From assembly GCA_947566705.1 (NCBI GenBank), contig CANOLA010000012.1, positions 1-49,398 on the forward strand: 49,398 nucleotides of DNA, in the 5' to 3' direction. The position numbers and the translations under genes are program-made. Shown here one piece after another: positions 1-49,398 of this stretch. Below the pieces are notes generated by a model. It saw only the letters and a program-made list of their open reading frames with translations. It ran no database searches and was not told where the DNA came from. Every line of letters starts with the position of its first letter. The stretch's first letter is position 1. The DNA is from an uncultured Lachnospiraceae bacterium (lineage in GTDB: Bacteria; Bacillota; Clostridia; Lachnospirales; Lachnospiraceae).

Positions 1-98
1 ACAATATTCTCGGTCTGCAGGGTGGCATATTCGCTCTGGTCATACTCCGGTCCGTAATCCTGTCCCCGCCTTTTCTGGAATAATTTTGAAAAAATCAT
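1..98 (-). CDS. hypothetical protein, N-terminal fragment (cut by window edge)
   Basis: The first 32 codons of a leftward gene are visible; the rest lies outside the window. The ATG (96-98) overlaps the stop codon of the upstream TPR-like gene as ATGA, and a GGAGG Shine-Dalgarno lies 9 bases upstream, so it belongs to the same operon as the DUF5716/DUF5717 genes. The visible start reads MIFSKLFQKRRGQDYG and is followed by an acidic stretch; there is no signal peptide. I do not recognise the family from this fragment. Its translational coupling suggests a cytosolic partner of the upstream proteins (inference). Confidence 0.6.
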   Translation of the reverse strand, partial: MIFSKLFQKRRGQDYGPEYDQSEYATLQTENI

Positions 99-913
99 AC
101 TCTGCAACTCCTCCGGTATTCTTCCTTCCACTGCAGAATGATTTCATCCCTTTTTGCAGAAGGCATTTCTTTTTCAGGCTCCTTTATTTTCTCATAAAAA
201 TCGGTTAATTTCTCACTTTTTCCTGCAATGGAAAGTTCATTTTTTATTTCCTGCATCCCCATATCATCCACATGGTATTTTTCTGCCATTTTTTCAAATC
301 CCTCATTATCATGCATGCACAAAAAACACAAAAGGCATTCCCTGAGGGATTCTCCTGCAGCATTTAAACCAAACGCCTTTTCATAACAGTTTCCTGCTTC
401 AGCAAAAAGAAACAGCCTGGCATAGGCAGTACCCAGATTATGCCATATATTCCCGCAAAGCTCCTCTTCCTCCCCGTCGGCTTCATCCATTGCCAGAAGC
501 CTCCGGTACTCATAAATGGCACCCAGGTATTTTTCTTTTTCCATCAGCTTGTCTGCCCTTATTTTGCCGCATTCAAAATCGGATTTCTCCTCCATCTGAC
601 GGATGGTAAAAAGAATTTCCTGGACTTCCTTTCTGCTGCAGTACGATGTTCTCTCTAAAATGGCAGCCACAAAATCCGAAAGGCGGACACCGGAACGGAT
701 TAACTCCTGCAGATGTCCTGCCAGCTTGGGCTGTCCCATCTGTTTTTCTATCCAGATGCACAGCTCCTCATTCATAAAGGACTCATCCAGCAGATAGGTA
801 TTTGCCAGAATATAATAACACAGCTCCTCCACGGAGTAGATGTTAATTCCAATTCCATCCAGATAATATGGAATTTCTGCAATTGGTTCATGACAGATTA
901 TTAATTCACCCAT
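95..913 (-). CDS. TPR-like helical protein of the DUF5716/DUF5717 operon
   Basis: A 272-residue soluble protein with no signal peptide or membrane segment. The middle and C-terminal half are helical with tetratricopeptide-like spacing, for example around NIWHNLGTAYARL and EAGNCYEKAFGLNA, which suggests a protein-protein interaction role. I place the start at 913 (MGELIICHEP) because TAGGG lies 7 bases upstream; an upstream in-frame ATG at 946 would lie inside the DUF5716 gene. It begins 8 bases after the DUF5716 stop and ends overlapping the next gene by ATGA, so it is part of one translationally coupled operon. The family is not named with certainty and no enzymatic motif is visible. Confidence 0.7.
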   Translation of the reverse strand: MGELIICHEPIAEIPYYLDGIGINIYSVEELCYYILANTYLLDESFMNEELCIWIEKQMGQPKLAGHLQELIRSGVRLSDFVAAILERTSYCSRKEVQEILFTIRQMEEKSDFECGKIRADKLMEKEKYLGAIYEYRRLLAMDEADGEEEELCGNIWHNLGTAYARLFLFAEAGNCYEKAFGLNAAGESLRECLLCFLCMHDNEGFEKMAEKYHVDDMGMQEIKNELSIAGKSEKLTDFYEKIKEPEKEMPSAKRDEIILQWKEEYRRSCRV

Positions 914-921
914 AATATTCC

Positions 922-2151
922 CTACATTACCACCGTATATTTCCACACCCTGTTTGTTGCCCGGAACATTTCCCCAAAGCCAAGGTCCTTAATTTCAATC
1001 CCAATCTTGTCATCTGAAAGAGGCTTTGCAGATATCAAAAGCCTTGTCGTCCGGTCCGGACGCTCCGGCAGGTCAGTAAGCTCAACCGTCTCAGCCACTG
1101 CTTCCCTGCTGTCGGGAAGCTGCTTCCAGAACTCCACGGCAGGGCTTCCGGATAAAATCACCTCGCAGCTGCCCTTTTCCTCAAACCAGTTTTTACCGGC
1201 ACTGACCAGATTAAGAAAAACGCTTCTGCCAGCTTCTTGCACCTGGATACTCAGGTTGAATTTCATTACATTTTCCCCCATGTAAATAAAAGGCCACCTG
1301 TCACCCCTGTCCTTTGCAGTGCCCGCATAACAGGCTCCTTTGGAAAAGAGGTTCTGTCCCATAAATGCCCGGCGGCCTTTGCATATAAAATTGATGGAAT
1401 TTTTCATCCAGCCGCCGTCAAACCCGTCTCCAACCAGATAAACGGAGGAAACCGTCCTGCTCTCGAATTCTTTTGTCAAAATATCGGTAAATGCCTGGTC
1501 CTTTGGCTCCTTTAATATCCGGCGGCCTGACTCCTGGATGGTAACCACCTGGGGCCTGGTTGTCGGGTCCCTTTTTAATACACAGGAATATACCAGGTCC
1601 CTTTCACAGACATACAGAAAAACATCATGACGCCATAGCTGCTCCTGCTGGGAAAGCGCAAAATAATAAAAACTTTCTTTATGGTCTAAAACCATAAAGT
1701 TTCCTTCCGTAAAATCAAGCTTCTCGGCCACCTTCCAGAAAACCTCCATGTTTTCCTTTGTCAGCCTCTCTACTGTAATTACCAGTCTGTCCGCTTTTGC
1801 TGCATTGCCAAGCTTCTGCGGAAGCTCTGTAATTTTACGTAAAAACATGGCAAGCAGGTCAACTGCCTCATAGCTTTCCCCGCCCACGCCAATCACTTCG
1901 GCAGCGACAGCCCGCTTCGGCAGGGCGTCCACACAAATCACCTCACTGGTCTGCGCCATCTTTTTTGCTTCTTCTCCATAATACCACATTCCGGTGCTTC
2001 CCCGTCTGGCAAGCAGCGCCGGAATATGGAAATTCTCACTCCCTGCAATCATGCTGACAGTTCCCGGTTCACTCATACCCGACTGGTAATAACTGACCAT
2101 TGCATAGGAATCATTTAAATCAATGCCGACATAACAGGAATCCTTTTCCAT
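922..2151 (-). CDS. DUF5716-like actin/Hsp70-fold ATPase-like protein
   Basis: About 409 residues. The N-terminus (CYVGIDLNDSYAMVSYY) matches the phosphate-1 loop of the actin/Hsp70/hexokinase superfamily, where a Gly-Ile-Asp-Leu start contacts nucleotide; a later VYLVGDGFDGGWM resembles the adenosine-motif region. The remaining sequence fits the clostridial DUF5716 family, recalled from its constant pairing with DUF5717. Start chosen at ATG 2151 because GGAG lies 6 bases upstream; the in-frame TTG at 2163 has no proper ribosome site. The gap to the DUF5717 stop (2171) is under 20 bases. Its function is unknown; ATP binding is inferred from fold similarity only, and it lacks the full-length Hsp70 substrate-binding domain. 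Confidence 0.7.
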   Translation of the reverse strand: MEKDSCYVGIDLNDSYAMVSYYQSGMSEPGTVSMIAGSENFHIPALLARRGSTGMWYYGEEAKKMAQTSEVICVDALPKRAVAAEVIGVGGESYEAVDLLAMFLRKITELPQKLGNAAKADRLVITVERLTKENMEVFWKVAEKLDFTEGNFMVLDHKESFYYFALSQQEQLWRHDVFLYVCERDLVYSCVLKRDPTTRPQVVTIQESGRRILKEPKDQAFTDILTKEFESRTVSSVYLVGDGFDGGWMKNSINFICKGRRAFMGQNLFSKGACYAGTAKDRGDRWPFIYMGENVMKFNLSIQVQEAGRSVFLNLVSAGKNWFEEKGSCEVILSGSPAVEFWKQLPDSREAVAETVELTDLPERPDRTTRLLISAKPLSDDKIGIEIKDLGFGEMFRATNRVWKYTVVM

Positions 2152-2170
2152 TATCTTCTCCAATCCTTTG

Positions 2171-5100
2171 TTACAACAGCTTAAATACTTTTTTGGTTAC
2201 CTCGTCAAAACCTGCGTATAATTTCATATGATGATAAAGGGACTGTTCATCCGAAAGCGTTTCTGACATCAGCATCTGGTTAATCAGATTATAACGGCTC
2301 TCATCTTTCTGGGAGTAAACATCATTACTGGTAATCCGGCTGCTCTCCATAACTTCAACCTTGTTACCGTATTCCTCTGTTATGTAATACTGTACAACTT
2401 CCCCAAAGAAAAGAATAAATTCCGCTACAAAAATTCCATCATATACATTCTGCATGTCCTCGCTGCGGAAGTTTTCCCCATCCTCATCCCTGCTGTAATG
2501 AAGCACCACATGCTTTTTGGGATTCGTCCGGTATTCCAGAAATACTTTATCATAAAGATGATATTTTAATACCAGTCGTTTATCCATTTTCTTATAAAAT
2601 GCAAAATTCATGTTCCGGCGGGTATATTCCGCAAGCAGCTCGTCCTCCAGCCGGAAACGCTCTTCATCTTCCCCGTCACTCTCGGCAAGGGACTTTAAAA
2701 GCGCCAGCCTGCAGGCATCATTTAATTCCATATGGTGAAGATAGCGGTAGCGTATAATTGACAGCACATCCAGACTGACCGGTTTCTGCTTTATAAAATA
2801 TGCATGGGCGCTGGCACTGATCCATGCCAGAACAACCAGTTCCCTTCCGCCTTCTTCGTAATACTCTGCAAACAGCTCTGTCTGGTTTCCTGTGTCCACA
2901 TCTGCAAACATCATCTGCACCAGTATCCGCTCCTTTAATTCAAAGGTGTTTATTTCAAATTCCCTGGCAGTACGCCACAGGCTAAGCATAAGCTCTGTCG
3001 GGCCCTCATAAAAATCGCACAGATACCGCAGGATTTTATCATTATATTTTTTCTGGAAAAAAGCATCAAAACACAAATGCAGCAAAAACTCGTCCTTTTC
3101 CTCTTCCTTTGCGTACCGGTCTATCATATAACTGGCAAGCGTCACTTTTGCTGCCGCTCCTGCCTGGTCCAGACCATATACCTGGATAATGTCATATGCC
3201 TTGTCATACATATGGTAATCCACCAGCATCTCCAGCATATACTGTCTTGCTGCTGCCGGCAGGGTATCAAAATCCGCCTGTGCAAGATAATCCTTTACAA
3301 CTGCCGCCGCATCATCCTTTGTCTGGTAATAACGCAGAATTTCAAGTGCCGTGTCTGCCTGGTAATAACAATCCAGCTCCCCTGCAGACAGAATACGCCT
3401 GAAATATCTTTCATCCTCCGCCCCATAGGTTAAATAGTTCTTTTTTCTGCCAAAATAGGAAATAATAAAAGGCAGCTCGTCCGGCGCAAGCGCCATGCAG
3501 GTTTCTATGTATTTTTCGTGGTCCATCAGCTTTTCCAGGCGGTAGGAAACACTGCTGACATAACGCCTTCCCTTTTCATCCTCAAACAGTATCACATATT
3601 CATCCGAATACAGCTGGAAATATGCTGACCTGTCCACAATTGGTACAATCTGCGGCTGGGAAAACTGCTTCTGGTAAATAATGGCCCGCACCATCTGTTT
3701 TTCAAACAGCACAAGCTTATGGGAAAACAGAACTTTTGCCAGATGGTGCGCCAGTTCTTCATTTACCAGCCCGATATCCAGCATATCCTCATAGATTACA
3801 GCGAGATTATCATCCATGTGCTCCTTTTCCACCTGTTCCATTGCAAAACGCCCCATGGTCCGGCGGTACTGGCGGTACAGCTCCGGCTCTGTATCCTTTG
3901 ATGCAATCAGGTTGCTGTACAGAATCGCCATTTTCCGGTACGGCAGATTACTGTCATACTGGAAATACATCTGGATAATCTTCGGCACAGCACCTATGGC
4001 ACGTTCATCCAGTGAAAGCAGGTATGCCTCATACAGACTGGTAATACGCAGTTCCAGCTCAATCCCCATCTCAAACCAGTGATGGAACTTTACATCAAAC
4101 TTCTGGGCGCGGATCAGGTAGCTGCAGATTAATCCTACTTTTTCCGGCGTCGGGTTTACCTCATATGCCGCCTCCAGAAGCATAAACTGTATTTTGTCAA
4201 ATCCGGCATTCAGCTTTGCAATTTCAAAAATACGCGCTGCTATCTCACTGGTAAGTGCATGACAGCGGACTGCCCACCGCAGAATCCGGACCTCAAATTT
4301 CCCAAGCTTCGTTAAAAGATACGGATCCTGAAGAAACAGGTAATATGCCTCCACATACAGATACGGGGAGGAACAGCCCTGCATCACCCAGTTTGCAATG
4401 GATTTTAATTTATATGCACTGTTATTGTAATACTCTTCCTTCAGAAACGATAAAATCCAGAATAAGAAAACCGAATCCGGATTCTCATGAAAAATCACTT
4501 CTATCTCATGTGTCATCCGGTCCACATAGGACGGCTCCCGTTCCATCAAAGTCATAATATATAAATAATATCCCCAGACAGGCGAACTTCTGTCGCTCCA
4601 TTCCCTTTTAAATTCATCCAGTATCCACTCCGCCTCCTGGCGCTGTCTGTTGATAATCAGGGCCTGTGCCTTCATCAGAACATAAAGCGGTTCCTCTTCG
4701 TCCATCGCATGGAGATGGTTTAATATCTCCACGGTTTCATTTGCCCATACGCCCGTCACAATTTTTTTCAGACGGTATGCCTGGTAAAGCTCCACCAGTC
4801 CCGCGCGGCTTTCCTTCACCTGCATCCGCTCCTGATAAGCCAAATCCTTTACTTCTTTTCCCTTATGTGCCCTTACTTCAAGCACTTTGGTCTCATAAAC
4901 AGAGGATACCATAATACGGCCGAAATTATTTCCGCCATGCATCCTGTCATAATCAACCAGATACTTACAGATATAAGTACTCCCAAGAAAATCCTCTGTC
5001 GTTATTTTATTTTCGGATAGACGGATAAAATCTGCATCCGTCGTAATTGTCAGTGCAAGGTATCCCCATTCGTCTTTTTTAATTTCCAGTGACTGCTGTA

Positions 5101-5725
5101 TGGTTTCCTGCACGGCAGGCAGTTCACTGGCTGTATGGTCCAGAGAAAATGATATCCTTTTCTTTTTACGGATTCCAATCAGGAATTCCTCCATGTTCTG
5201 CCTGGATGGCTTTGCATCCAGAATTCCCTGATAAAGCATTGCCTCCTTGACTTCCTTGGGTTTAATGATATTACGGAAGCTGTGATGGTAAAACAACTGG
5301 TAGGCTTCATTCCAGTTTTCCTTTGCAAGGCAGGTAAAATCATAAAGACTGCGCACAGAACCGGCTGAACTTTCTGCATAAAGCCTGGAAACAGACACAC
5401 AAAAAGAAAGGCTGTACACTCCCTGATTGCAGACAATCACAAAGTCACCCTTTTCGGTTTCGCCTTCTTCAAGGCCCCTGCTATGAAACTGGAAACGAAT
5501 CCGCACCTCTTCTCCCTCAAACTGGGGAAGAAGACATTCCATCCGTGAACTGGAAGTATATACCACGCCCCGCACTGGAACGTGGTTTGTACTGATTATT
5601 TTAAATTCTCCTGTATATTCCTGTCCCTCTGTAACAGTAATGGACAGCTCTTCTTCCGGAAATAAAAGGGCGGGTGCTTCGTTTTCGAATTTTCCTCTGG
5701 CTATCTGCCTAATTCGTTTCCGCAC
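2171..5725 (-). CDS. DUF5717 family giant helical-repeat protein
   Basis: About 1184 residues. An N-terminal beta-rich portion (around ITVTEGQEYTGEFKIIS) is followed by a very long alpha-helical repeat-like region rich in Tyr, Leu and acidic residues, and a beta-rich C-terminal part ending near VTKKVFKLL. This is the DUF5717 family layout (N domain plus long body) as I recall it. No signal peptide or membrane segment is visible, so it is probably cytosolic. I choose GTG at 5725 (VRKRIRQIARGKF) because AAGGAGG sits 7 bases upstream; the open frame extends further to 5824, but that part lies inside the ATPase gene. It overlaps the 3' end of the P-type ATPase by 17 bases, a sign of translational coupling. 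Its molecular role is unknown. Confidence 0.75.
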   Translation of the reverse strand: MRKRIRQIARGKFENEAPALLFPEEELSITVTEGQEYTGEFKIISTNHVPVRGVVYTSSSRMECLLPQFEGEEVRIRFQFHSRGLEEGETEKGDFVIVCNQGVYSLSFCVSVSRLYAESSAGSVRSLYDFTCLAKENWNEAYQLFYHHSFRNIIKPKEVKEAMLYQGILDAKPSRQNMEEFLIGIRKKKRISFSLDHTASELPAVQETIQQSLEIKKDEWGYLALTITTDADFIRLSENKITTEDFLGSTYICKYLVDYDRMHGGNNFGRIMVSSVYETKVLEVRAHKGKEVKDLAYQERMQVKESRAGLVELYQAYRLKKIVTGVWANETVEILNHLHAMDEEEPLYVLMKAQALIINRQRQEAEWILDEFKREWSDRSSPVWGYYLYIMTLMEREPSYVDRMTHEIEVIFHENPDSVFLFWILSFLKEEYYNNSAYKLKSIANWVMQGCSSPYLYVEAYYLFLQDPYLLTKLGKFEVRILRWAVRCHALTSEIAARIFEIAKLNAGFDKIQFMLLEAAYEVNPTPEKVGLICSYLIRAQKFDVKFHHWFEMGIELELRITSLYEAYLLSLDERAIGAVPKIIQMYFQYDSNLPYRKMAILYSNLIASKDTEPELYRQYRRTMGRFAMEQVEKEHMDDNLAVIYEDMLDIGLVNEELAHHLAKVLFSHKLVLFEKQMVRAIIYQKQFSQPQIVPIVDRSAYFQLYSDEYVILFEDEKGRRYVSSVSYRLEKLMDHEKYIETCMALAPDELPFIISYFGRKKNYLTYGAEDERYFRRILSAGELDCYYQADTALEILRYYQTKDDAAAVVKDYLAQADFDTLPAAARQYMLEMLVDYHMYDKAYDIIQVYGLDQAGAAAKVTLASYMIDRYAKEEEKDEFLLHLCFDAFFQKKYNDKILRYLCDFYEGPTELMLSLWRTAREFEINTFELKERILVQMMFADVDTGNQTELFAEYYEEGGRELVVLAWISASAHAYFIKQKPVSLDVLSIIRYRYLHHMELNDACRLALLKSLAESDGEDEERFRLEDELLAEYTRRNMNFAFYKKMDKRLVLKYHLYDKVFLEYRTNPKKHVVLHYSRDEDGENFRSEDMQNVYDGIFVAEFILFFGEVVQYYITEEYGNKVEVMESSRITSNDVYSQKDESRYNLINQMLMSETLSDEQSLYHHMKLYAGFDEVTKKVFKLL

Positions 5726-8147
5726 ATCTGCACCTCCTTCGGCGCGTGATGATCTTTTTGTGCGCCCATTCCACCAAAAGCGACAGATACCTAAGCGCCG
5801 GTTCCGTGGCAATTGCAAATACAACGGTCAGCATCGCACACTGCTTGGTAATTCCCGTAATGGAAAACAGTGGTCTGACAAACAACATACAAAACAGCCA
5901 CCCGGACACCACACCTGCCACAAGCACGATATGCCATCCCTTCATTGGCTTGGCAATCTGGTAAAGAATCATAAACCCGACAATCGCCACAAGTATGGTA
6001 CATGAAGTGGACAGACAGTCCGAATCCACCCCGAATTCACGGCAGAATAACACCAGACTGCTCACAGCCAGAAAGTCCGTAAGTCCTGCCGGAAAAGCCT
6101 TTACCAGCACATTGGTAAGAAAATGCCCCCTGATGATATCCCTGTTCGGTTCAAGCGCCAGGACAAAGGACGGTATCCCAATGGTAAACATACTGATTAA
6201 CGTAATCTGCACCGGCTGCAGCGGATAATCCAGCATCAGTATTACAGAAAAAATGGAAAGAAGCATGGAAAAAATATTTTTAACGATATACAAGGACGCC
6301 GTCCGCTGAATATTATTTACCACACGCCGTCCCTCTGCCACAACAGAAGGCATTCTGGAAAAATCCGATTCTAACAGTACAAGCTGTGAGACATTGGATG
6401 CCGCATCGCTTCCGGATGCCATGGCAACACTGCAGTCCGCATCCTTTAAAGCAAGCACGTCATTCACACCATCCCCTGTCATCGCCACAGTTTTCTTATG
6501 CGCCTTTAAGGTCTGTACAAGAATGCGTTTCTGGTCCGGCGTAACACGGCCAAATACTGTATATTTTTCAACTGCATCATCATAATCTTTTTCTTCTTTT
6601 AAATGAGAGGCATCCACATAGCGGTCTGCATTTGCAATACCAGCTTCCTGCGCAATCACCGATACGGTAAGCGGATTATCCCCGGAAATCACTTTAATTT
6701 CCACATCATTCTCGGCAAAATACGAAAATGTTTCTTTTGCTCCCTGGCGAATAGGATTGGCAAGCATCACAAAAGCAAGCGGTATGACCGGCTCTGTCAG
6801 CGGCCCCTTCCCCAGTGTACCCTCATACTCTGCAAACACAAGCACACGGTATCCCCTGCAGCTGTACTGTGCAATCTGCTCCTGGTATTCCTGAAACTGG
6901 CTGCGCAGCACAAATTCAGGCGCTCCCGCCACATATGCCCTGCCGCCAAATACAGCGCCGGAATACTTTGTTTCAGACGAAAAGGAAAAAACTGCATCTG
7001 CATGCATGGTAAATCCCCCGGAATAGTATTCCTGCAGAGCTTCCATTGTTGCATTGTCCCTTGACTGTGCCGAAACAAATGCAGAAAGCATGGAATTTGT
7101 TTCCTCCTCCCCTGCCCCTTCAATGACTTCCACGGCATAAACATGCATTCCGGGTTCTGTAATGGTTCCTGTCTTGTCCACACAGAGCACATCCACCCTT
7201 GCCAGTGTCTCAATACATTTCATGTCATGCACAAGCACTTTTTTCTGTGCAAGACGCATGACAGACACAGCCATTGCGACACTCGCAAGCAGGTACAGGC
7301 CTTCCGGAATCATTCCAATGACCGCTGCCACCATTCCGGTGATAGAATCCCGGAATGTATTTTCATTATAAATAAACGACTGCACAAACAGTGAAATTCC
7401 AATTGGAATAATAATAATTCCCATAACCAGAATCAGGTAGTTCAGGGAACGTATCATCTCGGACTGTTCACCTTTTCTGCTCTTGGTAGCCTGCAGGGTC
7501 AGTCTGGAAATATAGGAATCTTTTCCTACCTTTTCCAGCCTTGCATACGCTTTTCCTGATACCACAAAGCTTCCGGAAAGCAGAGAGTCCCCTTCCCGTT
7601 TGCTGATTTCATCAGACTCTCCGGTAATCAGGGATTCATTTACCTGAATCTCTCCGTTTACAACAACTGCATCCGCCGGAATCTGGCTTCCGGCGGAAAA
7701 TACCACAATATCATCCAGCACCAGTTTTTCTGCTGCAAGAACAACTTCCATTCCGTCCCGCACAGCAGTACATTTCGGTGCATTTAAAACTGCAAGCTTA
7801 TCCAGTACATTTTTGGAATGTACTTCCTGGATAATACCAATACAGGTATTCGCAACTATGACAGGAATAAACATCATGTCCCGCCATGCGCCAACAATCG
7901 CAAGAAGTACGGCAATTACTGTAAAAATCAGGTTAAAATAGGTAAAAAGATTGGATTTTACAATATCCCCCACGGATCTGGTGGAGGATTCCACCTTGTA
8001 ATTATCCGCATGTGCAGCAAAACGCTCCCTGACCTGCTCCTCGTTTAAGCCAGTGGAAAAATCTGCCTGCACCCTTGTCACTGCGGAATAAATTCCTTGT
8101 TCCGTTTTGTTTTTTTCACTGTTTCCCTGTTCAAAATCCTGATTCAT
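5709..8147 (-). CDS. CtpE-like P-type cation-transporting ATPase
   Basis: An 812-residue integral membrane pump. Visible P-type ATPase hallmarks: actuator TGES (175-178), M4 motif IPEGL (280-284), phosphorylation DKTGT (324-328), nucleotide-domain GAPE (about 408), and hinge MTGDGVND (556-563). Membrane helices occur near 66-105, 236-260, 265-300 and in six C-terminal segments. The PEGL motif and lack of N-terminal heavy-metal domains point to the CtpE-type branch, members of which have been linked to calcium uptake; the ion here is inferred. It is the first gene of the DUF5717/DUF5716 operon, an unusual partnership that suggests the pump and the cytosolic proteins act together. A 10-bp-arm hairpin (8174-8196) sits just upstream of the start. 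Confidence 0.9.
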   Translation of the reverse strand: MNQDFEQGNSEKNKTEQGIYSAVTRVQADFSTGLNEEQVRERFAAHADNYKVESSTRSVGDIVKSNLFTYFNLIFTVIAVLLAIVGAWRDMMFIPVIVANTCIGIIQEVHSKNVLDKLAVLNAPKCTAVRDGMEVVLAAEKLVLDDIVVFSAGSQIPADAVVVNGEIQVNESLITGESDEISKREGDSLLSGSFVVSGKAYARLEKVGKDSYISRLTLQATKSRKGEQSEMIRSLNYLILVMGIIIIPIGISLFVQSFIYNENTFRDSITGMVAAVIGMIPEGLYLLASVAMAVSVMRLAQKKVLVHDMKCIETLARVDVLCVDKTGTITEPGMHVYAVEVIEGAGEEETNSMLSAFVSAQSRDNATMEALQEYYSGGFTMHADAVFSFSSETKYSGAVFGGRAYVAGAPEFVLRSQFQEYQEQIAQYSCRGYRVLVFAEYEGTLGKGPLTEPVIPLAFVMLANPIRQGAKETFSYFAENDVEIKVISGDNPLTVSVIAQEAGIANADRYVDASHLKEEKDYDDAVEKYTVFGRVTPDQKRILVQTLKAHKKTVAMTGDGVNDVLALKDADCSVAMASGSDAASNVSQLVLLESDFSRMPSVVAEGRRVVNNIQRTASLYIVKNIFSMLLSIFSVILMLDYPLQPVQITLISMFTIGIPSFVLALEPNRDIIRGHFLTNVLVKAFPAGLTDFLAVSSLVLFCREFGVDSDCLSTSCTILVAIVGFMILYQIAKPMKGWHIVLVAGVVSGWLFCMLFVRPLFSITGITKQCAMLTVVFAIATEPALRYLSLLVEWAHKKIITRRRRCRCAETN

Positions 8148-8173
8148 TCACTCACCAAATTCGCTTATGTACT

Positions 8174-8196
8174 GTCGTATCCCACAGGGATACGAC
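8174..8196 (-). repeat. palindrome upstream of P-type ATPase gene
   Basis: A perfect 10-bp inverted repeat, GTCGTATCCC with an ACA loop and GGGATACGAC, lies 27 bases before the ATPase start codon. There is no T-run after it on the minus strand, so it is not an obvious terminator. A near-copy (GTCGTATTCC, four-base loop, GGAATATGAC) lies at 29969-29992, also just upstream of a minus-strand gene, which suggests a dispersed element or a shared operator. A possible -10 (TATACT) lies at 8235-8240 but no convincing -35 was found. Confidence 0.6.
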
Positions 8197-8280
8197 CCTG
8201 GTCTTCTTACCCATACAATAAAGGTTTCATCCCTAGTATACCCGTTTTTTCAGAAAGTTTACTTCCAAATAAAGCGGTTT

Positions 8281-9669
8281 TTAATTATTTTTTGAAAGGT
8301 ACTCATGAATTCCCTTTGCTGCAGCTTTTCCTGCTCCCATCGCAAGGATAACCGTTGCTGCTCCTGTTACCGCATCTCCGCCGGCATAAACAGCTTCCTT
8401 GCTGGTTGCCCCGGTTTCCTCAGCTGCCACGATGCATTTGCGGCGGTTTGTCTCCAGCCCTTCTGTCGTGGAAGAAATCAGAGGGTTTGGTGATGTACCA
8501 AGTGACATAATCACTGTATCACACTCGATTTCATACTCAGAGCCCGGAATTTCGACCGGACTGCGGCGTCCGCTTTCATCCGGCTCGCCAAGTTCCATTT
8601 TAATAATACGGATTCCTTTTACCCATCCGTCCTCATCCACCAGAATTTCTGTCGGATTCTGAAGAAGGTCAAAAATAATACCCTCTTCCTTTGCATGGTG
8701 TACTTCCTCCTTACGCGCCGGAAGCTCTTCCTCCCCGCGGCGGTATACGATATGTGTTTCAGCGCCAAGACGAAGCGCGGTACGCGCCGCATCCATTGCC
8801 ACGTTTCCTCCGCCGACAACAACAACTTTTTTTCCAAGGGAAATCGGCGTTTCGTAAGTATTATCAAATGCTTTCATCAGGTTGTTTCTGGTGAGGTACT
8901 CATTCGCAGAGAAAACGCCGTTTGCCTGCTCACCCGGAATTCCCATGAACCTTGGAAGTCCGGCTCCGGAACCGATAAATACAGCTTCAAAACCTTCTTC
9001 TTCCATCAGCTCGTCAATTTTTACGGATTTTCCAATCACAACATTCGTTTCAATCTTTACGCCAAGGGATTTTACATTTTCCACTTCTTTGGCAACAACT
9101 TCATCCTTCGGAAGACGAAATTCCGGAATTCCGTAGCTTAACACGCCTCCTGCGCGGTGAAGCGCTTCAAAAATTGTCACATCATAACCAAGCTTTGCCA
9201 GGTCTCCGGCGCAGGTAAGTCCTGCAGGGCCGGAACCAATGACTGCCACCTTGTGTCCGTTCATCTTATCCGCTTTCTTTGGTTTGATTCCGTGCTCTCT
9301 TGCCCAGTCAGCAACAAAACGCTCCAGTTTTCCGATGGAAACCGGATCCCCCTTAATACCGCGGATACATTTACCCTCGCACTGGCTTTCCTGCGGACAG
9401 ACACGGCCGCAGACTGCAGGCAGTGCCGATGATTCTGAAATAATCTGGTATGCCTCTTCAAAATTACGGTTTTTCACCTGCTCAATGAACGCCGGAATGT
9501 CAATGGAAACCGGACATCCTTTCATACACTGGGCATTTTTACAGTTTAAACAGCGGGAAGCCTCTTTCACAGCCTCCTCTTCATTATATCCATAACAAAC
9601 CTCTTCAAAGTTGGTCGCACGAACCTTAGGCTCCTGCTCCCGAACCGGTACTCTTTCTAATCCTTCCAT
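8281..9669 (-). CDS. nfnB: NADH-dependent ferredoxin:NADP+ oxidoreductase subunit beta (NfnB; GltD-like)
   Basis: A 462-residue FAD and [4Fe-4S] flavoprotein of the glutamate synthase small-subunit family. Two N-terminal cysteine sets (Cys40, 43, 48, 52 and Cys87, 91, 97, 101) fit two iron-sulfur clusters. A GSGPAG dinucleotide motif (145-150) marks FAD, and VVVGGGNVAMDAAR marks the second (NADPH) Rossmann fold. Because the gene overlaps the stop codon of an NfnA-type subunit gene (TAATG), I call it NfnB rather than glutamate synthase: the complex bifurcates electrons from NADPH to NAD+ and ferredoxin, or the reverse, in the cytosol. Databases often name such proteins gltA or gltD; no large glutamate synthase subunit is nearby. 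Confidence 0.88.
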   Translation of the reverse strand: MEGLERVPVREQEPKVRATNFEEVCYGYNEEEAVKEASRCLNCKNAQCMKGCPVSIDIPAFIEQVKNRNFEEAYQIISESSALPAVCGRVCPQESQCEGKCIRGIKGDPVSIGKLERFVADWAREHGIKPKKADKMNGHKVAVIGSGPAGLTCAGDLAKLGYDVTIFEALHRAGGVLSYGIPEFRLPKDEVVAKEVENVKSLGVKIETNVVIGKSVKIDELMEEEGFEAVFIGSGAGLPRFMGIPGEQANGVFSANEYLTRNNLMKAFDNTYETPISLGKKVVVVGGGNVAMDAARTALRLGAETHIVYRRGEEELPARKEEVHHAKEEGIIFDLLQNPTEILVDEDGWVKGIRIIKMELGEPDESGRRSPVEIPGSEYEIECDTVIMSLGTSPNPLISSTTEGLETNRRKCIVAAEETGATSKEAVYAGGDAVTGAATVILAMGAGKAAAKGIHEYLSKNN

Positions 9670-10559
9670 TACTTATCACCTCCGCAATGGCCGCATCCGC
9701 CATGATGTGTACTGCCTTCCTCATACGCAAGCTTTGCGCGTCCTTCCTGTGTCTTATACTGCTGCTGGCGTTTCATTGCCTGGTCGAAATCCACCAGGTG
9801 ACCGTCAAATTCCGGTCCGTCCACACAGGCAAATTTCACTTCATCCCCTACCATAAGGCGGCAGGCGCCGCACATACCGGTTCCGTCCACCATAATCGGA
9901 TTCATGGATACCACAGTCGGAATTTCCAGCTTCTTTGTTAAAAGGCTGGTGAATTTCATCATAATCATCGGTCCGATTGCCACTGCAACATCATAGTGCT
10001 TTCCGTCGTTTACAAGCGCCTCTAACTGCTGGCTGCCGTTTCCGTGGAATGCATAGGAGCCGTCGTCTGTACATACATAGACATTTCCTGCAACTGCCTT
10101 CATTTCTTCTTCATAGAAAACAATGTCTTTATTTCTAAATCCCATAATAACATCTGCATCCACACCGTGCTCATGCAGCCACTTCACCTGCGGATATACC
10201 GGGGCCGTTCCAAGACCGCCTGCAATAAATACTATATTTTTCTTCTTTGTCTCCTCAAGATTTTCTTCAAGACAAAGCTCTGACGGGCATCCGAGCGGTC
10301 CGACAAAATCTTCCAGTTCATCACCTTCGTTCAGTGCCATCATCCGTTCTGTTCCAGCGCCAATGGTCTGTACGACAATGGTAACCGTCTCCTTTTCTCT
10401 ATCATAATCACAAATGGTAAGCGGAATCCGCTCTCCCACCTCGTCCGTCTTTGCAATAATAAACTGCCCCGGCAGACACTCCTTTGCAACACGCGGTGCC
10501 CTGACTTCCATCAGAATGATGTTATCTGCCAGTACTTCTCTCTGAACAATTGGGTACAT
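9669..10559 (-). CDS. nfnA: NADH-dependent ferredoxin:NADP+ oxidoreductase subunit alpha (NfnA)
   Basis: A 296-residue protein of the ferredoxin-NADP reductase superfamily (PyrK/HydG-like). It has an FAD-binding RIPLTICDY region near residue 45, the NAD-binding IAGGLGTAP segment near 115, and a C-terminal [2Fe-2S] site in DGTGMCGACR...FACVDGP, where one Asp and three Cys are the ligands in Nfn. A histidine/glycine/cysteine-rich tail (HHGGCGHCGG) follows. AGGAGG lies 6 bases before the ATG. It is the first gene of the nfnAB operon and overlaps nfnB by one base. The complex couples NADH, NADPH and ferredoxin pools in fermentative anaerobes. A dihydroorotate dehydrogenase electron-transfer subunit is less likely, given its neighbour. 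Confidence 0.88.
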   Translation of the reverse strand: MYPIVQREVLADNIILMEVRAPRVAKECLPGQFIIAKTDEVGERIPLTICDYDREKETVTIVVQTIGAGTERMMALNEGDELEDFVGPLGCPSELCLEENLEETKKKNIVFIAGGLGTAPVYPQVKWLHEHGVDADVIMGFRNKDIVFYEEEMKAVAGNVYVCTDDGSYAFHGNGSQQLEALVNDGKHYDVAVAIGPMIMMKFTSLLTKKLEIPTVVSMNPIMVDGTGMCGACRLMVGDEVKFACVDGPEFDGHLVDFDQAMKRQQQYKTQEGRAKLAYEEGSTHHGGCGHCGGDK

Positions 10560-10629
10560 ACATTACCTCCTGGTCTTTTTTGTAAAATATGGTTCCATGC
10601 GCCTAATATGTATATTTCGTATAATGTGA

Positions 10630-10660
10630 CAATAAAGAGGTGCACAGCACCTCTTTATTG
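10630..10660. terminator. perfect hairpin between nfnA and the CobW gene
   Basis: Arms CAATAAAGAGGTGC and GCACCTCTTTATTG (14 bp, perfect) around an ACA loop. It is AT-rich at the base, so it can act in either direction; on the minus strand it ends transcription of the CobW-like gene (stop 10730) before the nfnA leader. The T-run is short (TTTATTG), so efficiency is uncertain. Confidence 0.7.
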
Positions 10661-10729
10661 TATCTGAAATTCCCCCATATATCAACATTTTTATGAAAAT
10701 TTCATGGTGACAGTTCAGACGTTTTCCTG

Positions 10730-11674
10730 TTATGAAAAATACACAAGCTCATCTTCCGGTTTATCTGCCGGTTCAATGGAAACCGGATACAGAACCGGTC
10801 CCTTTCCTTTATACTCCCTTGCAAATTCCACATGGATTTCCGCTGTGATATCAATCCATGCTTTGTGCTGCAGTTCTTCCTCTTTGTCATACTTGCATTT
10901 AAAGCCAATAAATGTAACATCCTCAATGCAGCATGTCATTGCAAACCGTCCGGGAACGAAAATTCCTTTTTTCAGGTTTGGCGGATTGTATACAAGGGCG
11001 CGGAATTTGATTTTTTTCTTTTCGTACTTCTTATAATTTTCCATGGCATCCATATACCAGATGGCATAATCAGAATCCGAAAGCTCAATCACATCCTGGT
11101 TTATATCAAACGGAAGCTCCTCCGGCCGTTCGTCAATCGTACCGTCCTTTCTTTCATAAACAATCTGTGCCCTGCGGTTAATGGTCTTGATCATGCGGCG
11201 CAGACGCCCGCGGTCCGTATTATCATCGGTCCTGTTAAAGATAACGACATCACTGGAAAATACCTGTTCCTGCATCATCTGCCGCATGTTATTCATATAT
11301 AAGTCAAATGTCGTAGAATCCACTGTTGCAAGAGACTGGACAACTACCCAGCCCTTCGGCAGCGTGACTTCCAAAAGCTTTGAAATTTCCCATGTCCCAT
11401 TGTACTCAATGAAAACCTGCTCCGGGGAAAACTCGCTGTTAATCTGCTCCAGCCGCTCTGTCGTAAACTCTTCTTCTGTCTCAACTTCTGTCAGTTTAAA
11501 GTTAACAGTGGCAAGCTTTGCCTCGTCGTACTCTTTTTCACCATCCTCGCACATGATGATCACGCCTTTTGCACCGTCCCCGAATTCATTTTCAAATAAG
11601 GTTTCCATCACAAGGCTTGTCTTGCCGCTGTCCATAAAACCGGTAAATAAATATACCGGAATTTCTTCTGCCAT
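10730..11674 (-). CDS. CobW/COG0523-family GTPase with OB-like C-terminal domain
   Basis: A 314-residue soluble protein. The Walker A motif reads GFMDSGKTS (12-20). The G4-like motif reads NRTD instead of NKxD. The CxCC metal motif typical of COG0523 chaperones is missing; only a single Cys occurs in the corresponding IIMCEDGEKE. The C-terminal part (about 225-314), with GRFAMTCCIEDVTFIG and a final PVSIEPAD, resembles the C-terminal domain of the TIGR03943/YcgQ (DUF1980) family, which in other genomes accompanies a permease. This suggests a metal- or cobalamin-trafficking accessory factor. No permease is adjacent here. It lies 69 bases downstream of the His-rich CobW gene, probably in the same transcript. 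Function inferred. Confidence 0.78.
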   Translation of the reverse strand: MAEEIPVYLFTGFMDSGKTSLVMETLFENEFGDGAKGVIIMCEDGEKEYDEAKLATVNFKLTEVETEEEFTTERLEQINSEFSPEQVFIEYNGTWEISKLLEVTLPKGWVVVQSLATVDSTTFDLYMNNMRQMMQEQVFSSDVVIFNRTDDNTDRGRLRRMIKTINRRAQIVYERKDGTIDERPEELPFDINQDVIELSDSDYAIWYMDAMENYKKYEKKKIKFRALVYNPPNLKKGIFVPGRFAMTCCIEDVTFIGFKCKYDKEEELQHKAWIDITAEIHVEFAREYKGKGPVLYPVSIEPADKPEDELVYFS

Positions 11675-11743
11675 ACTGTTCCTCCCTTTTTGAACTCTGG
11701 TACCGCCCCTTCGCTTCGCTCAGCGGCATGTCGTCGGCTCTTC

Positions 11744-12883
11744 TTACAACCCGAATATTTCTTCCAGTTCGTGTTCATGAATCTCTGTTCCGATTACAAC
11801 GATACGTCCGGTATATTCCGGCTCACCCTCACGGATTTCGTATTCACCCGGAACCATGTCAAAATAAATCCATCCGCCTTCTGTGTTTTCAACCATTCCC
11901 TTGGCACGGAGGATATTGTCAGACTCCGCAAACTTCTTTAAGATCTCCTCAAGCTTTTCCTTTTCAAACTTGTGCGGCGTCTCCCTGCCCCAGCTGGTAA
12001 ACACGTCATCTGCATGGTGGTGACCGCCATGATGATGTTCGTGATCATGGTCATGTTCACAGCAGTGTCCATTGTGTTCATGCGCATGTTCGTCATCATG
12101 ATGGTGGGCATGTTCGTCATGGGCATGTTCGTCATGGTCATGTCCGTGCTCTTCATGGTCGTGACAGTGCTCTTCATGGTCGTGGTCTTCATCATGATGA
12201 TGCCCATGTTCTCCATGATGGTGGTGGCTGTGCTCCTCCTCATCCTTTGCATGGCGGGCTTCTGCCAGTACCTTCATTTCAAGGTTGTCCTGCCCCTCCA
12301 TCGCTTTTAAAATCTGCTCCCCTTTGATTTCATCCCATGCAGTGGTAATTACGGCAGCCTTTGAATTCAGCTTCTGAATCTGTTTTACACACTGCTCAAG
12401 CTGCTCCGGTGTAGCACTCTGACTGCGGCTTAAAATCACAGTTGTCGCATACTCAATCTGATTATTGAAAAACTCCCCGAACGCTTTCATCTGTTTGTTC
12501 GCTTTTAATGCATTCACAACGGTAACCAGTGCGTTTAATTTTACGTCCTGCTCTTTCTCAATGTCAATTACTGACTTCATGACATCAGAAAGTTTGCCAA
12601 CACCGGACGGCTCAATCAGAATCCGGTCCGGATGGTATTTGGTAATCACTTCGTTTAAGTTTTTACCAAAGTCACCTACCAGCGAGCAGCAGATGCAGCC
12701 GCTGTTCATCTCGGTAATCTCGATTCCGGCATCCTTTAAAAACCCGCCGTCAATGCCGACTTCACCGAACTCATTTTCAATCAGCACAATCTGCTCGCCC
12801 TGAAAAGCTTCATCAATCATCTTTTTAATAAAAGTTGTCTTACCGGCTCCTAAAAAACCGGAAATAATATCAATCTTTGTCAT
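11744..12883 (-). CDS. CobW/COG0523-family GTPase with histidine-rich metal-binding loop
   Basis: A 379-residue putative metallochaperone GTPase. It has Walker A GFLGAGKTT (9-17), the family metal motif GCICC (about 62-66), and a Glu-rich switch (IENEFGEVGIDG). The usual NKxD is replaced by LSRSQ. Between the GTPase core and the C-terminal CobW_C domain lies a roughly 75-residue stretch (about 216-290) made almost wholly of His, Asp, Glu, Gly and Cys, typical of zinc or nickel storage loops. I choose ATG 12883 because AGGAG is 8 bases upstream; the ATG at 12889 is too close. It leads a two-gene set with the second CobW protein. The metal is not determinable from sequence, zinc being most usual. 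Confidence 0.85.
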   Translation of the reverse strand: MTKIDIISGFLGAGKTTFIKKMIDEAFQGEQIVLIENEFGEVGIDGGFLKDAGIEITEMNSGCICCSLVGDFGKNLNEVITKYHPDRILIEPSGVGKLSDVMKSVIDIEKEQDVKLNALVTVVNALKANKQMKAFGEFFNNQIEYATTVILSRSQSATPEQLEQCVKQIQKLNSKAAVITTAWDEIKGEQILKAMEGQDNLEMKVLAEARHAKDEEEHSHHHHGEHGHHHDEDHDHEEHCHDHEEHGHDHDEHAHDEHAHHHDDEHAHEHNGHCCEHDHDHEHHHGGHHHADDVFTSWGRETPHKFEKEKLEEILKKFAESDNILRAKGMVENTEGGWIYFDMVPGEYEIREGEPEYTGRIVVIGTEIHEHELEEIFGL

Positions 12884-12965
12884 TTCCATCTCTCCTGTCT
12901 ATCCATCATTTGGATTTATACTACTCTTTTTTTCTTCAAAAAGCAAGTGCCCCGTAAATTCCGTC

Positions 12966-12994
12966 TTGTAAAAACAGTTTTCCCATAATATAAT
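12966..12994 (+). promoter_or_regulatory. sigma-A promoter for the LUD gene
   Basis: -35 TTGTAA (12966-12971), 17-base spacer, -10 TATAAT (12989-12994); predicted transcript start near 13001. A small hairpin (TATCCT/AGGATA) follows in the leader before the GGGAGG ribosome site. Confidence 0.75.
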
Positions 12995-13053
12995 GAAGCA
13001 GACAAAAAAGTTATATCCTTTCCAGGATACAACAGCACAAAAAGGGAGGTTCT

Positions 13054-13692
13054 ATGACAGTAAAAGAAGAATATAACAAAAAACTGGCAGATACCGTAAT
13101 CAGTAATTTAAAAAAACGCCAGATTGACGCAGTTTACTGCGCCACTGCAAAAGAGGCCGCTGATATGGCCCTCTCCTGTGTTCCTTCCGGGAGCAGGGTT
13201 GCCTTTGGCGGCTCCATGACGCTTGCCGAGGCAGGAATCACAGACAGACTCCGCAGCAGGGATGATATTACACTGCTTGACCGTTCCGCGGCCAAAACGC
13301 CGGAGGAAATCAAACAGATTTACCATGATGCCTTTTCTTCGGACTACTATTTTACGAGTACGAATGCCCTAACCTCAGACGGCGAGCTTGTAAATATAGA
13401 CGGAAACGGCAACCGCGTGGCGGCACTGATTTACGGTCCGGAGCATGTGATAATCGTCACTAGTTTAAATAAGATTGTTCCTGACGTTAAAACCGCCGTT
13501 GCAAGGGTGCGCAATGATGCAACACCGCCAAACTGTATCCGTTTAAACAAAGCAACGCCATGTGCGACCACCGGAGTCTGCGGGGACTGTTTTGCCCCTG
13601 ACTGCATCTGTAACCAGATTGTAATCACCAGACGAAACGGCACTCCTGGAAGAATTAAAGTAGTGCTGGTGGGAGAGACGCTTGGGTATTAA
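13054..13692 (+). CDS. LUD (LutC/YkgG-like) domain protein
   Basis: A 212-residue protein with the LUD-domain signature: FGGSMTLAEAGI near residues 50-62, YFTSTNALTSDGELVNIDG near 105-123, and GPEHVIIV near 131. A late cysteine group (CATTGVCGDCFAPDC) resembles those of stand-alone LUD proteins in Clostridia. LutC is part of the lactate-oxidation complex, but no lutA or lutB is beside it, so the lactate role cannot be transferred; many single LUD proteins have no assigned substrate. It is preceded by GGGAGG 6 bases from the ATG, has its own promoter, and is followed by a terminator, so it is monocistronic. It is divergent from the CobW gene. Confidence 0.85.
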   Translation: MTVKEEYNKKLADTVISNLKKRQIDAVYCATAKEAADMALSCVPSGSRVAFGGSMTLAEAGITDRLRSRDDITLLDRSAAKTPEEIKQIYHDAFSSDYYFTSTNALTSDGELVNIDGNGNRVAALIYGPEHVIIVTSLNKIVPDVKTAVARVRNDATPPNCIRLNKATPCATTGVCGDCFAPDCICNQIVITRRNGTPGRIKVVLVGETLGY

Positions 13693-13727
13693 GTTATTTA
13701 CATAATGCGGATTATTTTTATATAAAT

Positions 13728-13771
13728 AAAGTGTGCAGTCGGATTTGTTTCCATTTTATCCTGCACACTTT
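13728..13771 (+). terminator. intrinsic terminator after the LUD gene
   Basis: Arms AAAGTGTGCAG (13728-13738) and CTGCACACTTT (13761-13771), perfect 11 bp, 22-base loop, followed by TGTTTTATATTTTT. The large loop is unusual but the T-rich tail is typical. Confidence 0.75.
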
Positions 13772-13992
13772 GTTTTATATTTTTCAGTCGTTGTCTGCCT
13801 GAAACTTCTTTTGCCATGGTAAAATATTCTGCTGCTTTCCGTGTATCTCCAGTGTATATACTGGCTGTTTTGTTCTGTGAGTTGTCTGACATGCGAAAAA
13901 CAATCCAGTGCTTTAGAACAATTTTCTTTTATCGTAAAAAACAAGAAGCACAGGCAATTCTACCGAATACCTCTGCTTCCTGTCCTCATACA

Positions 13993-14169
13993 TTAATTGT
14001 ATTTTCTTTTTCTAGCAGCTTCAGACTTTTTCTTACGCTTTACGCTAGGCTTCTCGTAATGCTCGCGCTTACGAATCTCCTGCTGGATTCCAGCCTTGGC
14101 ACAGTTTCTTTTGAAACGGCGTAATGCGCTGTCTAAAGTCTCATTCTCTTTAACGATTACACTAGACAT
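13993..14169 (-). CDS. rpsU: 30S ribosomal protein bS21
   Basis: A 58-residue basic protein beginning [20 protein letters not shown] and ending in a lysine/arginine-rich tail ([15 protein letters not shown]), the full length of clostridial S21. It is a component of the 30S ribosomal platform, needed for mRNA start-site recognition. An in-frame ATG at 14241 is rejected because it lies in the -10 box of the gene's own promoter. A GGAGGGAGG tract lies in the leader; its distance from the ATG (about 12 bases) is somewhat long. It stands alone: the yqeY gene frequently found downstream is absent. The 220 bases to its left (13772-13992) contain no convincing gene. Confidence 0.95.
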
Positions 14170-14239
14170 CCTAAACCCTAACCTCCCTCCAGTTGCGATA
14201 TTGTGCACCAACTGTAAGGTAATCATTGCACTATTAATC

Positions 14240-14267
14240 ATTTTATCAAAAAATCGCGATTTGTCAA
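14240..14267 (-). promoter_or_regulatory. sigma-A promoter of rpsU
   Basis: -35 TTGACA (14262-14267), 16-base spacer, -10 TAAAAT (14240-14245), directly after the stop codon of the chemoreceptor gene. Predicted start near 14233 gives a leader of about 64 bases. Confidence 0.85.
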
Positions 14268-14276
14268 GCGGTTTTT

Positions 14277-16010
14277 CTATAACTTTGTAAATATTGCCGT
14301 CTCCTTCTTTAAATCACATGCAATATCAAAGTTTTCGTCCATCCTGCGGGAAATATTGTCCATGTCCTCTACCAGAAGCTGGGTACTGTCCGCCGTGGAA
14401 ACCACCCCGTTTACGCCTTCCTCAATTGCATGGGAAATCGTATTCACGGAAGAAGCAATTTCGCTCATGGACTGCTGCAGATGGTCTGTTCTCTGCTCAA
14501 ACTCTTCCATTACGCCCTCAATAAAGGATGCCTTGTCCCTGTATTCGCTTCCAGATTCAACAAAACGCTCAAATTCCGGAAGAATCCGGTCATTCATATA
14601 GCTGACAAGACCGTTTGCGTTATCTGCAAGATTTTCAACTGCCCCCGTAACAATTGCATTGATACGCTGAATATTATTCGCTGCCTCCTGGCTTGCCGCG
14701 GCAAGCTGGCTGATTTCAGTTGCAACAACTGCAAATCCCCTTCCTGCCTCTCCTGCCCTTGCAGCTTCTATGGAAGCGTTCAGTGCAAGAAGATTAGTCT
14801 GGCTTGCGATATTTAAGATATCATTAGTCAGGTTGTTGACCTGGCTGACACTGCCACTGTCCTGGATTGCCTTTTCAAGCTCTTTGAGGATTTCATTTAA
14901 TTTTTCACTGGTGGATTCCATACTCTTTTGTGCGCTGTCCTCAATTGACTCTGCATGTATCTTCATTTCCTTCGTATAGCGGTTGATTTCCGTCGTCTTT
15001 TCTGCAATCTCATTGACCTCGTTGGCAACCGACTCTGTATTGGTATTGATTAATGAGGTGTTTTCCGCCATATCCTGCATGGTAGCGGATAATTCCTCCG
15101 TCAGCGCTGATAAATCAGACACGCTTCCGTTGGACGCCTGCACACTGTCGCGTACCTCGTTGACAACCTCCTCCATTTTTCTGGAATTACTGATGATAAT
15201 TTTAAATATATCCTGAAGCTTCCCCATGAAAATATTGATACCGCTTCCAAGGGAGGCAACTTCTTTATTGGCAAGGATGGAAACCCTCTGTGTCAGGTCT
15301 CCTTCATGCTGGTCGATACCGTCAATAATACCGCTGATTTCCTTCTGTGTTCTGGTAAGCGGCATAATAACCAGGCGCAGTACCAGAACCACAGCAGAAA
15401 GCAGTGCAATGACACTGATAAATATAGTTACAACACTGGCCAGCAGCGAGACACGGTATGTAGATGCAAGGCTCTGCCTCTCGGCTGCTGTATCTGTACT
15501 AACAATTTCCTTAATCTGCGTAATTCCATCCTCAATCCCGTTTGCATAATTCCGGATTTCATTGTTTGCAAGTATATATGCTTTTTCCTTGTCCCCGGCT
15601 GCACTGTATGCCATCAGGTTGGAGCACTCATATTTTAGCCCCTCATAATTTTCCTGCATGGAATCATACATTGCTTTTGTATCATCCGACACAAACGAAT
15701 GGTATTTTTTTAACATCTCCTCCAGCTCCGCTTCCTTTGCACGGATATCATCCACCAGCTGGATCATGGAATTCAAATCTGTTGCAACGATATGTGACAG
15801 TCCAAGCTTATGGATATCCTGTGTCTGCTTCTCAATTTCAGCCAGACTGGTAATATTGGCAAGGGACACATCTGCAATCTGCGATGCATCAGAATTGACA
15901 CTCCGGATACTGGCAACCGCTGTAAAATTTGAAACAATACTGAATATACCAAGAATGAACACCGGAATCAGGATAATCATTTTGGTGCCGTAACGTTTCT
16001 TTTCTCCCAT
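14277..16010 (-). CDS. methyl-accepting chemotaxis protein
   Basis: A 577-residue chemoreceptor. First membrane helix about 10-32, a helical extracytoplasmic ligand domain of the four-helix-bundle (4HB_MCP) kind about 33-187, second membrane helix about 188-215, a HAMP linker to about 265, then the long coiled-coil signalling domain. The conserved hairpin tip reads [20 protein letters not shown] starting near 404. It relays ligand binding to CheW/CheA. The gene begins 21 bases after the stop of a sugar-type solute-binding lipoprotein, and no transporter permease is present, so the pair may form a binding-protein-dependent sensor (inference). A flagellated or formerly flagellated host is implied. 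Confidence 0.93.
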
Positions 16011-16031
16011 CTGTCTTCCCCCCTTACACAG

Positions 16032-17303
16032 TTATTGCGCAACCGACTGCGTGATTCCCGCCACAAGCGTGTCCATAATATCCTGCAGCGCCACATTCGA
16101 CGGATTGCCGGCTGCCATTGTCTCGCCAAACTGGCTGCATGAATTCCAGTAGCTGTTTCCCACACGCTGAAGCTTCCCAAATTCCGACTGTGCAATGACA
16201 GCCTGGATTGCAGGAGCCTGTCCAACTGTATCAGACTCTGCTGCCCTGACATTTGACGGCCCCTGTCCCCTTTCTTCAAAGCGGAGCATCTGGTTCTCTT
16301 CATTTGTCAGCCAGTCTGCAAGCTTTGCCGCCCACTGGGGATATTCGGAATAGGCGTTTACCCCTATCAGCTTGTACCCCTTAAAAGAGGACATCTGAAC
16401 CTGTTTTCCATGTAATGTATAAGTCGGAAGCTTGACTGCTCCCATATTTTCCCCCCATATTTTCTGGATTTCCACAGCGTTCCAGACGCCGCTGATACCT
16501 GCAATCACATTTCCGTTTCTGGCTCCATCAATAAAAGCAGTATCTACTGCATTCATAAATCCACTGCTGGCGGAAATTTGCAGCAGTGCTTCTGCTATAT
16601 ATGTACCTTTTACATCCCCTTCTGTGGAATTCCAGTCACAGTAATTAGTCACCCCGTCATCATTTACGCCAAAATCCAGGCCGGTATTTCCGAAAAATGC
16701 ATATAAATACCATCCGGAAGTCCAGTCCATGGTAATCTTTTTATTGTTCTTCTCTGCAATTTTTAACATACCGTCCAGTGTCTGCACATCCGATTCTGAA
16801 AAATATTCTTTATTGTAGTACATAAAATATCCATTGTCCGCAGTCATCGGATATGCATACAGCGTATCGTTAATTGACGCAGCGTCCACGGAATCCTTTA
16901 GATTTGCATTTTTGATTTCATCCGCATTCGGAACAGGATAAAGCGCACCCGCCGCCACCATGCCGGAAAGCTGGTCATCCGCCATTGGAAATACATCTGC
17001 CGCATGATGCACATCTGCAAGCACGTTATTCTTTGTCTCGGCATCTGAAGCTTCCTCAAGCGTAATCTCAAATTCGGCCTGTCCTGCATATTCCTGTTTA
17101 AAGCTGTCAATCATTTTATTTAAGGTATCAAAATTAGCTGCTTCCGACCAGACTCTCAGTTTAATCTTACCACCTTCTGTAACTGTTTCCTGCAAAGCAG
17201 TATCCTGTGTGTCAGCTGTCGTTTTGTTTTCACTTTCACTACATCCGGTAAATAACATCCCCACTAAAGAAAACGCAAGCACTGCTGTAATCAGTTTCTT
17301 CAT
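16032..17303 (-). CDS. extracellular solute-binding lipoprotein (family 1, sugar type)
   Basis: A 423-residue secreted lipoprotein: positively charged start, hydrophobic core, and lipobox LFTGC with Cys21 as the anchored residue. The mature part has the fold features of the MalE/UgpB class: KLRVWSEAANFDTLNKMIDSF at the start, ADNGYFMYYNKEYF in the middle, and AAKLADWLTNEENQ near the end. Such proteins normally deliver sugars to an ABC permease, but no permease or ATPase genes adjoin it. Instead a chemoreceptor gene follows at once, so I infer a role in chemosensing. A clear promoter and a leader inverted repeat precede it. The ligand is not predictable; the binding-cleft aromatics (YFMYY, WTSGWYLY) suit a sugar. 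Confidence 0.88.
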   Translation of the reverse strand: MKKLITAVLAFSLVGMLFTGCSESENKTTADTQDTALQETVTEGGKIKLRVWSEAANFDTLNKMIDSFKQEYAGQAEFEITLEEASDAETKNNVLADVHHAADVFPMADDQLSGMVAAGALYPVPNADEIKNANLKDSVDAASINDTLYAYPMTADNGYFMYYNKEYFSESDVQTLDGMLKIAEKNNKKITMDWTSGWYLYAFFGNTGLDFGVNDDGVTNYCDWNSTEGDVKGTYIAEALLQISASSGFMNAVDTAFIDGARNGNVIAGISGVWNAVEIQKIWGENMGAVKLPTYTLHGKQVQMSSFKGYKLIGVNAYSEYPQWAAKLADWLTNEENQMLRFEERGQGPSNVRAAESDTVGQAPAIQAVIAQSEFGKLQRVGNSYWNSCSQFGETMAAGNPSNVALQDIMDTLVAGITQSVAQ

Positions 17304-17349
17304 ACATCCTCTCTCCTTCTCTTAAACATCAGCCCATGCTAAATTTGCA

Positions 17350-17390
17350 GTATGCACTGCCGTCAGTCTCTGACTGACGACAGTGTATGC
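17350..17390 (-). promoter_or_regulatory. long inverted repeat in the leader of the solute-binding protein gene
   Basis: An imperfect dyad of about 20 bp per arm, with its core CGTCAGTC TC TGACTGACG and outer matches CACTG/CAGTG. It lies in the predicted 5' leader about 47 bases before the start codon. It has no T-run, so an operator or RNA hairpin affecting expression is more likely than a terminator. Confidence 0.55.
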
Positions 17391-17427
17391 GCAATCGTTC
17401 ACGCAGTATCATAAATGTTCTTTACTT

Positions 17428-17457
17428 ATTATACCATCAGACAGTTTATAAAGTAAA
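17428..17457 (-). promoter_or_regulatory. promoter of the solute-binding protein/chemoreceptor operon
   Basis: Extended -10 TGGTATAAT (TATAAT 17428-17433) and a weak -35 TTTACT (17452-17457), spacer 18. Predicted start near 17421 leaves a leader of nearly 120 bases holding the inverted repeat. Confidence 0.65.
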
Positions 17458-17533
17458 CAAGTATTCGAAATTTCCCGAAATGGTACTGTTCTCTTCCTGC
17501 AGGCATACAGTCCCAGCGGAAATAATTACACCT

Positions 17534-17569
17534 GAAAAAAGAGCCTCCGGAAATCTCCGTCAGCTCTTT
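17534..17569 (-). terminator. intrinsic terminator of alaS
   Basis: On the minus strand AAAGAGC pairs with GCTCTTT, with an inner CGGA/TCCG stem, followed by a T-run (TTTTTT). It starts only a few bases after the alaS stop codon. Confidence 0.85.
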
Positions 17570-17575
17570 AAACAT

Positions 17576-20233
17576 TTATCCAACCATCTTCTGCAGTGCA
17601 ACTGCCGCTTCTGCAACTGCATCCGGTATTCCTGCCGGATTTTTTCCTCCGGCCTGTGCCATGTTCGGACGTCCGCCGCCGCCTCCGCCGACTTTTCCGG
17701 CAATCGCCTTTATCAGGTTTCCGGCATGCGCGCCCTGTTTTATGGCACCATCCGTAGCCATCGCAATCAGGTTTACTTTTCCGTCGCAGTCGGAAGCAAT
17801 CACTACGACTCCCTCTCCCAGTTTTTCCTTCATCTGGTCGCCAAGCTCACGCAGACCGTTCATGTCCACACCTGAAACACTTGTGGCAAGCAGCTTTACT
17901 CCCCCGATTTCCTGAATTTGGTCCATGACATCCCCAAGTGCATCCTTTGCCGCTTTGCTCTTTAAGGATTCATTTTCGCTCTGCAGCGCTTTTACCTCCG
18001 CCATCAGCTTTTCCAGACGGTCTGTCAGGTTTGCAGGAGTTGCCTTTACGATCTTTGCCGCCTGGTTTAACTCCTCTTCCATCTTTGCATAATATGCCAG
18101 AACATTATCAGCAGTCAGCGCTTCAATCCTTCGTGTGCCTGCTGCAACCCCGCTTTCGGAAATAATCTTAAAAGCAGAAATGTCTGATGTATTTTTTACA
18201 TGTGTGCCGCCGCAGAATTCCTTTGAAAAATCACCCATGGAAACGACACGGACAGTTTCGCCGTATTTTTCACCAAAGAGTGCCATTGCTCCTGTTTTTT
18301 TCGCCTCATCTACCGTCATGACTTCCGTAACAACAGGTATACCTTCTGCAATTTTATCATTTACCATCTGCTCCACTTTGGCCAGTTCCTCTTCCGTCAT
18401 GGCTGAAAAATGGCTGAAATCAAATCTGGTACGTTCCGCGTCCTGGTAGGAGCCTGCCTGCTCCACATGGGTACCAAGCACTTCGCGTAACGCTTTCTGT
18501 AACAGGTGGGTTGCTGAATGGTTTTTGCAGGTCTGGCTGCGCAGCTTTTCATCAACTGAAAGTGTTACCGTATCGCCGACACGCAGCATACCGTTTTCCA
18601 TATAACCGATGTGGCCGTATTTTCCGCCGACCAGTTTTACGGTATCCTCAACAATAAATCTGCCGTCTGCAGTTTCAATTACGCCCTTATCTCCCTGCTG
18701 TCCGCCCATGGTGGCATAGAATGGGGTTTTATTAACTACAATCGTGCCGTTTTCCCCTTCTGCAATGGTATCGGAAAGCTCTTCCACTGCAATCAGTGAT
18801 ATCTGTGCCGTATCCGTGAGCCTGTCATAGCCCGTAAATTCTGTGGTAATGGACGCATCCGCCTGTTCAAACACAGACGCATCCGCACCCATGTAATTGG
18901 TTACTTTTCTGGCATTGCGGGCGCGTGTCCTCTGCTCCTGCATGCAGGCTTCAAACCCGGCGTCATCATAAGTAAATCCTTTTTCATCCAGAATCTCGGC
19001 AGTTAAATCCACCGGAAATCCATAAGTGTCATAAAGCTTAAAGGTATTCTCACCGGAAAGCCCCTTTTTACCGTTTTTCTCCATTTCAGCCATCATGTCT
19101 GAAAGGATACTAAGCCCCTGGTCAATTGTTTTATGAAAACTCTTTTCCTCCTCTGTCAGAATCTTAAAGATATAATCCTTTTTCTCCTCCAGCTCCTGAT
19201 AACCGTCTTTGCTCTCATTTATAACAGTTTCAGAAAGCTTTGCCAGAAACAGGCCGTCAATCCCCAGAATCCTGCCGTGTCTTGCTGCACGGCGGATCAG
19301 GCGGCGAAGTACATAACCTCTTCCCTCGTTGGAAGGACGCACGCCGTCCGATACCAGAAACGTAGAAGAACGGATATGATCCGTAATCAGGCGGATGGAA
19401 ACATCATCCATTGCATCCGTCTGGTAAGTTTTTCCTGACATCTCGCAGATTTTATCACGAATTGCCTTCATGGTATCAATGTCAAAGACAGAATCCACAT
19501 CCTGCATCACAACTGCAAGACGCTCAAGTCCCATTCCGGTATCTATATTTTTCTGGGAAAGCTCTGTGTAACCGCCCTTACCGTCTCCTTCAAACTGGGT
19601 AAATACGTTGTTCCAGACTTCCATGAAGCGGTCGCAGTCACAGCCCACCTTGCAGTCCGGACTGCCGCATCCGTATTTTTCCCCTCTGTCATAGTAGATT
19701 TCGGAACACGGCCCGCACGGTCCTGCGCCATGCTCCCAGAAATTATCGCATGCGCCGGTTTCCGGGTCGCGGTAAAAACGCGTAATCTTTTCTTCCGGTA
19801 CGCCGACTTCCTTTGTCCAGATTTCAAACGCTTCATCATCCTCCCCGTAAATGGAAGGATAAAGCCTGTCCTTTTCCAGTCCCAGCACATCGGTCAGAAA
19901 CTCCCATGACCATGCGATTGCCTCATGCTTAAAGTAATCCCCGAAAGAAAAGTTTCCAAGCATCTCAAAAAATGTCAGATGGCGCGCGGTCTTTCCGACA
20001 TTTTCAATGTCCCCGGTACGCACGCACTTCTGGCATGTTGTCACACGCTTCTTTGGCGGAATCTCCTGTCCTGTAAAATATGGCTTGAGCGGCGCCATTC
20101 CCGCATTAATTAGTAATAAACTGTTGTCATTGTGCGGCACTAATGAAAAACTTTTCATGACAAGATGGTCCTTGCTCTTAAAAAAGTCCAAATACATCCG
20201 GCGCAGCTCATTGACGCCATAGTTCTTTTTCAT
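17576..20233 (-). CDS. alaS: alanyl-tRNA synthetase
   Basis: An 885-residue class II synthetase that charges tRNA-Ala in the cytosol. The catalytic core (about 1-360) contains the class II motif 3 GRGYVLRRLIRR near 304. The editing domain carries the zinc ligands HSATH (572-576) and CGGTH (674-678), which remove mischarged serine or glycine. A C-terminal DHHA1 domain contains the glycine-rich GGGGGGRPNMAQAGG near 850. Length is normal for bacteria. GGAGG lies 9 bases before the ATG. It follows a 50-residue membrane protein gene by 18 bases and shares its promoter. The leader is too short for a T-box, so control by tRNA-Ala through that mechanism is not supported. Confidence 0.98.
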   Translation of the reverse strand: MKKNYGVNELRRMYLDFFKSKDHLVMKSFSLVPHNDNSLLLINAGMAPLKPYFTGQEIPPKKRVTTCQKCVRTGDIENVGKTARHLTFFEMLGNFSFGDYFKHEAIAWSWEFLTDVLGLEKDRLYPSIYGEDDEAFEIWTKEVGVPEEKITRFYRDPETGACDNFWEHGAGPCGPCSEIYYDRGEKYGCGSPDCKVGCDCDRFMEVWNNVFTQFEGDGKGGYTELSQKNIDTGMGLERLAVVMQDVDSVFDIDTMKAIRDKICEMSGKTYQTDAMDDVSIRLITDHIRSSTFLVSDGVRPSNEGRGYVLRRLIRRAARHGRILGIDGLFLAKLSETVINESKDGYQELEEKKDYIFKILTEEEKSFHKTIDQGLSILSDMMAEMEKNGKKGLSGENTFKLYDTYGFPVDLTAEILDEKGFTYDDAGFEACMQEQRTRARNARKVTNYMGADASVFEQADASITTEFTGYDRLTDTAQISLIAVEELSDTIAEGENGTIVVNKTPFYATMGGQQGDKGVIETADGRFIVEDTVKLVGGKYGHIGYMENGMLRVGDTVTLSVDEKLRSQTCKNHSATHLLQKALREVLGTHVEQAGSYQDAERTRFDFSHFSAMTEEELAKVEQMVNDKIAEGIPVVTEVMTVDEAKKTGAMALFGEKYGETVRVVSMGDFSKEFCGGTHVKNTSDISAFKIISESGVAAGTRRIEALTADNVLAYYAKMEEELNQAAKIVKATPANLTDRLEKLMAEVKALQSENESLKSKAAKDALGDVMDQIQEIGGVKLLATSVSGVDMNGLRELGDQMKEKLGEGVVVIASDCDGKVNLIAMATDGAIKQGAHAGNLIKAIAGKVGGGGGGRPNMAQAGGKNPAGIPDAVAEAAVALQKMVG

Positions 20234-20251
20234 TACGAAATTCCTCCAAAC

Positions 20252-20404
20252 TTATTCTTCTGTTGTTTCCGCCGGCTGTTCTGCCGCCAGCTTTGCATCC
20301 TTGTTTTTGCGGAGCCTGATTCCGAAAAAAATCCCAAGTCCTGCAACAGCTGCCAGTACTGCCAATTCAACTAAATACTTTAAAAGCACTGCTAAAAAGT
20401 TCAT
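20252..20404 (-). CDS. small single-pass membrane protein upstream of alaS
   Basis: A 50-residue protein. The N-terminal 30 residues form one hydrophobic helix (MNFLAVLLKYLVELAVLAAV, continuing with Gly and Phe to about residue 28), followed by a basic RLRKNKDAK patch and an acidic tail ending TTEE. By the positive-inside rule the tail faces the cytoplasm. A perfect AGGAGG lies 7 bases upstream of the ATG, and a consensus promoter lies before that, so I consider it a real gene although short. It is the first gene of the alaS transcript. I cannot assign a function. Confidence 0.75.
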   Translation of the reverse strand: MNFLAVLLKYLVELAVLAAVAGLGIFFGIRLRKNKDAKLAAEQPAETTEE

Positions 20405-20450
20405 ATCATATCCTCCTGATTCCATAATCTGTAATTTTCACCTGGTTATT

Positions 20451-20479
20451 ATTATAACTGAACCGGAATATAAATTCAA
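20451..20479 (-). promoter_or_regulatory. promoter of the small protein-alaS operon
   Basis: -35 TTGAAT (20474-20479), 17-base spacer, -10 TATAAT (20451-20456). Predicted start about 20444, giving a 40-base leader. Confidence 0.8.
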
Positions 20480-20496
20480 TCCCCTGTGGTTATACA

Positions 20497-21252
20497 CTAA
20501 TCCTCCCCGAAAAAGAACACCTGGTTTTCCCGCACTGTCTCCATCACCCTCTTAGCCATTCCGGAATTTGTGATTTTCTTTTTATACTCTGCAATGGAGG
20601 AATAATCCTGCCACATATGCATTGGAAATACGTATTCTGCATCGGTATTCTTCAGGAAAAAGTCAATCGCCAGGAAACGGTTTGGTCCAAGCCTTGGATC
20701 TAAAGGGACAAAGGCAAGGTTTATCGGCTTGTCCGAAAGCTTCCTGATTTCATGCCGGTAAGTTCTCTGTTGGTTTCCGTTTACCAGGTCGCCCGCCCCC
20801 TCCCACTTCCAGTCATTTAAATCACCGGCATGAAACAGGCTGATACCGTTTAATGACACATAATATGCCACTCCTGCGTCTGTGGAACGTAAGGTCTGTA
20901 TATGCAGCCCGTCAACTTCATATGTGCTGCCTGCAGATACAAATGTCACCTTTTTCCTGACAGCAGGGTCAATCCCGTGTTTTTCCAGAAAACGCGGACT
21001 GATGCGGATATCCCTTGACAGTATATAATGAATATTTGGATAACGGTCCGCCCAGCGCAGAATATCCATATCATAATGGTCCCGGTGGCTGTGGCTGGCA
21101 AACATATATATGTTTGTCTCCGGTGCATAGGTGGGAATTTTTCCGGTAAATGTATAGCCGTCCACATGGCTGCCGTCGAAATAATCAAATATTAATACAT
21201 TTTCGTCCACTTCCACAAGAAAACAGCTGTGGTGAATAAATATTACCTGCAT
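20497..21252 (-). CDS. MBL-fold metallo-hydrolase
   Basis: A 251-residue cytosolic metallo-beta-lactamase-fold protein. The metal-binding motif HSHRDHYD (about residue 54) is the HxHxDH signature; a second His is in HAGDLNDW (about 141), and a late His is in VFPMHMW (about 217). The start IFIHHSCFLVE resembles the UlaG/YycJ-like branch that begins with a buried beta strand. Substrate is unknown. The ATG overlaps the 3' end of the purine nucleoside phosphorylase gene by 10 bases, so the two are translationally coupled; a role in nucleotide or sugar-phosphate salvage is possible but is inferred from position only. Confidence 0.85.
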   Translation of the reverse strand: MQVIFIHHSCFLVEVDENVLIFDYFDGSHVDGYTFTGKIPTYAPETNIYMFASHSHRDHYDMDILRWADRYPNIHYILSRDIRISPRFLEKHGIDPAVRKKVTFVSAGSTYEVDGLHIQTLRSTDAGVAYYVSLNGISLFHAGDLNDWKWEGAGDLVNGNQQRTYRHEIRKLSDKPINLAFVPLDPRLGPNRFLAIDFFLKNTDAEYVFPMHMWQDYSSIAEYKKKITNSGMAKRVMETVRENQVFFFGED

Positions 21253-22079
21253 GCTTTAGAAATCTCCTTTATAATGTCTGTCACCAGCGTCTGGAATTTC
21301 GGTGCGGCAGCATCCGCCGCCTTTTTGACTTCCTCATGGGACAGCGGACTTGCGGATATTCCGCACGCCGGATTGGAAATGCAGGAAATTCCGATAATTT
21401 TCATTCCCATGTGGTTTGCCGCAACAGCCTCACATGCTGTACTCATTCCAACGGCATCTGCCCCCAGAAGACGTGCCATGGCAACCTCCTGGGGGGATTC
21501 ATATGCAGGTCCCGTAAACTGTAAATAGGTTCCCTGCTTTAAATCAATATCAAGTTCCGCCGCACATTTTTTTGCAATGCGGATATAATCCCTGTTGTAA
21601 ATTTCGCTCATATCAGGGAAACGGACACCAAGCTCTTCAATATTTTCCCCTCTTAAGGGAGACGGTACAAAGCTTGCAATCTGCCCGGTAATCAGCATAA
21701 AATCCCCTGCTTTCATACCTTGCTGCACACCGCCTGCCGCATTGGTAAGAAAAAGCGTTTCTGCTCCCAGAAGCTTCATCAGCCGTATGGGAAGCACCAC
21801 ATCGCTCATCGGATAGCCCTCATAATAATGTACGCGTCCCTGCATACATACCACCGGTACATGCTCCACATATCCGAAAATAAATTTTCCTGCATGGCCG
21901 GAAACGGTGGATACCGGAAATCCTTCAATATCATGATAGTCAATCACAGTTTCCACACGGATTTTTTTGGCATAGTCCCCAAGACCGGAACCGAGCACAA
22001 GTGCGACCTCCGGTTTGAAATCTGTCTGTTTTTTTACGCTTTCGTAACACTGCATCAGTTTTTTATATACTTCCCCCAT
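21243..22079 (-). CDS. purine nucleoside phosphorylase
   Basis: About 278 residues, of the trimeric PNP family. It splits purine nucleosides with phosphate to base and ribose-1-phosphate in salvage. Visible signatures: phosphate-site ALVLGSGLGDY, VSGHAGKF, the family motif region MQGRVHYYEGY, TNAAGGV for the base site, and AVGMSTACEAVAANHMGM, where Met and Glu-Ala bind ribose and purine. The length is typical. I start at MGEVYKKL (22079) because AGGGAGAGG lies upstream; the in-frame ATG at 22124 lies within a leader hairpin. It heads an operon with the MBL-fold hydrolase. Confidence 0.93.
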   Translation of the reverse strand: MGEVYKKLMQCYESVKKQTDFKPEVALVLGSGLGDYAKKIRVETVIDYHDIEGFPVSTVSGHAGKFIFGYVEHVPVVCMQGRVHYYEGYPMSDVVLPIRLMKLLGAETLFLTNAAGGVQQGMKAGDFMLITGQIASFVPSPLRGENIEELGVRFPDMSEIYNRDYIRIAKKCAAELDIDLKQGTYLQFTGPAYESPQEVAMARLLGADAVGMSTACEAVAANHMGMKIIGISCISNPACGISASPLSHEEVKKAADAAAPKFQTLVTDIIKEISKACR

Positions 22080-22101
22080 ACTGTCCTCTCCCTTTTTATG
22101 T

Positions 22102-22125
22102 AATGCCCTGCTTTCCAAGGGCATT
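22102..22125 (-). promoter_or_regulatory. hairpin in the PNP gene leader
   Basis: Perfect 7-bp arms AATGCCC and GGGCATT with a 10-base loop, 22 bases before the start codon and within the predicted 5' leader. There is no T-run. It is too small for a purine riboswitch. A further short dyad (TGATAG/CTATCA, 22131-22145) overlaps the predicted transcript start. Confidence 0.45.
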
Positions 22126-22147
22126 GCATCTGATAGAATCTATCACT

Positions 22148-22176
22148 ATTCTAGCACTACAGGCAGGGGCTTTCAA
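22148..22176 (-). promoter_or_regulatory. promoter of the PNP-MBL operon
   Basis: -35 TTGAAA (22171-22176), 17-base spacer, -10 TAGAAT (22148-22153). Predicted start near 22141. Confidence 0.8.
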
Positions 22177-22249
22177 CGGGAAAAAATAATCAGATTGATA
22201 TAGGCATGGAGTACTATTGCGGTTATAAATTATCTAAGAGCAAACCACC

Positions 22250-25200
22250 TTAATCTTCTTTGCATACCCGTCCCTTCTTCTTCCGTAACAAGATAATCAC
22301 AATAATCGTCATAAGAATGATAATTGCCAGCCATACAAAGTAACAAATACCCAGGAATGTCGGGCAGATATGGCAGAGTCTGCATTTTGACCCGTCATCT
22401 GCTTTTGTTTTCTCCGCTTCCGCATACGCAATCGCATAGCTTGAAAACCTATCCGTACTGACTGTGATGGTGCCCGGCTCATTGTCCATATCATCCATAA
22501 AGGTATGTTCGCCGTCATGCGCCCGGATGATATAATATGTCCTGCCTTCTTCCTGCAATTTCTCAGGAATGCCAATGATGATTTCTATCGGTTCTTCTGT
22601 TGTGGTAATGGCGTTCCAGTCGCCCTCCCCAATTTTAATAAACATGGAGATGTCAACGTACGTACCAAACGTCAGTCCCAGAACTTCCTTTTGATATTCC
22701 TCCATACCGTCCGCAATTACCTTTTTATCCTGCTCCGGCATCTGATTGGTAATATCTTTGACGTCAATCCGGATTTCTATTGTTTCGCCATTATTTACAA
22801 GCTCCAACTGCTCCGGTGTCAAAACTGTATTTGCTACTGCAACTGTATCCTCTACTCCTGCCGTATAGTCCTGCTCTGCACAGACTACCGTCACAATAAC
22901 CGCGCCTTCCCCTAATTCAAGGACTGTGCTTGTATCCATCATTCCTTTTGCATTTCCTGTTGCAACAGCCTCGCCTGATACAACAATATTTCCATCATCT
23001 ATGGCTGCCGGGACAGTCTGTCCTTTGCCGCCGTTCGGCAGCTGCTCTGTCTCTGTTTCAGACGGTTTCTCTGACTCCTCCGGTGTTTTGGTACTTTCCG
23101 GCTCCTGCCTGTCCTCCGGCTGATTATTCTGCGTGTCAGTCGGCCGGTTATTCTGCGCGTCAGTCGGCTGTGGCTGTTCCGGCGGATTGGTTGAGCTTGA
23201 CTGCTGCGACTGTGACGGCTGCGGTGTCGGTTTCGACTCTGGCTGTGATTCCGGCTTCGGTTTTGGCTGTGTCGGTTTCGGCTGTGGCGTCGGTTTTGGC
23301 TGCGGCTCCGGTTCCGGATCGTCCCCATTGTCTCCGCCGTCCGGTGGGTTTAATGAACCTCCGCCAGACGGGCCGGATGAGCCTCCAGTCGGTTTCTTCT
23401 CAACCCCCTCCACCATCACTGTCAGGTTTTCCCTGATGTCCGTAATGGTATAGGTTTTCTCCGCCGTCAGTTCTACCTTCTCATCATTTACTTTGACTGT
23501 AAAACTGCCGGTCGTCTGGTAGCCGTTTTCCAGGGCAAAGCAGAAGGTAAAGCTGCCGCCCTCTTTAACCGGACTTGCGCTGCCAGCCTCTGCTGACAAG
23601 ATATAGCCTGTGCCGCCCTGCAGGGTAACGGTGTAAGCCGTGGTGTAAACCGCATACACGGTCATATCCGCAGTGATGTTTGTAAATACAGCAGGAGTTC
23701 CCCGCCCATCGCTGCACCACTCGCCTATATAGATCTGGTCTCCCGCATCTTCCTTAAGCGGTACAGAAGGGATCTCTGTTAAAGTTCCTTCGTAATCTAC
23801 AAGAACCTCCTTATATGTCTCATCGTTTGCAATAAAGGTCACTTTGACCCGGTAAACGCCTATTGCTGCGGGTTCACTATTTTCGCTGACAAAATTGAAG
23901 TCTGTGGCTTTTACACGCACTACATATGTTCCAGGCACAAGCCCAGTAATTTCACCGCTTCCATCTGCCGTTTTGGTCATCCATGTCTTCCCGCCATCGG
24001 TGGAAACCTCATAGGTGACGCCTGCTGTCAGTCCAATCAGCTTTCCGGTCCCGCCCGCTGTGCTTACATCTACACCTGTTGGTGCCGGTTTCTGCGGTCT
24101 TGCCGGAATGGACAGGCTCTGCGCCTGACTGTCGAAAGTCTCGATTTGATTGCCTTTCTTGACAATATTTAGCGTATTTTCAAGCCAGCTTCCTTCAATC
24201 GATATGCAGCCTGCCTGATCTGCCGTGATCTTTGTATCGTTTATGCTGTAGATACCATTCGGTACAAGTCCTGTCAGTTTTTCAGCCCGGTAATCAATCT
24301 CTGCCTCAGGCTGTTTCTCCGGACCTTTGACCTTTACGGTCACACGCTCCTTAGTCTTATTCCCCGCGTTGTCAGAAGCCATGACCATTATCTCCGTAAT
24401 GCCTGCGGGTATCTCTGATGCCGGGATTGTAAAAGTAACCTGTGCCTGTAATGCACTTGTATCAATGGTAACAGGCTTTTCTGTGCCATCCCCGACTTGA
24501 TAGGTTATGGCAGCGATTCCGCCTGTGATTACATTATCCGTATCATCCTTTACTGTTACAATTAATGCAGGCGAAGAGTCATAATATTCTTCAGAAACCT
24601 CCATACCACCCTGCTGTGTCTGCTGCGTATCGGATGGACTGCGGTCAGCACATACCGTGATTTTCGGTGCATGATCCTCCACAATTACGCCGCCCGCATT
24701 TGCTCCGATTGTCACGCCATCCGCAGCATTGCCTACCGCATCCGTATAGGTGATGGCAATGGTTCCCCGGAAATCGGCAGCAAATGTGATTTCTGCCTCG
24801 CCGTCAGAAACCTCCGCTGTATAACTGCTGTCAGAATTTCCGGCTGCATCCTCTGGCGTTAAAGTGTAACTGATCTCGCTTACACCGCTGCCAGTGTCCG
24901 TGACAGGCACATGGACAATCATGCTCGTTCTGCCGATGATCCAGTCCCAGAGATTTGCCGTTTTATTTTCATATGTAATCGTTCCGATCACAGGTTTTGT
25001 CTTATCCAGTTTAAGCGTAAATAAGCTGCTTGCTTCGGATTCATTTCCTGCCGCGTCCACTGCCTTGAACTGATAGGTATGCTCTCCGTCCGAAACGGCA
25101 TAATCATAATTTATGCTGCCTGTGCCGCCAGAAAAACCACTTACTTCATAAGGACTATTGTCAACACTTACCAGCAGCCTGCTCACGCCCACGCTGTCAT

Positions 25201-26224
25201 AAAGCTTTAGCGGAATTGTATCGCATGTATTTGTCCAGCCTTCGGGCAGGGTTTTGCCATTCTGCAAAACCGGTGCGTCGGGCGCTGTTTCATCCTTCCA
25301 GTAAGCATAGAGAGTATGGTCGGACGCGGTCTTAACAATCGTCGTGGTCTTAACCTGAGTTCCCTGCCCGTTTTTTGACGTGTACCATCCTTTAAAGACA
25401 TACCCCGTCTTTTCCGGGGCGGGCAGCGTACCGTAGGCAGCGTCATAGGTCACAGTTGCGCTCTGCGTAGTATTCCCGCTGTCCGCGCCTTGGTAATCAA
25501 AGGTCACCTGATAAGTTCCGGCTGTCCACTTCGCATAAAAAGTCTGTTTCTTAGTTATGGATGCAGAAATTTCCGTCATCGGCGTTCCCGTCAGATTCGC
25601 GTTGTCGCACCACCCTGCAAATGTATACCCCGTTCTGGTCGGCGCGGAAGGCGTCTTAGCCTTTTTATTTTTTAATACAGTCTGCCTACTCTGCGTCAAT
25701 TCGCTGTTTCGGTCATAGAAGGACACAGTATAATAATCCACTCTGGCTGCAGTATTCGCTCCATTAACTGTAACAGTCACTCCGGTGTCGATACCACCGC
25801 TGTAAATTTGGTAGCTGCCGTCTCCCACCGCCGTAAGGTCTGTAAGAAAGCTGGTCCCATTGTCCGCGGTCAGCTTCACACCCGGTGCGCCAGCCCAGAG
25901 CGCGCCATCCTTGTATGTACTTACTGTCACCTTATATTTCGCTGCTTCCCAATGGGCGGTATAGGAACGATTTCCGGTGCTTCCTTTCGAAATGGTAACT
26001 GTCTTATTGGCATTGCCACTCAGACCCGTACCACTCCATCCGGAAAAGATATAACCTGCCCTCGTCGGATTCTTTAAATTTATAGCATTGCTTTCAATCG
26101 TATAATTTGCCGGATTACCGGACACTTCTCCACCAGCCAGCTCATATGTAATTATATAATTAGTCAGCGTCCACTGCGCATAATAGGTCTTGTTCCCGGT
26201 TGCTGTTGCGGAAATACTTGTCAC
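22250..26224 (-). CDS. giant surface adhesin, C-terminal part (separated by a frameshift)
   Basis: About 1324 residues continuing the upstream adhesin in a shifted frame; the first possible start is a GTG at 26224 with no ribosome site, and the frame is open back to about 26360. Domain order: several Listeria-Bacteroides (InlB-type) repeats, each ending in a YAQW/YTAHW/YAKW/YAYW motif; Ig-like domains (around DAAGNESEA and TDAVGNAADG); a further repeat; a Pro/Gln/Lys/Glu-rich wall-spanning stretch; a folded domain; and a final membrane helix followed by RKKKGRVCKED. A small Cys cluster (CRLCHIC) precedes the helix. There is no LPXTG sorting signal, so anchoring is by the membrane helix. It would be secreted and surface-bound only if joined to the upstream part. 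Confidence 0.8.
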   Translation of the reverse strand: MTSISATATGNKTYYAQWTLTNYIITYELAGGEVSGNPANYTIESNAINLKNPTRAGYIFSGWSGTGLSGNANKTVTISKGSTGNRSYTAHWEAAKYKVTVSTYKDGALWAGAPGVKLTADNGTSFLTDLTAVGDGSYQIYSGGIDTGVTVTVNGANTAARVDYYTVSFYDRNSELTQSRQTVLKNKKAKTPSAPTRTGYTFAGWCDNANLTGTPMTEISASITKKQTFYAKWTAGTYQVTFDYQGADSGNTTQSATVTYDAAYGTLPAPEKTGYVFKGWYTSKNGQGTQVKTTTIVKTASDHTLYAYWKDETAPDAPVLQNGKTLPEGWTNTCDTIPLKLYDSVGVSRLLVSVDNSPYEVSGFSGGTGSINYDYAVSDGEHTYQFKAVDAAGNESEASSLFTLKLDKTKPVIGTITYENKTANLWDWIIGRTSMIVHVPVTDTGSGVSEISYTLTPEDAAGNSDSSYTAEVSDGEAEITFAADFRGTIAITYTDAVGNAADGVTIGANAGGVIVEDHAPKITVCADRSPSDTQQTQQGGMEVSEEYYDSSPALIVTVKDDTDNVITGGIAAITYQVGDGTEKPVTIDTSALQAQVTFTIPASEIPAGITEIMVMASDNAGNKTKERVTVKVKGPEKQPEAEIDYRAEKLTGLVPNGIYSINDTKITADQAGCISIEGSWLENTLNIVKKGNQIETFDSQAQSLSIPARPQKPAPTGVDVSTAGGTGKLIGLTAGVTYEVSTDGGKTWMTKTADGSGEITGLVPGTYVVRVKATDFNFVSENSEPAAIGVYRVKVTFIANDETYKEVLVDYEGTLTEIPSVPLKEDAGDQIYIGEWCSDGRGTPAVFTNITADMTVYAVYTTAYTVTLQGGTGYILSAEAGSASPVKEGGSFTFCFALENGYQTTGSFTVKVNDEKVELTAEKTYTITDIRENLTVMVEGVEKKPTGGSSGPSGGGSLNPPDGGDNGDDPEPEPQPKPTPQPKPTQPKPKPESQPESKPTPQPSQSQQSSSTNPPEQPQPTDAQNNRPTDTQNNQPEDRQEPESTKTPEESEKPSETETEQLPNGGKGQTVPAAIDDGNIVVSGEAVATGNAKGMMDTSTVLELGEGAVIVTVVCAEQDYTAGVEDTVAVANTVLTPEQLELVNNGETIEIRIDVKDITNQMPEQDKKVIADGMEEYQKEVLGLTFGTYVDISMFIKIGEGDWNAITTTEEPIEIIIGIPEKLQEEGRTYYIIRAHDGEHTFMDDMDNEPGTITVSTDRFSSYAIAYAEAEKTKADDGSKCRLCHICPTFLGICYFVWLAIIILMTIIVIILLRKKKGRVCKED

Positions 26225-26250
26225 CTTACTTCCCGTAAATCCCGAGTTCT

Positions 26251-26470
26251 CATACCAGCCTCCGAAAGTATAGCCCGTCCTTGTCGGCGCAGGCAGCGTC
26301 AGACCTACACCACTGATATAGCTTGTATAATTACTCTCATTCGCTATCGTTCCGCTGTTTTATACCAGCCTCCAAACGTATAGCCCGTCCTTGTCGGCGT
26401 CGGCAGCGTCAGACCTACACCACTGATATAGCTTGTATAATTACTTTCGTTTGTAATTGTACCGCTGTTT
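26251..26470 (-). repeat. tandem 110-bp duplication at the adhesin frameshift
   Basis: Two copies, 26251-26360 and 26361-26470, differ at about 12 positions. The period, 110, is not a multiple of three, so the reading frame changes between copies. The copies differ in a short homopolymer: AAAAC in one, AAAAAC in the other on the coding strand. Adding one A at about 26357-26360 restores one continuous frame. Each copy encodes half of a Listeria-Bacteroides repeat. Confidence 0.85.
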
Positions 26471-29373
26471 TTATTATAGGTTACCTGATAAATCGTGGCT
26501 GCTATCAGGTTTTTGTTTAAAGTAATCAGTGCATATGCAGTACTGTCAAGCTTATAATGCGTGTTATCCGTACTGCCCGTAACTACCGTGGTCCCGCTGG
26601 CGACAGAGCTCATCAAAATGGTATGGAGTTTCGTCAGACCACTTACACCATTTCCGCTTGCCGAAATCGCATTTGTTGTATAAATACTGCCTGAAAGAGT
26701 AGAATCCCCCGCAACAGTGACACTCTTGCCGTTATTATAGACACTATATGTATTTCTTGAAATCGTCACGCCCTTTAATGTCAGACTGCCACTTCCGCTT
26801 GAGCGCAGATAAACCGCACAATTCATGGAAGAAGTGTCTGTATTTTCCGTAAGGCTGCCTCCGTTCAGATTACACACTCCGTCCACAGAAACAGCAGAAC
26901 CGCCATTTCCTGCCTTACAGCTTTTAATCGTACCGCCATTCATGGTAAAAGTACCAGATGAAGAGACCCAGACTGCCCCGCCTGTACCGGTCACTTCACA
27001 ATTTTCGATGACTGCCCCGGAATTCATTGTCATTGTTCCATACACTGCAATGACACCGGAGCCTCCTGATTTATAACCGTTAAAGATTGTACATCCGTTT
27101 CCCAGTGTCAGCTTTGCACCTGTATCACTGGCATTGTTTCCAATCTTGATCAGGGACTGTTTCACCGCATCGGTGCTGATATAATCCCGGTTTCCATCAT
27201 AGATAATATTTGTCAGCGTCAGGCTGCCGCTTCCTATCAGTGTAATGTTTCCATATACTCCGGTCGGCATTCTGGTAATGGTGTATGGATTCGCGGAATT
27301 TTGGCTGGTAATTGTAACTGGTTTTGTAATTTCCACTTTTTCAGTAAAAACGATATCCTTCAGCAGTTTAATCGTACCGCCGGAATACACCTTCTCCAGT
27401 GCTGTAGTGAATCTGCCTGTCTTCCATTCTCCTTGGGCTGTCTCCTGCCATGTTGCCTCTGCTTCCTCTGTGGTACTTAAAATAATCTGGTTATTCGCTT
27501 TATCCAATACAGAATAAAGGTTTGAATTTGCCATGAAAATCTTGCTGGAATCCACGCCGGTAAGCGTATAATCGCTACCTTTTGCCAGAACTTTTCCTGC
27601 CTCTGTGGAATTGCATTTTAAGGTTACCTTATAATGTAAGGTAGACGTGATATAAGGATAAAGTGTTCCGCTTGTAATATCCAAAAAAATAATATCCGAA
27701 ATATTGGCATCTCCACCAATGCCTAATTTCCCATCAGCATTATTCACCGTTGAATAATAAATTCCAGCTCCTTCCCCCTGCGCAGAATTGCCGGAAATTT
27801 TGCCGCCCTTCAGATTAAGCTCCGCACCGGAAGCGAGATAGATTCCGCCTCCATTAGAAGCAGAATTTTTTAAAATACTGCCTGAAGTCATGTTACAGGT
27901 TCCCTTCAGATAGATGCCGCCGCCCGCGTGCGTATATACAGAATTTCCTATTTCTCCACTTGTTTTACAGCTTTGGATTACTCCTCCGTTGATATTCAAC
28001 GTACCGCCACAATAAATACCGCCTGCAGCACAAGTTCCCGTAGTACCGGTATTCATATTATAATTATTCTGAATAACCGCACCGCTGTTCATCGTCACCG
28101 TTCCGGAGCTTATATAAACAGCCGGTCCATAGGCAGCCACAGAATTACCATCCAGAGTGATATTCTCCATGGTCAGACTGCCTCCATAGACAACATCTAT
28201 CAGCGTACTATAACTGCCTTTGTCACTACTACTTCCTGCATAACTGCCTGCTCTCACAAGCTTTCCGCCGCCCTTGATCGTAACATTTCCGCTGACTGTA
28301 AGCTTTCCTGACACCGTCACCGTCACGCCGGGATTGATGATATAGGTTCCGGCAGTCAATGTCTGCGCTCCCCATTCCTGATTGGAAGTTATGGTACCGG
28401 GATTCGCTGCCACAGCGGACAGCATCGGCTCATCAAAAATCACCCATACGCCCACCTGTCCGGTTTCCTCTGAGAAGACATACTCCTTTCCTTCTCCCTC
28501 TTCTTCCAGTAATGCCTGAAAGAAAAAGCTTCCTCTGTAGGGAAGGTTTCCTTCCTCATCCTGCGTATACTCCGGGCAGCTCCATCCACGAACAGCCAGA
28601 ACCTGATTTCCTGCTTCCGGATTTGTATATTCCACGGTCACACTCTCCGGAAAAATAGATATAATATCTTCAAAGGAAATCTGTACATCACTGCTGCCTC
28701 CTGCCAGAACAAGGCTGTAGCTTCCTTCATCACAGAATAAATCTCCCTTGGGATAAACATTTTCCTCATCAAAATGCCATCCACCAATCTGCTGTAAAGC
28801 TGCTGGTTCCTCATCAATAACCGTTACCGTAATTTCCGGCAGGCTGACATTCTCCGCCAGTGTATAGCTCTCCGACAAGACTGCACTAAAGAGATAAGTC
28901 CCTTTTGTATTTCCGTCATACGCCGGTTTTGACTGCCATGTAACGCCGCTTATCACAGACGTTTCTTCCTGTTCTCCAAAAAGCGCACTTCCCTTCGGTT
29001 GTATGTCCTGTCCATTCTCGTTTTCTGTATCAGAATTTTCCTCTATATCATCGGATCCTCCGTTGTTTTCCTGCTCTGTGCTTTCCTGTCCGCTTTCTTC
29101 CTCTATCTGTTTGGAAGATTCCCGCGACAAATAGACCGTTAATTCTGCGGGTAACTTAAGTTCATCTATATCTGTCCCAATAGATACAGTCTGCTCTTTT
29201 ACCTCCTTGGGCAAAGAGGAAAAAGCGGTAATGATTTTTTCCTGTTGGAAACTTTCCTCCTGCCCTGCCGCAGCTGCCGGGAATTTATCTGATATTCCCG
29301 GCAGCGTAAGCAGCATACAGACACAGAGAAAAGCAGCAAAAATACGATGGGTTTTTCCCCTACCTTTGTTCAT
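26344..29373 (-). CDS. giant surface adhesin, N-terminal part
   Basis: About 1009 residues. A signal peptide (MNKGRGKTHRIFAAFLCVCM and on to about residue 38) is followed by an acidic low-complexity segment, an Ig-like region (around GVTWQSKPAYDGNTKGTYLF), and two blocks of parallel beta-helix repeats rich in NGG, MNSGAVI and GGGIYL motifs, like those of polymorphic outer/surface proteins and pectate-lyase folds. It ends in a Listeria-Bacteroides repeat at YTFGGWYKTAER followed by TAG. Start 29373 is chosen because AGGAG lies 9 bases upstream; ATG 29382 touches the ribosome site. The abrupt stop within a repeat shows that this and the next frame were one gene of about 2370 codons. As it stands the product would be secreted but not anchored. 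Confidence 0.85.
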   Translation of the reverse strand: MNKGRGKTHRIFAAFLCVCMLLTLPGISDKFPAAAAGQEESFQQEKIITAFSSLPKEVKEQTVSIGTDIDELKLPAELTVYLSRESSKQIEEESGQESTEQENNGGSDDIEENSDTENENGQDIQPKGSALFGEQEETSVISGVTWQSKPAYDGNTKGTYLFSAVLSESYTLAENVSLPEITVTVIDEEPAALQQIGGWHFDEENVYPKGDLFCDEGSYSLVLAGGSSDVQISFEDIISIFPESVTVEYTNPEAGNQVLAVRGWSCPEYTQDEEGNLPYRGSFFFQALLEEEGEGKEYVFSEETGQVGVWVIFDEPMLSAVAANPGTITSNQEWGAQTLTAGTYIINPGVTVTVSGKLTVSGNVTIKGGGKLVRAGSYAGSSSDKGSYSTLIDVVYGGSLTMENITLDGNSVAAYGPAVYISSGTVTMNSGAVIQNNYNMNTGTTGTCAAGGIYCGGTLNINGGVIQSCKTSGEIGNSVYTHAGGGIYLKGTCNMTSGSILKNSASNGGGIYLASGAELNLKGGKISGNSAQGEGAGIYYSTVNNADGKLGIGGDANISDIIFLDITSGTLYPYITSTLHYKVTLKCNSTEAGKVLAKGSDYTLTGVDSSKIFMANSNLYSVLDKANNQIILSTTEEAEATWQETAQGEWKTGRFTTALEKVYSGGTIKLLKDIVFTEKVEITKPVTITSQNSANPYTITRMPTGVYGNITLIGSGSLTLTNIIYDGNRDYISTDAVKQSLIKIGNNASDTGAKLTLGNGCTIFNGYKSGGSGVIAVYGTMTMNSGAVIENCEVTGTGGAVWVSSSGTFTMNGGTIKSCKAGNGGSAVSVDGVCNLNGGSLTENTDTSSMNCAVYLRSSGSGSLTLKGVTISRNTYSVYNNGKSVTVAGDSTLSGSIYTTNAISASGNGVSGLTKLHTILMSSVASGTTVVTGSTDNTHYKLDSTAYALITLNKNLIAATIYQVTYNKNSGTITNESNYTSYISGVGLTLPTPTRTGYTFGGWYKTAER

Positions 29374-29424
29374 AAACTTCATCTCCTATCCGATTTCGTA
29401 AATACTGGTAACTGCTATCACACA

Positions 29425-29940
29425 TCACTCTCCTGCAACCTCACATGTAATCCGTGCGACTCCCTCGCTGTGATAAGTCTCAGGTTCATAGGCAACTGTC
29501 TGAATCATGACTGACTCTCCCGCGGTAAGTTTCTTTTCACATTCCACTTCCCCGATATACTCTCCCGGATGCAGAATGCCCGTCTGCGCAATTTTCTTAT
29601 CATCCTTGTATACGCGCACCAGAAACCAGACTGTATTGCCCGCATTATTTGCCACATTCAGGTGCAGAACTCCGTCTTTATAGACAGGGTTCGTGTCAAT
29701 CCCGACAGCATAGCCCTCTTTAACCGGAAGTGTCTGATAAGAGTCCGCAGCAGCAGGAGTGCCTGCCATGGCTGCGGCTTCGTGCTCCGGCGCACGGAAC
29801 GTCCTATAGCCCTGCACAAAGCGTATGTATCCAAATGCCATGCCGATGCAGAGAATAACAGCAAGGCTTGTAACAATCCCAGTCTTCTTCTTTTTTCTTC
29901 CTGCCGTTATGCATTTTTTCCGTTTCATGTTTTGTACCAT
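29425..29940 (-). CDS. small membrane-anchored surface-island protein
   Basis: Up to 171 residues (alternative start MKRKKC at 29928 gives 167). A very basic N-terminus (KRKKCITAGRKKKK) precedes one membrane helix (about TGIVTSLAVILCIGMAFGYI), then an extracytoplasmic beta-rich domain with VLHLNVANNAGNTVWFLVRV and LHPGEYIGEVECEKKL. This resembles small domains that supply a structural or assembly partner to surface proteins, but I do not recognise the family. No clear ribosome site precedes either start. It lies 51 bases upstream of the adhesin start, on the same strand, and is likely co-transcribed with it. Confidence 0.65.
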   Translation of the reverse strand: MVQNMKRKKCITAGRKKKKTGIVTSLAVILCIGMAFGYIRFVQGYRTFRAPEHEAAAMAGTPAAADSYQTLPVKEGYAVGIDTNPVYKDGVLHLNVANNAGNTVWFLVRVYKDDKKIAQTGILHPGEYIGEVECEKKLTAGESVMIQTVAYEPETYHSEGVARITCEVAGE

Positions 29941-29968
29941 GCCGCAGGCGTGGTGCTATTTGTGATAT

Positions 29969-29992
29969 GTCGTATTCCGTCAGGAATATGAC
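29969..29992 (-). repeat. palindrome upstream of the membrane-anchored protein gene
   Basis: GTCGTATTCC, a four-base loop, then GGAATATGAC, with one G-T wobble. It is a near-copy of the palindrome at 8174-8196, and both have a GGGTC start and a trailing ACA on the minus strand. It sits 28-40 bases before the possible start codons. Confidence 0.6.
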
Positions 29993-30012
29993 CCCGCTTT
30001 TTGGCGACACAA

Positions 30013-30078
30013 ATAAAGATTGAAAAATCACCTGCAGCCGTTTTCCTTTCTTTCGTTTTTTTATTTTTCAATCTTTAT
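30013..30078 (-). terminator. 16-bp inverted repeat after the GLUG-like gene
   Basis: Perfect arms ATAAAGATTGAAAAAT (30013-30028) and ATTTTTCAATCTTTAT (30063-30078), 34-base loop, beginning a few bases after the stop at 30084. On the minus strand the 3' arm starts with a run of T. It probably ends the GLUG/LRR/secreted-protein transcript, though the stem is AT-rich and the loop large. Confidence 0.6.
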
Positions 30079-30083
30079 CACCT

Positions 30084-31499
30084 CTATTCAATCTTAACGG
30101 TAATCGGCGCTGCCGAATCTACCATGCCCTTTTCCCCTGTATCATGATGGTAAAAGGAAAACACTATCTTTGCATTATAGGTTCCGTTTGTAAGCGTGGT
30201 TCCATCCGGCGGTACAAGCGTCAGGTTTTCAATGTGGTAACCGACGGGAATACGCCCGGAATGGTAAACCTCCACTTCCTTCCCCCTGCTGTCCGTCATA
30301 TACAGCACTGCCACAAAATCGTAATTGCCTCCCCTGTCGGGATTCTGGATGACATACGGCTCGCTTTTTGCCGTCAGGGTCGCAGCATCCACTTTGAGAA
30401 TCTTCGGTACTTCATAGCTTGCCTTATTCTCATTCGTACGCTTTCCCCTCTCGTTATCCTCATTCGGGACAATCGATGAATCCGCCAGGATGGGAACGTA
30501 GTCTTCCGGCGGCTTTGGCGGATTTGCCAGAACCCCGATGAGGAGGGCGAGAAATGGGATCACAGGCCAGAGCCAGAGCAGGAACATCCCCCTGCTTTTT
30601 CCGCTGACGCTGCACCTCTCGATCAACCCGTTATTTTCGCCCACGAACATGCCGGCATACCGTCCGGCCTGCAGTTCTATGACAGCCTCGCAGCAGCGGA
30701 TTTCTCCCTCATTCACCGCACAGAATCCTGCCGCGAGCGGACAGCCGTCAGCTTTTATAATCCCGTCTACCGATAAATTGATGACGCTTCCTTTTAGGAA
30801 ACCGAAAAATCCGATTTCCGCCATGTCTTTTCCCTGCAGCACAAAACCTTTGATCTTATATCCCTTACCGTCAAACGTCCCGCAGAACGGATGCTGCCTG
30901 TCACATCCGATGGACGGAATCTTTCTGCCGTGAAAATCCAGATTGGCAGCCAGCTCGCATTTCGCGTTCACCGCCGCCGGCTCGCCCCGGTTGATCCGGT
31001 CGATAAAGTCAAGCAGCTCATCCTCTGTCTTAATCCTGACGTTCTTCGCTCCGACTTCTTCCAGACCGTCTAAAGGATCAAAGCTCCAGGATTCTGGGAT
31101 AAAATCCATCTTTGCCGCATTTTCCTGCTCGAACACATCATAGTCCCAGTCATATTCCGCCCCGATCTGCTCCGGTTCCGCCGCAGACACTGCCCGTCCG
31201 ATCGTCCTGTCCCGGTACTTTTTCAGTTTTTTGTCTTTTTTCACCAGAAAGAAGCACTGGCTGACGGTTCCGCTGCCTATGGAAACAAACCCGTCTTTCT
31301 GCTTTCTGTGCCCTGAGCCGCGCTTCCATCCACGCACTGTGCTCCTCGTAAAGCAGTGCAGCGCTTCCCCTTTGTTGTCATATATGAATCCGGCATTCTC
31401 GCTCTTTCCCGCCCCGATTTTTACTGCCGCATAGCAGTTTAGTGTCTTTCCGGCGTTCCGGTATGCGAAGCCGCCCTCCATCTTTGTCTTTTTGCCCAT
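30084..31499 (-). CDS. GLUG-like repeat membrane protein
   Basis: About 471 residues with no signal peptide. The N-terminal half has short repeats of the form G-F-x-Y-x-N-x-G-x-x-x-x-C (near 9-24, 37-52 and 70-85), then a core with CGTFDGKGYKIKGF (206-219) and FFGFLKGSVINLSVDG (231-246), typical of GLUG/beta-helix proteins. A single membrane helix at about 304-325 (FLLWLWPVIPFLALLIGVL) is followed by a proline-rich linker and an outer beta domain ending TVKIE. The N-terminal repeats would therefore be cytoplasmic, an unusual place for them. Start 31499 (MGKKTKM) has AAGGGG upstream. It is third in the surface operon after the LRR protein. Function unknown. Confidence 0.7.
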   Translation of the reverse strand: MGKKTKMEGGFAYRNAGKTLNCYAAVKIGAGKSENAGFIYDNKGEALHCFTRSTVRGWKRGSGHRKQKDGFVSIGSGTVSQCFFLVKKDKKLKKYRDRTIGRAVSAAEPEQIGAEYDWDYDVFEQENAAKMDFIPESWSFDPLDGLEEVGAKNVRIKTEDELLDFIDRINRGEPAAVNAKCELAANLDFHGRKIPSIGCDRQHPFCGTFDGKGYKIKGFVLQGKDMAEIGFFGFLKGSVINLSVDGIIKADGCPLAAGFCAVNEGEIRCCEAVIELQAGRYAGMFVGENNGLIERCSVSGKSRGMFLLWLWPVIPFLALLIGVLANPPKPPEDYVPILADSSIVPNEDNERGKRTNENKASYEVPKILKVDAATLTAKSEPYVIQNPDRGGNYDFVAVLYMTDSRGKEVEVYHSGRIPVGYHIENLTLVPPDGTTLTNGTYNAKIVFSFYHHDTGEKGMVDSAAPITVKIE

Positions 31500-31639
31500 G
31501 TCCGCACCCCTTGTTTTTTTATCCTGCAACAGCCGGGACAAATCACTGCCCCGGCTGTGCATATCTTTTTCTGTAACTGCTCAGTACTTTCACGATTCCA
31601 CTTTGACCTGTTCTGAATAGCTACGTTTTCTATTGACTG

Positions 31640-32165
31640 TTACGGCTCCTCGGTCACGATACCTACTGTAATTGTTCCAAGCTGCGACCATTTTGCAATG
31701 CCGTCATCTGTCTGCAGCGATGTAGCCAGCCCGGCCGGCTTGAAGTATGCCTTTCCGACTGTCTCCTTGCCCTGACCTTCGGCTTCTCCCTGATTGTTGT
31801 CTGCCGTTGCAAGCGACAGATATGCCGGAACACTGCCTGATGCTGCTGTCAGCTTATCCGTATCTGTGTCTTCCGTTCCCTTTGTAAAGGAAAATTCTCC
31901 GGTCGTATCAGGATCGTAGTCCGCCTCGCTTGCATAAGAGAGCGTCGCCCAGACGGCAGCGTTGGAATGGTTCGTAACTTTGACCTCGTTGATTAAATCC
32001 TCCGTCACATCCAGTGCTTTGTCCTTTGTGCTGTCATACACCTTCCAGCCTGCACCCGTTTTCTTCATGTGGGTTTTGGGATCCCAGGAGCTATTCTCCC
32101 ACTGGAACGTCATTGCGCCCCACTCCACGTCCACGGAGTAGACGGTCGCGTCCTCGGTAAAGCCT
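31640..32165 (-). repeat. duplicated beta-domain segment, copy in the LRR gene
   Basis: This segment is closely similar, at DNA and protein level, to about 33345-33905 in the neighbouring gene, with the same direction. The shared coding covers VYSVDVEWGAMTFQW through AKW..(L/I)GTITVGI. A recent domain duplication is the simplest explanation. Confidence 0.75.
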
Positions 32166-33304
32166 TGCACGTCAATGCTCGTATCGGCATAATCCTCCGT
32201 CGGCGGATCATCGTTTCCGGCAGATTCTCCATCATTGATGTAATCCCTCCACTGCGTCCAGCTTGCCTTGTACGTCATAATACTGGATTTCGGAACATAA
32301 ATCTGCTTATCACGAGTACTAATAGCACTATCTTTGAACACATTGTCGCTTCCGTTTCCGTCTCCAAGCGTCGGAGGCGTTTCTCCTTGCATCGTCACCG
32401 AATTCAGCATGTCGCAGCGTTCAAATGCGCTCGTTCCGATGCTTGTCACGCTGGCCGGTATCGTAACGCTTTTCAGCTTGTAGCAGTAATAAAACGCAGA
32501 TTCCCCGATGCTCGTCACGCCATCCGGTATCGTCAGCGATGTCAGCACACAACCGTAAAATGCATTACTTCCGATGCTTCTCACGCTGGCCGGTATCGTC
32601 ACCGACTCCAGTTCTCTACAGTTGTCAAATGCGTTGTCTCCGATGCTTGTCACGCCATCCGGTATCGTCAGACTGCCTGTCATTTTCCAACAGCTCGCAA
32701 ATATGCTGTCATTGATCGCGGTCAGTCCGGACGGCAGCGTGGCGGCATCCAATTCCAATGCCCTGCAGTCCTTAAATGCACCTGAACCGATCGTTGTCAC
32801 GCTGTCCGGTATATTGATGGTTGTCAGAGACGCGTCAAAATAAAATGCTGATGCACCGATCGTCGTCAAATTGGACGGTTCCGCGATGGTCACGGTTGTC
32901 AGGCTGTCGCAGTCAGCAAATGCCTTATCTCCGATCTTAATCAGGCTTTTCGGTAAACTTACGGTCGTAAGCTTGGTACAACCATAAAACGGCAAATCAT
33001 AGTCGTGGCCCTCGCCGCCAAAGTCTTTAATCTCCGTCACGCCCTCGTTCACCGTCAATGTTTTCACCCACGCCTTATAACCCGTACTGTATACTGCATC
33101 CAGCCAGTTTTCCAGACCATCTTCCGTATAAACCGTCATATTGCCGTCCGCATCCAGATAATAGCCGTCCGCTTCACTGCCCATGGTAGAGGCGGCGTGC
33201 GCAATCCGGGGATTGATACACAGCATTACAAAGGCTGTGGCAAACAGCAGAAGCGCTTTGCCAAAAAGAGCATTAAGCCGTCCTTCTTTTACGGTTTCCT
33301 TCAT
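31640..33304 (-). CDS. secreted BspA-type leucine-rich-repeat protein
   Basis: A 554-residue secreted protein. Signal peptide about 1-38 (basic start, ALLLFATAFVMLCI, cut near AHA-AS). Residues about 80-330 form BspA-type (LRR_5) repeats with the frame L-x-x-V-T-I-P-x-S-V-x-x-I-G-x-x-A-F-x-x-C, for example SVTIPASVTSIGTSAFERC. The last roughly 180 residues are a beta domain (VDVEWGAMTFQWENSSWDP onward to ITVGIVTEEP) that is nearly the same as the body of the next-upstream secreted protein. GGAGGG lies 6 bases before ATG. BspA repeats often mediate host or matrix binding. There is no sorting signal, so it is released or bound non-covalently. Confidence 0.88.
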   Translation of the reverse strand: MKETVKEGRLNALFGKALLLFATAFVMLCINPRIAHAASTMGSEADGYYLDADGNMTVYTEDGLENWLDAVYSTGYKAWVKTLTVNEGVTEIKDFGGEGHDYDLPFYGCTKLTTVSLPKSLIKIGDKAFADCDSLTTVTIAEPSNLTTIGASAFYFDASLTTINIPDSVTTIGSGAFKDCRALELDAATLPSGLTAINDSIFASCWKMTGSLTIPDGVTSIGDNAFDNCRELESVTIPASVRSIGSNAFYGCVLTSLTIPDGVTSIGESAFYYCYKLKSVTIPASVTSIGTSAFERCDMLNSVTMQGETPPTLGDGNGSDNVFKDSAISTRDKQIYVPKSSIMTYKASWTQWRDYINDGESAGNDDPPTEDYADTSIDVQGFTEDATVYSVDVEWGAMTFQWENSSWDPKTHMKKTGAGWKVYDSTKDKALDVTEDLINEVKVTNHSNAAVWATLSYASEADYDPDTTGEFSFTKGTEDTDTDKLTAASGSVPAYLSLATADNNQGEAEGQGKETVGKAYFKPAGLATSLQTDDGIAKWSQLGTITVGIVTEEP

Positions 33305-33338
33305 TTATTTCCCTCCGTTTCATTTCACAACGCCCGCA

Positions 33339-34151
33339 TTACGGCTCCGTTACTGTCGCTGCTTTCGGCTGCTCCGTCTTGATGCCGACGGTGATGGTGC
33401 CGATCTTCGTCCACTTAGCAATACCGTCATCTGTCTGCAGTGCTGTAGCCAGACCGTCCGGCATGAAATATGCCTTTCCGACGGTCGGCGTTCCTGCCGC
33501 GCCCTCTGTCTCGGCATTATCCGCCGTTTCAAGTGACAGGTATGCCGGAACATCTGCAGTCTTCGCTGTCAGCTTATTCGTATCTGTGTCTTCTGTTCCC
33601 TTTGTGAAGGAAAAATCTCCGGTCGTGTCAGGGTCGTAATCCGCCTCACTTGCATAGGTAAGTGTTGCCCAGACAGGTGCATTGGAGTGGTTCGTGACTT
33701 TGACCTCATTGATTACATCCTCTGTCGCATCCAGCGCTTTGCCTTTCGTATCGTCATACACCTTCCAGCCTGCACCGGTTTTCTTCATGTGGGTCTCAGG
33801 GTCCCAGGAGCTGTTCTCCCACTGGAATGTCATTGCGCCCCACTCTACGTCTACGGAGTAAACGGTCGCGTCCTCGGTAAAACCCCAGACAGGGATTTCA
33901 GTATCAGCATATGCCGGTACTTCCGGTTCATAATCTGCCTGCCCTTCTGTTCCTTTTGCAGGGATTGCCTCATCCCTTGTCGGGTCAAGTCCCTCTGCAG
34001 AACCGCCCTCTTTTGCTGTCGATGCTGCACCAGTTCCTGTTTCTTCAGTCTCACCTGCTGCCAACGCGTTTACGCCCGCCAGAGGGGATACAATCAAAGA
34101 CACTGCAAGAGCTCCTGCTCCGAATACCTTCCATAACTGTTTTCTCTTCAT
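33339..34151 (-). CDS. secreted protein of the duplicated beta-domain family
   Basis: A 270-residue secreted protein. Signal peptide about 1-31 (MKRKQLWKVFGAGALAVSLI, cut near ALA-AG), an acidic spacer, then a beta-rich domain starting IPVWGFTEDATVYSVDVEWG and ending ITVGIKTEQP; this domain is also the C-terminus of the LRR protein. It contains TNHSNAPVWATLTY, a pattern seen in camelysin-like or pilus-like secreted clostridial proteins, but I cannot name the family. AAGGAGG lies 8 bases before the ATG, and a promoter with LytTR-type direct repeats lies directly upstream, so it leads the operon with the LRR and GLUG-like genes. I infer an abundant, regulated surface or matrix component. Confidence 0.8.
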   Translation of the reverse strand: MKRKQLWKVFGAGALAVSLIVSPLAGVNALAAGETEETGTGAASTAKEGGSAEGLDPTRDEAIPAKGTEGQADYEPEVPAYADTEIPVWGFTEDATVYSVDVEWGAMTFQWENSSWDPETHMKKTGAGWKVYDDTKGKALDATEDVINEVKVTNHSNAPVWATLTYASEADYDPDTTGDFSFTKGTEDTDTNKLTAKTADVPAYLSLETADNAETEGAAGTPTVGKAYFMPDGLATALQTDDGIAKWTKIGTITVGIKTEQPKAATVTEP

Positions 34152-34197
34152 AATAGATACCTCCTTAGTCTTGTTTTTTGTCACTTTTTCATATTTT

Positions 34198-34227
34198 ATC
34201 ATAATTTTTTCTGCTCCGTTGTGTCAA
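34198..34227 (-). promoter_or_regulatory. promoter of the surface-protein operon
   Basis: -35 TTGACA (34222-34227), 18-base spacer, -10 TATGAT (34198-34203), start near 34191, leader about 40 bases. The proximal 14-bp direct repeat overlaps the first two bases of the -35 box. Confidence 0.75.
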
Positions 34228-34260
34228 TTTTGCTTCGAAAAACGTTAATTTTGCTTCGAA
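34226..34260 (-). promoter_or_regulatory. two 14-bp direct repeats, LytTR-type regulator site
   Basis: The sequence TTCGAAGCAAAATT (minus strand) occurs twice, at 34247-34260 and 34226-34239, exactly 21 bp apart, ending at the -35 box. LytTR response regulators such as AgrA bind pairs of direct repeats on one face of the helix, about two turns (21 bp) apart, just upstream of -35. A LytTR two-component system is encoded immediately upstream. Confidence 0.75.
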
Positions 34261-34262
34261 CT

Positions 34263-35558
34263 TCATATTACACCGGCACTGCCGCTTTGCATCCTGATCA
34301 TCACATCCAACAGGAAGTATCCGTTTTTCGTATAACAGGACATATCTCCGTTCAGCTGTTTTGCCGTGTTCTGTATACCGGGAAGCCCGAAGCCATGTCC
34401 CGGCTCCTTTTTATCCGTAGGAACCACCGCCCCCGGCTCAACAACCAGATCACCCCTGCAGCGGTTTTTTATACGGATCAGAAGATAGCCCCTGTGGTAT
34501 CTCATGTGCACAAACATCTTCCTTTTTTCCCGGGCAAGCCCCTGTAAGGCATCGCAGGCATTTTCCAGTCCATTGGCAAGAATCTGGCACACTTCCATAA
34601 GGAACTGCACTTCCTCCCCCACTTGTATATCCATCCTGCAGTCCGCCGACAGTTCCTGCAGCTTCCGATGATAAAAAGCAAGTGTTGCATCAATATACGC
34701 ATTCGCACAAAACTGTCCTGACAAGGTGTCCATTTTCTGTTCTATGCCCGTCAGATACTCCGCTGCCTCCTCTGCGTTTCCGGCAGCGAGCAGACCGGCA
34801 AGCGTGGCTGTATAGCCTTTCATGTCATGCTTCATTTTTCTTATGCTCTGCTGATTGTCAAGCTGCATCTTTAGCCTGTTCTTCTGCTCCTGCAGGGCAC
34901 GTTCGCTCCGCTGTTTCCGAAAAAGCAGAAGCTGTCTGTACATTGCTATCATCATCGTGGCATAGGTCAGCGGCATTAATACCAGTATCATCATAAAAAC
35001 CGGAAGATCTTTCGGTCTTTGCGTTATATATACCGGAAAATGACAGCTTACTGCAAGCAGGACATAGTAAAGCGCCGTCATGCCTGCAAAAAGCCCCCAG
35101 CCTCCCGCCACCGACTCCTGCAGCTCCATGTACGGTTTCCGCAAATACCGGTACGCCGCCCATTCCACCAGCGGGAACAGAACCAGCCTTCCAATAAACA
35201 TGATTACATACTGCTCGCCCCCAAAATAAAAGTCCACAATTTTTGTCACTGAGAGAAGCCACAGCGCTATCGTATCCGCCATACAGAAGGTAAAAATAAA
35301 TTTTCCGTTTTTGTCCTTTGACATAAACCAGAAAAATATCAGGCTTGGCAGAGTAACTGTCGGCATAAAGATTTTTCCCATAACCTCCGTCCCGAAATAT
35401 GCCAGTCCTGCCATTGTCAGAACCAACAGCGGTCCCATGGTAATCCCTGTCAGGATAATCGTTTTCTTCCGCGAAAAACGGGAACGATACAAAAGCATGA
35501 ATAAAATCAATACATGAAACAGTGACCACAACACGGACAAATCTTTAAGAATTGTCAT
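34263..35558 (-). CDS. AgrC-like (GHKL) sensor histidine kinase
   Basis: A 431-residue membrane kinase. About six membrane helices fill residues 5-210. The dimer/phosphoacceptor region reads IRKMKHDMKGY, with the His in the KHD motif; the ATP-binding domain has an N-box LANGLENACDAL and a glycine box GHGFGLPGIQN, the HPK10/AgrC type. Such kinases usually sense peptides. The ATG overlaps the 3' end of its LytTR regulator gene by 14 bases. The kinase looks intact although that regulator is broken. The target is probably the promoter of the surface operon just downstream (inference). Confidence 0.88.
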   Translation of the reverse strand: MTILKDLSVLWSLFHVLILFMLLYRSRFSRKKTIILTGITMGPLLVLTMAGLAYFGTEVMGKIFMPTVTLPSLIFFWFMSKDKNGKFIFTFCMADTIALWLLSVTKIVDFYFGGEQYVIMFIGRLVLFPLVEWAAYRYLRKPYMELQESVAGGWGLFAGMTALYYVLLAVSCHFPVYITQRPKDLPVFMMILVLMPLTYATMMIAMYRQLLLFRKQRSERALQEQKNRLKMQLDNQQSIRKMKHDMKGYTATLAGLLAAGNAEEAAEYLTGIEQKMDTLSGQFCANAYIDATLAFYHRKLQELSADCRMDIQVGEEVQFLMEVCQILANGLENACDALQGLAREKRKMFVHMRYHRGYLLIRIKNRCRGDLVVEPGAVVPTDKKEPGHGFGLPGIQNTAKQLNGDMSCYTKNGYFLLDVMIRMQSGSAGVI

Positions 35559-36167
35559 TCTGCCAGTCTACCTCCTCAAACATAATCTCCCGGTACCGCT
35601 TCTGCACCGCCGCAGCATAGCGTCTGGATACAGGCACCATCATTCCTCCTGTTATGAGGGCGGTTCCGGAAGCCTCCATGACATGGTACATATTGACGAT
35701 GTAACTCTGGTGGCAGCGCAGGAAAGTGTCGCCGCAAATCTGCTGCTCCAGATCGCTTAGTTTCCCGCTGCTCTCCTCCATGTATACGGCAATGATTTCT
35801 CCCCATCCCGCCGGAAGATTTTTTCCACTTTGTCAATCAGTTCTTCCAGCTCTTCCCTGTGGACAGGCTTAATCAGATACTGGATGGCATACAGGTCGTA
35901 TGCCTCCCGGTAAAAGTCATTACTGGTGGAAATAAAGCAGATAGGCGCCGCCTCGTCCGTGGCTCGAAGCTCTCTGGCCAGTTCAATCCCGCCCATGGAA
36001 TTTTCCATAAATATGTCCAGCAGGTACAGGTCATAATTGATGCTCTCCCGCCTTACGTCCGCAAGCAGACTCTCTGCACTGCCATAAAGCTTTACTTCCT
36101 GCTCCTCCAGAAGATTCCGAATGCTGCAGGCATCCTCCCTGCAGTCGTCACAGACCGCAATTCTCAT
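35545..36167 (-). pseudogene. LytTR response regulator, broken by frameshift and likely internal deletion
   Basis: The receiver domain is intact: MRIAVCDD start with SD AAGGAG, phosphoacceptor in LYLLDIF (Asp51), and switch Lys in YLIKPVH. After KVEKIFRRDG (about 35800) the frame runs to a stop at 35757. The C-terminal half of the LytTR DNA-binding domain continues in another frame from about 35790 (EIIAVYMEESSGKLSDLEQQ, then FLRCHQSYIVN and VPVSRRYA). Compared with intact regulators about 20-30 residues of the early LytTR domain are absent at the junction. A sequencing error alone would not explain the missing residues. The product would be a receiver domain without DNA binding. Confidence 0.8.
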
Positions 36168-36306
36168 AAGTATCTCTCCTTTTCCTGACATTTTCATTTG
36201 CATCTTATATACTATCTATCGCCGATATTCTAACATAACCACCCATGAACAACTCAAGGGGGTTTTTGTAATTTCACTGATTGACACATAAACAGTTTTT
36301 TGTTAA

Positions 36307-36336
36307 ACTAACTTTCAACATTTTAGCACTAAGTTT
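36307..36336 (+). promoter_or_regulatory. possible LytTR direct repeats upstream of the second two-component system
   Basis: ACTAACTTT (36307-36315) and ACTAAGTTT (36328-36336) match at 8 of 9 positions with a 21-bp period, 17 bases before the proposed -35. The region is AT-rich, so chance is possible. An alternative promoter (TTGACA 36281-36286, TAAACT 36304-36309) overlaps the first repeat. Confidence 0.4.
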
Positions 36337-36353
36337 TCCCTTTAAGGGCAAAA

Positions 36354-36383
36354 TTGTAAATATGGTATCATTTTATGTAAAAT
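36354..36383 (+). promoter_or_regulatory. possible promoter of the plus-strand two-component system
   Basis: -35 TTGTAA (36354-36359), 18-base spacer, -10 TAAAAT (36378-36383). The leader to the TTG start at 36405 would be short (about 15 bases), which just holds the AGGGGG ribosome site. Confidence 0.45.
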
Positions 36384-36404
36384 TGGCAGAAGGGGGAATT
36401 ACGG

Positions 36405-37160
36405 TTGCAGATTCATATTGCCTTATGTGATGACGAAACGGCGTGTCACGATACAATCAAAAAACTTCTTGCAGATTACAGGCAGAAAACTTCTTCTGCT
36501 TCTTTTACTCTTTCCTGCTTTTCTTCCGGAAAGGATCTTTTAGATTACATTGACGAAAGAGCAGCCTTTGACATCTACATACTGGATATTATTATGCCTG
36601 ATATAAACGGCATACAATTAGGCTCTGCCCTGCGGGAGCGAAATGACAGCGGCTTGATTATCTATCTGACTTCCTCTCCTGATTTTGCATTGGAATCCTA
36701 CAACACGGATGCCCTGCACTATCTTCTAAAACCAGTACGCAATAGTCAGTTTTTTCAGTGTATTGATAAGACAATAAGCCGCCTGGACCATCGCTCCATG
36801 GAAGATACCATCCCTATAAAAACTCCTGGCTCCACCTGTATCGCCGCAATCCATAATATCCTCTACGCAGAGCGGATAAACCGTCATATTCGTTATTACT
36901 TAAGCGACAATACCGTAATAGACAGTGTAACTTTTAACGATACCTTCCAAAACGCCGTTTCCCGGCTGGCAGCCTGTCCCGGCTTTCTGATTGTCGGTTC
37001 TTCCTTCGTGGTAAACCTTCACTATGTAACGGAGGTTACAAGATCGGAAATGCTGCTGAAAGGAAACCATCTTGTCCCTGTCCCGCGGCGTTCTTATGAA
37101 ACGGTCAAAACAGCCTGGGCTGATTTCTGGCTCTGGAAAGGAGATACCCATGTTATTTGA
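36405..37160 (+). CDS. LytTR-family response regulator
   Basis: A 251-residue regulator. The receiver domain has the acidic pair CDDE (8-11), phosphoacceptor Asp61 in YILDIIM, and switch Lys in YLLKPVR; the LytTR DNA-binding domain occupies about 140-245 (ILYAERINRHIRYYL, FLIVGSSFVVNLHYV, LVPVPRRSYE). It begins with TTG, preceded by AAGGGGG at 8 bases; no ATG fits. It overlaps the following kinase gene by 11 bases and forms an AgrA/AgrC-like pair. Because its neighbour regulator across the intergenic region is broken, this one could act on the direct repeats at 34226-34260 (inference). Confidence 0.88.
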   Translation: MQIHIALCDDETACHDTIKKLLADYRQKTSSASFTLSCFSSGKDLLDYIDERAAFDIYILDIIMPDINGIQLGSALRERNDSGLIIYLTSSPDFALESYNTDALHYLLKPVRNSQFFQCIDKTISRLDHRSMEDTIPIKTPGSTCIAAIHNILYAERINRHIRYYLSDNTVIDSVTFNDTFQNAVSRLAACPGFLIVGSSFVVNLHYVTEVTRSEMLLKGNHLVPVPRRSYETVKTAWADFWLWKGDTHVI

Positions 37161-38436
37161 GAACTATCTTCCATATGCCATAGTAAAAGTATTATTTGTT
37201 GTTACCGGAACACTGGGCATGATGTCTTCAACGACTGTATTCAAACGTACCGGAAAACAGATTGTACCGCTTGTTTTTTTATATCTGCTCTATGTAGCCG
37301 GTTCCAGCGCCGCCATCATCTCTTTATTTGGTTATACATTCTTTTTACGGATTTTTCTGCTTACTATCTCTACCCCTGCTATATATTTGTTCTTCCGGCT
37401 TGCCAAAACCCGGCCTTCCAAAATTATATTTAACTCTGCGACGCAGATTCTTCTTTCCTTCTATGTATCTGCAGGCATTACTCTGATTGTGCCCAAAATA
37501 CACGGCTCGGAACTTACCGATCTTCTGCTGCGCTTTGCTGCCTACTGCATCATCATTTTGCTGGAATACCGGTTCCTGCGCAATCCATTCCTGCGTATTT
37601 TCTCCATTATAAAAACCGGCTGGCTGGTACTGGCATTAATTCCCTGCTCCTTAATGGTCCTCTTAATTGCACTGGCTACCTTCCCGGTTTCTTATACAGA
37701 AAATCCCACAGGCGTTTTCTTTATTTGCCTGTTGGGAGCCGCTATCATAATCATTTACTTTTCCATCTTTCAATATCTGTTCATGCAATATCATTTTCAA
37801 ACGGCAAGGCAGAACATAGAACTTCTGGAAGTTCAGGTAGGGAATTTGAAGGAAAAACTGGCGCAGGACGCTGCAATTGAAGAACAGTCCCGTATTGATA
37901 AGCACGATACCCGCCATAGATTCCAAACGGTTGCTTATCTTTTGGAAAACGGAAAAACTCCGGATGCTCTTGACTATATTACCCAATATATCAGTCAAAC
38001 CCAGGCGGAAACCTCCGTATCATACTGCAAAGATGTTCTCATAAATGCCACTCTGTCCTCTTACTTCGGGCAGGCAAAAAAAGCCGGAATCACGCTGGAG
38101 ACACATCTTTCTTTTCCTGATACGCTCCCTGTTGATTCCGGTGAGTTTTCCATCGTTATTGCAAATGCGCTGGAAAATGCAATTAAAGCCTGCTGTTCAT
38201 TCCCTGAGGAACAAAGAAACATTGTCTGCAGGTGTATTTACAAGCCAAAGCTCATGCTGGAAATTTCCAATCCCTGCGGCAATGATGTTGTTTTTTCAAA
38301 GGACGGCATCCCGCTGTCGAAAGAACAGGAACACGGGATCGGCACCCGCTCTATTCTGGCTTTCTGTAAAAAGTATGACGCATTTTGTTCCTTTTGTGCA
38401 GAAAACAATCGGTTTACCCTAAAGGTGGTATTATAG
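37150..38436 (+). CDS. AgrC-like (GHKL) sensor histidine kinase
   Basis: About 428 residues: six or seven membrane helices in residues 8-215, a coiled stretch (ELLEVQVGNLKEKLAQD), the phosphoacceptor region RIDKHDTRHRFQTV, the N-box VIANALENAIKAC, and glycine box EQEHGIGTRSI. The Asp-Thr-Arg-His-Arg variant of the H-box is less common but is found in HPK10 kinases. The start at 37150 is chosen because AAGGAG lies 6 bases upstream, inside the end of the regulator gene. A likely peptide or small-molecule sensor; no cyclic-peptide precursor gene was seen nearby. Confidence 0.87.
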   Translation: MLFENYLPYAIVKVLFVVTGTLGMMSSTTVFKRTGKQIVPLVFLYLLYVAGSSAAIISLFGYTFFLRIFLLTISTPAIYLFFRLAKTRPSKIIFNSATQILLSFYVSAGITLIVPKIHGSELTDLLLRFAAYCIIILLEYRFLRNPFLRIFSIIKTGWLVLALIPCSLMVLLIALATFPVSYTENPTGVFFICLLGAAIIIIYFSIFQYLFMQYHFQTARQNIELLEVQVGNLKEKLAQDAAIEEQSRIDKHDTRHRFQTVAYLLENGKTPDALDYITQYISQTQAETSVSYCKDVLINATLSSYFGQAKKAGITLETHLSFPDTLPVDSGEFSIVIANALENAIKACCSFPEEQRNIVCRCIYKPKLMLEISNPCGNDVVFSKDGIPLSKEQEHGIGTRSILAFCKKYDAFCSFCAENNRFTLKVVL

Positions 38437-38489
38437 CCCTCGCAAGAACGCCCTCGACAATTTTATAAAAAAGATAAGGAGATTATACA

Positions 38490-39323
38490 ATGGACACCCC
38501 TATTGACAGCACTACAAACGAAAGTGACTACAGCTTATTTTCTATCCGTCAGGCAGCGCGCGCCTGTAATCTTTCCCGTTCCAGTCTAATCCGCCTGGAG
38601 AAAAAAGGGCTGCTCACGCCAGCCCGCACTGATGCAAACAGCGGATACCGTTACTATGATAACAACAACATCAGCCGCATCCTGCAGATTCAGAAATTCC
38701 AGCAGATGGGCTTTAGCCCGGAAGAGATTATCTCCTACTATGAGAGCGGCGGAAAAGCTGATGAACTTCTTGCCGCTTTGGAACAGAAACTATACTTATT
38801 GCAGCAGCAGATTGCAGAAATGCGTCTGCGTTCCCATGATGTACCGGATATGTCTCTGTCCATATTAAAGATTCCCGAAACCGTGTGCTGTGTCCGCAGG
38901 TACCAGGGCGCTGTGATTCAGGATAAATACCACGCCTCGTATGATTTCTTTCATGAATGTGTGGAAAAAGGAATCGCTCTTGCACCAAAAGCGTTTTTCC
39001 TCATCGATGAGCGCACAGACTATCTTAAAGGAGAACTTTCTTTGGCACCCCATGATTTTTATGTCTGTATGCCCGTTTTACCGGAACAGGCACCGGAAGA
39101 TGCCATTCCTATTCCTGCCTGCACTGCCCTTTCCCTGCTGGTTTATGGCAACTATAGCAACCTCAATGAAACATATCTATATCTGGGGGAACAGGTGCGT
39201 AAACGCGGGCTTACACCTGCCGGATATATCCGGATGATCGCTCTGGTCGCTCCTTATGTGGGGAAGGAGATTGATCCGAACATGTATTGTTCGCAGCTTT
39301 TGCTGCCGGTGGAAGAGTCTTAA
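38490..39323 (+). CDS. MerR-family regulator with GyrI-like effector domain
   Basis: A 277-residue transcription factor. The winged helix-turn-helix is near 17-85 (FSIRQAARACNLSRSSLIRL, GYRYYDNNNI, FQQMGFSPEEI), a coiled-coil dimer helix near 95-115, and an effector domain from about 125 onward of the GyrI/BltR-like drug-binding type. AAGGAG lies 8 bases before the ATG. It is the last gene of the plus-strand block, 53 bases after the kinase. The ligand and target are unknown; MerR proteins with GyrI domains often control multidrug efflux. The neighbour on the right is a decayed esterase on the opposite strand. Confidence 0.85.
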   Translation: MDTPIDSTTNESDYSLFSIRQAARACNLSRSSLIRLEKKGLLTPARTDANSGYRYYDNNNISRILQIQKFQQMGFSPEEIISYYESGGKADELLAALEQKLYLLQQQIAEMRLRSHDVPDMSLSILKIPETVCCVRRYQGAVIQDKYHASYDFFHECVEKGIALAPKAFFLIDERTDYLKGELSLAPHDFYVCMPVLPEQAPEDAIPIPACTALSLLVYGNYSNLNETYLYLGEQVRKRGLTPAGYIRMIALVAPYVGKEIDPNMYCSQLLLPVEES

Positions 39324-39391
39324 GGACTGGTTACGCGACACAGTTACGGATTCTGTCTTTTTCATCCCTTGCCGGATCAGCTGTGTAAACA

Positions 39392-39820
39392 CTAATTAAA
39401 ACGGTTCATCCACTGGGTTGACGCATCCATGGCTGTACGGCAGGCATTCGTCTGATCCAGTGCATTCAGCATCACAAAATCATGAATGGTACCCTGCATG
39501 CGCAAAGCAGTTACCTCCACGCCTGCACACCGAAGCTTTTCGCCAAAGGCCTCTCCTTCGCTGCGCCGTGAATTATAGAAGATAACATTTCTGATTTTTT
39601 CACATCTGGGTAAAATAAAATATACCGGTATGCTGCCCCACATTCCGGTGTTTATGCAGTCCGAGGATATATCAGCAGGATACTTGTATACCGGTGTATC
39701 CTGTGCTTCCTCCAGTACTCTTCTGCCCTGCACATGCGGCAGCTGAAAAATAAGCGGCGGCACAGAGCTCTGGTTGCAGACGGCTTCTGCAGCGGGTTCC
39801 AACGGAATACATCGTTTCAT
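39392..39820 (-). pseudogene. alpha/beta-hydrolase (esterase) remnant with internal deletion
   Basis: The 142-codon frame begins like a full fold-3 esterase (IPLEPAAEAVCNQSSVPPLI, PVYKYPADI) and ends like one (SEGEAFGEKLRCAGVEV, GTIHDFVMLNALDQTN, with the catalytic His in IHDF). The middle is gone: no HGGG oxyanion loop, no GDSAGG nucleophile, and the Asp region is cut, so roughly half of a family member (usual length about 300) is missing. The join falls near VIFYNSRRSEGE and is in frame. The ribosome site TTGGAG is still present. A stable but inactive product is possible; I regard it as a pseudogene. Confidence 0.75.
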
Positions 39821-39958
39821 ATGCTTTGCTCCAATTATGCTTTAACTGGTTTTTATTATCATATGCAGTGCTTCCGTTTTTGAGTTTATCCGTCTTCTGG
39901 TGAGTCCGCTGACGCTGTGCTGCTTATGTCCCTGCCACACCAAATTCCAGGTTCGCTG

Positions 39959-40385
39959 TCAGTATCCTAAAATTTTTACCATTATGTACTCGTCTGCATA
40001 ACTGCCGTCATCATATTTAAGGGCACGGAAATTCTTTCCAGTTTCTTTGAATCCAAATTGTTCATACAAACTCTTTGCCCGATTATTTCCATCAGTACAC
40101 GCGACGTAAGCTGCCTTTTGATACGATTCCACAATTACCTGCAACAACGCCTTCCACCTCTGCCACCATCATTATTTCACGTGGATGATTCCTTTTGCTT
40201 TCTAAAAGCTGTTCCTCTGATTCAACGGTGTAAATAACCTCGTCCTCATTTCTAAGAAGAAACGGCGTTTCCGCAGATACCGTTCGAAGATATTCAATCA
40301 TATCCGCAGCATCTTTTGTTTCAACGGACCGAAGTATACATGTACGACCATCCCTTAATTTTATCTTCTTCTCTTCAAATATCAT
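39959..40385 (-). pseudogene. GNAT acetyltransferase remnant
   Basis: The N-terminal half (MIFEEKKIKLRDGRTCILRS to AGNCGIVSKGSLRRV) is in one frame and ends at a stop at 40092. The C-terminal part (NNRAKSLYEQFGFKETGKNF to YADEYIMVKIL) is in another frame to 39959. The join near 40095-40110 lacks about 40 residues that should hold the acetyl-CoA pyrophosphate loop (Q/RxxGxG/A). It therefore cannot bind the cofactor. Its start overlaps the stop of the intact GNAT gene (ATGA). Confidence 0.78.
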
Positions 40386-40867
40386 TTCTTCTCCTTTTTT
40401 TCATAAAATACCAGTGTAAGTTTTTCGTTAATGACTTCTGTTTTACCTGTCTGCCGATACCCCATTTTCTCATACAAATGACAGTTCCCCGGTTCCTGCA
40501 AAATTGTATCCAGTTCCCAGTTTCCGTTTCCATGTACTTCTTCACACAGCCGGATTGCTTTCTGCGCAATGCCCTTACCCTGAAATTCCTGCAATACAAA
40601 TACTGGGGAAATTCTCTTGTTTTTTCCGGCTTCCTTTTTGTCAACAATACGAATAGCTCCAACTTTTTGCTGTCCGATACAGATAAAATAATAAAATGTA
40701 AAATCCTGTTTCAAACGTGCTTCAACCTTTTCCACACTTTCATTTCCAGGATTTGTGTCAAAATCCTGATACTTCTCTAACAGTTCTTTGAATGCTTCCA
40801 CCTGCATGGCGTGTATTTCTTTCGCATCGCTAATATTAGCCCTTAATAATTTTACTTCCACGTACAT
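40382..40867 (-). CDS. GNAT-family N-acetyltransferase
   Basis: A 161-residue protein with the GNAT fold: RANISDAKEIHAMQVEAFKE at the N-terminus, central strand VGAIRIVD, the acetyl-CoA loop EFQGKGIAQKAI (Q-G-K-G-I-A) near 110-121, and the C-terminal LYEKMGYRQTGKTEVINEKL. Length is normal. It acetylates an unknown amine substrate in the cytosol. Its 3' end overlaps the decayed GNAT gene by 4 bases and its 5' end overlaps the PBECR4-like fragment by 16 bases, so translation may be coupled. It is the only intact gene among several decayed ones. Confidence 0.85.
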   Translation of the reverse strand: MYVEVKLLRANISDAKEIHAMQVEAFKELLEKYQDFDTNPGNESVEKVEARLKQDFTFYYFICIGQQKVGAIRIVDKKEAGKNKRISPVFVLQEFQGKGIAQKAIRLCEEVHGNGNWELDTILQEPGNCHLYEKMGYRQTGKTEVINEKLTLVFYEKKEKK

Positions 40868-41037
40868 TCCCTTCCCGAATTTACCAATCGATACTGCTGT
40901 CCCATCAAATGGAAACAGTATTTTTTTCCAAATCGAATACCCAACTCCACGGCTATCCCTTTCCGGCCTAAAACCAGACAGTATTTTGTATCAAGCAGTG
41001 AACAGAAGGAATTAACACAGTCGTATATCGTATGCAT
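40852..41037 (-). pseudogene. truncated PBECR4-like nuclease domain fragment
   Basis: A 61-codon frame whose core (LLDTKYCLVLGRKGIAVELG, then FHLMGQQY) resembles the start of the PBECR4 domain (a barnase/EndoU/colicin/RelE-like nuclease family found in phage and polymorphic contexts). Intact domains are longer and have catalytic residues further on; here the sequence diverges after FHLMGQQYRL and stops inside the next gene. I call it a fragment of an effector or antiphage nuclease; family assignment is from memory of its motif and is moderate. Confidence 0.5.
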
Positions 41038-41060
41038 CTCTTCATCCCATCTGTTTTTAA

Positions 41061-41088
41061 GTTAAGAAAAGCTCTGCCGAAGCAGAGC
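41061..41088 (-). terminator. UUCG-loop intrinsic terminator
   Basis: On the minus strand GCTCTGC-TTCG-GCAGAGC followed by TTTTCTTAA: a 7-bp GC-rich stem with the very stable UUCG tetraloop and a T-rich tail. It ends the short transcription unit from the promoter at 41240-41268 and any read-through from the ABC operon. Confidence 0.85.
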
Positions 41089-41172
41089 CTTTCTGACATT
41101 TTCTTTCGACAACCACCAGTCATCTAGCCAGATTGTGGTAAATGCCAAACCCTTATAAAGCTCGCAAGACAC
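41062..41172 (-). CDS. possible 36-residue peptide with Trp-rich core
   Basis: GTG start at 41170-41172 with GAGGG a few bases upstream; the frame gives MSCELYKGLAFTTI, then WLDDWWLSKENV and RKALLRQSFS. Its last codons form the UUCG terminator hairpin and its stop lies in the T-run, so translation would compete with termination. No signal or membrane helix. Coding status is uncertain; it may instead be part of a non-coding RNA. Confidence 0.35.
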   Translation of the reverse strand: MSCELYKGLAFTTIWLDDWWLSKENVRKALLRQSFS

Positions 41173-41215
41173 TGCCCTCTGGCACAACATCCTGTATCAA
41201 CGCTTTGACAGACAC
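41153..41215 (-). CDS. possible 20-residue leader peptide
   Basis: A GTG-started frame (MSVKALIQDVVPEGSVLRAL, stop at 41153) near the predicted start of the short transcript, overlapping the 36-residue frame. There is no strong ribosome site. Offered as a candidate only. Confidence 0.3.
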   Translation of the reverse strand: MSVKALIQDVVPEGSVLRAL

Positions 41216-41239
41216 TCACTGTTGCCTATCCTAACTATT

Positions 41240-41268
41240 ATAGTACAACGAACTGCAAAATATGTCAA
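41240..41268 (-). promoter_or_regulatory. promoter of the short unit 41061-41231
   Basis: -35 TTGACA (41263-41268), 17-base spacer, -10 TACTAT (41240-41245), extended by AAT to a second TATAAT at 41237. It lies just downstream of the ABC permease stop (41301) and points at the PBECR4-like fragment and GNAT gene. Confidence 0.7.
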
Positions 41269-41300
41269 TTGCAATCCGCAGTTTTTAGCATAGTTATTAG

Positions 41301-42404
41301 TTAAAATTCCGTCACATCCGCTTTCCCCATTAATCTTCCCTTGGACAAAATTAACGGAACTACAATCAGAACATCACATAGGATAAATCCGGCCAGTCCT
41401 GTCCCTGAATAAAACAGCAGATGCATACCTTTTTTCATATAAACCAGTTCATTTATCATATACGTGAACAGAAAAATCGCCGCTCCCCCAATGATGCAGG
41501 CAGTGATATTCATAAAAATAATCTCTGCCGCTACTTTTTTCCTTACTTCCCTTCTGCTTCTGCCCAGTGCCCTGTAAATACCGAACTCACAGGTTCTTTT
41601 TATGTACTGGCCGGTGACAACTGAATTTACGGTAACAGCAAGTACGACTGCAATCAGTATATCTACTGCATAAAAAAGAACATAAAACACATAAAACTGC
41701 GGCAGCACTCTGCTTCTCGCTGACTCAGAAATCTGAACCTTCCTGTCTCCTGCAAGTTTTTTCACATAACTGTACAGCTCTTCTTTTTCCATTGTATCAC
41801 TGTATATATAAAGCCTTCCCAGGCTGTCGTCACTCTCAAAAATAAGAAACGTACAAAAACTTCCGTCATCAATAATCGCATCTACCGTATATTCCCCATC
41901 AATATAGGAATCAAAACTGTGGTCAAGCGTATCGCCAAGACGGATGCCTTTATTATCTGCAAAATCCTGACTGATAACCATACTCCGGTTCTTGCATTTT
42001 GAAAAATCTCCTTTTATCCCCAGATGTTTAAAAACCTTTTTCATGTCATCTGCGGAATTAAATACATATGACCAGCCGCCCATTTCAAAACCAAGCACCG
42101 TCCCATGCTGCATACCGGAAAAACCATAGGCAGTTACATCAACAAATTCAAGTTTTTCATCCTCTTGAACAGCTTTCCTGAATGCGGCAAAATCCTTATA
42201 TTCTTCATCGGTACTCTGTAGCCCTGCCACAACAATTTTATCCGAATATTCAAACTCCTTTTCAAAGGAATAAGTTTCCGAATGAATATAGTTGCCCGCC
42301 AGAAACATAAGAGTCGCAAGAACCATCATAAAGATACACAGAAAAACCCTGCCCCTGTTTTCTTTCATATAATAAAATGCTGAAAATGGATTTATTTTTT
42401 TCAT
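41301..42404 (-). CDS. FtsX/MacB-like ABC transporter permease
   Basis: A 367-residue membrane protein with four helices: one near 18-38, then a large extracytoplasmic domain (about 40-235) and three near the C-terminus (about 240-262, 290-315, 328-350). The cytoplasmic coupling loop reads CEFGIYRALGRSRREV, the FtsX-type motif. It begins directly after the ATPase stop codon (TAGATG, no gap), so translation is coupled. It is the third gene of a three-gene ABC system; substrate unknown. Such systems in Firmicutes often export or detoxify antimicrobial peptides. Confidence 0.85.
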   Translation of the reverse strand: MKKINPFSAFYYMKENRGRVFLCIFMMVLATLMFLAGNYIHSETYSFEKEFEYSDKIVVAGLQSTDEEYKDFAAFRKAVQEDEKLEFVDVTAYGFSGMQHGTVLGFEMGGWSYVFNSADDMKKVFKHLGIKGDFSKCKNRSMVISQDFADNKGIRLGDTLDHSFDSYIDGEYTVDAIIDDGSFCTFLIFESDDSLGRLYIYSDTMEKEELYSYVKKLAGDRKVQISESARSRVLPQFYVFYVLFYAVDILIAVVLAVTVNSVVTGQYIKRTCEFGIYRALGRSRREVRKKVAAEIIFMNITACIIGGAAIFLFTYMINELVYMKKGMHLLFYSGTGLAGFILCDVLIVVPLILSKGRLMGKADVTEF

Positions 42405-43088
42405 CTACTGTACCATGTCCCTTTCCGGCTCTATACTGCTTAATTTTCCGTCCCACATTTCAACCAGTATATCCACATCTGAAAGAACTGACCTATCATG
42501 GGTTACTACAATCACCAGTCTTTTTTCTGAATATTTCTTCAGTATCTTCATAACATTAAACGCATTTTCATGATCCAGGGAGGCGGTCGGCTCGTCTGCA
42601 AAAACCACCTTCGGATTATTTATCATGGCTCTTGCAATGGCAACCCTCTGGCACTGTCCGCCGGAAAGCTTTGACGGACGTTTTCCAAACTCCCGCTCCT
42701 TTAATCCCAGTGCTTTCAGATACTCTTTTGCATCTGTTTCTGCTTCGTTTTTTTCACTTGTCGCAGCAACTACCACGTTATCGACAGCATTCATATACGG
42801 AACCAGATAATGCTTCTGGAATACAAAACCAAACTCATTTCTTCTCACATTTTCCCTCTGTTTATTTGACAGTTCTGTAAGTTCCTGCCCATTGTAGACG
42901 ATACTTCCCTCTGTGGGCGTTTTCAGCGTGGACATGACATACATCAGCGTACTTTTCCCACTTCCGGAAGGTCCGATAATTCCGACAAGTCCAAAGTCCG
43001 GAAGTGTCAGATCAAATCCATTCAGGGCGTACATTTTATCATCTGAGTTCACATCGTATATCATGCTTACATTTTTTATTTCAAACAT
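42405..43088 (-). CDS. ABC transporter ATP-binding protein (LolD/MacB type)
   Basis: About 227 residues. Walker A GPSGSGKST (39-47), Q-loop FVFQKHYLVP, signature LSGGQCQR, Walker B VVFADEPTASLD, and H-loop VTHDRS are all present, so it is an active ATPase. Start 43088 (MFEIKNVSM) has AGGAGG 6 bases upstream; an in-frame ATG further up (43109) lies within the preceding gene. It lies between two FtsX-type permeases, so the complex is probably a heterodimeric permease with two copies of this subunit. Confidence 0.93.
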   Translation of the reverse strand: MFEIKNVSMIYDVNSDDKMYALNGFDLTLPDFGLVGIIGPSGSGKSTLMYVMSTLKTPTEGSIVYNGQELTELSNKQRENVRRNEFGFVFQKHYLVPYMNAVDNVVVAATSEKNEAETDAKEYLKALGLKEREFGKRPSKLSGGQCQRVAIARAMINNPKVVFADEPTASLDHENAFNVMKILKKYSEKRLVIVVTHDRSVLSDVDILVEMWDGKLSSIEPERDMVQ

Positions 43089-43098
43089 CTTCTGCCTC

Positions 43099-44259
43099 CT
43101 ATTCTTCAATCATATCGATTGTCTTTATATTGTTAATGGTTACGATTACCGGTATCTGTAAAAATCCCACGATTGCCAAAAATGCTGTAAGGATACGAAG
43201 CAGATGCTCCGGATAAAAATAGTGATAAACAAGTCCTAAACTGTCTAACATAAAATGTCCCAGAAGAACCATAATCACAATCGTAACTGCTGCTCCTATA
43301 ACGATACTGAGCCCGAATATAATTCCGATTTCCTTCATCATCATCCCGTAAATATCTTTTCTTGCAAATCCAATTGATGTATAAAGACAGTATTCATTTA
43401 CCCTGCTTCTCATAAAGGAAACATAGGCAACAAGAATTGATATTGCCAGAAAAATGATTACTACAATCAGAATCGCAAGAAGCGCTGCATCTATCTGGTC
43501 TGTTACCAGTTCCTTATACATTTTTGCCCAGTCCACGCTGTCATAAATGGTATCATATTCTGTCGTTTCAATCCCAACATCCTTCAGTACTGCAGACATA
43601 TCTGCATTTTCTTCATTGCATAAAATAACCATATACCATCCGGAATTGGTGTATCCCCTGGGTGTTCCCACGCAGGTAAGAACATCCGAATCAAGCGCTC
43701 CAACAACCTTAAATACCTTCCCATAAGATGATTCATTAAAATATCCACCAATTTTCATTTTTTTGTTCTGGAGCACCTTTTTATCCGCCAGAATCTCACC
43801 GGGTCCTTCCGGCATTCTGCCTTCGGTAAGCAATGCACCCATATGCTCTAAAAAATCCGGAATCCGGCTCTCCTCTAAAAGCGGAAAGTCATAACCGACG
43901 CCTCCGACGATTCCCTGGTAATTTGCATACAGACACTGTGTATATATGACATCACTGATTCCTTCATGTACTTTCAGTTTATCCATAATGCTGTTTCTTG
44001 CCTCATCAATCCCCTGGTACAGCTCCTCTTCGGATGAATAGGAAGCAGAGTCCACCCCCATGGTTTCCGGACTCAGTTCAACATAAGCAACCTTTTTGGG
44101 CTGCTCCAAAAACAGCGCTTTAAAGCTCTCCTTTGTCGTAAGAAATAAGAAATTAATAACGTACATGGTCATAAATGTCATAGATAATGCAACTATCATA
44201 ACCCATACCTGTTTTTTATTGTTTCGCACAAATTTTAGTGCAGACAGCCTGCTTTTCAT
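43099..44259 (-). CDS. FtsX/MacB-like ABC transporter permease
   Basis: A 386-residue membrane protein, first of the operon. First helix about 18-40, a large outer domain to about 255, then helices near 260-285, 310-340 and 355-378; the coupling segment NEYCLYTSIGFARKDIYGMM matches the FtsX pattern. GAGGAGG lies upstream of the ATG. A terminator separates it from the response regulator gene to its right, so it has its own promoter (possible TTACAA and TATACG, weak). It pairs with the permease at 41301, with which it shares architecture but little sequence. Confidence 0.85.
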   Translation of the reverse strand: MKSRLSALKFVRNNKKQVWVMIVALSMTFMTMYVINFLFLTTKESFKALFLEQPKKVAYVELSPETMGVDSASYSSEEELYQGIDEARNSIMDKLKVHEGISDVIYTQCLYANYQGIVGGVGYDFPLLEESRIPDFLEHMGALLTEGRMPEGPGEILADKKVLQNKKMKIGGYFNESSYGKVFKVVGALDSDVLTCVGTPRGYTNSGWYMVILCNEENADMSAVLKDVGIETTEYDTIYDSVDWAKMYKELVTDQIDAALLAILIVVIIFLAISILVAYVSFMRSRVNEYCLYTSIGFARKDIYGMMMKEIGIIFGLSIVIGAAVTIVIMVLLGHFMLDSLGLVYHYFYPEHLLRILTAFLAIVGFLQIPVIVTINNIKTIDMIEE

Positions 44260-44332
44260 TCAGTTCCTCCTCGTATAATACTTTTCTCCCGTACTTGTAA
44301 TATACTAACATCAATTTGCCCCATAAAAAAGT

Positions 44333-44364
44333 GACTGCAGTCATATTTTTATATGACTGCAGTC
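44333..44364 (-). terminator. intrinsic terminator after the NarL-type regulator gene
   Basis: Perfect 13-bp arms GACTGCAGTCATA and TATGACTGCAGTC with a 6-base loop; on the minus strand a T-run (TTTTTT) follows after two bases. It separates the two-component operon from the ABC operon. Confidence 0.9.
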
Positions 44365-44372
44365 CAAGCATT

Positions 44373-45026
44373 TCATTTCTTCAGTTCCACAATCAGTTTC
44401 ACCCTGTCGTGAATTCCCGTCTTATCATAGATATTCGATATATAGTTTTTGACTGTACCTTCTGATATGTACAGCCTGTCTGCAATCTGTTTATTCGTCA
44501 GCCCGTCCACCATAAGGGCACATATTTCCTTTTCCCTTCCTGTCAGTTCCTCCGAAATATCATAAGAAACATTTTCCTGTTTACCGCTGGCTCCAGAGTT
44601 ACCTGCCATAAGCTCTGCCAATCGTGCCATAACTTTTTGGTCCAGTACTGTAATACCGTTTAGAATCTGTGTGATTGCACCCAGAATCATGTCCTTCCCG
44701 CTGTCCTTTAAAAGATATCCGTCTGCTCCGCCTGCTATTGCCTCAGTAATATATTTATCATCATAAAAGGTGGTAAGAACCAGAATTTTCACATGTGAAA
44801 ATCTTTCCTTCATAATTTTGATAAGCTCTGTGCCGCCCATTCCTTTCATGTTAAGGTCTACAAGCGCTATATCACAGTCCACCTCTTTTTCTTCTAAGAG
44901 CTGCAAAGCTTCCTTTCCATCATTTGCTTTTCCTGTTATCTCCATATTATTTAATGACAATATAATCTCAAGGCTGTCCAGCAGAAGTTTTTCATCATCC
45001 ACCAGCAAAACTTTATATCCGCCCAT
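44373..45026 (-). CDS. NarL/FixJ-family response regulator
   Basis: A 217-residue regulator. The receiver domain has VDDE near 9-12, phosphoacceptor Asp57 in LVDLNMKG, and switch Lys in GYLLKDSG; the LuxR-type helix-turn-helix is near 155-212 (LTGREKEICALMVDGLTNKQ, ISEGTVKNYISNIYDKTG). It follows its histidine kinase by 6 bases, forming one operon. Given position, it probably controls the adjacent ABC transporter, a LiaR/YxdJ-style arrangement (inference). Confidence 0.93.
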   Translation of the reverse strand: MGGYKVLLVDDEKLLLDSLEIILSLNNMEITGKANDGKEALQLLEEKEVDCDIALVDLNMKGMGGTELIKIMKERFSHVKILVLTTFYDDKYITEAIAGGADGYLLKDSGKDMILGAITQILNGITVLDQKVMARLAELMAGNSGASGKQENVSYDISEELTGREKEICALMVDGLTNKQIADRLYISEGTVKNYISNIYDKTGIHDRVKLIVELKK

Positions 45027-45032
45027 TTTAGC

Positions 45033-46187
45033 TTATCCTCCAAATCCAACAGGCAATTCGACCATTGCTTTGAATCCGTTATCATTTTTAAATTGTGTTT
45101 TTCCTCCGCACTTTTCGGCATAGGAAATAATCTTTTTTATGCCAAAACCGTTTTCAATTTTCTGTTTACTGTTCGTATCATTAAAATCACTTTGTCCGTT
45201 ATCTGATACACTAAGTTTTACATGTGCATGGTCCCCGGAAAGAATTACTGTAAACTCGCTTGCACTACCGTGTTTTAAACCATTTGTCAGCAGTTCCTTT
45301 AATACTCCGGTAAGAAATACTGCATGGTCGCTTTCAAGCTTTAATTCGTCCCTGATTTCACTGTAACTCTGATAAACCTGTATATCAGTATCCATTACAA
45401 ATTCCTTAATAATCATATCCAGCTCCGATTTCAGCTCTCCCGCCGTAAGCTCTGCGTTATCATCATCCAGTACCCTGACTGCCCTTCTTACAGACTCCAG
45501 GCTGCCCCGTATCCGGTTATTCGCATCATTCATCTTCCTTCTTGCTTCATCCGGTTTCACATCATAAAGCAGATCCGCTGCATCTAATGTCATAATGGCA
45601 GCAGTTATGGAATGACCGACGCTGTTGTGAATATTTCTGCTGATATTTTCCCTTTCAAGCAGTCTTGCATTTCTCTCGTCCAGGGATTTCTGCATTACCA
45701 GCTTTTCGTTTAACCGCTTTTCATGCAGTTCGCTTATATTTGCAGCAGTTATCCTGTTATTTTCCTTTGCTTTTCTTTTTTCAGCCAGTTTAAGCATGCT
45801 GTAAAGGAAACCAATAGCCAAAAATGAGATGAGCAGAAAAATTGTATAGAGCATACACATGGCAACAGAGGTATTTTTATAAATCACAAACTGTATAAAA
45901 ACAAACATCAGTGTTCCTGAAAATACACGTATATATACCTTTACATCCTTTAGAAAAAAGAAAACCAGAAATCCTGAAAAGTTCCCTGACAATACAGCAA
46001 ACACTGACCGAATAACCAGATCCGATAATAATGTTCTTTTATCTTTTTCTTCATTTACTGACTGGTATGCTGTAAGTATCATAAGCACTGCTTCTGACAT
46101 GATAAGAAATACCGGTGCTTTGCTGCAAAACAACCCCGGTATTGTCAGAAGTACTAATATTATAATCTCTGTAATTGCATATACCAT
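45033..46187 (-). CDS. NarL-type sensor histidine kinase (HisKA_3)
   Basis: About 384 residues. Four or five membrane helices occupy 5-135, with very short outer loops, so it may sense the membrane or a partner protein. Phosphoacceptor His187 lies in ENISRNIHNSVGHS; the ATP-binding domain has N-box LKELLTNGLKHG, DNGQ and GFGIKKI. I choose ATG 46187 because GGGAG lies 6 bases upstream and the predicted transcript starts near 46227; the longer frames to 46226 and 46262 begin at or before the promoter. Partner of the NarL-type regulator. Confidence 0.88.
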   Translation of the reverse strand: MVYAITEIIILVLLTIPGLFCSKAPVFLIMSEAVLMILTAYQSVNEEKDKRTLLSDLVIRSVFAVLSGNFSGFLVFFFLKDVKVYIRVFSGTLMFVFIQFVIYKNTSVAMCMLYTIFLLISFLAIGFLYSMLKLAEKRKAKENNRITAANISELHEKRLNEKLVMQKSLDERNARLLERENISRNIHNSVGHSITAAIMTLDAADLLYDVKPDEARRKMNDANNRIRGSLESVRRAVRVLDDDNAELTAGELKSELDMIIKEFVMDTDIQVYQSYSEIRDELKLESDHAVFLTGVLKELLTNGLKHGSASEFTVILSGDHAHVKLSVSDNGQSDFNDTNSKQKIENGFGIKKIISYAEKCGGKTQFKNDNGFKAMVELPVGFGG

Positions 46188-46233
46188 ATCAAACTCCCAC
46201 CCTAACAGCTTATTGTGAAACCCCATAATATTT

Positions 46234-46262
46234 ATTGTACCATTGCCGCAGCGGGAATACAA
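46234..46262 (-). promoter_or_regulatory. promoter of the NarL-type two-component operon
   Basis: -35 TTGTAT (46257-46262), 17-base spacer, extended -10 TGGTACAAT (TACAAT 46234-46239). Leader about 40 bases. Confidence 0.75.
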
Positions 46263-46277
46263 TTATTTATAACATCT

Positions 46278-47027
46278 TTATATATCTGATCTCTTTTTGC
46301 TGTGTGCCGTTATAATAGTATAACTGTGTGCATTTACCGTGATAACAAAATTATCTGCATTTACATACCAGTTTTTTCCTCTTCTTTCAATAATGGCATG
46401 AGCCGAACTGATTTTATCTTTGCACCATGCAACAACATCATCTGTATCCAAAGACAGATTCTTTTTTATGCGTGCAATCCCCAGCTCCGTAGAGTGCAGT
46501 TTATCTAAATGATTCAGCAGTTCCAAGCCTGAATCTGTCTCTTTTTCCTGCTTAACAGAACTGGGAATTTCATCATTAGAATTGCAAAGTATATGCAGCC
46601 GTCCGTTAGAATCCACTATCCTCATGTTCCTCACAGTGCTCTCACCAGCCGGAATCGTCACATTCAGCCTGTGATTGTAGTCATCAATCTCATAAATAAG
46701 ACCGCTGAACATTGTTGCCGGAAGAATCATATGACAAGTCATTTCAGGCATAGGACAAACAGCTATTGGAATCGAAGAATATGTTATTTTTCCAATGCGC
46801 AATCCTTTCAGTTTGTAAGATGGACATTCTGTCCTTCCACCAAATCCGGTAATTGGAACTGTTTTATTCATAGGTATTCCACCAAGTTTTTTGAGCAGCC
46901 TCTCTTCATCTGTCCATACCGGGAAAAGAGCCCCGGTATCAAGCAATGCCAACACATTATTCCATGTTCTTAAAAAGATAAAGGGTCTTTGCTGGTTTCC
47001 ATTTAACTCTAAGGAAAATTGAATCAT
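46278..47027 (-). CDS. retropepsin-like aspartic protease fused to a DUF3781-like domain
   Basis: A 249-residue cytosolic protein. Residues about 1-135 look like a retropepsin-fold domain: LALLDTGALFPVW has the catalytic Asp30-Thr31-Gly32, followed by a flap-like segment (PITGFGGRTECPSYKLKGLR) and a hydrophobic strand MILPATMFSG. Such domains act as dimers. After a polar linker (about 145-165) the rest (HLDKLHSTELGIARIKKNLS, VVAWCKDKI, NWYVNADNFVITVNAHSYTI) matches the small DUF3781 family, usually a stand-alone protein of 70-90 residues. Upstream and 9 bases away is an 77-residue partner gene. Function unknown; possibly a processing or defence system. Confidence 0.72.
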   Translation of the reverse strand: MIQFSLELNGNQQRPFIFLRTWNNVLALLDTGALFPVWTDEERLLKKLGGIPMNKTVPITGFGGRTECPSYKLKGLRIGKITYSSIPIAVCPMPEMTCHMILPATMFSGLIYEIDDYNHRLNVTIPAGESTVRNMRIVDSNGRLHILCNSNDEIPSSVKQEKETDSGLELLNHLDKLHSTELGIARIKKNLSLDTDDVVAWCKDKISSAHAIIERRGKNWYVNADNFVITVNAHSYTIITAHSKKRSDI

Positions 47028-47036
47028 TGAAACCTC

Positions 47037-47270
47037 CTAATACATAATGCCTACAAAAGGTACATTATCAGGCGCTGTGTGTATTGCAACAATTCTTCCC
47101 CCGGTTTCTATCTGCTCTTCCGTTAATTCACTTTTTGATTTATCTGTATACCGCACCACTGCTGAGACAATAACTGAACTTGTAGGAGATTCCCATTTTA
47201 CTTCATCGAGTCCCACCCACTGGTCCGGATATTTCTCTTTTATTTCTTCCCATGTCATTCTTTCCGCCAT
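47037..47270 (-). CDS. small protein paired with the retropepsin-like gene
   Basis: A 77-residue soluble protein starting MAERMTWEEIKEKYPDQWVG, acidic, with SSVIVSAVVRYTD and a final PDNVPFVGIMY; probably alpha/beta. A GAAGGGGG ribosome site 7 bases upstream fixes the start at 47270. It has a consensus promoter and precedes the retropepsin-like gene by 9 bases, an arrangement I recall in other Firmicutes for aspartyl-protease-like genes. It could be the substrate, regulator or antitoxin-like partner of that protein (inference). Confidence 0.75.
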   Translation of the reverse strand: MAERMTWEEIKEKYPDQWVGLDEVKWESPTSSVIVSAVVRYTDKSKSELTEEQIETGGRIVAIHTAPDNVPFVGIMY

Positions 47271-47302
47271 AATAAAACCCCCTTCCAAAATATTTTTCTT
47301 TT

Positions 47303-47331
47303 ATTATATCACAGCACGCCAGATGAAACAA
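47303..47331 (-). promoter_or_regulatory. promoter of the small protein-retropepsin operon
   Basis: -35 TTGTTT (47326-47331), 17-base spacer, extended -10 TGATATAAT (TATAAT 47303-47308). It begins within a few bases of the slipin stop codon. Confidence 0.85.
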
Positions 47332-47341
47332 CAATAGCCGA

Positions 47342-48448
47342 TTACCCCGCCTCTGTTCCCATCAGTCTTCCAAGCTGCTCCACAATTCCCGCATTTCCAT
47401 TCACAGAAATCTCACCGACCTTTTCGCAGATTCTTTCCAGATATTCCAGCTCCTTTAATTTATAGAGCGTGGTATTTTCCTCCATCAGCTTTGCCGTATT
47501 TAAAAGTGACCTGGTGGAAGCCACCTCCTCCCTTCTGGAAATTACGTTCGCCTGTGCAGTTTTTTCTGCTACAAGCACAGAATTCATAATTTCCTTTATT
47601 TCTCCCGGTAAAATAATATCCTTAATTCCTGCAGTTAAAAAATCTATGCAGAACATGGTTTCTTTTTCCTTAAGCGCCGCAAAGATTTCACCGGAAATTT
47701 TTTCCTTTATTTCAAGGATTTCATCCAGCCTGTAATTTCCCACAGTTTCACGGATCACAAGCTGGACTGCAGAATAAAGCTGCCCTTTTAAGTCCAGAAT
47801 TTTTTCCGAAAATTCTACTGCGTCCCTTATTTTAAACATGCAGGCAACATTCATCCGGATTCCGATTTTATCCCTGGTTAAAATCTCCTGTCCCACAATG
47901 TCCAGCTCTCGCTGTTTCATGTCAAAAACACGGAATGATATATCGTGCTCATAATTCCAGAAACGGTAGACTCCCCTGGTACACTGCTTTTTTAACACAT
48001 TATCGTAATAAACCAGTCCGGTTTCTCCTTCCCCCACCTTCATTTCCGTGTAATATTTCTGCGGAAGCATGGAAAGCATCTGCTTCGTTACTTCGTTTCC
48101 CATCACGGTTTCCTCCATGGAAACGACTTTGATTTCATATGTATCAAATACATTCCAGAAGGTATATTCTTTTCTGTTCGCAAACGTCGTCAGTTTCCCG
48201 TTCAGATAAATAAACCCCACAGAGCCGTCCGGTATTTCCATATGTACAGTGGCATTTAAAAATGTCTTATCCCTGGAAAGTACCTGGTAAGGAACGTCCA
48301 TGTAATCCAGCTCACCCGTCATTTCCTCTATCTCCACCTCATAACCGAATGCTCTGGAAAAATGATAGGTTCCGGCCGTGAGCATTTTCTGAAACATCCC
48401 GTCCTTTAATACAAATCCCGCCTGATTATCCTTAATAATATATTTCAT
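47342..48448 (-). CDS. slipin-family SPFH/band-7 protein
   Basis: About 368 residues with no membrane helix or signal, unlike classical slipins. The SPFH/band-7 domain covers about 150-300 (RVFDMKQRELDIVGQEILTR, FKIRDAVEFSEKILDLKGQL, QLVIRETVGNYRLDEIL), followed by a coiled-coil region. An N-terminal domain starting MKYIIKDNQAGFVLKDGMFQ repeats the NQxGF pattern. I prefer ATG 48448; a GTG at 48457 is possible. It lies downstream of RtcB on the same strand, separated by the structured RNA region. Slipins beside RtcB and Ro60 genes are known in bacterial RNA-repair clusters, where they may anchor or scaffold the complex (established association; role inferred). Confidence 0.85.
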   Translation of the reverse strand: MKYIIKDNQAGFVLKDGMFQKMLTAGTYHFSRAFGYEVEIEEMTGELDYMDVPYQVLSRDKTFLNATVHMEIPDGSVGFIYLNGKLTTFANRKEYTFWNVFDTYEIKVVSMEETVMGNEVTKQMLSMLPQKYYTEMKVGEGETGLVYYDNVLKKQCTRGVYRFWNYEHDISFRVFDMKQRELDIVGQEILTRDKIGIRMNVACMFKIRDAVEFSEKILDLKGQLYSAVQLVIRETVGNYRLDEILEIKEKISGEIFAALKEKETMFCIDFLTAGIKDIILPGEIKEIMNSVLVAEKTAQANVISRREEVASTRSLLNTAKLMEENTTLYKLKELEYLERICEKVGEISVNGNAGIVEQLGRLMGTEAG

Positions 48449-48481
48449 CTTAATCACCCATTCCTTTCATTTTACAAAATC

Positions 48482-48743
48482 GATACTTTTATCCTTCTTT
48501 CATCCGCCGGATGCGGAATCCCGGTTGAGCAGACGGTTGGAAGAAAGGACATTCTGCAGCTAAATTTCCTCTTTGTTCCCCTGGAAACAAAAAACAAAAA
48601 TCCGTTTTGCAGACTGCTGTTTCCCCTTCCCGGATGCGGTATCCCCAAAATTTCAGGCAGCCGGCCGATTTACATGCTCCGCCTCTGGCATATCCAAAAA
48701 TGGATATACCAGAAACGGTGTGTGAAATCCGGATAAAAGTATC
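48482..48743. repeat. small element with 13-bp terminal inverted repeats
   Basis: GATACTTTTATCC (48482-48494) and GGATAAAAGTATC (48731-48743) are perfect inverted repeats bounding 262 bp in the slipin leader. Inside are two copies of CCGCATCCGG, a T-rich run, and a strong hairpin. No transposase is encoded and no clear target duplication is seen. It may be a MITE-like insertion or part of the RNA leader. Confidence 0.5.
48685..48712 (-). other. 12-bp hairpin in the slipin leader
   Basis: CTGGTATATCCA-TTTT-TGGATATGCCAG on the minus strand, fully paired with one G-U. No T-run follows, so it is not a terminator; it could be a structural part of a leader RNA. Confidence 0.6.
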
Positions 48744-48754
48744 TTTCATTTAGC

Positions 48755-48872
48755 GCGGGTTTAAACCGCAAGACTTGACAGGTCTTTTTCATTGTGTGCT
48801 TTACCACTTAGCTACCGTTTACACGGGAGGGATTCGAACCCCCGAAACACAAATTCTTTTTCTTAACCCCAC
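48755..48872 (-). ncRNA. circularly permuted tRNA-like RNA (Y RNA/YrlA-like) between RtcB and slipin
   Basis: Read 5' to 3' on the minus strand: basal stem GTGGGGTTAAG (48872-48862); 5' strand TTGTGT (48852-48847) of an anticodon-stem equivalent; TTC as variable region; a T-arm with GGGGG, TTCGAAT, CCCTC (48843-48827); a short acceptor stem CCGT/ACGG closed by GTAA (48826-48815); TA; a D-arm GCT/AGC with loop AAGTGGTAA that keeps GG (48812-48798); ACACAA (48797-48792) pairing with TTGTGT; a hairpin AAGAC-CTGTCAA-GTCTT (48786-48770) like an anticodon arm; and TTTAAACCCGC (48765-48755) pairing with the basal strand at 10 of 11 positions. All tRNA core elements are present, but T-arm precedes D-arm, so it is not a normal tRNA. 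This is the layout of tRNA-mimic modules in bacterial Y RNAs. Confidence 0.75.
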
Positions 48873-48980
48873 GTTAAGATGGTGAAATATTTATGGTATA
48901 CCTGACAGCACGCTGCAGGCACCGCCGGGCAGGAAGCAGCTTCCAATACCCTGGCATAAATAAATTATTTCCGTTATTTA
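48873..48980 (-). other. structured spacer between RtcB stop and the tRNA-like RNA
   Basis: No ORF. On the minus strand it holds hairpins GGAAG-CTG-CTTCC and CCTG...CAGG, and ATG(CCAGG)GTAT can pair with ATACCAT to close the GC-rich middle. It could be a second small structured RNA or a processing region; no terminator is evident between RtcB and the tRNA-like RNA, so co-transcription is possible. Confidence 0.35.
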
Positions 48981-49398
48981 CTATCCCTTCACTACGCCTG
49001 CTGTTTTTAATTTTCTTACCGGCGTAACCAGGTCTGACTGCTGTGCCATCACCTCGTCGATATCCTTGTAGGCAAACCGGCATTCTTCAGGCACATCATT
49101 TTTCTTTCGTTTTCCAAGGATTACTCCCTGTTCCTTCAAATCCACCATAACCTTTTCCACAGTAAATGCCTGCATTGCCCCGGTTCTGGAATAGTTTCTG
49201 CCTGCACCGTGGGAGGAAGTACAGAAAGATTCCCTGTTTCCTTTTCCCCTTACCACATAGCTGTATGAACCCATTGCCCCTGGAATCACAGCCATCTCTC
49301 CTTCCCGCACCCTTGTGGCTCCCTTACGGTGCACCCAGACATTCGCGTCATAATGATTTTCCAGTGATGCATAGTTATGGTGGCAGTTAATCTCTTCT
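48981..49398 (-). CDS. rtcB: RNA 3'-phosphate ligase RtcB, C-terminal part (cut by window edge)
   Basis: The last 138 codons of RtcB are visible; the start is beyond the right edge. Signatures: WVHRKGATRVREGE, with the HRKGATR motif, GAMGSYSYVV with the GSMGxxSYVV motif, SSHGAGR with the GMP-linked His of the SxHGAGR motif, and the C-terminal AYKDIDEVMAQQSDLVTPV, ending GVVKG. RtcB joins 3'-phosphate or 2',3'-cyclic phosphate ends to 5'-OH ends, using GTP and Mn2+, in RNA repair or tRNA splicing. All catalytic residues in view are intact. It lies upstream of the tRNA-like RNA and slipin on the same strand. Confidence 0.93.
   Translation of the reverse strand, partial: EEINCHHNYASLENHYDANVWVHRKGATRVREGEMAVIPGAMGSYSYVVRGKGNRESFCTSSHGAGRNYSRTGAMQAFTVEKVMVDLKEQGVILGKRKKNDVPEECRFAYKDIDEVMAQQSDLVTPVRKLKTAGVVKG

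What the first reader, a model, noticed from the sequence alone, without database searches (positions are those of the whole stretch)
48755..48872. A circularly permuted tRNA-like RNA sits between rtcB and a slipin gene
The spacer folds into T-arm, capped 4-bp acceptor stem, D-arm, closing stem, with the conserved D-loop GG and T-loop TTCGAAT, and an outer stem pairing at 10 of 11 positions. The order T-arm before D-arm excludes an ordinary tRNA. Salmonella Y RNAs (YrlA) are tRNA mimics encoded beside Ro60 and RtcB; here the partners in view are RtcB and a slipin. It suggests an RNA-repair or RNA-quality-control ribonucleoprotein in a gut-type Clostridium. The additional anticodon-like hairpin (loop CTGTCAA, GUC) within the 3' strand is not something I know from YrlA.
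Basis: partly seen in the sequence, partly recalled or inferred. Interest (0 to 1): 0.88.

Follow-up and report, generated by a model that had tools for sequence, protein, structure and literature searches.

The report
Permuted tRNA mimic beside RNA-repair genes
Between an RNA-repair ligase gene and a ring-forming-type protein gene, gut bacteria carry a long structured RNA whose middle copies the parts of a tRNA in scrambled order, including a look-alike of the anticodon loop, which suggests bait or a docking handle for repairing damaged tRNAs.

Summary
T-arm, capped 4-bp acceptor, D-arm and closing stem are real and conserved: in 22 sequences 14 of 33 pairs have double changes (shuffled mean 4.8). 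T-arm plus capped acceptor occurs upstream of slipin in 70 of 78 loci, against 6 of 1,422 control windows. The object is larger: a structured RNA of about 490 nt (48482-48972) fills the rtcB-slipin spacer, with covarying 5' and 3' domains. A further hairpin mimics an anticodon arm; 11 of 17 triplets are GUC, GUA or GUU, the class cut by colicin E5. Ro60 was not found in 25 of 26 genomes. The slipin lacks a membrane segment and has three tandem repeats (seven or nine in two orthologues). Best reading: a Ro60-independent tRNA-mimic RNA that baits or docks anticodon damage for a slipin-RtcB repair particle; mechanism untested. I recall a 2016 paper naming an SPFH/Band-7-RtcB system with "a novel tRNA-like molecule" (not readable here), so: new variant of a known kind.

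The parts
48981..49397 (-). 3' end of rtcB (contig ends inside the gene)
   Evidence: Pfam PF01139, 165.5 bits, profile positions 275-426
48482..48972 (-). whole structured RNA, about 490 nt, filling the rtcB-slipin spacer; starts 8 nt after the rtcB stop and ends 33 nt before the slipin ATG (true transcript ends unknown)
   Evidence: covariation in 5', middle and 3' parts
48882..48972 (-). 5' domain: two hairpins (GGGTATTGGA..TTCCTGCCC; GGTGCCTGCAGC..GCTGTCAGGTATACC), possible outer helix GGAAAT..ATTTC
   Evidence: 21-sequence alignment A4; 23 pairs, 8 with double changes; model R2, which includes this sequence, 108.3 bits
48862..48878 (-). hairpin CTTAAC-GTGGG-GTTAAG, kept as a hairpin with other letters in some relatives
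   Evidence: helix 1 (86.5% paired; 2 pairs with double changes)
48792..48852 (-). permuted tRNA-like core closed by TTGTGT/ACACAA
48827..48843 (-). first T-arm (loop TTCGAAT)
   Evidence: helix 3: 100% paired, 3 of 5 pairs with double changes
48815..48826 (-). capped 4-bp acceptor stem (loop GTAA)
   Evidence: helix 4: 100% paired, 1 of 4 pairs with double changes; for the wider family
48798..48812 (-). D-arm with GG in the loop
   Evidence: helix 5: 96.6% paired
48770..48786 (-). anticodon-arm mimic AAGAC-CUGUCAA-GUCUU
   Evidence: helix 6: 96.6% paired, 2 of 4 pairs with double changes; loop statistics
48755..48769 (-). second T-arm; loop TTTAAAC here, TTCRANN in the other 21 aligned sequences
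   Evidence: helix 7: 100% paired (alignment)
48731..48743 (-). P0 5' strand GATACTTTTATCC
48482..48494 (-). P0 3' strand GGATAAAAGTATC, exact complement of 48731-48743
   Evidence: 268 paired positions summed over 22 loci, shuffled mean 215.5, max 228
48645..48653 (-). 3'-domain helix, 5' strand AAATTTTGG (partner 48516-48524)
   Evidence: unguided pair scan, 30 double-change cells, top of the list
48516..48524 (-). 3'-domain helix, 3' strand CCGGGATTC
47342..48448 (-). slipin-type SPFH protein, 368 aa, no membrane segment predicted by hydropathy, three N-terminal tandem repeats
   Evidence: Pfam Band_7 75.7 bits; stomatin match starts at residue 137; repeats; hydropathy

Best explanation
SHOWN: a large structured RNA lies directly 5' of a slipin-type SPFH gene, often next to rtcB, and has at its centre a circularly permuted tRNA mimic (T-arm, capped acceptor, D-arm) and, in the window's clade, a separate anticodon-arm mimic and a second T-arm. 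INFERRED: the RNA is the RNA subunit of a slipin-RtcB repair particle. The capped acceptor prevents charging and use in translation. The elbow and the anticodon-like loop (G34-U35 in 11 and U33-G34-U35 in 9 of 17 seven-base loops, as in tRNA-Asp/Asn/Tyr/His) present a tRNA surface that anticodon nucleases of the colicin E5 kind, or tRNA-handling enzymes, recognise. Cut RNAs of that sort end in 2',3'-cyclic phosphate and 5'-OH, the ends RtcB joins. The RNA would either bait the nuclease and be re-sealed by RtcB, or hold broken tRNAs and RtcB together on the slipin ring. In relatives a pair of WYL-type proteins next to the operon is a likely regulator.
For: Covariation of the core, 5' domain, 3' domain. 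T-arm plus capped acceptor in 70 of 78 slipin-upstream windows against 6 of 1,422 controls. Slipin and the RNA's 5' domain occur in the same 2 of 62 genus genomes. Hairpins with loop YUGUNAR in 22 of 78 upstream windows against 29 of 1,682 controls; 17 of 22 close relatives have a 7-nt loop, A37 in 17 of 17, U33 in 13, triplets GUC 6, GUA 3, GUU 2. Colicin E5 cuts tRNA-Tyr/His/Asn/Asp between G34 and U35 leaving cyclic phosphate, and E. coli RtcB joins such ends (PMC6277466, passages). For YrlA, the Salmonella authors already suggest that the tRNA-like domain may act as a competitive inhibitor of an anticodon nuclease (PMC7790460, passages). rtcB in 53 of 80 loci. Slipin and rtcB genes are co-repressed by TrcR, relieved by translation-blocking antibiotics, in Anabaena (PMC10272220, passages); an SPFH gene lies in the P. 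aeruginosa rtc locus (PMC13086221, passage).
Against: No transcript, binding or repair data. The RNA could be a leader of the slipin mRNA: no terminator-like site between them. 6 of 17 loop triplets are not GUN, 8 of 17 loops lack UGU at 33-35, and 5 of 22 close relatives lack a 7-nt loop. The patterns were written after seeing the close clade, related loci are counted apart, and the 22 hairpins were not all checked to be the same hairpin (L024's is not the one beside the second T-arm). rtcB was not clustered in 27 of 80 loci (some contigs are short). In a tested case an RtcB module (RtcB2-PrfH) did not protect E. coli from colicins E5 or D (PMC9223846, passages); cut YrlA fragments were not seen in Salmonella, so YrlA is not a substrate there (PMC7790460, passages). 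Of the ten more distant slipin loci of the order search, five have weak R1 matches (17.0-26.1 bits), two about 12 bits and three none.
Confidence: 0.45

Rival explanations
1. A cis-acting leader: the structured spacer is the 5' UTR of slipin and the tRNA-like part senses tRNA state or recruits RtcB or an RNase to control slipin expression.
For: RNA lies directly upstream of slipin wherever it was found; no terminator-like site between RNA and slipin; P0 ends 33 nt before the start codon.
Against: About 490 nt with three domains and a tRNA elbow is elaborate for a leader; the mimic keeps its parts while their order changes between clades; YrlA, the closest architecture, acts in trans with a protein.
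Confidence: 0.25
2. A bacterial Y RNA (YrlA): its outer part binds Ro60 and the tRNA-like part is the effector module.
For: Same order of arms and closing stem; YrlA is the best Rfam family at the site (30.2 bits) and matches 5 of 6 relatives scanned (31.6-38.4 bits).
Confidence: 0.07
3. A remnant of ordinary tRNA genes rearranged by chance.
For: The parts are clearly tRNA-like; R1 cross-matches at 30-48 bits in many genomes are probably tandem tRNA genes.
Against: Compensatory changes, conserved order and position in dozens of loci.
Confidence: 0.02
4. A circularly permuted gene for a working tRNA that is cut open at the acceptor cap and joined by RtcB into a chargeable tRNA.
For: Order T-acceptor-D-anticodon arm at the end of some relatives (L063, L075; by eye); RtcB beside it; permuted tRNA genes are known (PMC3978253, listing and start of abstract only).
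Against: In the window the acceptor is only 4 bp and the anticodon arm lies outside the closing stem, next to a second T-arm.
Confidence: 0.06

Closest known systems
SPFH/Band-7-associated 'novel tRNA-like molecule' of RtcB repair systems (Burroughs and Aravind 2016, Nucleic Acids Res.; recalled abstract only, paper not held)
   Same: Band-7 protein, RtcB and a tRNA-like RNA in one locus; in E. coli, Photobacterium and Burkholderia records a tRNA-like stretch also lies upstream of the slipin homologue, followed in the two E. coli records opened by a nucleotidyltransferase gene (RlaP by Pfam in the one tested)
   Different: Here circularly permuted with capped acceptor, anticodon-arm mimic and second T-arm set apart, inside a ~490-nt RNA; WYL-type pair nearby in relatives. 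Whether that paper describes permutation I could not check.
YrlA bacterial Y RNA (RF02553)
   Same: T-arm, capped acceptor, D-arm closed by a stem; beside rtcB in some bacteria (PMC7790460 and PMC8394870, passages)
   Different: no Ro60 found; extra anticodon-arm mimic and T-arm; large 5' and 3' domains; 30.2 bits against a 69-bit cut-off
Major vault protein and vault particle (recalled)
   Same: tandem N-terminal repeats followed by an SPFH-like domain and a helical tail; RNA partner
   Different: no vault model among Pfam matches at E up to 10 and no vault chain among solved-structure matches; resemblance is of layout only
Circularly permuted tRNA genes
   Same: T-arm before D-arm with joined acceptor strands
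   Different: not a complete tRNA; closing stem replaces the anticodon stem

Membership tests
YrlA / bacterial Y RNA | Rfam model at or above gathering score | tested here: not met
   30.2 of 69 bits
YrlA / bacterial Y RNA | permuted tRNA-like module (T, capped acceptor, D, closing stem) | tested here: met
YrlA / bacterial Y RNA | Ro60 (TROVE) partner in the genome | tested here: not met
   0 of 1 (genome 84% complete); 1 of 26
YrlA / bacterial Y RNA | binding to Ro60 and effector such as PNPase | not testable with these tools
   biochemistry
SPFH/Band-7-RtcB tRNA-like RNA | Band-7 protein encoded directly beside the RNA | tested here: met
SPFH/Band-7-RtcB tRNA-like RNA | RtcB-type ligase in the locus | tested here: met
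   window; 53 of 80 loci
SPFH/Band-7-RtcB tRNA-like RNA | same RNA as in the 2016 description | not testable with these tools
   paper not held
tRNA | recognised cloverleaf | tested here: not met
   ARAGORN none; Rfam tRNA 17.7 of 29 bits
Stomatin/slipin (SPFH) | SPFH core | tested here: met
   Band_7 75.7 bits; stomatin E 2.3e-25 with the family profile, from residue 137
Stomatin/slipin (SPFH) | N-terminal membrane hairpin | tested here: not met
   highest 19-residue hydropathy 1.53 in the 39 aligned proteins, 1.19 in the window protein
Vault (MVP) | sequence match to vault domains | tested here: not met
Vault (MVP) | tandem N-terminal repeats then SPFH-like domain | tested here: met
   3 repeats in the window protein, 7 in L126, 9 in L124; the MVP layout itself is recalled
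Vault (MVP) | closed cage holding RNA | not testable with these tools
   structure prediction never ran (29 busy replies)

The most novel reading that the evidence does not exclude
The slipin forms a soluble, vault-like ring or cage from tandem repeats plus an SPFH shoulder, and the ~490-nt RNA is its guide or cargo: a permuted tRNA elbow with a G34-U35 anticodon bait that attracts GUN-specific anticodon nucleases or their broken tRNA products into the particle, where RtcB re-seals them. This would be a bacterial counterpart, by descent or by convergence, of the vault (repeat-plus-SPFH shell, small RNA, Ro-type protein) in which the tRNA mimic replaces the Ro60-Y RNA pair.
Probability: 0.2. 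Interest if true: 0.93.

Novelty: new variant of a known kind. Interest (0 to 1): 0.74.

Why it matters
What RtcB repairs in bacteria, and what the RNAs and scaffold proteins beside it do, is open. This locus gives a defined RNA with covariation-supported structure, a bait-like anticodon loop largely of one recognisable tRNA class and a protein partner that travels with it, so the question becomes testable in cultured gut species and in E. coli strains that carry a related slipin with its upstream tRNA-like stretch (1,621 of 5,426 genomes cover at least 80% of that query). The repeat-plus-SPFH layout of the protein also raises a possible bacterial parallel to eukaryotic vault particles.

Tried and rejected
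Single-sequence folding was uninformative (for the Photobacterium tRNA-like stretch). DNA search in 60 relatives (2 matched, one being the own genome) found otherwise only a 24-base match in G035 that looks by eye like an ordinary tRNA gene. Model R1 in whole genomes is not specific below about 50 bits (49 of 62 genus genomes and 270 of 392 order genomes match at E 0.001); I take those as tandem tRNA genes, checked only for L022 6236-6355, which lies on two ARAGORN tRNAs, so I used R2 and the slipin instead. R2 does not reach distant loci (9 matches in 72 sources), so the 5' domain is shown only for the close clade; short motifs suggest more (5' element in 32 of 78, GGGATACCG in 23 of 78 loci). 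The pair scan had no shuffled control; L008 and L012 lacked the anchor and were dropped (20 of 22 used). A2 left out L014, L017, L025 and L026 (inserts or extra modules). In one search the first hairpins reported for L059, L062, L068, L080 and L081 do not look like acceptors. L116 carries the same RNA as L015 and is not independent. No match of the slipin in phages. No NCBIfam cut-off is met by the slipin and PADLOC has no match for it. Literature: searches naming slipin, SPFH or Band-7 with RtcB, Y RNA, RNA repair or tRNA-like showed no paper that describes this RNA; of their hits I read passages of five and of one also found, the rest only as listings; the library lacks most subscription papers.

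Full report
What is there. The window is a whole contig (G000:C12) that ends inside rtcB. Reading the minus strand: rtcB 3' end, a 532-nt spacer, then a slipin-type SPFH gene. T-arm, capped 4-bp acceptor, D-arm and the closing stem TTGTGT/ACACAA are as described; ARAGORN finds no tRNA and the Rfam tRNA model reaches only 17.7 of 29 bits.

Is it more than chance? Folding one sequence says no (z -0.69). Comparison says yes. A scan with the slipin protein gave 80 loci. Twenty-one of these plus the window form alignment A2; over seven helices 93.6% of cells pair, 14 of 33 pairs show changes on both sides (shuffled mean 4.8) and every slid control falls to 27-48% paired. One pair, the sixth of the closing stem, forms in only 5 of 22. 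RNAalifold, given no structure, returns six of the seven helices. Model R1 built from A2 matches upstream of slipin at 30 bits or more in 55 of the 80 loci (my count from the table; 21 of the 55 were in the model), with no match of 30 bits or more elsewhere in those loci. A simpler test, T-arm directly followed by a capped hairpin, is met in 70 of 78 slipin-upstream windows (2 of 80 loci had under 400 nt upstream) against 6 of 1,422 control windows. This pattern was written after seeing the close clade, related loci count apart, and in about five of the 70 the hairpin shown is not a convincing acceptor. The carriers include Lachnospiraceae, Oscillospiraceae, one of two Paenibacillus, Shimazuella and a Lentisphaerae MAG (titles). 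Some loci have two or three such modules in a row (L025, L049, L074, L063, L075; seen by eye).

Corrections to the observation. The proposed outer stem is not supported: 62.6% paired against 62.0% in shuffles. In relatives its 5' strand is part of a hairpin (CTTAAC/GTTAAG) and its 3' strand is a second T-arm (mostly GCGGTTCGAATCCGC), whose loop has drifted in the window. The RNA is also much larger. The 91 nt that begin 8 nt after the rtcB stop form a 5' domain (A4, 21 sequences, 23 predicted pairs, 8 with double changes). After the second T-arm, GATACTTTTATCC pairs with GGATAAAAGTATC just before the slipin start; summed best pairing over 22 loci is 268 against a shuffled mean of 215.5 and maximum of 228. 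An all-against-all pair scan of three anchored blocks, with no structure given, put AAATTTTGG/CCGGGATTC (30 double-change cells), TCGGCCG/GGCGGAT (26) and GGGGAAA/TTTCTTC (11) on top (20 of 22 loci had the anchors; no shuffles were run, the control is the rest of the list). So the spacer encodes one RNA of about 490 nt; its true ends are unknown. Rfam reports no gathering-level family there.

The anticodon-like hairpin. In 17 of 22 close relatives a 4-bp stem with a 7-nt loop abuts the second T-arm; the loop has a pyrimidine at 32 in 17, U33 in 13, A37 in 17, A or G at 38 in 17; triplets GUC 6, GUA 3, GUU 2, GAA 2 and four singles; U33-G34-U35 together in 9 (five relatives without a 7-nt loop were left out of these counts). 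Stems in other clades are unrelated in sequence (tttgcaa, tgcac, tcagc and others) yet carry CUGUCAA, CUGUAAA or CUGUUAA. Hairpins with loop YUGUNAR occur in 22 of 78 upstream windows against 29 of 1,682 control windows; not every one was checked to be the same hairpin, and the pattern was chosen. GUC, GUA and GUU belong to tRNA-Asp, -Tyr and -Asn, which with tRNA-His are the targets of colicin E5, cut between G34 and U35 with a cyclic-phosphate end; E. coli RtcB joins such ends (PMC6277466, passages). That the same U33-G34-U35 is the site of queuosine insertion is recalled.

Partners. Wherever the RNA was found it lies 5' of the slipin, but the loci were found with the slipin, so this is partly by construction; the independent check is that the 5' domain (R2) and the slipin occur in the same 2 of 62 genomes of the genus, which also hold the only R1 matches above 100 bits. 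rtcB lies upstream in Lachnospiraceae and, as a more distant relative (about 28-34% identity), downstream of slipin in several Oscillospiraceae and Clostridia MAGs. Slipin is accessory: 11 of 392 genomes of the order. One gene cluster, usually as a pair, is divergent from or upstream of the operon in 54 of 80 loci; of six members tested from three loci four pass a Pfam WYL or WCX cut-off, and PADLOC WYL profiles match both members of L012. TROVE/Ro60: 0 of 1, 1 of 26. In E. coli the slipin homologue is followed by an RlaP 'RNA repair' nucleotidyltransferase (PF10127, 323 bits) and preceded by a T-arm with a capped 7-bp hairpin (read by eye); in Photobacterium two stretches that pass the Rfam tRNA cut-off precede it (54.1 and 46.4 bits), and in Burkholderia a normal-order tRNA-like stretch (by eye). 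So the tRNA likeness is constant in the records seen and the order of arms is not. In E. coli 1,624 of 5,426 genomes match the slipin-plus-upstream query, 1,621 over at least 80%.

The protein. The SPFH core matches stomatin from residue 137 on (E 2.3e-25). The first 136 residues replace the membrane anchor: no 19-residue stretch above hydropathy 1.53 in the 39 aligned proteins. They hold two copies of a module whose third copy begins the SPFH match (hhalign 97-98% probability between the copies). Orthologues with seven (L126) and nine (L124) copies exist. Nine repeats, an SPFH-like shoulder and a helical tail is, as recalled, the layout of the major vault protein; no vault model or structure matches by sequence, and structure prediction could not be run.

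How it probably works, and how sure. Shown: a conserved structured element with a permuted tRNA mimic and an anticodon-arm mimic, tied to the slipin. Inferred: it is the RNA part of a slipin-RtcB repair particle, acting as bait or handle for anticodon-loop damage. [quoted passage not shown] Independent hints: TrcR co-represses rtcB, a slipin gene and a tRNA operon in Anabaena (PMC10272220, passages); an SPFH gene sits in the rtc locus of P. aeruginosa (PMC13086221, passage). Against: no transcript data, a leader role is possible (no terminator-like site), YrlA itself was not cut in Salmonella, and an RtcB2-PrfH module did not protect from colicins E5 and D (PMC9223846, passages).

Novelty. I recall that Burroughs and Aravind (2016) named SPFH/Band-7 modules with 'a novel tRNA-like molecule' in RtcB systems; the paper is not held. 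I therefore call this a new variant of a known kind. What I found no trace of in the searches listed under Tried and rejected is the circular permutation with covariation beside a slipin, the 490-nt frame, the GUN anticodon bait, and the repeat expansion of the slipin.

Noticed in passing
L124 (867-aa frame) and L126 (653-aa frame): Slipin orthologues with nine and seven tandem N-terminal repeats, a vault-like layout.
   Followed up: partly
L012:631-3041(-), L060:2365-4516(+), same cluster in 54 of 80 loci: WYL/WCX-type proteins, usually a pair, beside the operon; probable regulators.
   Followed up: partly
L127:4190-6416, L131: E. coli slipin with an upstream tRNA-like stretch and a nucleotidyltransferase gene after it; slipin query matches in 1,624 of 5,426 genomes; one record (H19) keeps only a 209-nt upstream part.
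   Followed up: partly
L130:4162-4299: Two stretches upstream of a Photobacterium slipin homologue pass the Rfam tRNA cut-off and may be annotated as tRNA genes elsewhere.
   Followed up: no
L063, L075 (upstream of slipin): Terminal module reads T-arm, capped acceptor, D-arm, anticodon arm (loop CTTTTAA in L075): a nearly complete permuted tRNA (by eye).
   Followed up: no
window 41091-41205 (-): drum RNA (RF02958, 82.9 bits).
   Followed up: no
window 11695-11745 (-): GA-cis RNA (RF02987, 44.2 bits).
   Followed up: no
window 46278-47027 (-): Protein joining an aspartyl-protease-like domain (Asp_protease_2) and DUF3781.
   Followed up: no
L009 and L010, 3' part of the RNA: Short tandem repeats (GCGGCATACTTTGCAGC-like) expand the 3' domain (seen by eye).
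   Followed up: no
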